From a virus: 23,671 nucleotides of DNA. A model generated the notes under the pieces. It did no database searches. It saw nothing but the letters and a program-made list of their open reading frames with translations, and was not told the origin of the DNA. The stretch's first letter is position 1; each line of letters starts with the position of its first letter. The translations under genes were made by a program, and so were the position numbers. Positions 1-23,671 of this stretch are shown piece by piece. The stretch is taken from positions 1 to 23,671 of the IMG/VR virus record IMGVR_UViG_3300025438_000139; one strand, written 5' to 3'.

Positions 1-173
1 ATCAAGCCAGCACCTAGTAATGAGATCATTAAGCCTGCTGCTCCAACTAATATTTTTTCCAATCTATTAATTTGTTTTGATAAGTCATTCATTTTATCGT
101 GAGTTTGTTTTTGCATTATCCTACACAGTTTTTCATGATTGTCTAACCTAATTGAAGTTGAATTTTTAGTCAT
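1..173 (-). CDS. XhlA/holin-like small membrane protein, C-terminus outside the window
   Basis: This is the first 57 codons of a gene that runs off the left edge. The visible protein has a charged, helix-prone N-terminal half with heptad-like spacing (about residues 14-40), then an uninterrupted hydrophobic stretch from residue 41 (ILVGAAGLMISLLGAGL). A short coiled coil followed by one membrane segment is the layout of XhlA/hemolysin-type phage proteins, which accompany holins in lysis. The ATG shares its A with the TAA of the upstream 1154-residue gene (TAATG), so translation is probably coupled; no clear Shine-Dalgarno (SD) site is seen. Placement after the last virion gene fits a lysis role. 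The membrane topology is visible; the family and lysis role are inferred, and a spanin or unrelated small membrane protein is possible. Confidence 0.5.
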   Translation of the reverse strand, partial: MTKNSTSIRLDNHEKLCRIMQKQTHDKMNDLSKQINRLEKILVGAAGLMISLLGAGL

Positions 174-3100
174 TATTTTATAAGTTCTTTTTTTTCATAA
201 TCTTCTTTTTCATAATCTTTTTCTATTTGTTCAGAACCTAAGTTCTTTAGGTATCTAAATCCTTTTATTAATCTATTTACCGCCATTTTAGATTTATCTT
301 TTATAGTTACTCCTAAAGTATTACCTATTTGATTAAGTAAATCAGCAGGATCAACATCAAAGTCACTTTCTTCTTTAGGCAAAGACAAACCTAAAAGTGC
401 TCCTGAACTTGATAATTTTTCTTCAAAATCTCCAACATCTTCAGTAACTTCTAAACCTAGGGCTGTCCTTGTATTCATTCTATTATATAAAATATTTTTA
501 GGTCTTTCAAATTTACCAAATTTACCTAGTGTTGTTGTTGATTTTAAAGCATCCCAAAATGATCTAAATAAACTTCTGTATTTAATACTTTTAGAATTAG
601 CAAGTTGATCAAAGGCTTTAGGATAATTTCCACCTAAAAATTTCTTTTTCGCTGCTTCAATAAATTTTTTATAATCTAATAATAAAGCTAAACTATCTCC
701 ACCCATATCAAAACCATCATGTATTCTTGCTACTCTATTTAGAATCAATCTTTTATGATTCAAAGGCCCAGCAAATATATCAATTAATAATCCTATTCTA
801 TTAGCTTGCTCTGTTAATCCAGCAACACCAGGAGTTGTTGATAACTCCATAGTTTCTTGAATTGTTTTTAAACCAGTAGCTAAATCTCTATAAGAAGCAG
901 TAAAATCTTTACTAAATAATTCATCTAATACAGGTTTATACTCTGTTAAAAAATCATCTAAAAGTTGACCATTCATAGTTCCATTAGATTTAGTTTTAGA
1001 TACGAAGTCATTTAAAAATGTTGTTCTTATATCTTTTAATAAAAGAGGATTAATTTTTTCTAAATTTTTTACAAGTGCTCCAACATCATCAGTTCTCATA
1101 CGTGAATATAAATGTCGTACAACTGACTGAGCATTATCTTTTGCTAATACATTTACATTAATACCAGGTAAATCTCTTGAAATAGTTTCAATAGTTTCAG
1201 TTTGAAATTTAACAGACTTTTCAAATGCGTCCATTGCTTTTTTAGATGAACCAGCAAATTTATTATATAAATTATCTCCTAAAATAAGTTTATAATTTTC
1301 TCCATATTTTTTTATAAATTCATCATGAGATAACTCTGTTTTTTGTAATTTTCCATTTACTCTTTTTGGAATTACTTTATTATAATAATTTTCATATAGA
1401 GCATTAGTTATTTTATTAATGTCTTGTTGTTTAACTATTGTTCCTTTAATATCACCTTTAGTAGTAAGGTTTTGTAATTTTAATATATTACCTAATTTAG
1501 CAGAATTGTTTAATGAAGTAGGAGTATTATCTACAAAAGCATTAAATATATTTTTTTGATTTCCTGGAAGTTTAACATTAAATCCACCATCACGTTTTAA
1601 ACCTATCATAAATTCGTCAGAGAATTTAGTAATAGCAGAGCCTTGATAATTATTAACTAAATCTTTTATTGTTTGATTTGCATTTATTGCTTTTGTATTT
1701 GAAGAATTAATTACGGCGTCATCCATTCCATCTTGAAATATTCCTTTTGCTTTCGTTAAAAGTTGTTTTGTAGATGAAGATATATCTAAATTTTGTTCAG
1801 CATTCATAATATAAGCTCTCCAACCACTAGCTTGTTTATAAGTTAAGGTGTCTCCAGCTTTTATTCCTGCTAATCCTTTTTTAATAAATTGTATTGCTTC
1901 TTTTTGTGACATTACCATTCCTTTAATTGAAAGAAAACTACCAAAATTATTAACATTTTCCCATGTTGCTAATTTTTTATTATAATCTTTTATTTCATCA
2001 GCGGTTGCTTTTTTAGGAAGTTTAGGTTTTTTATCAATTAATTTAACATCTAAATCTTTTAATAAAGTATTAGCTATTTTTATTGATTCTTTAGGTTTAA
2101 TTATAACTGGAAGATTATTAGCTTCTTTTCTAATTATATCATCAGCAGTGCTCCATAAAGTTTTAAGATTTTGTTGTAAATCATTAAAGACAACTCCTAA
2201 ATCGTCAATTGCTCTTACTTCAGGTTTTAAAAAGTTTTCTTGCCAATTTTTAGTTACTATATCTTCTGCTGTTCTTATTTCATTTTCTGCAGCCTCTACT
2301 TCTAATCTTCTTATTTCTCTTACTTCATCACCTATTTTTGTAACTAAGTCATCTTTCATTTTAGGTGATATATTAACTTCATCTAATCCTGATAGTTTTT
2401 TAATTACTCTATCTTCTACTTTAGCTGCTGTCATTTTTTTCTCTAGGTCTTGTAATTTTTTAGAATAAATTAAATCTGCTTTAGTTCCTTTTTCAATTAT
2501 CCCTGATCCTGGAATAGCTCTTGCTACCCTTAAAGCTAAATATTCATTTGCTAAATCTTCAGGAACTCCTAATTCTAAAACTTTATCTCTTGCAATTTTT
2601 ATATCTTTAATAACTTGATCATCAAAATTAATTTCTCCTTTTAATATTTTTTTAACAGAATCATATGAAAGTCTATCTTTAGCAGTTTCCATTACTGTTT
2701 TTTTAATAGCACTTCCTGCAATTAACATTGCTGGAGTTAAAACTAAATCAACACCAGTCATTATTAATGCACTTTTTTGAGCATAAGCATCAAATTCTTT
2801 ATCTGTCATTTGATCTTTACTTAAATCAAAAAATCTTCTTCCTATATATAATTTTGAAAGTTCTCCTAAATAAGTTCCTCCAGCTGAACCAGCAACTGTT
2901 CCTGTAGGACCCACAAAACTACCACCAATAGCACCAGCTACTGCTGTAGCAATAGGTATAATATCTCCACTAATTGATCCAAGGTCACCTAAGTTAGGAA
3001 TAAGGCTAGGAGTATTTGCTGCTGTCCATTTATTATCTCCTCCTAGTTCTTTAGGAGTTCTATATATTAAAACAGTACTTGATCTTTCACCTTTTTTTCC

Positions 3101-3637
3101 ACCAACTTCTTGATATTTAAATTGAATTTTATTATCTAAAGAATTAACTAAATCTTTATCAAATTTTTTATCATCTATTAAAAATTCTTTATATAATCTT
3201 TTAGCTTCAAGTTTAGTAATGTCATCTCTAGGAACAGCAAAACTTAATTTAGTTCTAATTGAAGCTGGAAGTTCTTTATTTTTATCAGTAGTAATTCCTG
3301 ATAAATTTACTAACTCACCTTGAGAAGTAGTATATTCGTCCATATACATACTTTCTCCTGAAATATCATCTGCAGCAGCACTATTAGAAGCCGCATTTTT
3401 TTTGTTAAGTACACTTTTAGTTGTTTCTTGAATTAAATCGTAATCGTAACCTTCGCTAGTAAGAAAAGATTTTACATCAGTTATATTTTTTTCTTTTTTC
3501 TCTACTTGCCTAGTAGATAAATAATCTTCTTTTGTTAAAGTACCAGTAATTAAACCTGTAGCTGATTCTAAATCTATACCTTGTTCCGATACAAGAGTAT
3601 TAATTGACTTTTTTTGTGCTTCATTAAGTTCTGCCAT
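173..3637 (-). CDS. Large internal virion / DNA-ejection protein (putative)
   Basis: An 1154-residue protein, the longest in the window. It is mostly charged and helix-prone (many K, E, D, N), with two hydrophobic stretches: a Gly/Ala-rich one at about residues 225-258 (including AGAIGGSFVGPTG) and a second at about 288-310. I see no lysozyme or transglycosylase motif. A very long, soluble-looking protein with glycine-rich amphipathic segments at the end of a podovirus tail operon resembles the ejected internal proteins (T7 gp16, P22 gp16), which leave the capsid and help DNA cross the cell envelope. It begins 10 nt after the stop of the preceding gene, with no good SD site, and its stop overlaps the next start. 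No homologue is recognised at sequence level; the role rests on size, composition and position. A short tail-length protein is an alternative. Confidence 0.5.
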   Translation of the reverse strand: MAELNEAQKKSINTLVSEQGIDLESATGLITGTLTKEDYLSTRQVEKKEKNITDVKSFLTSEGYDYDLIQETTKSVLNKKNAASNSAAADDISGESMYMDEYTTSQGELVNLSGITTDKNKELPASIRTKLSFAVPRDDITKLEAKRLYKEFLIDDKKFDKDLVNSLDNKIQFKYQEVGGKKGERSSTVLIYRTPKELGGDNKWTAANTPSLIPNLGDLGSISGDIIPIATAVAGAIGGSFVGPTGTVAGSAGGTYLGELSKLYIGRRFFDLSKDQMTDKEFDAYAQKSALIMTGVDLVLTPAMLIAGSAIKKTVMETAKDRLSYDSVKKILKGEINFDDQVIKDIKIARDKVLELGVPEDLANEYLALRVARAIPGSGIIEKGTKADLIYSKKLQDLEKKMTAAKVEDRVIKKLSGLDEVNISPKMKDDLVTKIGDEVREIRRLEVEAAENEIRTAEDIVTKNWQENFLKPEVRAIDDLGVVFNDLQQNLKTLWSTADDIIRKEANNLPVIIKPKESIKIANTLLKDLDVKLIDKKPKLPKKATADEIKDYNKKLATWENVNNFGSFLSIKGMVMSQKEAIQFIKKGLAGIKAGDTLTYKQASGWRAYIMNAEQNLDISSSTKQLLTKAKGIFQDGMDDAVINSSNTKAINANQTIKDLVNNYQGSAITKFSDEFMIGLKRDGGFNVKLPGNQKNIFNAFVDNTPTSLNNSAKLGNILKLQNLTTKGDIKGTIVKQQDINKITNALYENYYNKVIPKRVNGKLQKTELSHDEFIKKYGENYKLILGDNLYNKFAGSSKKAMDAFEKSVKFQTETIETISRDLPGINVNVLAKDNAQSVVRHLYSRMRTDDVGALVKNLEKINPLLLKDIRTTFLNDFVSKTKSNGTMNGQLLDDFLTEYKPVLDELFSKDFTASYRDLATGLKTIQETMELSTTPGVAGLTEQANRIGLLIDIFAGPLNHKRLILNRVARIHDGFDMGGDSLALLLDYKKFIEAAKKKFLGGNYPKAFDQLANSKSIKYRSLFRSFWDALKSTTTLGKFGKFERPKNILYNRMNTRTALGLEVTEDVGDFEEKLSSSGALLGLSLPKEESDFDVDPADLLNQIGNTLGVTIKDKSKMAVNRLIKGFRYLKNLGSEQIEKDYEKEDYEKKELIK

Positions 3638-3647
3638 ATCATTTTAA

Positions 3648-5030
3648 TTATTCAGGTGGTACTGGCAGGTCTCCTTTAGCTGCTTCTTCTTGTGCTTTAG
3701 TAATAGCATCCTCCAGTATTTTATCTGCCGCTTCTTCTCTTATTTTAAACATTTCAAAGAATCCACCTGCTTCTTCTTGATCTTTATATACAGGTTGTAA
3801 ATCTTGATGATATTTAGCATTTACTATTTGAAAAGCTGTAGGGTTTTCTGAACTTCCATAAAGTTCAATTAAAGTTTCTGGTTTTACTTGATCTTTATAT
3901 AATTTAGCTAATTCTGCAGCAGCAGCGTCTTGTGATTCTGCTTTAAAATTAGCATTACCTTCTCCAGCAAAAGCAATATCATAAGATTTCTTAAAAGCTA
4001 CATCATTAATTTCTTTAGCTGCTTTTTCAGCAGCAACCATTGCTCTTAATGCAATAGGACTTGTATTTATATCTCCAACAGTTTGAAGTAATATTTCTAT
4101 ATCTTTGTTTGATACAGGATATAATTCTTTTACTTGACCTACAATTTGTCTTTTAGTAGCAGCTCCAAATATTTCTTTAAAAACAATAGATTGTTCTCTT
4201 GTCAAACCTGTTTCTTTATTTTCTCCAATTGATTTTAAAAGACTATCTGCTTTTTCACTTAAACCTAATTCATTTATTACTTTTTCTAAAGGAGCAAAAG
4301 TAGCTGATATTATACCAGTAGGTGGTTCTATTCCTTTTTTAGCTAATTTGTATACTTCATTAAATCGAGTATCAATAGATGCATAATTTTTTCTTGCTGC
4401 TTCAAAATCATCAGCATAATTTTTATAAGTATCAGATAAAGCTTTTTCTTTACCAGACATATAACTTGCAGATTTTTTAGAATTTATTGCTTTTAATTTT
4501 GCTAAATCTGTAGCAATGAATCCTTTTTCAGCTTTAAGTAATCCTTCACTAATAGCTCCAAAAGTTGACGTAGCTTGACCTATAGGTTTTATACCAGAAG
4601 AAGCATTTATAATTTCTAGACCTCTCATAAAATTCTTTTTCTTTGTAGGATCAGAGGCAATTTCTTCTATTTTATTAGGAACAGCTTCTGCTATCGCAGA
4701 AAGATTTGATCCTACACCTTGAACAAAAGCGGATGCGGAATCTCCTATACTAGATAAAGCAGATCCTGCAACATTTCCTACATTAGATAAAGCTCCCATT
4801 ATATCAATAGAAAACTTACCATCTTTAGTTTTAATTACTTCTTTTTCATTAACTACTTCTTCAGGAATAGTTTTTTCTATACCCATTTCAGATTCTTTAG
4901 AAGTAAGATAACCTTTATCTCTCATAGATTTTAGTTCTGCTTTATCCGATTCAGTAAATTTACTTTCTTGATCTTTACTAAAAGATAATTTTTGAGGACC
5001 TTGATCCGTTTGAATAAATTCTAAAGCCAT
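3648..5030 (-). CDS. Putative internal virion protein
   Basis: A 460-residue protein I do not recognise by family. The first 70 residues are charged. A small-residue-rich segment (Gly/Ala/Ser, about residues 73-115) could be membrane-active. The remainder is helix-prone and rich in Lys, Ala and Glu, ending in an acidic tail with PVPPE. Its ATG shares a base with the stop of the S74-tipped gene (TAATG), and the SD site AAGGAG lies inside the last codons of that gene, so the two are translationally coupled. It sits between two other candidate ejection proteins. Podoviruses commonly encode three such proteins in a row (T7 gp14-15-16, P22 gp7-20-16), and this triplet has the same arrangement. The assignment is inferred from context. 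Confidence 0.45.
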   Translation of the reverse strand: MALEFIQTDQGPQKLSFSKDQESKFTESDKAELKSMRDKGYLTSKESEMGIEKTIPEEVVNEKEVIKTKDGKFSIDIMGALSNVGNVAGSALSSIGDSASAFVQGVGSNLSAIAEAVPNKIEEIASDPTKKKNFMRGLEIINASSGIKPIGQATSTFGAISEGLLKAEKGFIATDLAKLKAINSKKSASYMSGKEKALSDTYKNYADDFEAARKNYASIDTRFNEVYKLAKKGIEPPTGIISATFAPLEKVINELGLSEKADSLLKSIGENKETGLTREQSIVFKEIFGAATKRQIVGQVKELYPVSNKDIEILLQTVGDINTSPIALRAMVAAEKAAKEINDVAFKKSYDIAFAGEGNANFKAESQDAAAAELAKLYKDQVKPETLIELYGSSENPTAFQIVNAKYHQDLQPVYKDQEEAGGFFEMFKIREEAADKILEDAITKAQEEAAKGDLPVPPE

Positions 5031-6055
5031 TATATCTCCTTAAACTCTACATCGAGTTTATTGTAATCTACCATTAAATAACCTTCATCATTAACAATTG
5101 ATGCATGAGGAACTTGATGAGCCATGACACCTTGATATTTTTTATCATCTCCTTTATATTTAAAGTTATAAATTTTAATTCCTGATGGAGATTTACCAAC
5201 TAATTTAATATCATCTTTTAATCTTATGTCAGAGTTATAAGCTGTTAATGCTCCTGCAACTTGACCAAAGGTACTTGGACCAGCGACTGGTGTAGTAGTG
5301 TAACCAGTTCTTTCTTCTCCATAACTTCTTATAGGAGCACCTGATAATGCACCAATCATTTGTTTAACTTGATTACCACCAAATTCTCTTTCTTCTATAA
5401 AGTCACGATATCCTTCTGCAAGTCCTGCTTGAGCTATACCACGAGCTTGAGTTCCAAAACCAGCAAGTCCCGCTGAAGCTGCTTGTAAAGCACCTAGTTG
5501 AGTAGTTGCACCACCCATTTGTGCTGCTCTATCTTGAGCAAATCTATTAGCACCTGATTCAAAACCAGCTTGTCTTAATCTTGCTGATGTGTCTCCCGCA
5601 CTTTCTATAAATCTTTCTGCACCTAAAACATTTTCTATTCCTTGTCTTGATCCTCCAAAAGCTCCTGCACCAATTGCAGATGCATTCATTGATTTTTGAG
5701 TTTGACCGTAAGCTTCTCTTAAATCTCCTAAAGCTCCTGAAACAACTTGGTCTTCATAAGGATTAGCATAAGTTTGAGCTGTAGCAGTGTCATAAGTTTG
5801 ATTACCTATTGCAGCAAGTTGTCCTGCTTGAGGTACTATTTGATTTTGATATATATTACCTGCTTGAACTTCGTAAGGATCAAGTTGAGCTATACGTTGA
5901 CCTTGAAAAGCTTGATAAGGTTTACTAAACTCAGTTTGACCTCGTCTTAAAGTATCTTCTTGAATTTCTTTAAAGTAAGCAGGAATGTCATAGCTAGTCG
6001 ATGACTGCGATGGTGCCTGTACTGTTGTAACACTTGGTTTGAAAATACTACCCAT
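5030..6055 (-). CDS. Virion protein with C-terminal S74 intramolecular chaperone domain
   Basis: A 341-residue protein. Residues 1-270 are rich in Ala, Gly and Gln and look like a helical or unstructured virion component (for example SAIGAGAFGGSRQGIENVLG at 126-145). The C-terminal ~67 residues begin with SDIRLKDDI at 275-283. This matches the Ser...Lys signature of peptidase family S74, the self-cleaving chaperone of endosialidase and other trimeric phage fibres (Ser275 the expected cleavage residue, Lys280 its partner). The motif GVMAHQVP (309-316) is also typical of S74. The domain is short for the family. The protein lies between the GNAT gene (8-nt overlap) and two putative ejection proteins, not next to the tail fibre. 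The S74 call is confident; whether the mature part is an ejection protein, tail tip or short fibre is unresolved. Confidence 0.7.
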   Translation of the reverse strand: MGSIFKPSVTTVQAPSQSSTSYDIPAYFKEIQEDTLRRGQTEFSKPYQAFQGQRIAQLDPYEVQAGNIYQNQIVPQAGQLAAIGNQTYDTATAQTYANPYEDQVVSGALGDLREAYGQTQKSMNASAIGAGAFGGSRQGIENVLGAERFIESAGDTSARLRQAGFESGANRFAQDRAAQMGGATTQLGALQAASAGLAGFGTQARGIAQAGLAEGYRDFIEEREFGGNQVKQMIGALSGAPIRSYGEERTGYTTTPVAGPSTFGQVAGALTAYNSDIRLKDDIKLVGKSPSGIKIYNFKYKGDDKKYQGVMAHQVPHASIVNDEGYLMVDYNKLDVEFKEI

Positions 6056-6503
6056 TGACTATATAAGTTCCTCCGATAACTTTAAATCCTAATTTAATAA
6101 AAGCCTTATCTTTTCTTTCAACGTCTTTACCTTGAAAGATTTCGCATATCGCAGTTACTTTATTTGCTAGTGCGTATTCTTTAAAAACTATCATTATAGA
6201 ACGAAATATCCTAAAGTTTCTATGTTTAGGATTCACATGTAACCATAAAGTTCTCATGAACTTTTTGTCACTATACCATGTCTCATCAACTGTAGCAGCT
6301 AATGTTCCTATAATAATATTTTCATATTCTACTACTATAACAAAACTATTCTTAATGTAAAATACTATATTCTCTAAAGCTTTAGTATTATTAGTGTTTC
6401 CAAAGTTGAATGGAGCCTCTGTAAGCCACGTTTTTAACAGTTCTCTTATACGAACAGCATCAGATATTCGAGCTGGTCTTATAGTATATTTATCTTTTTC
6501 CAT
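6048..6503 (-). CDS. GNAT-family N-acetyltransferase
   Basis: A 151-residue protein spanning a single GNAT fold. It opens with IRPARISDAVRIRELL, the usual first strand and helix. It continues with FVIVVEYENIIIGTLAA (central strands), LWLHVNPKHRNFRIFRSIM (the strand and helix that bind acetyl-CoA), and ends with the typical KAFIKLGFKVIGGTYIV. The acetyl-CoA pyrophosphate loop is normally (Q/R)xxGx(G/A); here the aligned RNFRIF lacks both small residues, so cofactor binding may be altered. It overlaps the tail-hub gene by 14 nt and the S74-tipped gene by 8 nt, which ties it to late transcription. GNAT genes are common among phage structural genes. The substrate cannot be read from sequence; a virion protein or host protein would fit. 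Family assignment is strong, activity uncertain. Confidence 0.85.
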   Translation of the reverse strand: MEKDKYTIRPARISDAVRIRELLKTWLTEAPFNFGNTNNTKALENIVFYIKNSFVIVVEYENIIIGTLAATVDETWYSDKKFMRTLWLHVNPKHRNFRIFRSIMIVFKEYALANKVTAICEIFQGKDVERKDKAFIKLGFKVIGGTYIVNG

Positions 6504-8334
6504 CTTGTTTTATATTTACTCTTAGTGTACCAAATCTCCAGTTATCTCCAACATTATTATTTTGTATCTTAACATTAGATTGTCTACCACGAATACGTGT
6601 ATTAACGAACCTAGTTGTGTTGTTTACAGTCAAAGTTTCTCCTACTGTTGCTGTATCATTAGGATAGTCTTTAACACTTAAAGTAATTACAGTGTCTCCA
6701 GTTTGATTTTGAAAGTCTGGTATAACTTTATTAATAAAACTAAATGTTTCACCATCAGCAATGTCTCCATCACCTGATTGAATATAAGCTTGTAAAGCAG
6801 AGCCATCAGCATCTACTCCTGATTCTTGAGCATAGATTAAACTTCTACCTTGAGTTAATCCATTAATTGTTGAAATAGTACTTGCGTTAGAAGTAGATAA
6901 ATACTCTGTAGCTAAAGGATTTAAATTAACTCCATTATCTTGATAAGTACTTCTATCCATAGTTCCAAAATACCAAGAGTTTTCTAAATAGTTATAAATT
7001 ACATAACGATCACATTGATCAGAGGCACTTGAACAATAGTACCATATCACTTCAGAGAAGTTAGAATTTTGTGCAGCATAGACTTGAGGATATTGAACTT
7101 TATTAATATCTTCAAATACATGATTTAATATTGGACAAGGTATTTCTTGAACTGATCCAGCATATCTAAAGAATTGTCCATCAGACATCCAGTAAGCTAT
7201 ATCATCTATGACTATCGCAGAGTTAAGACCAACAGCTCCACAGTCGTTACCTAATTGTCTAAAACCAAATATAAAAGGAGGACCTATAAAAGACATTGAT
7301 TGCATTGTAGTATCTGTCCATACTAATATAGTTCCTTTAGCAGGTCTTGCACATCTTATTTCACTTCCACCAGCTATTCTTTGTGATCCCGCAGAGTTAG
7401 TTACATTAGGTGTCCAAAAATTATAATTTTCTTGATCAGACCAACGAATAAACATTTTATCAAAAGTTGTACTGTCTCCAATAGTTGTTTCTGTTCCCAT
7501 ACAGATAACGTGTCTAGTTTCTGTAGATACTAATGATAATGTAGAAGTAGTAGGAGCATTAGCAATAGCTGTAGCTCTATTAGTAGACATTCCTCCTGAA
7601 AGATCCCACTCGTAAGTTCCACCATCTTTTTCTGTTATAACTAAATCTTCACCCCAATTATTGATAGACCATAACCGTGCATCAAGGATTACACTAGATG
7701 TTGATCTAGGTGTTCCCCAAGTAGAAGCACCCCAAGTAGAAGCACCCCAACCATATCCAAAAGTTTGTATAGATGGACCTATATTTAATTGATAAGTAGC
7801 AGTACAATTTGCAGTAGGTCCTACTGAAGAAGTTGCTGTTGCACTACTTTGAATAGTATAAGCATTAACATTTGATATACTTAAAATTTCATATTCACCA
7901 TCTAGTGTGGCTGCAGAAATTCCACCAACGTCAGCACTTACACTACTTAGTGTGACAAAGTCACCTAATAAAGCCCCATGACTTGTATCTGAAATAGTTA
8001 CAACATTACTTGTACTTGTAGTAGTAATAGCATTAACAAGAGCATCTGTTGATCTTATAGGAGTAATATCTTGATTATCTCCAGATTGATATACATATAT
8101 TTTTCTATCAGTTCCTATAGCTTCATAACGAGATCCATCTAAAGAATACCATTGTTCTAAAGCTCTTCCAACTCCTACATAATAATCTGCACTAAATTTT
8201 GTCCAGCCACCTATTTTTTGAGGAAGTCCTTTTCTAAATCTTATTTTATCACCATCTACCCATCTACCTTCTGCTCCTGTAGGAGTATTCTCAGTGTCTA
8301 ATCCAGGTTGAAAGTTTAATTGAGTTAATGGCAT
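6490..8334 (-). CDS. Tail hub / DNA-stabilisation-like structural protein
   Basis: A 614-residue, strand-rich protein that starts PLTQLNFQPGLDTENTPTGA and continues with RWVDGDKIRFRKGLPQKIGGW. This opening is conserved in a large family of structural proteins of short-tailed phages, related in my judgement to the P22 gp10-type packaged-DNA stabilisation/hub proteins. The repeated strand-turn pattern and Trp/Gly-rich blades suggest a beta-propeller-like body. A 5-residue unit (WGAST) is tandemly repeated near residues 196-207. It is the first minus-strand gene left of the plus-strand cassette and shares a 44-bp divergent spacer with it, so it needs its own promoter or readthrough from the right. 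Start chosen at ATG 8334: an AAGG site lies 16 nt upstream inside a motif shared with two other genes. The structural role is confident, the exact name less so. Confidence 0.7.
   Translation of the reverse strand: MPLTQLNFQPGLDTENTPTGAEGRWVDGDKIRFRKGLPQKIGGWTKFSADYYVGVGRALEQWYSLDGSRYEAIGTDRKIYVYQSGDNQDITPIRSTDALVNAITTTSTSNVVTISDTSHGALLGDFVTLSSVSADVGGISAATLDGEYEILSISNVNAYTIQSSATATSSVGPTANCTATYQLNIGPSIQTFGYGWGASTWGASTWGTPRSTSSVILDARLWSINNWGEDLVITEKDGGTYEWDLSGGMSTNRATAIANAPTTSTLSLVSTETRHVICMGTETTIGDSTTFDKMFIRWSDQENYNFWTPNVTNSAGSQRIAGGSEIRCARPAKGTILVWTDTTMQSMSFIGPPFIFGFRQLGNDCGAVGLNSAIVIDDIAYWMSDGQFFRYAGSVQEIPCPILNHVFEDINKVQYPQVYAAQNSNFSEVIWYYCSSASDQCDRYVIYNYLENSWYFGTMDRSTYQDNGVNLNPLATEYLSTSNASTISTINGLTQGRSLIYAQESGVDADGSALQAYIQSGDGDIADGETFSFINKVIPDFQNQTGDTVITLSVKDYPNDTATVGETLTVNNTTRFVNTRIRGRQSNVKIQNNNVGDNWRFGTLRVNIKQDGKR
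7715..7750. repeat. 15-bp tandem repeat inside the tail-hub gene
   Basis: The unit CCCCAAGTAGAAGCA occurs at 7715-7729 and again at 7730-7744, with a partial third copy (CCCCAA) at 7745-7750. On the coding (minus) strand it encodes repeated Trp-Gly-Ala-Ser-Thr. Because the unit is a multiple of three, copy-number change would keep the reading frame. Confidence 0.9.
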
Positions 8335-8378
8335 AGTTTTGTTTTATATACCTTATTTATATCTTACTTATAAATGTA
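8335..8378. promoter_or_regulatory. Divergent intergenic spacer, candidate promoter region for both directions
   Basis: These 44 bp separate the start codons of the minus-strand tail-hub gene and the plus-strand cassette. The sequence is almost pure A/T. On the minus strand it carries TATAAATA (8354-8361) followed by the 10-mer ATAAGGTATA (8347-8356), which supplies an AAGG ribosome site upstream of the hub gene. On the plus strand TATAAA at 8369-8374 ends only 4 nt before the cassette ATG, and no SD site is visible. Any promoter for the plus-strand operon must lie here or further inside the hub gene. The position makes promoter activity necessary for at least one side; the specific boxes are only candidates in such AT-rich DNA. 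Confidence 0.45.
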
Positions 8379-8864
8379 ATGAAAGAGCTAAAAGTAATAG
8401 ATAATTTTCTTGATAGAACAATATTTGAAAAGATACAAAAAATGGTGACGTTTGACTTACCTTATTATTATAAGATAGGGACGGCCTCTCCAAAGTCCGA
8501 TGATCTATATCATTTTGTACATTATTTTTATACAGATAATTCTGTAAAAAGTGATTTTTTTAAAGAAATAGTTATTCCTATTTTAGATAATTTTACTTAC
8601 TATTCTTTAATAAGAGCAAAAGCTAATTGTTACCCTTCAACTGAAAATCAATTTACTCATGCTAAACATATTGATTTACCAGTTCCACATAGAGGCTTGA
8701 TATTTCATATCAATAATAATAACGGCTATACTATTTTAGAAGATGGAACCAAAATAGAAAGTCTTGCTAATCGAGCTGTGTTCCTGGACACCAGCAAACC
8801 TCATCAAAGCACAAGCTGTACTGACCAAGATATACGTTTTAATATTAATATAAACTACGTCTAA
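8379..8864 (+). CDS. 2OG-Fe(II) oxygenase, small phage type
   Basis: A 161-residue protein with the signature of Fe(II)/2-oxoglutarate-dependent dioxygenases: His97-Ile-Asp99 (HxD) in the KHIDLP stretch, a distal metal ligand His142 in KPHQSTS, and Arg153 in DIRFNININ to bind the 2-oxoglutarate carboxylate. GYTILEDGTKI at 116-126 is the usual central strand-turn of the jelly-roll fold. The length is typical of compact phage members. Such enzymes hydroxylate or otherwise oxidise a substrate using O2; the substrate is not predictable here. It is the first gene of the plus-strand cassette, has no visible SD site, and its stop overlaps the next start (TAATG at 8862-8866). Confidence 0.8.
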   Translation: MKELKVIDNFLDRTIFEKIQKMVTFDLPYYYKIGTASPKSDDLYHFVHYFYTDNSVKSDFFKEIVIPILDNFTYYSLIRAKANCYPSTENQFTHAKHIDLPVPHRGLIFHINNNNGYTILEDGTKIESLANRAVFLDTSKPHQSTSCTDQDIRFNININYV

Positions 8865-9355
8865 TGTTAGACCCTATTCCTTTACTAGCTTTTAGTTTTT
8901 TAGAATGGTTTAAAAAACAAGATACTAAAAATTTTAATTTAGTTGAATTTGGATGTGGTAATTCAACAATTTATTTTAGTAAATTTTTTAAAAAAATTAC
9001 TTCTTATGAAGATGATCCCAAATATATTGAATATATAAAAAATTTAAGTATAGCAAATGTAGAAATATTACCTTTTAATTTTAAAACTATTTCAGATTCT
9101 AAATTTAAAAAATCTATTGAAGAAGCACATTATATATTAATAGATAATAACTATAAAAACATATCGAGAGAAGTTATTGCAAAAAATTTAATTGAAATAT
9201 ATGATTACAAAAACCTTTTAATACTTGATAACGGTAACTGGAACCATGAAGCTTATTTTTATTTAAAACAAAAATATAAAAATTCATATGATTTTGGTTG
9301 GCGTAATATTAAAAATGATGAGACAATAACTACAGTTTTTGTAGATAGGATATAA
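8864..9355 (+). CDS. SAM-dependent methyltransferase-like protein
   Basis: A 163-residue Rossmann-type protein. VEFGCGNSTIYFS at about 27-39 is a class I methyltransferase motif I (ExGxGxS). The acidic YEDD at 48-51 sits where the end of strand 2 usually binds the SAM ribose. HYILIDN (89-95) and LLILDNGNW (118-126) are the later strands, and the end ITTVFVDR resembles the last beta-hairpin of the fold. I therefore read it as a compact methyltransferase with no recognisable substrate domain. Its composition is extremely AT-rich even for this window: 23 of 120 bases are G or C at 8941-9060. Start and stop both lie in TAATG overlaps with the flanking oxygenase genes, so it belongs to the same pathway. 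A non-catalytic nucleotide-binding relative cannot be excluded. Confidence 0.65.
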   Translation: MLDPIPLLAFSFLEWFKKQDTKNFNLVEFGCGNSTIYFSKFFKKITSYEDDPKYIEYIKNLSIANVEILPFNFKTISDSKFKKSIEEAHYILIDNNYKNISREVIAKNLIEIYDYKNLLILDNGNWNHEAYFYLKQKYKNSYDFGWRNIKNDETITTVFVDRI

Positions 9356-9888
9356 TGCAAGAACTAGAATTTACTATTGAAAAGAAGGTTAAAATTATCT
9401 CTAATGATATAACGGACATGGATTTATGTAATCGTTTAATAGAAAAAATTAAATTAAATATTGATCCAACATTAAGTTATAAAACAAATGTTCCTCACAT
9501 GACTGCCTTTGAAAGATTTAATAATGATTCTGATTTTAATTCTTTTATAAAAATAATTACACCAGATATCAAAAAAATTTGGCAACGTCCTTTCATTATT
9601 AAAGATTCTTGGGGTGTGTTAATGAATAAAGGAGATTCAACAGATTGCCATTCTCATCAAGAAGCATCGGCTTTTTGTGGTATATTATATCTTACAACTG
9701 GGGGTTCAGGAACAAGTTTTCCAGAAATAAAAAAAGTGATTAATCCAATAAAAGGACGTTTTATTTTATTTGAGGCTATCATGAAACATTTTGTATTACC
9801 TTCTGATGTTGATGAAAGATATAGTTTAGCTTTTAATATGCTTGATATAAAAGATTGGGATGATTCAAATACTTCGGTTGTTATATGA
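9355..9888 (+). CDS. 2OG-Fe(II) oxygenase-like protein (TIGR02466 / 2OG-FeII_Oxy_5 type)
   Basis: A 177-residue protein. DSWGVLMNKGDSTDCHSHQE (about 84-103) followed by AFCGILYL matches the core of the TIGR02466-like group: a Trp-containing strand, then an HxH pair (His99, His101), then the gILYL strand. IKGRFILFEAIMKHFVLP (about 132-149) supplies the distal His145, and ERYSLAFNM the Arg155 expected to bind 2-oxoglutarate. It therefore probably belongs to the same superfamily as the first cassette gene but to a different family. It aligns in pattern with the gene at 11842-12444. An AGGAT site lies just upstream of the ATG, and the last codons overlap the halogenase start (ATGA at 9885-9888). 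The substrate is unknown. Confidence 0.65.
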   Translation: MQELEFTIEKKVKIISNDITDMDLCNRLIEKIKLNIDPTLSYKTNVPHMTAFERFNNDSDFNSFIKIITPDIKKIWQRPFIIKDSWGVLMNKGDSTDCHSHQEASAFCGILYLTTGGSGTSFPEIKKVINPIKGRFILFEAIMKHFVLPSDVDERYSLAFNMLDIKDWDDSNTSVVI

Positions 9889-11297
9889 AAATAAATATTT
9901 TAGGCGCTGGAACAGGAGGATTAGTAACCTCTTTAATTTTAAAAACAAAATTTCCTAATTACAATATTAATATAATTAAATCAGATGATATTGGTATCGT
10001 AGGAGTAGGTGAAGGATCTACGGAACATTGGGCTGAGTTCATGGACTATGTTGGAATAGATTTAAAAGAATTAATTAAAAAAACTGATGCCACACTCAAA
10101 TCAGGTATTATGTTTGAAGGCTGGACTAAAGAAAAATTTCTTCATTCTGTAAACTCTGAATTCAGTAAAGAAACTGGTGATTATTACTATTTGTATGCAA
10201 ATTTAATATCTCGTGAAATTAATGCTAAGTATATGTGCCATCAAAATTTATATGAAAATAAGTTTATTAATCAAAATTATAAAAATTTAGTTTTACAATA
10301 TCATTTTGATACTTTTAAATTAAATAGTTTTTTAAAAAATACTTGTATTAATAAAAATATAAATATCTTTGAAGATAAAATTATTAACGTTGTTAATGAT
10401 GATTTAGGTAATATTAAATATTTAATTGGGGAAAAACAAAAATATATATCAGATCTATTTATTGATTGTAGTGGTTTTTCTAGTTTTTTATTAAAGAAAC
10501 ATTTAAATGTTCCTTACATTTCTTACAAAAAATATCTTCCTTTAGATAGGGCGTTCGCCTTTCCTACTTCTAAAGAAAAACAATACAATGCTTGGACTTT
10601 ATCAAGAGCGATGGATAATGGTTGGAATTGGAAAATACCAACACAAAAAAGGTATGGTAATGGTTATGTTTATAGCTCAAATCATACAACAGAAGAAAAA
10701 GCAATTGAAGAAGTAGAAATACTATATCAACAAAAAATAGAGCCGGCTCGATTTTTTAAATTTGAAGCAGGAAGAGTTAAAACATTTTGGCATAAGAATG
10801 TTGTAGCTATTGGTCTATCAGCCGGATTTGTAGAACCTTTAGAAGCAACTTCTATTGGTAGTATTATTCAACAAGCTTTTTGTTTAAATCAATTTTTACC
10901 TTCACTAGATAAAAAATCTTTTAATAAACATAATGATTATTTATTTACAAATTTAATGGAATTTGTTCAGCTTCATTATTTAACTAAAAAACAAGACACG
11001 TTGTTCTGGAAAGAAATGCAAGAGTTACCTATTTTAGATGGTGTACAAGAAAAACTAGAGATTGCAAAAATAAGAATGATTAGAAACAGTGATTTTACTA
11101 TCGGCTGGCATATGTTTAGAGCTCCTAATTGGATTATTTTACTACATGCATTAAATAAATTTAATATAGAAAATATTAAAAAAGAACTAGATTCAGCATT
11201 ACCTTTAAAATCTTTTGCCATACAACAACATAAGAACTTGTTTACTTCTCCAAAAGATTATATTACACATAACCAGGTAATAGAAAGTTTAATATGA
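9885..11297 (+). CDS. Flavin-dependent tryptophan-halogenase-family enzyme
   Basis: A 470-residue protein. It has the N-terminal FAD-binding GAGTGG (residues 7-12), VGVGEGST (39-46), Lys72 in TLKSGIMFEGW (the position of the catalytic lysine, Lys79 in PrnA), IDCSGF (193-198), the family signature GWNWKIP (246-252), and GFVEPLEATSIGSI (314-327) with Glu320 at the position of the catalytic glutamate (Glu346 in PrnA). These enzymes use reduced FAD, O2 and halide to make HOCl or HOBr, which moves through a tunnel to the lysine and halogenates an aromatic substrate. A separate flavin reductase is required and none is seen here, so the host would supply it. Length is slightly below the ~510-530 residues of bacterial tryptophan halogenases. 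Phage members exist (VirX1 of a cyanophage). It overlaps both neighbours by 4 nt (ATGA). Family very likely; substrate and halide unknown. Confidence 0.92.
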   Translation: MKINILGAGTGGLVTSLILKTKFPNYNINIIKSDDIGIVGVGEGSTEHWAEFMDYVGIDLKELIKKTDATLKSGIMFEGWTKEKFLHSVNSEFSKETGDYYYLYANLISREINAKYMCHQNLYENKFINQNYKNLVLQYHFDTFKLNSFLKNTCINKNINIFEDKIINVVNDDLGNIKYLIGEKQKYISDLFIDCSGFSSFLLKKHLNVPYISYKKYLPLDRAFAFPTSKEKQYNAWTLSRAMDNGWNWKIPTQKRYGNGYVYSSNHTTEEKAIEEVEILYQQKIEPARFFKFEAGRVKTFWHKNVVAIGLSAGFVEPLEATSIGSIIQQAFCLNQFLPSLDKKSFNKHNDYLFTNLMEFVQLHYLTKKQDTLFWKEMQELPILDGVQEKLEIAKIRMIRNSDFTIGWHMFRAPNWIILLHALNKFNIENIKKELDSALPLKSFAIQQHKNLFTSPKDYITHNQVIESLI

Positions 11298-11842
11298 AAC
11301 AAATTAGTGACTACATAGTAGTTCAAAATGCATTAGATAAAGATTATTGTAATCATTTAATTACCTCACTTGAACAGAAAAAATGGATTTCCCACCAATG
11401 GTCTAACGACCAGGGTCAAATTGTAGGTTCTAGAAATAATAAAGAATTAGAGATATTACCTGCTGGAGAAGAACAAAAGTTTTTACAAGATGTAATTATT
11501 AAATGTTGTGAGAACTATAAGGCAAAACATAATATTCATTCTTGGATCACAGCTTTAACTACAGTAAGATTTAATAAATATAAAGTAGGTACTAATATGA
11601 ATAGTCATGTTGATCATATTCATTCTATATTTGATGGTAAGAAGAAAGGTATCCCTATAATTTCTGTTGTAGGAGTATTAAATGACAATTATACTGGAGG
11701 GGAATTTATATTTAATGAGGAATATGATATTAAATTAAAACAAGGAGATATTTTATTGTTTCCAAGTAATTTTTTATATTCACATCGAGTAAAAGATGTC
11801 AAAGAAGGTATTAGATATTCTTTTGTGAGTTGGGGTTTTTAA
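11294..11842 (+). CDS. Prolyl-4-hydroxylase-like 2OG-Fe(II) oxygenase
   Basis: A 182-residue protein with a full dioxygenase signature: His105-Val-Asp107 in NSHVDHIHS, YTGGEF at 133-138 (the usual turn after the second core strand), GDILLFPSNFLYSHRV with distal His164, and Arg174 in GIRYSFVSW. The RFNKYKVG run (92-99) just before the HxD is typical of the prolyl 4-hydroxylase alpha-subunit-like (P4Hc) branch. Members hydroxylate protein side chains, including proline in ribosomal proteins and collagen-like sequences, but many phage members have no known target. It starts inside the end of the halogenase gene (ATGA at 11294-11297) and ends in a TAATG overlap with the next oxygenase. All key residues are present, so activity is likely. 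Confidence 0.88.
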   Translation: MKQISDYIVVQNALDKDYCNHLITSLEQKKWISHQWSNDQGQIVGSRNNKELEILPAGEEQKFLQDVIIKCCENYKAKHNIHSWITALTTVRFNKYKVGTNMNSHVDHIHSIFDGKKKGIPIISVVGVLNDNYTGGEFIFNEEYDIKLKQGDILLFPSNFLYSHRVKDVKEGIRYSFVSWGF

Positions 11843-12444
11843 TGAGTGAAATAATAGAATTATTTTCACAGCCTCTTTACCTATCCTCTGATAAATATGA
11901 AATAAATGAAAAAGAAAATGAATGTTTTAAAAATATTGGAGCAGTTTTAAATTCATTAAATTATACAAGTCAAAATAGTTCTTTTTTAGAAAAGGAGGAA
12001 TTAAAAGGTTTAAAAGAATTTGTATTAAAACATGTTTATAACTATCATCATAATTTAATGGGCTTTGATAAAAGAGCAGAGATATATATTACTCAATCCT
12101 GGCTTACCATTAGTAAACCCGGTGAAGGACATCATCTACACCGTCATCCAAATAGTATTTATAGTGGTGTTTGTTATTTAACTGGTGAACATACTGAGAC
12201 ACGATTTCATAGTCCAACTAAGTTATCTCAACAAATAACTTTTAAAAAAGAACAACTCACTCCTTATCTAGAAGAAAATTTAACTGTAACCGCAACCAAA
12301 GGTAATTTAATTATTTTTCCATCTAGTTTAGTTCACGATGTAAAACCTAATCCAAGTGATAAAATAAGAACTACTTTATCTTTTAATACATGGTTCAAAG
12401 GAGAAGCTGGGCAACATGTTGGGTTGGATTATTTAAAATTATAA
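11842..12444 (+). CDS. 2OG-Fe(II) oxygenase (TIGR02466 / 2OG-FeII_Oxy_5 family)
   Basis: A 200-residue protein counted from the ATG at 11842, which overlaps the previous stop (TAATG). A TTG 12 nt further upstream in the same frame is a less likely start. The N-terminus ELFSQPLYLSS is the usual opening of this family. QSWLTISKPGEGHHLHRHPN (85-104) followed by YSGVCYL is its core, with His100 and His102. GNLIIFPSSLVHDVKP gives the distal His165, and KIRTTLSFNTW carries Arg176. The core agrees in pattern with the shorter gene at 9355-9888, so the cassette holds two members of one family. Its stop codon TAA is the beginning of the TAAGGTATA motif that serves the next gene. Confidence 0.85.
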   Translation: MSEIIELFSQPLYLSSDKYEINEKENECFKNIGAVLNSLNYTSQNSSFLEKEELKGLKEFVLKHVYNYHHNLMGFDKRAEIYITQSWLTISKPGEGHHLHRHPNSIYSGVCYLTGEHTETRFHSPTKLSQQITFKKEQLTPYLEENLTVTATKGNLIIFPSSLVHDVKPNPSDKIRTTLSFNTWFKGEAGQHVGLDYLKL

Positions 12445-12450
12445 GGTATA
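12441..12450 (+). promoter_or_regulatory. ATAAGGTATA leader motif before the 73-residue gene
   Basis: This 10-mer overlaps the stop codon of the last oxygenase gene and lies 7 nt before the ATG at 12458. The same 10-mer precedes two minus-strand genes (8347-8356 and 15201-15210 read on the minus strand). The AAGG core is a plausible Shine-Dalgarno site. Confidence 0.6.
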
Positions 12451-12457
12451 AAGTTTT

Positions 12458-12679
12458 ATGGAAATTAAACAAATAAAAAAAGGAAACATAGAATTTAATT
12501 TTTCTTGGAAAGAACGATTGAGAATATTTTTTAAAGGTGGAATGCTTTTAAGTTTTGATACTTCTAAAGATTTTATTAATACTTTCGTTCATACTATTAT
12601 AACTTTCAATGCAAATTTACCTGAAAAGTATCAGAGTAAATTAAGCAATAGTAAAGATATTGATTTAAGTAAAAAATAA
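12458..12679 (+). CDS. Small conserved-looking protein of unknown function
   Basis: A 73-residue basic protein I do not assign to a family. IEFNFSWKERLRIFFKGGML at residues 11-30 is amphipathic, with aromatic and basic residues that could lie along a membrane surface. A hydrophobic helix (FINTFVHTIITFNA) follows at about 39-52, and the tail is polar. Short proteins with a similar FSWKER-like core occur in other marine phages as far as I recall, without known function. It has its own ribosome site (AAGG, 7 nt from the ATG), unlike the coupled genes before it, so it may be expressed at a different level. Its TAA stop directly abuts the stop of the convergent gene. Confidence 0.6.
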   Translation: MEIKQIKKGNIEFNFSWKERLRIFFKGGMLLSFDTSKDFINTFVHTIITFNANLPEKYQSKLSNSKDIDLSKK

Positions 12680-12685
12680 TTATTT
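12674..12685. other. Perfect 12-bp palindrome covering two abutting stop codons
   Basis: AAATAATTATTT contains the stop codon of the plus-strand gene (12677-12679) immediately followed by the stop of the convergent minus-strand gene (12680-12682), with no base between. It is pure A/T and has no loop, so it is not a convincing terminator. No other termination signal is seen between the two converging transcripts. Confidence 0.7.
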
Positions 12686-13426
12686 ATAAGTTTTACGATG
12701 CCAAATCTTATTTTTGTACCAGTTAAATTTTTCTGTAAGCATACTTCCTGGAACAGATTCATCACCTTCTTCTATTTTCATCTTCCAACCTTCTCTTTTG
12801 AATGGAATAATTTGACAATAAGGAGTTCCTTTTTTAAGGATCGAAAAATACTTTCCATCTTTCATGTTTTTAAATAAAAAATCTTTTTTTAAAAAAAATG
12901 GAAAGTTTATATATGGGCCGTAGGAGTCCGTATCTACGACAGCACTAATAATTTCAAACCTATCATCTACTTGATTTAAAGGAGGGGTAAATAAACATGA
13001 ATAACCAGAAGGTGTTTCTATTTTCCAAGGATTAAGAAATTTCATTACAGGAAAATTAAAGTTTTTTTTAAGTTGAGGAGACCCTTCTATTTGAAAAGGT
13101 TGGTGTGAAGATGCTGCCATATCTAAATTTAGATTTATATCTTTGTATCTTGAATTACCCGCAAAACCTATATAACTGGATCGAACATGAATTTTATATT
13201 TATCTTTTTCTAAGGTTGTTATTTCAATGTAATATTCTTGAGGTAAAGTTAGAACATAACCAGCTGTCATTGAATCCATAACTGGACGACAACCTTTAAT
13301 AGTTTCTTTATTAGGATGGTGTTTAAGTTTTTTATACCAATCAGGTAAATGATTTAAAGACAGTTCAGGTCTTTCTTCAAAATTATCTATATAAATTTTA
13401 GGAGCAATAAATTTTATGTCTTTCAT
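12680..13426 (-). CDS. Conserved phage protein of unknown function (DUF6065-like)
   Basis: A 248-residue protein. The N-terminal LPDWYKKL (27-34), then KGCRPVMDSMTAGYVLTLPQ (44-63), the middle FLNPWKIETPSGYSCLFTPP (130-149), VVDTDSYG (163-170) and KKGTPYCQIIPFKREGW (198-214) form a pattern I associate with a family found in marine phages and some bacteria, close to DUF6065; the exact family is from memory. No catalytic motif is evident. It is the last gene of the rightward minus-strand block and converges with the plus-strand cassette. In other phages such genes sit near 2OG oxygenases, so a link with the cassette is possible, though it is on the other strand. Its start codon lies in an inverted repeat shared with the previous stop codon. 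No strong SD is seen at normal distance. Confidence 0.6.
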   Translation of the reverse strand: MKDIKFIAPKIYIDNFEERPELSLNHLPDWYKKLKHHPNKETIKGCRPVMDSMTAGYVLTLPQEYYIEITTLEKDKYKIHVRSSYIGFAGNSRYKDINLNLDMAASSHQPFQIEGSPQLKKNFNFPVMKFLNPWKIETPSGYSCLFTPPLNQVDDRFEIISAVVDTDSYGPYINFPFFLKKDFLFKNMKDGKYFSILKKGTPYCQIIPFKREGWKMKIEEGDESVPGSMLTEKFNWYKNKIWHRKTYK

Positions 13427-13451
13427 AAGAAGGCATAATACCCCTTATGAA
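13422..13451 (-). promoter_or_regulatory. Stop/start inverted repeat between 13445-13903 and 12680-13426
   Basis: TTCATAAG (13422-13429) and CTTATGAA (13444-13451) form a perfect 8-bp inverted repeat with a 14-nt loop. On the minus-strand RNA the 5' arm contains the UAA stop of the upstream gene and the 3' arm contains the AUG of the downstream gene. The hairpin could mask the start codon until a ribosome terminates on the upstream gene. Confidence 0.55.
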
Positions 13452-13903
13452 GGTATTTGCAATATGTGAAATATTTCTACTCCAGGGTTTAAAGAAGCTA
13501 CATACTGTGGAGGAAAACCTGTAAAAGTTGTATCATCTGAAGTCTGTTCCGCTGTTTCTTTAGCTATGTTTAAAAGTGTTCTGTAAGATAAAAGTCTATC
13601 CCTCATTGTAGAAGGTTTACTGCCTTCTAAAAAAGAATCAAAAGAGTATACTTCTGCTTTACACTGTTCAATAAACAATGTTTTAGATTGTGTGGGCTGA
13701 GGTAAATCTACTAAAATAATATTGTCTTTAGTAGCACCTTCTGCGATTGTTTTTGTGTTTCCAACAATTGCATCGTAGTCAGCTTGAGTTAATGTTTTTT
13801 TAACTAAAGTGTCTCCAGAGTTTGTTTCTACAGAAGTAGCATCAGCATCATCTTTTGCTACTCTCCAAACTTGATCATCTTCTCTAAGAAATATACTTAC
13901 CAT
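13445..13903 (-). CDS. Putative tail-fibre assembly / chaperone-like protein
   Basis: A 152-residue protein just downstream of the tail-fibre gene (9-nt gap, SD AGGA). The N-terminal half has short strands and acidic turns (VWRVAKDDADATSVETNSGD). The C-terminal part carries MRDRLLSYRTLLNIAKETAE (about 99-118) followed by FTGFPPQYVASLNPG. A YR-type helix followed by an aromatic/Pro-rich segment resembles small phage tail-fibre assembly chaperones, in which a YRxxLR helix precedes a FPxxxxWPxxP stretch; here the match is partial. The position directly after the fibre is the usual one for such chaperones. An alternative is a minor virion component. I regard the function as inferred. Confidence 0.45.
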   Translation of the reverse strand: MVSIFLREDDQVWRVAKDDADATSVETNSGDTLVKKTLTQADYDAIVGNTKTIAEGATKDNIILVDLPQPTQSKTLFIEQCKAEVYSFDSFLEGSKPSTMRDRLLSYRTLLNIAKETAEQTSDDTTFTGFPPQYVASLNPGVEIFHILQIPS

Positions 13904-13912
13904 CTTTTAATC

Positions 13913-15193
13913 CTATGTTATTTGTTCAAATATATAAATATAACCATCACCACCAGCAGACGATGAAGCAGGGGTACCTGTGCCTTGTCCTCCAATTGAT
14001 AAAAACTTTCTACCAACGGAATTGCTATTATTACTGTCATTACCTCCAGTTCCTGGAGAAGGAGGAGCAACGTTGGTTGTACTTGGTGAAAAATCTGTTG
14101 TACTATAATTAAATATGCCGCTTGTGTTTGTGGTTCCAACCGAAGCTCTTGGACTACCAGGCGTATGTGGATAAGCACCTCCGCCTCCACCTCCTGCGTT
14201 TACAACGTTTCCAAAATTTGAAGTACCGCCTGCTTGGCCAGCTACTCCTGAGGCACCGCCACTTCCGCCAGTTCCAACTTGAACAGCCGTTCCCTCTAAA
14301 GTTCCCGGGGAAACATCAATCGCATATACACCAAAGAAACCATGACCACCCGGTCTTGCACCTGCTCCTTGGTTTGAACGGCCACCGCCGCCACCTCCTC
14401 CAGAAATTATTCCAGAAGCTTTTGTAGCATTGGTATCAGTTGCAGAGTAATTAAAACTCTGTGAACCTGTTCTAAATTCTGTTATTGAGTATCCCTCAGC
14501 TCCACCAGCAGCTCCAGTCGATGCTGCAGTAAGTCTACCTTGACCATCTACAGTTACTGAGGCAAGTGTATAAGAACCTGCAGTCACTGCAGTGTTTGCT
14601 AATTTGTCAGCTGATACTGCAGCATCTGTAATTTTTGCTGTAGTTACAGCATTAGCTGCAAGTTTAGCAGTAGTTACATTTGCATCTAAAATTTTTACAG
14701 TCGTTACTGCATTAGCAATAATTTTTCCAGACGTTACTGCATCGTCTGCTATTTGTGCACTTCCGATCGTTCCACCTAAAGTATCTAAAGATATTTCAGT
14801 AATGTTAGTTCCATCAGAATAAGCTGCATAAATTTTTGCTGCATCTGGAGTAAACCCAGTTCCACTTACAGTTTTAATTGTTAAATTACCTGGATTAGTT
14901 AAACCACTACAATCAAATATATAAAATTTTTCTATACTGTCTGGTATAGTGCAAATTGTACTTGCTGCAATACTTGCAGTAGCAAATTTAATTACCATAT
15001 TTCTTGCAGTTGATATTGATTTATTTGTCATTGCAAGAGCAAGAGTACTACCACTTGATAACGTGATAGCTTCATAACCAGCAATTGCTTGTTGAATTAA
15101 ATTTAAATTATTATTTGTATCATCACCCCAAGTACCAGAAGCATCACCAGTTGCAATTAGTTCAAGTTTTAAATCAGAAGAATAAGTTGACAT
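13913..15193 (-). CDS. Tail fibre with glycine-rich adhesin C-terminus
   Basis: A 426-residue protein. The N-terminal ~140 residues (MSTYSSDLKLELIATGDASG, TWGDDTNNNLNLIQQAI) match the virion-attachment domain of many marine phage fibres. Residues 151-200 are five 10-residue repeats (NAVTTAKITD-like), a fibrous shaft pattern. VTVDGQGRLTAAS (213-225) is a common shaft-to-head linker. Residues 264-420 are dominated by Gly runs (264-271, 308-314, 334-339, 401-406), as in polyglycine-sandwich receptor-binding domains such as the gp38 adhesins of T-even-like phages. Aromatic and polar loops between the Gly runs (YPHTPGSPRA, FNYSTTDFSP) would contact the receptor. It follows the WG-motif protein and is preceded by the ATAAGGTATA motif. 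Fibre role confident; adhesin fold inferred from composition. Confidence 0.85.
   Translation of the reverse strand: MSTYSSDLKLELIATGDASGTWGDDTNNNLNLIQQAIAGYEAITLSSGSTLALAMTNKSISTARNMVIKFATASIAASTICTIPDSIEKFYIFDCSGLTNPGNLTIKTVSGTGFTPDAAKIYAAYSDGTNITEISLDTLGGTIGSAQIADDAVTSGKIIANAVTTVKILDANVTTAKLAANAVTTAKITDAAVSADKLANTAVTAGSYTLASVTVDGQGRLTAASTGAAGGAEGYSITEFRTGSQSFNYSATDTNATKASGIISGGGGGGGRSNQGAGARPGGHGFFGVYAIDVSPGTLEGTAVQVGTGGSGGASGVAGQAGGTSNFGNVVNAGGGGGGAYPHTPGSPRASVGTTNTSGIFNYSTTDFSPSTTNVAPPSPGTGGNDSNNSNSVGRKFLSIGGQGTGTPASSSAGGDGYIYIFEQIT
14594..14743 (-). repeat. Five 10-residue shaft repeats in the tail fibre
   Basis: Codons 151-200 of the fibre encode five degenerate repeats with consensus (D/N/A)AVTTAKI(x)(x), each 30 bp long; a partial sixth (TAVT) follows. 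The amino acid pattern is clear, while the DNA copies have diverged. Confidence 0.8.
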
Positions 15194-15254
15194 AGTTTTT
15201 TATACCTTATTAATTTATATTTGTAAATAGTATATATTTGTATGAATTTGTACA
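15194..15254 (-). promoter_or_regulatory. AT-rich leader of the tail-fibre gene
   Basis: This 61-bp gap is long for this window. Read on the minus strand it ends with ATAAGGTATA (15201-15210), 7 nt before the fibre ATG, giving an AAGG ribosome site. Further upstream ATTTGTA occurs three times on the plus strand (15219-15225, 15236-15242, 15246-15252). Promoter-like TATACT and TATAAA strings are present but are expected by chance in such DNA. A promoter that boosts the fibre is plausible, not shown. Confidence 0.4.
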
Positions 15255-16082
15255 CTAAATATTTGTCCAAGTTTCAATATTATCATCTGCAATAGGATCC
15301 CAAAATCTTAAATCTACTGGTATTACATTAGCTTGAATTCCTGTCATACTTATATTATTATTAGAATTAGGAATTATTGTAGCTAAATCTATTGTTATTT
15401 CTTGACCAGTTATAGAGAAAAATCCTGAAGTAGAAATTGTTATAGAGCTTACATTAGCATTAGCATTAATTCCAGTGATTGGAATAAAGTTTTCAGTGTC
15501 TGTTACAATATTAGATAAAAAAGATGTTATACTTTGACCATTAATATCTATCGAATTAGCAGTTCCTGTTACAGTATTTCCTAAAGAAGTATTTATTGTA
15601 AATTCAGGAACTACAATAGTCATAGTTCCATCAGCTGCTATTGAATAAGTTCCAATAGTTCCTGTTGCTTGTTGACCAGTAATAAGATTAGTAGTAGCTG
15701 CAGTTATACTTATAGTACCTGAATCAGTAGTTAAAGTTTCGCCTGAAATTGCAAATGGAGCACTACCACTAATAACAATATTATTAACAGAAGAGGTTAT
15801 AGATTGACCATCTTCAATAAATACATTTCCGTCACCTGAAATAACATCTCCAAGACTTTCATTCCAAGCTCCTGAATTCCATTCTTCTCTTCCCCAACCA
15901 TTACCAAAATTAAGATCAATAGGAATAGACAATCCTGTTATAGAAAGTATATTACCTGTACCTTCTCCAATAACTACAGTACCAGTAGAAGTACTAAGTG
16001 CAATTCCGTTAATGGACGCACCTGATGCAGAATTATTCCATGAACCTAAATTCCATTGTCCTTGACCCCAAGTACTTGCCAT
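15255..16082 (-). CDS. Beta-repeat virion protein with WG motifs (putative tail appendage)
   Basis: A 275-residue protein almost without Lys and rich in Thr, Ser, Ile, Gly and Asn, implying all-beta structure. Two Trp/Gly modules, TWGQGQWNLGSWN (4-16) and GWGREEWNSGAWNE (62-75), resemble each other and the WGxGxW modules of cyanophage structural proteins. From residue 80 a repeating hydrophobic/Thr strand pattern with ISGxxxT/TGQxxT steps runs almost to the end (for example GQSITSSVNN and GQSITSFLSN). The C-terminus PVDLRFWDPIADDNIETWTN is distinct. It lies between a beta-rich virion protein and the tail fibre, so a fibre-base or appendage role fits. Its start is embedded in a perfect hairpin with the previous stop codon. 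No specific family is claimed. Confidence 0.6.
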   Translation of the reverse strand: MASTWGQGQWNLGSWNNSASGASINGIALSTSTGTVVIGEGTGNILSITGLSIPIDLNFGNGWGREEWNSGAWNESLGDVISGDGNVFIEDGQSITSSVNNIVISGSAPFAISGETLTTDSGTISITAATTNLITGQQATGTIGTYSIAADGTMTIVVPEFTINTSLGNTVTGTANSIDINGQSITSFLSNIVTDTENFIPITGINANANVSSITISTSGFFSITGQEITIDLATIIPNSNNNISMTGIQANVIPVDLRFWDPIADDNIETWTNI

Positions 16083-16100
16083 AAGGAGTTTCTCCTTATG
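16080..16100 (-). promoter_or_regulatory. Perfect stop/SD/start hairpin between two virion genes
   Basis: CATAAGGAG (16080-16088) and CTCCTTATG (16092-16100) form a perfect 9-bp inverted repeat with a 3-nt loop. In the minus-strand RNA the 5' arm reads CAUAAGGAG, holding the UAA stop of 16096-16521 and the Shine-Dalgarno AAGGAG. The 3' arm CUCCUUAUG holds the AUG of 15255-16082. The ribosome site and start codon of the downstream gene are thus paired with each other. A ribosome stopping at the UAA would melt the stem. Confidence 0.75.
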
Positions 16101-16521
16101 CTATTCTGATTAAGCCAGCAGATGCGTTAGCAGTTGGAAACTGTAATTCAAAAGTTCCGTTTGTAGAAGTTTTAACTCCTCCAAAATCTAAAACTGCAAT
16201 CGCAGCATTAGCATTAGAATTATTGTACAGTAAAGCAGCTTGAGCAGAAATTGTTGCATTTGGAAATGTAACATTATCAGCATCAAAAATTGCAGTAGTT
16301 CCATCCACAGTGATAGCTACATTAGTTAATGTATTTCCACCAATAGTGTAGTTAGTTCCTGAATCAGATACTTCGCTTCCTGTTATATAAACAGATGTGT
16401 TTGCTGCCAGTGATGCCGCATTAGTATATAGTGCACATTTAAGAGTTTGAGCAGCAAGGTTTCCACCAGGCGACATCAAGTCTTGTTTAAATACTGTGCA
16501 TATCGCTTGTATTATTGCCAT
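16096..16521 (-). CDS. Small beta-rich virion structural protein
   Basis: A 141-residue protein starting MAIIQAICTVFKQDLMSPGG, an opening shared by a group of marine phage structural proteins that I recognise but cannot name. The rest alternates hydrophobic and Thr/Asn/Ala residues (TLKCALYTNAASL, ITVDGTTAIFDAD, ISAQAALLYNNS, GTFELQFPTANASAGLIRI), consistent with a beta-sandwich. A strong SD site (GGAGG) precedes the ATG, which suggests a well-made protein. It is placed between an adaptor-like gene and the WG-motif protein. Tail or decoration component is the likely role. Confidence 0.6.
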   Translation of the reverse strand: MAIIQAICTVFKQDLMSPGGNLAAQTLKCALYTNAASLAANTSVYITGSEVSDSGTNYTIGGNTLTNVAITVDGTTAIFDADNVTFPNATISAQAALLYNNSNANAAIAVLDFGGVKTSTNGTFELQFPTANASAGLIRIA

Positions 16522-16522
16522 A

Positions 16523-17182
16523 TTATTGTCCTCCAGTTAATGTGTTTGTACCAACAGGGCTACCTGGAAACTTATAGTCCGTTCTTCTTCTTCTACGGGC
16601 TTCATTGTTAACAGTAGCAACTCTTGTATTATACAAATTTGTATATATAGTATAATCTTCTAGGTTCTTTGTAAAGAGATTTGCTTGAGCTAAACAGCCA
16701 AATAATAAAACATCTGAAATATTTTCAGTATACCAGTTGGTAGTATTAGTATTAGATAAAGGATTAATTTTTCCTTGATATCCTAGTTTTAAAGTATAAG
16801 CTTGATCTGGAGTAGGAGCTAAATATACTCGATCATCATCAAAATTAGAAAAATATTTAGGTTGACCTTGAAGAGAAGAATCAGGCCAATATTCTTGACA
16901 AAAAGCTAAAGTTTTTAATTCTAAATAACTTACATTAGAGCCTACAGTAAGGGTTAAATAATTAAATAACATAGGCTCGATAGAAGTAGGAAGATTTACA
17001 AATCTATCTCCAGCTACTGCTGTAGTAGTTACATTTTCGTTAAATCCAATAGGGTCTATATCTCTTGATAAAGAATCAAATGTATTATCTATAAAAGTAT
17101 CTAATTGACTATTAAAATCTGTACCTGTATTTTCAGCCCATGTTTGTATATCAGTCTTTAGACTGCTGTATGTCATTGCCAT
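16523..17182 (-). CDS. Head-tail adaptor-like protein (second copy type)
   Basis: A 219-residue protein. The N-terminal helix SSLKTDIQTWAENTGTDFNS followed by FIDNTFDSLSRDIDP, then NLPTSIEPMLFNYLT, GQPKYFSNFDDDRVYLAPTP (about 121-140) and YTLKLGYQGKI, is the helix-strand pattern of podovirus adaptor proteins that sit under the portal (T7 gp11, P22 gp4 and relatives). The C-terminal helix DVLLFGCLAQANLFTKN... ends in a basic patch (EARRRRRTD). The upstream gene at 18409-19098 has a comparable layout, so the two may be distant paralogues forming successive rings. It overlaps the glycosyltransferase gene by 32 nt, with a GAGGT site inside that gene. Confidence 0.65.
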   Translation of the reverse strand: MAMTYSSLKTDIQTWAENTGTDFNSQLDTFIDNTFDSLSRDIDPIGFNENVTTTAVAGDRFVNLPTSIEPMLFNYLTLTVGSNVSYLELKTLAFCQEYWPDSSLQGQPKYFSNFDDDRVYLAPTPDQAYTLKLGYQGKINPLSNTNTTNWYTENISDVLLFGCLAQANLFTKNLEDYTIYTNLYNTRVATVNNEARRRRRTDYKFPGSPVGTNTLTGGQ

Positions 17183-17963
17183 CTTTAATTACCTCATCAA
17201 CTTTAAATTTAGTCCAAACGTGTCCTGCAAATGGATAAGTTCCATAATGCGTTAAAGGACTTTGAAGATCAGCATGTATCTTACCACCTATTTTTTGCCA
17301 TAATCTACAAAAAGCATAATCCTCTGATAGATATCTATTACTTTTTTCATCAATAATACAGTCAAAAAATGCATAACAATTGTCACTACCATATCTTTTT
17401 CCATTAACTATTTGATCGCTAGTATATTTAAGATTAGAATAAGCTTCTTTCATCTGATAAAAAACTTCTTTTTTAATACACATAAAACCTGTTGCAGCAT
17501 CCATTACTTCAGTAAAACCACCAGTTAATTCAATTTTATTAGGATCTGCAAAATTTAAATTATAACCTAAAGCTCTTTGTTCTAAATTTTTATCACTTAC
17601 TTTAATTAAGTCAGGAATTTTATCCCATTCAATAGCTTTTCTAGGATATATTCCACAAGCTATATCATAACCTGATTCTAAAACACGTCTTACAGCTTCT
17701 CCTCTAAATCCTATATCTGCATCAATAAACATTAAATGAGTAAAACTATCATCTTCTTTATCCATATCTAAAAATTGACTGACTAAAGTATTTCTAGCTC
17801 TTGTGATTAAACTTTCATTACCAATAGTATTTAAATTAACTTGAAAATTATTTTGAGAAGCTACTCTCGTTAAATCCATTATTCCATGTAGATAAGCTTC
17901 TGTTAATTGACCACCATAACAAGGTGTTCCAATCATTACTTTTAATTTTTTATTTTTTATCAT
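17151..17963 (-). CDS. Glycosyltransferase, GT-A fold
   Basis: A 270-residue protein. VMIGTPCYGGQLTEAYLHGI at 9-28 is a typical nucleotide-sugar-binding opening. ITRARNTLVSQFLD follows, then HLMFIDADIGF (about 76-86) with the DxD-type metal site Asp81-Ala-Asp83. MDAATGFMCIKKEVF (about 154-168) and YLSEDYAFCRLWQKIGGKIH (about 212-231) carry the usual acceptor/catalytic acidic region of GT2-like enzymes. LTHYGTYPFAGHV near the end contains a His that often completes the metal site. It would transfer a sugar from a nucleotide donor to an unknown acceptor. It starts in an ATGA overlap and overlaps the next gene by 32 nt, so it is produced together with virion proteins; glycosylation of capsid, tail or host surface are all possible. 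Confidence 0.85.
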   Translation of the reverse strand: MIKNKKLKVMIGTPCYGGQLTEAYLHGIMDLTRVASQNNFQVNLNTIGNESLITRARNTLVSQFLDMDKEDDSFTHLMFIDADIGFRGEAVRRVLESGYDIACGIYPRKAIEWDKIPDLIKVSDKNLEQRALGYNLNFADPNKIELTGGFTEVMDAATGFMCIKKEVFYQMKEAYSNLKYTSDQIVNGKRYGSDNCYAFFDCIIDEKSNRYLSEDYAFCRLWQKIGGKIHADLQSPLTHYGTYPFAGHVWTKFKVDEVIKDGNDIQQSKD

Positions 17964-18409
17964 GTTACAACAGTAACACTTCCTAATCCTATCTGTAACA
18001 AATTTGTGTTGTTAGTATACCAAGAAGTTGGAATAGTTGCAACTCCAACATAAACAGATTGACCTGATGTATTTTCAAATCCAGGTAAAACAGTTACTTG
18101 ATTAGGAACACCACCTGTTTGAGATCCTGGTAATCCTCCACCAGTTCTTGCAGCCTCTGTTGCACTTATACTCGCTTGAGGTCTAGCATTTTGTAAAGTT
18201 TGTGCATCAGTAAAATAAGTTAAATCTAATTGAGGTTGTTTAGGTTCCCATTCTGAAGTATGAACAAACATTCCAGTCCATTCAAATACCATTTCTTGAT
18301 AAGGAAATGCCATACCTGATCTATCAGATATTGCTTGTGCATGTCTACCACCTGCAAATTTTGCTGAAGGTGCTCTATGAGGTCTAGTACTTGCTGGAAC
18401 TCTAGCCAT
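17960..18409 (-). CDS. Conserved virion-block protein, relic of a zinc-ribbon family
   Basis: A 149-residue protein. AISDRSGMAFPYQEMVFEWT at about 26-45, followed by GMFVHTSEWEPKQPQLD, corresponds to a widespread phage protein whose usual form reads CDRCGF...L...EWTGLRVCP.C.EPRHPQ, a four-cysteine zinc ribbon. Here every metal-binding Cys is replaced (S, S, H, S), while the EWTG and EPKxPQ framework is kept. The C-terminal ~50 residues (NQVTVLPGFENTSGQSVYVG and beyond) are strand-rich. It lies between an adaptor-like gene and the glycosyltransferase, with TAATG and ATGA overlaps on its two sides. Its role is unknown; a tail-completion or capsid-vertex component is plausible. The family comparison is from memory. 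Confidence 0.6.
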   Translation of the reverse strand: MARVPASTRPHRAPSAKFAGGRHAQAISDRSGMAFPYQEMVFEWTGMFVHTSEWEPKQPQLDLTYFTDAQTLQNARPQASISATEAARTGGGLPGSQTGGVPNQVTVLPGFENTSGQSVYVGVATIPTSWYTNNTNLLQIGLGSVTVVT

Positions 18410-19098
18410 TACGAATAAAAGCTGTTGCCTGTTGCTGGTATAATTCTAGTTGAAGGAGTATCATCACCTGCAATTAATCTCTGATAAGCTTCTTCATAAT
18501 CTACTTTTAATATTTGTTGAGTTTGAGGAGCAATCCCTACTCTTTTTTTAGAAAGATAATAAGCAAGTCCTGCGCACATACACTCAAAAGCTCTAAATGG
18601 CACATCAATGTTTTGTTCTACTCCACTGACTGTAGAAGCAGTTATATCTTCTATTTTTCTCATACGATAATAAGTAAGAGTATAATTAGTATCTGGAGCT
18701 GGATAAATTTTAAGTACGGGAGTATTTAATCTTTGTAAATAATATTGTGTAGGTCTAGCTTGAGTAGTTTTATTTGAAATAACTGCATAGTCATTAAGAC
18801 CTAGTGCTGTCATTGCATATTCATTTCCATCACTTGTTTGAATATTTGCATTAATGATATCTACAGTATCATAATCTAAAGTATATTGAATAGTTCCTGT
18901 AGTAATAGCTAAAGTTTTATATTCTACAGTCCATTGGTTATAACCTCTGTTAGCCCAATCACTAAACATAATATTCATACTACGTCTAGCGGACCTTACA
19001 TCATAACCTAAAATAGGATCACCACCTATTCTGTCATAAGCCTCTTGTATTACATCATTTACTGTTAAAGTAAATGTCGAAGTTCCTGATAAAGCCAT
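18409..19098 (-). CDS. Head-tail adaptor-like protein (tail tubular A type)
   Basis: A 229-residue protein. It opens with TLTVNDVIQEAYDRIGGDPI and SARRSMNIMFSDWANRGYNQW, an N-terminal helix pair typical of podovirus adaptor/nozzle proteins. It continues with strands (TIQYTLDYDTVDIINANI), QARPTQYYLQRLNTPVLKIY followed by PAPDTNYTLTYYRMRKI, and a C-terminal helix (FRAFECMCAGLAYYLSKKRV). The P-x-x-Y...L-x-I-Y-P-x-P pattern is a hallmark of gp11/TTPA-like proteins. These assemble as a dodecameric ring between portal and tail. SD site GGAG precedes the ATG. Its stop overlaps the next start (TAATG). Confidence 0.7.
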   Translation of the reverse strand: MALSGTSTFTLTVNDVIQEAYDRIGGDPILGYDVRSARRSMNIMFSDWANRGYNQWTVEYKTLAITTGTIQYTLDYDTVDIINANIQTSDGNEYAMTALGLNDYAVISNKTTQARPTQYYLQRLNTPVLKIYPAPDTNYTLTYYRMRKIEDITASTVSGVEQNIDVPFRAFECMCAGLAYYLSKKRVGIAPQTQQILKVDYEEAYQRLIAGDDTPSTRIIPATGNSFYS

Positions 19099-19107
19099 AG
19101 TTCTCCA

Positions 19108-19443
19108 TTATGCAAAAAATGCTGTTACACCATTTATAGTTGCTACATTAGCACCTGCTAAACTTGATGAAACTTGTATACTTGTTTTAAATTTTATACC
19201 ATCTTCTGGTAAATTCATAGATACTGTTGAAGCACCTACAGATACATTACCTGTTTCAATTTCAAATACATCTGTTCCACCGTCTTTCCAAGTAAGAACA
19301 CCAGCAACAGTCGAAGGCTCTACTATAAAACCTTTTAGTCTCATTGGTCCAGCAAATAAAGTAACTGTAGTGGCTACATTTGAAGCTACATTAGATAATG
19401 CTGCTTTATTTTTACTTACAACATTTATGTCTGATCCTGCCAT
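19108..19443 (-). CDS. Small beta-rich virion protein
   Basis: A 111-residue protein rich in Val, Ala, Ser and Thr with few charged residues. Strands are separated by short turns (ATTVTLFAGPMRLKGFIVEP, TWKDGGTDVFEIETG, STVSMNLPEDGIKF, ATINGVTAFFA), in line with a jelly-roll or Ig-like fold. A strong AGGAG site 5 nt before the ATG suggests high expression. It lies between the acidic 159-residue gene and the adaptor-like gene. Probably a minor capsid or decoration protein; no family is recognised. Confidence 0.55.
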   Translation of the reverse strand: MAGSDINVVSKNKAALSNVASNVATTVTLFAGPMRLKGFIVEPSTVAGVLTWKDGGTDVFEIETGNVSVGASTVSMNLPEDGIKFKTSIQVSSSLAGANVATINGVTAFFA

Positions 19444-19451
19444 AATTTCTC

Positions 19452-19931
19452 CTAAATTAGGTTATATTTTTTTAAGTCTTCATATAGTAAAGCAATTCTG
19501 TCATTAGGTACAGTAGAAGGTTTTAAATAATCAGCTTGTGCTGCTTTAGCTTGAACATTTCCCATATCTAAAGGTCTTTGATTTATATTATCATTAATAC
19601 TGCCACTTTGTAATTGACCAGTTGGAAGAGTTTGAGATCCACCAAATTTATCAATAACTTTTTCTATATTAGCTAATTTTTTTTCTAAACTATCTTCTGT
19701 ATCTTTTTTCTTTTCTTTTTCAGTTTTTGTTTGAATTACTTCTGTTGTAGATTCATCAACAGTTTTTTCATCATCTGATTTATCTAATACTATTGGAGTT
19801 ACTGATTCTTGAGTAGATTTATCATCTTCTTCATCGGTATTAGAATAATCTATAATTTTTTCTTCATCTTTTTTTCCAAAAGAAGAAAGAGCTTCACCTG
19901 TTTGTCTTAAAAAATCTAAATCAAATTTCAT
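19452..19931 (-). CDS. Acidic, low-complexity protein of unknown function
   Basis: A 159-residue protein. Residues about 20-85 are a highly charged, probably disordered linker (Asp, Glu, Lys, Thr). A short helical segment (EKKLANIEKVIDKFGG) and a Gly/Gln/Asn stretch follow, then a C-terminal helix (NDRIALLYEDLKKYNLI). No catalytic motif is seen. The N-terminal FDLDFLRQTGEALSSFGK could be a docking helix. The ATG follows within 10 nt of a strong hairpin, and no SD site lies between them, so this gene is probably poorly translated relative to its neighbours or uses a start I cannot identify. Function unknown. Confidence 0.5.
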   Translation of the reverse strand: MKFDLDFLRQTGEALSSFGKKDEEKIIDYSNTDEEDDKSTQESVTPIVLDKSDDEKTVDESTTEVIQTKTEKEKKKDTEDSLEKKLANIEKVIDKFGGSQTLPTGQLQSGSINDNINQRPLDMGNVQAKAAQADYLKPSTVPNDRIALLYEDLKKYNLI

Positions 19932-19940
19932 ATTTTAAAG

Positions 19941-19958
19941 GAGGGCCCGAAGGCCCTC
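19941..19958 (-). terminator. UUCG-capped hairpin, candidate rho-independent terminator
   Basis: On the minus strand GAGGGCC, TTCG, GGCCCTC form a 7-bp G/C-rich stem closed by a UUCG tetraloop, followed by CTTTAAAAT. It lies 10 nt downstream of the stop codon of 19969-20421 and directly upstream of the next ATG. The U run is short, so termination may be partial; it would also protect the 3' end of the capsid-proximal messages. Confidence 0.7.
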
Positions 19959-19968
19959 GAATTAATTA

Positions 19969-20421
19969 TTAACTTAAATTATTATTTTGAACGTATCTAA
20001 CAGTTATAAAACCGGTACCATCACCTGTGTTAACGTTAGTTACAAGGATTCTTCTATCAGTTGTTCCAACGTCAGCCCAGTTTCCAACTCTTGTTGCATC
20101 AGCTCCTGCTGTTGCAGAAATAATACCAAGTGTTCCACCAGCTACTGCTGTAGTTGCTGTTAATGCAGTTGCATCACCAGTCCAACCTAAACCAGCTGTA
20201 CTTGCTGCTCCATCCCAAATTGCAGTTACCGATAATTCAATTGCTACGATTTGTGAGTTTGCAGGAATAACAATATTAGTTGTTCCATCTGCTTGAGTTA
20301 TAGCTTGTGATTGTGACATCACAACTTGACCTGTGTTTTTTACATCTGAACCTAAAGTAGTTCCAGTTGTTTCTTTAATTGCTCCAGCCTTAATTGGGCC
20401 AGAAAATGTAGTTGTTCCCAT
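19969..20421 (-). CDS. Capsid-accessory or decoration-like virion protein
   Basis: A 150-residue protein starting GTTTFSGPIKAGAIKETTGT, an opening conserved in a set of marine phage virion proteins. The body is strand-rich and low in charge (VVMSQSQAITQ, TNIVIPANSQIVAIELSVTA, GGTLGIISATAGAD) and ends RRILVTNVNTGDGTGFITV. It is the first gene after the major capsid gene and is bracketed by two hairpin terminators, so it may form a separately tuned transcript. SD site AAGGAG is well placed. Decoration or capsid-fibre protein is the likely role; sequence alone does not decide. Confidence 0.6.
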   Translation of the reverse strand: MGTTTFSGPIKAGAIKETTGTTLGSDVKNTGQVVMSQSQAITQADGTTNIVIPANSQIVAIELSVTAIWDGAASTAGLGWTGDATALTATTAVAGGTLGIISATAGADATRVGNWADVGTTDRRILVTNVNTGDGTGFITVRYVQNNNLS

Positions 20422-20475
20422 AGTCTATCTCCTTATAATAGTCTGCTTTCGCAGTCGTTTGGGTTAGTTTAAAAC

Positions 20476-20501
20476 TACTAGGCGTATTGCTACGCCTAGT
20501 A
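20476..20501 (-). terminator. GCAA-capped hairpin after the major capsid gene, candidate terminator
   Basis: TACTAGGCGTA and its exact complement form an 11-bp perfect stem with a 4-nt loop (GCAA, a GNRA loop, on the minus strand). It begins 12 nt after the capsid stop codon and is followed on the minus strand by GTTTT. This is a standard place for a terminator or mRNA-stabilising hairpin after a highly expressed capsid gene. Confidence 0.75.
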
Positions 20502-20512
20502 ATTGTTTATTA

Positions 20513-21421
20513 TTATGCTACGCCTTCAGATCCGTATACACCTCTCCAGTCTGTAAAACCGAAGCTGTATCTTTCTCTGCACTTGTATCTTAAATTACCA
20601 GTTTCAAAATCGCCTTCAACAGCTTTTTTGATTGGTGATCTAACGAAGTGTTTCATTCCATCTGGGCAATCAGTTAGGATAAAATACTGATCAGGGTTAG
20701 TAAATCTTTGATTTACTACTACACCTTCAGGTATCATACCCATGTTTCTCATTGCATTGATATCATTGTCAGCAGTACCAGGTCTTAAATTAGACTTGAT
20801 AATTCTTTCTGCAACGAACACCAATTGAGGTGGAACTGCAAGTTTTCTTCCTGATAATGCAACAGGTATGCTTCTATCATCTACAGCAGTTGAGATTTGA
20901 ACTAAAAGTGTCTCTAAAGACGTTTCAGATAAATCCGCAGGTGTGCCTAGGATGTTAGATGCTGTACCACCGCCACCAAGTGGGTGAGAGCCGTTCATTA
21001 AAGCTACGCCGTCTCCTCCAGTTGAAGTAGTAGTTGCATTATTAAAGATATTTGCACCTTTGATCTCTTTAGTTTGTTGCATTGATCTTGCTAGTGCTCT
21101 TGCGTATTTAGCGCCTAGAGAACCGTACAAGCCATCTTCTTCAGCTTCTTCTGTAATCGCAAAAGCTAAAGCGACAGTTTCATGCACATATCTTGAGACA
21201 AAGCCTTCTCTGCCAGAATCATAATTGATCATGGCACCTTCTGCTTTAGTTGGTGCAGCACCGAATCCGATCATTTGTACATCTTCTTCGAATGCTTTCA
21301 TTGATTGCTCTGTAGAATATAATGATCTCCATTGCTCAGGATATCTATCATATTCCATACCAAACACGGTGTTTAAACCTAGATTGAGCTGTTTGGTAAA
21401 AAGTGCTCTGTTTAAAGCCAT
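20513..21421 (-). CDS. Major capsid protein (HK97-fold, Mu gpT-like)
   Basis: A 302-residue protein. The N-terminus MALNRALFTKQLNLGLNTVF and the run QWRSLYSTEQSMKAFEEDVQ (30-49) are typical of Mu-gpT-like major heads. RYVHETVALAFAITEEAEED (77-96) is the conserved strand-helix entry to the HK97 spine region, RKLAVPPQLVFVAERI (about 201-216) is the P-domain strand and helix, and GFTDWRGVYGSEG closes the protein. The length suits a capsid protein without a large delta domain. It has a clear AGGAG site and higher GC than the cassette (49 of 120 bases at 20521-20640), as expected for a highly translated gene. A hairpin terminator follows. The capsid would assemble with the scaffold and decoration proteins encoded just upstream. 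Confidence 0.88.
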   Translation of the reverse strand: MALNRALFTKQLNLGLNTVFGMEYDRYPEQWRSLYSTEQSMKAFEEDVQMIGFGAAPTKAEGAMINYDSGREGFVSRYVHETVALAFAITEEAEEDGLYGSLGAKYARALARSMQQTKEIKGANIFNNATTTSTGGDGVALMNGSHPLGGGGTASNILGTPADLSETSLETLLVQISTAVDDRSIPVALSGRKLAVPPQLVFVAERIIKSNLRPGTADNDINAMRNMGMIPEGVVVNQRFTNPDQYFILTDCPDGMKHFVRSPIKKAVEGDFETGNLRYKCRERYSFGFTDWRGVYGSEGVA

Positions 21422-21443
21422 TTTTTAACTCCTATTGTTAAGG

Positions 21444-22010
21444 TTAAACACCAGCCTGACGAGTACCATATAGAGATAGATTTATTACTACTTCTACTGA
21501 TGCATCAGCGCCTGCTGCGTTATTTGGATAATCAATTAATCTTAGTATTCTCAAAACTTTTGCAGTCGTTGCAAGAGTTGCGATATCTAATTCATCAGTT
21601 GAATGTCCATATGTTGAGTTGTACGTTCCAATTGTAACATTAGCTAATTCACCAACATTTGCTGTTGCGAATACGCCGTTAGTTTGGACTGCGTAAGTGA
21701 TATTTGGATCATCATACACATAAGCTTTAATCGGTTCACCCGATTTTGCTGTTTGTGCATTGTTCCAAACTTTTTTGAATTTAACATCACCGGTGTCATT
21801 ATCGATGTACTCAACACCATAAAAAACACCGAGAGCTGTACCGCCCGCTGTGCCTCTTATAATTGTTCCATCGGTAGTTAAAGTAACGAGGTCTCCACTT
21901 GCAAGATTGGCTGCATAGCCATTTGCAATTGCATATTCATTAGCTCTAATAACACCGCCTGTTAAATGTCTCAATGGTACGAAACCATTTGGTGCATTTA
22001 CATTCGCCAT
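21444..22010 (-). CDS. Head decoration / capsid-stabilising-like protein
   Basis: A 188-residue protein beginning ANVNAPNGFVPLRHLTGGVI, an opening I associate with proteins encoded directly before the capsid gene in many marine phages. The middle (YAANLASGDLVTLTTDGTII, then ALGVFYGVEYID) forms a strand-rich barrel-like pattern, and the C-terminus contains VLRILRLIDYPNNAAGADAS followed by VEVVINLSLY. The order scaffold, hypothetical, this protein, capsid suggests decoration or stabilisation of the shell. An AAAGGT site precedes the ATG. Role inferred from position and fold pattern. Confidence 0.6.
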   Translation of the reverse strand: MANVNAPNGFVPLRHLTGGVIRANEYAIANGYAANLASGDLVTLTTDGTIIRGTAGGTALGVFYGVEYIDNDTGDVKFKKVWNNAQTAKSGEPIKAYVYDDPNITYAVQTNGVFATANVGELANVTIGTYNSTYGHSTDELDIATLATTAKVLRILRLIDYPNNAAGADASVEVVINLSLYGTRQAGV

Positions 22011-22032
22011 TTTTATTTACCTTTGTTAGTTG

Positions 22033-22482
22033 TTAATTGCCGTCCGAACTAACTCTAGATTTAAAAGACCTTTGGATAGGTTGGCCTGGTGTTTCAGCTC
22101 TGTTCATGTCTTGTTCAACTGACTGCATTAAATTGTTAGTCATTTGAGCATAGTAATCATTTCTTTGATTAACCATTTCTTCAGGCATTTCACAAAGTAC
22201 CATTCCTTCTATTCCAATATGCCCAGCGAATTTGCCATGTTCTATCGTTGGAAAATGTTGACCATCTTTGACACTTTTAATGTCTCGAGGCTGCCAACCT
22301 TCTCTCAACCGTTTAGCTACATTCGTAGGCGTTTCCTGTCCTAACACCATAGTTGCTACCCATCTCTGAGCGAAACCAGGTCTTGGTTCAGGCGCTTCTA
22401 ATAAGTTACTCGGTCGCCATTTTGAAACTATTGTAGATTTTTCTATTCTAGTTTCATTGTTTATTTTATTATCTTTGTTCAT
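22033..22482 (-). CDS. Conserved head-block hypothetical protein
   Basis: A 149-residue polar protein. WRPSNLLEAPEPRPGFAQRW at about 22-41 followed by VATMVLGQETPTNVAKRLREGW is a conserved signature seen in head modules of several marine phages, with no known function. The C-terminal half is a long polar helix rich in Gln, Asn and Met (YYAQMTNNLMQSVEQDMNRA) and a basic Ser-rich tail. It is preceded by a near-perfect AAAGGAG site and lies between the scaffold and the decoration-like gene. It could assist scaffold or capsid assembly; this is only inferred from position. Confidence 0.6.
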   Translation of the reverse strand: MNKDNKINNETRIEKSTIVSKWRPSNLLEAPEPRPGFAQRWVATMVLGQETPTNVAKRLREGWQPRDIKSVKDGQHFPTIEHGKFAGHIGIEGMVLCEMPEEMVNQRNDYYAQMTNNLMQSVEQDMNRAETPGQPIQRSFKSRVSSDGN

Positions 22483-22498
22483 AATGTCAGGCTCCTTT

Positions 22499-23446
22499 CT
22501 ATTGTCCTGTGTCGCTAAAGCTTTTTACTTCTTTAGCAAATCGTTTTAGTGCCACTTCATCACTGATGTCTATACCAAAAGTTTTAGCAGTTGATAAATC
22601 GTCAGAGGTTAGTTTAACTCTATTACCAGATGTTCCTGTTTTACGAGAAACTCCAGCAACTGGAGATTGCACTCTATTAGTTTTTTGTACCACATTTTCA
22701 GCAGCTTTGGAAGTGTTTTCTTCTGACTTACTAAAATAAGTTAGACCACTTGATTTTAGTCTTTTACTCATCTCATCATAGTATCCAGGATCGTGCACAT
22801 CCCAACCTTCTTCTGTTAATTCAGCATCGATTCCATAAGCCATAGCTGTTTCTTTTCTATAACCAGGTTTATTAAACCATTGTGAATTTTCTTTTACCCA
22901 ATCGGTGGCTAAAGGCGGAGCTTTTTTTTCAGTTTTTTCTTTTTGAGGTACTCTTGAAGCATAATCTTCTGTTTTAGTCATTTGACTACGAATTTCTGCC
23001 ATACTTTCATACAATTTTACTTGTTCGTCAGTATTACCTTCTTCAATTGCTGATTTAAGTTGAGTAGAAACACTAGAAAGTTGATTACCTAATGATTTAT
23101 TAGCTATATCATAAGTTCTTTTTTCCATTGTTGCTAATTTTTCTTCTAAATCAACATTCTTTTGTTCAGCTTCTGCTCTTTTAGCTACTTCTTTTTGGAT
23201 TCTTTTACGAACTTTAACAGAATAAGGCATATCTTCTGAATAAGCTGGAGCTTTTTCATCTTTTTTCTCTTCAAGCTTAATCTCTCTTTCGTTCTCAAAA
23301 GATTTATCTTCATTTTTAGAAGGTTCTTCTTGCATTTGTTGAAGTTTTTCTAACGGATTTAAAGGTACATTGACCTCTTTCTCTGTTTCAACTTCTTCAA
23401 GATTAACTTCTAATTCTTCATTCTTATTTTCTTTTTCGTCTATCAT
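22499..23446 (-). CDS. Putative scaffolding protein
   Basis: A 315-residue, highly charged protein. The first 80 residues are very acidic and lysine-rich and likely disordered. SVKVRKRIQKEVAKRAEAEQ (about 80-99) and the following residues to about 165 are predicted helical with heptad spacing, a coiled coil. ATDWVKENSQWFNKPGYRKE followed by TAMAYGIDAELTEEGWDVHD is a conserved block. The C-terminal helix KLTSDDLSTAKTFGIDISDE with VALKRFAKEVK is typical of the capsid-binding end of phage scaffolds. Its place upstream of the capsid gene is the usual one. SD AGGAG is well placed. Scaffold by position, composition and C-terminal helix. Confidence 0.72.
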   Translation of the reverse strand: MIDEKENKNEELEVNLEEVETEKEVNVPLNPLEKLQQMQEEPSKNEDKSFENEREIKLEEKKDEKAPAYSEDMPYSVKVRKRIQKEVAKRAEAEQKNVDLEEKLATMEKRTYDIANKSLGNQLSSVSTQLKSAIEEGNTDEQVKLYESMAEIRSQMTKTEDYASRVPQKEKTEKKAPPLATDWVKENSQWFNKPGYRKETAMAYGIDAELTEEGWDVHDPGYYDEMSKRLKSSGLTYFSKSEENTSKAAENVVQKTNRVQSPVAGVSRKTGTSGNRVKLTSDDLSTAKTFGIDISDEVALKRFAKEVKSFSDTGQ

Positions 23447-23463
23447 AGTTTCTCCTATGTTGG

Positions 23464-23481
23464 CATTAACTTTCGTTAATG
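23464..23481 (-). promoter_or_regulatory. GAAA-capped hairpin between co-chaperonin and scaffold genes
   Basis: On the minus strand CATTAAC, GAAA, GTTAATG form a perfect 7-bp stem with a GNRA loop, 4 nt after the co-chaperonin stop codon and 17 nt before the scaffold start. It lacks a U run, so it looks more like an mRNA processing or stability element than a terminator. Confidence 0.55.
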
Positions 23482-23485
23482 TATG

Positions 23486-23671
23486 TTACAGTTGTTGAGT
23501 TACTACTTCTGGATTTTCCAAAGTTGCAATAATCTCATCATCATTTAATAACACCATTTTTACTTTTTGTACAGAAACTCTTGCTCCTGCATATCTACCA
23601 AAAATAACCCAATCTCCTACTTTACACCAAGGACTTTTTCTATCGCTATAACATTCTGGTCCCATAGCAAT
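23486..23671 (-). CDS. GroES-like co-chaperonin, N-terminus outside the window
   Basis: The last 61 residues of a protein that begins beyond the right edge. IAMGPECYSDRKSPWCKVGD followed by WVIFGRYAGARVSV matches the barrel of phage Hsp10 proteins, where a Gly-Pro turn, a KVGDxVxFGRYAG strand and a C-terminal LLNDDEIIATL are diagnostic. These caps work with a GroEL-type chamber, usually the host's, to fold the capsid protein; T4 gp31 is the classical phage case. Marine phages often carry the gene at the start of the head module, which is its place here. The mobile-loop region that contacts GroEL is not in view. Confidence 0.8.
   Translation of the reverse strand: MAMGPECYSDRKSPWCKVGDWVIFGRYAGARVSVQKVKMVLLNDDEIIATLENPEVVTQQL

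Follow-up and report, generated by a model that had tools for sequence, protein, structure and literature searches.

Halogenase, oxygenase and methyltransferase genes that move together with a tail-fibre tip in marine phages

Pelagiphages of the HTVC023P type carry several non-orthologous 2OG-Fe(II) "partner AMGs" close together, often beside so-called ferrochelatases, and according to Wittmers et al. (2022, PMC9599517) phylogeny of these 2OG genes is precluded by their shortness and expansion. Known separately from such oxygenase clusters are the viral flavin-dependent halogenases, among them VirX1 of cyanophage Syn10 and the enzymes of P-SSM2, S-H38 and HTVC008M. The locus described here shares with the system of Wittmers et al. 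(PMC9599517) the phage lineage and the clustered 2OG-Fe(II) genes. It goes beyond that set in its halogenase, methyltransferase, DUF6065 protein and small gene c7, in its kept gene order and in its co-transfer with a fibre tip, whereas a term search of their text returned neither a halogenase nor a tail-fibre link. Its halogenase, c4, is of the same family as the viral enzymes above and shares 35-44% identity with the S-H38, P-SSM2 and HTVC008M halogenases. In S-H38 and HTVC008M oxygenase genes likewise lie beside the halogenase; however, Syn10, P-SSM2, S-H38 and HTVC008M are large T4-like phages, in which neither the multi-gene order of our locus nor its block of fibre tip, G, F and c7 was found. 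In the literature we found no description of a fibre-linked, co-transferred halogenase–oxygenase set.

Bacterial tryptophan halogenase loci linked to TonB receptors, SapC and cupins (Brevundimonas, Sphingomonas, Alteromonas) likewise lie near surface-related and cupin-fold genes, and the cellular halogenases nearest to c4 are 29-35% identical to it. In contrast, small 2OG oxygenases stood within three genes of the halogenase at only 2 of 71 bacterial loci, one of which (L173) is probably a phage, as against 63 of 80 viral loci, and among the bacterial loci DUF6065 was seen only on one phage-like contig. Around the 80 viral halogenases, oxygenases made up 44% of the directly adjacent genes, a share that dropped to 6% at distances of ten genes or more. 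Their commonest non-oxygenase neighbour was F, the DUF6065-type protein, found within four genes at 23 of the 80. A glycine-rich protein lay within eight genes at only 29 of them, and the density of glycine-rich adhesins showed no falling gradient with distance from the halogenase. In marine viral contigs there were at least 598 confirmed halogenase matches.

The window, that is, the whole 23,671-nucleotide stretch of viral DNA analysed here, holds a seven-gene enzyme set, c1–c7 (8379–12679, plus strand), between minus-strand virion genes. The relevant features are the following:

E, 6490-8334, minus strand: virion/stabilisation protein, conserved flank of a hypervariable site
c1, 8379-8864, plus strand: small predicted Fe(II)/2OG-type oxygenase, phrog_274 family
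c2, 8864-9355, plus strand: minimal class I SAM methyltransferase, by model fold
c3, 9355-9888, plus strand: predicted PF13759-type Fe(II)/2OG oxygenase, HxH...H form
c4, 9885-11297, plus strand: predicted flavin-dependent halogenase, PF04820
c5, 11294-11842, plus strand: predicted Fe(II)/2OG oxygenase like PKHD-type PiuC/YbiX hydroxylases
c6, 11842-12444, plus strand: predicted PF13759/TIGR02466-type Fe(II)/2OG oxygenase
c7, 12458-12679, plus strand: 73-aa protein of unassigned function that goes with the DUF6065/fibre module
F, 12680-13426, minus strand: DUF6065/phrog_7084 protein with a predicted dUTPase-like beta-clip fold
G, 13445-13903, minus strand: fast-evolving 152-aa protein between fibre tip and F
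H, 13913-15193, minus strand: tail fibre, its glycine-rich tip at residues about 203-426
Co-transferred block, 8163-15221: right end at 14553 or 15221, depending on the relative

Open reading frames confirmed the original prediction that seven plus-strand genes split the minus-strand virion genes and that six of them, c1–c6, are linked by short stop/start overlaps: 1 nt (TAATG-type) at c1/c2, c2/c3 and c5/c6, and 4 nt (ATGA) at c3/c4 and c4/c5. A 13-nt gap sets c7 off from c6. Overlooked at that stage were F, G and the H tip (12680-15193, minus strand) as parts of the conserved block. Promoter and terminator scans gave site numbers not above those in shuffled sequences, and NCBIfam profiles gave nothing above cut-off for any part.

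Family and fold matches agree with the predicted content of a flavin halogenase, a methyltransferase-like protein and four oxygenases, though of the last c3 and c6 carry an HxH variant. The match of c4 to Pfam PF04820 (Trp_halogenase) has E=3.6e-97, and its PDB relatives are of the PrnA/RebH type. Residues G7/G9/G12 (GxGxxG, FAD), K72, G246-W247-W249-I251-P252 and E320 are invariant in one halogenase alignment and kept in a second. With GxGxxG, catalytic Lys, WxWxIP and the Glu near the halide/product side all in place, c4 is by its sequence an intact flavin-dependent halogenase; its dN/dS across cassette viruses is 0.09-0.23.

Among the oxygenases, c1 has no Pfam match and belongs to phrog_274 (E=2.7e-37; consensus HxD...H...R), the public label of which, "DNA endonuclease V", is probably wrong. 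HxD is present in 11 of 11 members of the c1 family, and dN/dS is 0.04-0.18 across five populations. c5 matches PF13640 (E=2.7e-12) and has 3dkq (PiuC) as its PDB relative, its match to the PRK05467 family being under cut-off; all 38 members of its family have HxD/E, and its dN/dS is 0.09-0.33. Both c1 and c5 are predicted members of the Fe(II)/2OG oxygenase superfamily, bearing its HxD/E...H iron ligands. c3 (E=8.4e-9; dN/dS 0.04-0.36) and c6 (E=4.3e-20; PDB relatives 3bvc and 2rg4; dN/dS 0.13-0.27) match PF13759 above cut-off. Their metal site and use of 2OG are less certain, since HxH replaces HxD in 34 of 35 members of the family.

c2 gave no family match, and no homologue of it was found in the phage collection searched. 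Its AF2 model (pLDDT 86) matches the folds of MnmM/COMT and other SAM methyltransferases in the PDB (best E=5e-6), motif I (VEFGCG/VEFGAG) and the acidic E49/D51 are conserved, and dN/dS is 0.09-0.17. From this Rossmann-type model fold and these motifs, c2 is assigned to the class I SAM methyltransferases. Homologues of c7 (dN/dS 0.03-0.16) occur at 56 of 77 DUF6065 loci versus none of the 80 halogenase loci.

The cassette is no singleton. Scanning with exact peptide patterns of c4 returned the same virus only, but relatives at 73-84% identity were recovered via c2 and F, and the cassette proved to be present in another five viral populations, where gene order, strand and junctions are largely kept. 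It varies in that c2 is absent in one variant, c1 abutting c3 in L325/L405, and that two populations have an extra oxygenase. All seven genes, c7 included, have dN/dS of 0.03-0.36 in the other viruses and none approaches 1; purifying selection acts on all of them. Neither a single occurrence, a random order nor relaxed selection was thus observed.

Comparison with those five populations also gave the limits of what is shared. The block from H through G, F and c7 to c1 is 47-86% identical to the window, whereas the flanking genes E, I, J, K and N are only 25-50% identical; therefore the enzymes must have passed between distant phages jointly with the fibre tip. By blastn, L324 shares 8163-15221 with the window at 77-80% identity and L323 shares 8195-14553, with only isolated short matches outside these segments. 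The shared segment ends at the fibre-tip domain in L323 and L405, in both of which the H tip is a separate gene. The tip is 58-70% identical in L324, L323 and L405, as against 25-32% for the neighbouring gene I, and it lies inside the co-transferred block in every cassette virus where this could be read. The GNAT and glycosyltransferase-like genes are flanks, outside the block.

Of the remaining fibre-side genes, F matches phrog_7084 (E=1.8e-38) and, under cut-off, PF19541 (DUF6065; E=0.0042), and it is 70-79% identical across cassette viruses. Its AF2 model (pLDDT 81) gave weak dUTPase fold matches; with these and a partial profile match of 46 columns, F as a true dUTPase was not supported. 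No published work on DUF6065 by name was found in the literature searched. G is 47-72% identical with dN/dS of 0.3-0.9 across cassette viruses, and most DUF6065 loci have a gene of 140-168 aa at its position.

By capsid and virion genes and by layout the carrier phage is of the HTVC023P type: its capsid is 52-57% and E (phrog_3287, E=1.8e-84) 39-40% identical to those of HTVC023P/HTVC027P, in the same layout, and both isolates have oxygenases at the same slot between fibre and E. E has 80 relatives at 80-98% identity and is only 39-42% identical in the other cassette viruses. Even among phages with E 80-98% identical the gene content of the slot varies; HTVC023P-like relatives have differing oxygenase sets there, sometimes with other halogenases, and nearly every gene in the slot encodes a tailoring enzyme, of oxygenase fold or otherwise. 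The picture of a unique insertion into a fixed operon was therefore not supported: the site is a hypervariable slot that usually holds oxygenase genes, on either strand.

Slot content followed the type of adhesin. In HTVC023P-like phages oxygenases or halogenases occupied the slot at 48 of 53 loci with glycine-rich adhesins versus 0 of 33 with laminin/DUF7483 adhesins. Of the 33 laminin loci, 31 were retrieved by way of the laminin protein and have an E of less than 50% identity. The contrast therefore leans on the E tree, on which eight of nine independent contrasts agree and none is opposite (p about 0.008). When F was the only bait, 77 loci were recovered; an oxygenase lies no more than three genes away in 76 of them, and a homologue of fibre H is present in 55. 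They include other oxygenase sets in the same slot without a halogenase.

Phages are known to modify their own virion proteins, for example by glycosylation. The logic we propose is the same, a particle decorated by its own phage, but here it would involve oxidation, halogenation and methylation linked to the fibre tip. We give an even chance to the idea that the enzymes chemically tailor the receptor-binding tip, the likeliest target because the cassette travels with it between distantly related viruses. On this view the H tip, G, F and c7-c1 would form one tail-fibre-tip module, to which the seven genes contribute the enzymes. During late infection side chains of the glycine-rich tip, or of its small partner G, would be hydroxylated or otherwise oxidised by the oxygenases, halogenated by c4 and methylated by c2, and F and c7 would probably serve as adaptors or assembly factors. 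The outcome would be a receptor-binding surface with non-genetically encoded chemistry, which may benefit attachment or allow escape from receptor change. More tentatively, and a little short of even, we suggest a mobile combinatorial system in which phages swap oxygenase/halogenase/methyltransferase cassettes together with the tip on which those enzymes act. Receptor binding would then be diversified in chemistry and not in sequence only, halogenated virion residues included. Against tailoring, co-transfer could also follow from physical linkage alone, glycine-rich proteins lie near only a minority of the viral halogenases, the adhesin contrast leans on the tree, and the usual substrates of flavin halogenases of the c4 family are small molecules or peptides. 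The fibre tip in the window has no Trp, and no Trp/Tyr enrichment was found in adhesins of halogenase-bearing loci; a raw His/Pro enrichment, considered as a substrate signature, was lost in a tree-based test.

The original prediction of a dedicated multi-step pathway survives in part, as a dedicated and selected multi-gene modification set. Of the three targets envisaged, a free aromatic metabolite, a virion or host protein and a short peptide, a virion protein, specifically the fibre tip, is favoured over the metabolite and the peptide on two grounds: it is transferred along with the cassette, and the presence of oxygenases and halogenases can be predicted from the type of adhesin. These two links are left unexplained if the enzymes instead modify a free aromatic metabolite such as tryptophan, or a host compound, so as to aid infection or harm competitors, their place beside the fibre being incidental. 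We regard this as unlikely, even though the closest solved proteins to c4 are PrnA/RebH-type small-molecule halogenases, a SAM methyltransferase with oxygenases is a usual tailoring set, and the characterised cyanophage halogenase VirX1 is cited, through a reference in PMC10452541, as iodinating diverse substrates: the cassette contains no scaffold-building gene, and the same slot is used by oxygenase sets without a halogenase. Modification of the host surface or a host protein, altering the receptor for instance against superinfection or re-adsorption to debris, would account equally well for adhesin linkage and hypervariability, since enzymes and adhesin would co-vary by concerning the same receptor. 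It seems slightly less likely again, as an outer-membrane receptor would be hard to modify for cytosolic Fe(II)/2OG and FADH2 enzymes in which no signal sequence is evident.

Published work usually assigns such genes to host metabolism (PMC10611076), and a recombination-prone fibre-E slot might simply gather unrelated auxiliary genes, for example 2OG oxygenases tuning the 2-oxoglutarate/nitrogen state of the host, a role already proposed in phages, with the cassette a selfish or generic passenger. The differing content among phages with nearly the same E is what such a hotspot would give. Yet that content is non-random, consisting nearly throughout of oxygenase-fold or other tailoring enzymes; these are absent beside laminin adhesins, and cassette order is kept over large phage distances, so that we hold this explanation to be improbable. 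Least of all do we expect the oxygenases and methyltransferase to have nucleobases of the phage's own DNA as their substrate. Other phages do have their DNA modified by TET-like 2OG enzymes and methyltransferases, and the dUTPase-like fold of F, weak as its matches are, would fit; but the dUTPase profile match is partial, the genes adjoin fibre rather than replication genes, and we know of no part for a halogenase in nucleobase modification.

The 2OG oxygenases and halogenases of marine phages are usually filed as metabolic genes without known substrate. Their link to a fibre tip provides a concrete candidate substrate for both. If tailoring of the tip is true, phages would vary host recognition by enzymatic side-chain chemistry.

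The window is a 23.7-kb virus record, in which one feature interrupts the virion genes:

8379-12679, plus strand: c1-c7, seven genes breaking up the minus-strand row of virion genes

Five of the joins within c1-c7 are overlaps of 1 or 4 nt, and c6 and c7 are spaced by 13 nt. Judged from its residues, c4 is a flavin halogenase with every catalytic landmark present; c1 and c5 are small enzymes of the Fe(II)/2OG type, and so, it appears, are c3 and c6, whose motif is the HxH variant; the predicted fold of c2 is a minimal SAM methyltransferase. The seven-gene plus-strand cassette is correct as the original prediction describes it. G+C content in the cassette (8379-12679) is 26.3%, below that of the flanks at 30.8% and 34.1%. 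The PHROG and GenBank name of phrog_274, 'DNA endonuclease V', has been applied to proteins with a conserved HxD...H...R (window 8379-8864, L003, L091 and other phage records); it is probably wrong, and the proteins resemble Fe(II)/2OG oxygenases.

Scanning with c2, then with F (the DUF6065/phrog_7084 protein, minus strand), then with an alignment of closely related halogenases showed that the cassette is also present in five other populations (L319/L324/L407; L320; L321; L322/L323/L403; L325/L404/L405/L406), L320 and L321 being truncated by contig ends. Gene order, strand relative to the flanking virion protein E, and overlaps are largely unchanged; two viruses have one additional oxygenase between c5 and c6, and one virus lacks c2. 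Across these populations dN/dS for c1-c7 is 0.03-0.36, none close to 1, values that are rough because synonymous sites are partly saturated. Since the set recurs with its order largely kept and without dN/dS near 1, it is neither a single occurrence nor randomly ordered, and its genes do not look relaxed in selection; on these grounds the original prediction of a dedicated pathway is not refuted.

Relative to the cassette viruses, identity is 70-79% for F, 47-72% for the 152-aa protein G and 58-70% for the tip of the tail fibre H, whereas the flanking virion proteins have diverged (E 39-42%, I 25-32%, J 41-50%, K 29-30%, N 32-38%). Nucleotide similarity of the window spans 8163-15221 against L324 and 8195-14553 against L323; in L323 and L405 the shared similarity stops at the fibre-tip domain, which is there its own gene. 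This conserved, bounded block between diverged flanks indicates that the H tip, G, F and the enzymes have been transferred together as a single unit.

Capsid and E sequences group the phage with HTVC023P-like podoviruses. Isolates of this kind have Pelagibacter as host, and it is through this kinship that we infer the host of the window's virus. The hypervariable slot between fibre gene and E was surveyed in the window's own virus and in 80 contigs from IMG/VR whose E shares 80-98% identity with that of the window. Contigs reaching far enough nearly always contain a different series of small genes, on either strand. Two histidines are almost invariant among 132 non-redundant slot proteins, and 2OG families are by far their commonest Pfam matches. 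Other halogenases occupy the slot in L008, L068, L070 and L082, two of which (L068 and L070) also have carbamoyltransferases there; in HTVC023P and HTVC027P this site holds oxygenases. Co-located 2OG genes, without halogenases, were reported for this lineage in 2022 (PMC9599517).

NodU-type carbamoyltransferases recur in fibre-linked clusters (L070 6106-7752; L068 8237-9751; L128, a 609-aa ORF), possibly as a further tailoring activity. The conserved slot family f6 (167-171 aa; e.g. L019 6106-6609, L054 2477-2980) is probably phrog_1644, 'minor coat protein'; its C-terminal part resembles that of a 2OG enzyme but lacks the customary histidines, and it may be an oxygenase fold that has lost its activity. 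Pelagiphage 'ferrochelatases' (phrog_2954/3531, family f3; HTVC023P 7295-7915, L005 1028-1669) look like oxygenase-fold proteins because HxD is invariant (16/16) and a distal His is present. If so, the published idea of a heme-iron partner for the 2OG genes would be weakened.

Among loci containing E, an oxygenase or halogenase lies between adhesin and E in 48/53 with a glycine-rich adhesin, a class defined partly by composition, vs 0/33 with laminin/DUF7483, which are mostly more distant phages retrieved via the laminin protein. Where E is at least 75% identical, the counts are 37/41 vs 0/2. Nine independent contrasts on an E tree, a quick one with long branches, gave eight concordant and none opposite (p ~0.008). 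The presence of slot enzymes is thus predicted by adhesin type.

Of 80 viral loci for which the halogenase was the only query, 63 contain an oxygenase no more than three genes from it, vs 2/71 bacterial halogenase loci; oxygenases make up 44% of adjacent genes, a share that drops to 6% from the tenth gene outwards. F or a distant relative, linked by profile comparison (Prob 93%), is near the halogenase in 27/80. Loci retrieved via F (n=77) carry an oxygenase within three genes in 76, a fibre-H homologue in 55 and a c7 homologue in 56. F thus appears to be the core of a fibre-oxygenase module, in which a halogenase may or may not be included. A halovirus has an F homologue convergent to genes downstream of a baseplate gene.

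F itself has a predicted fold with weak likeness to the dUTPase beta-clip. DUF6065 proteins of phages and haloviruses (window 12680-13426, which is F; L253 6830-7672) are predicted to be dUTPase-like beta-clips, and their genes tend to adjoin fibre or tail genes. Oxygenase-rich clusters in viral contigs L107, L108, L118, L163, L167 and L170 each have two to four halogenase ORFs, several of which may be pieces of one gene. L173, which binning assigned to a gammaproteobacterial MAG, carries a 2OG-2OG-halogenase-DUF6065 row (6643-10194) and is probably phage.

The enzymes might act on a metabolite or on the host surface, or the cassette might be a passenger. A residue-composition test for target residues in the adhesin gave no supported signal. 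What the data show is how these genes are linked, that they are under selection and to which classes the enzymes belong; on the best reading, the cassette enzymes would tailor the H fibre tip or G as their putative substrate. The single parts were already known. What may be new is their fibre-linked, co-transferred combination, which a literature search covering few subscription papers did not find, and there is a substantial chance that it is more than a variant of something known.
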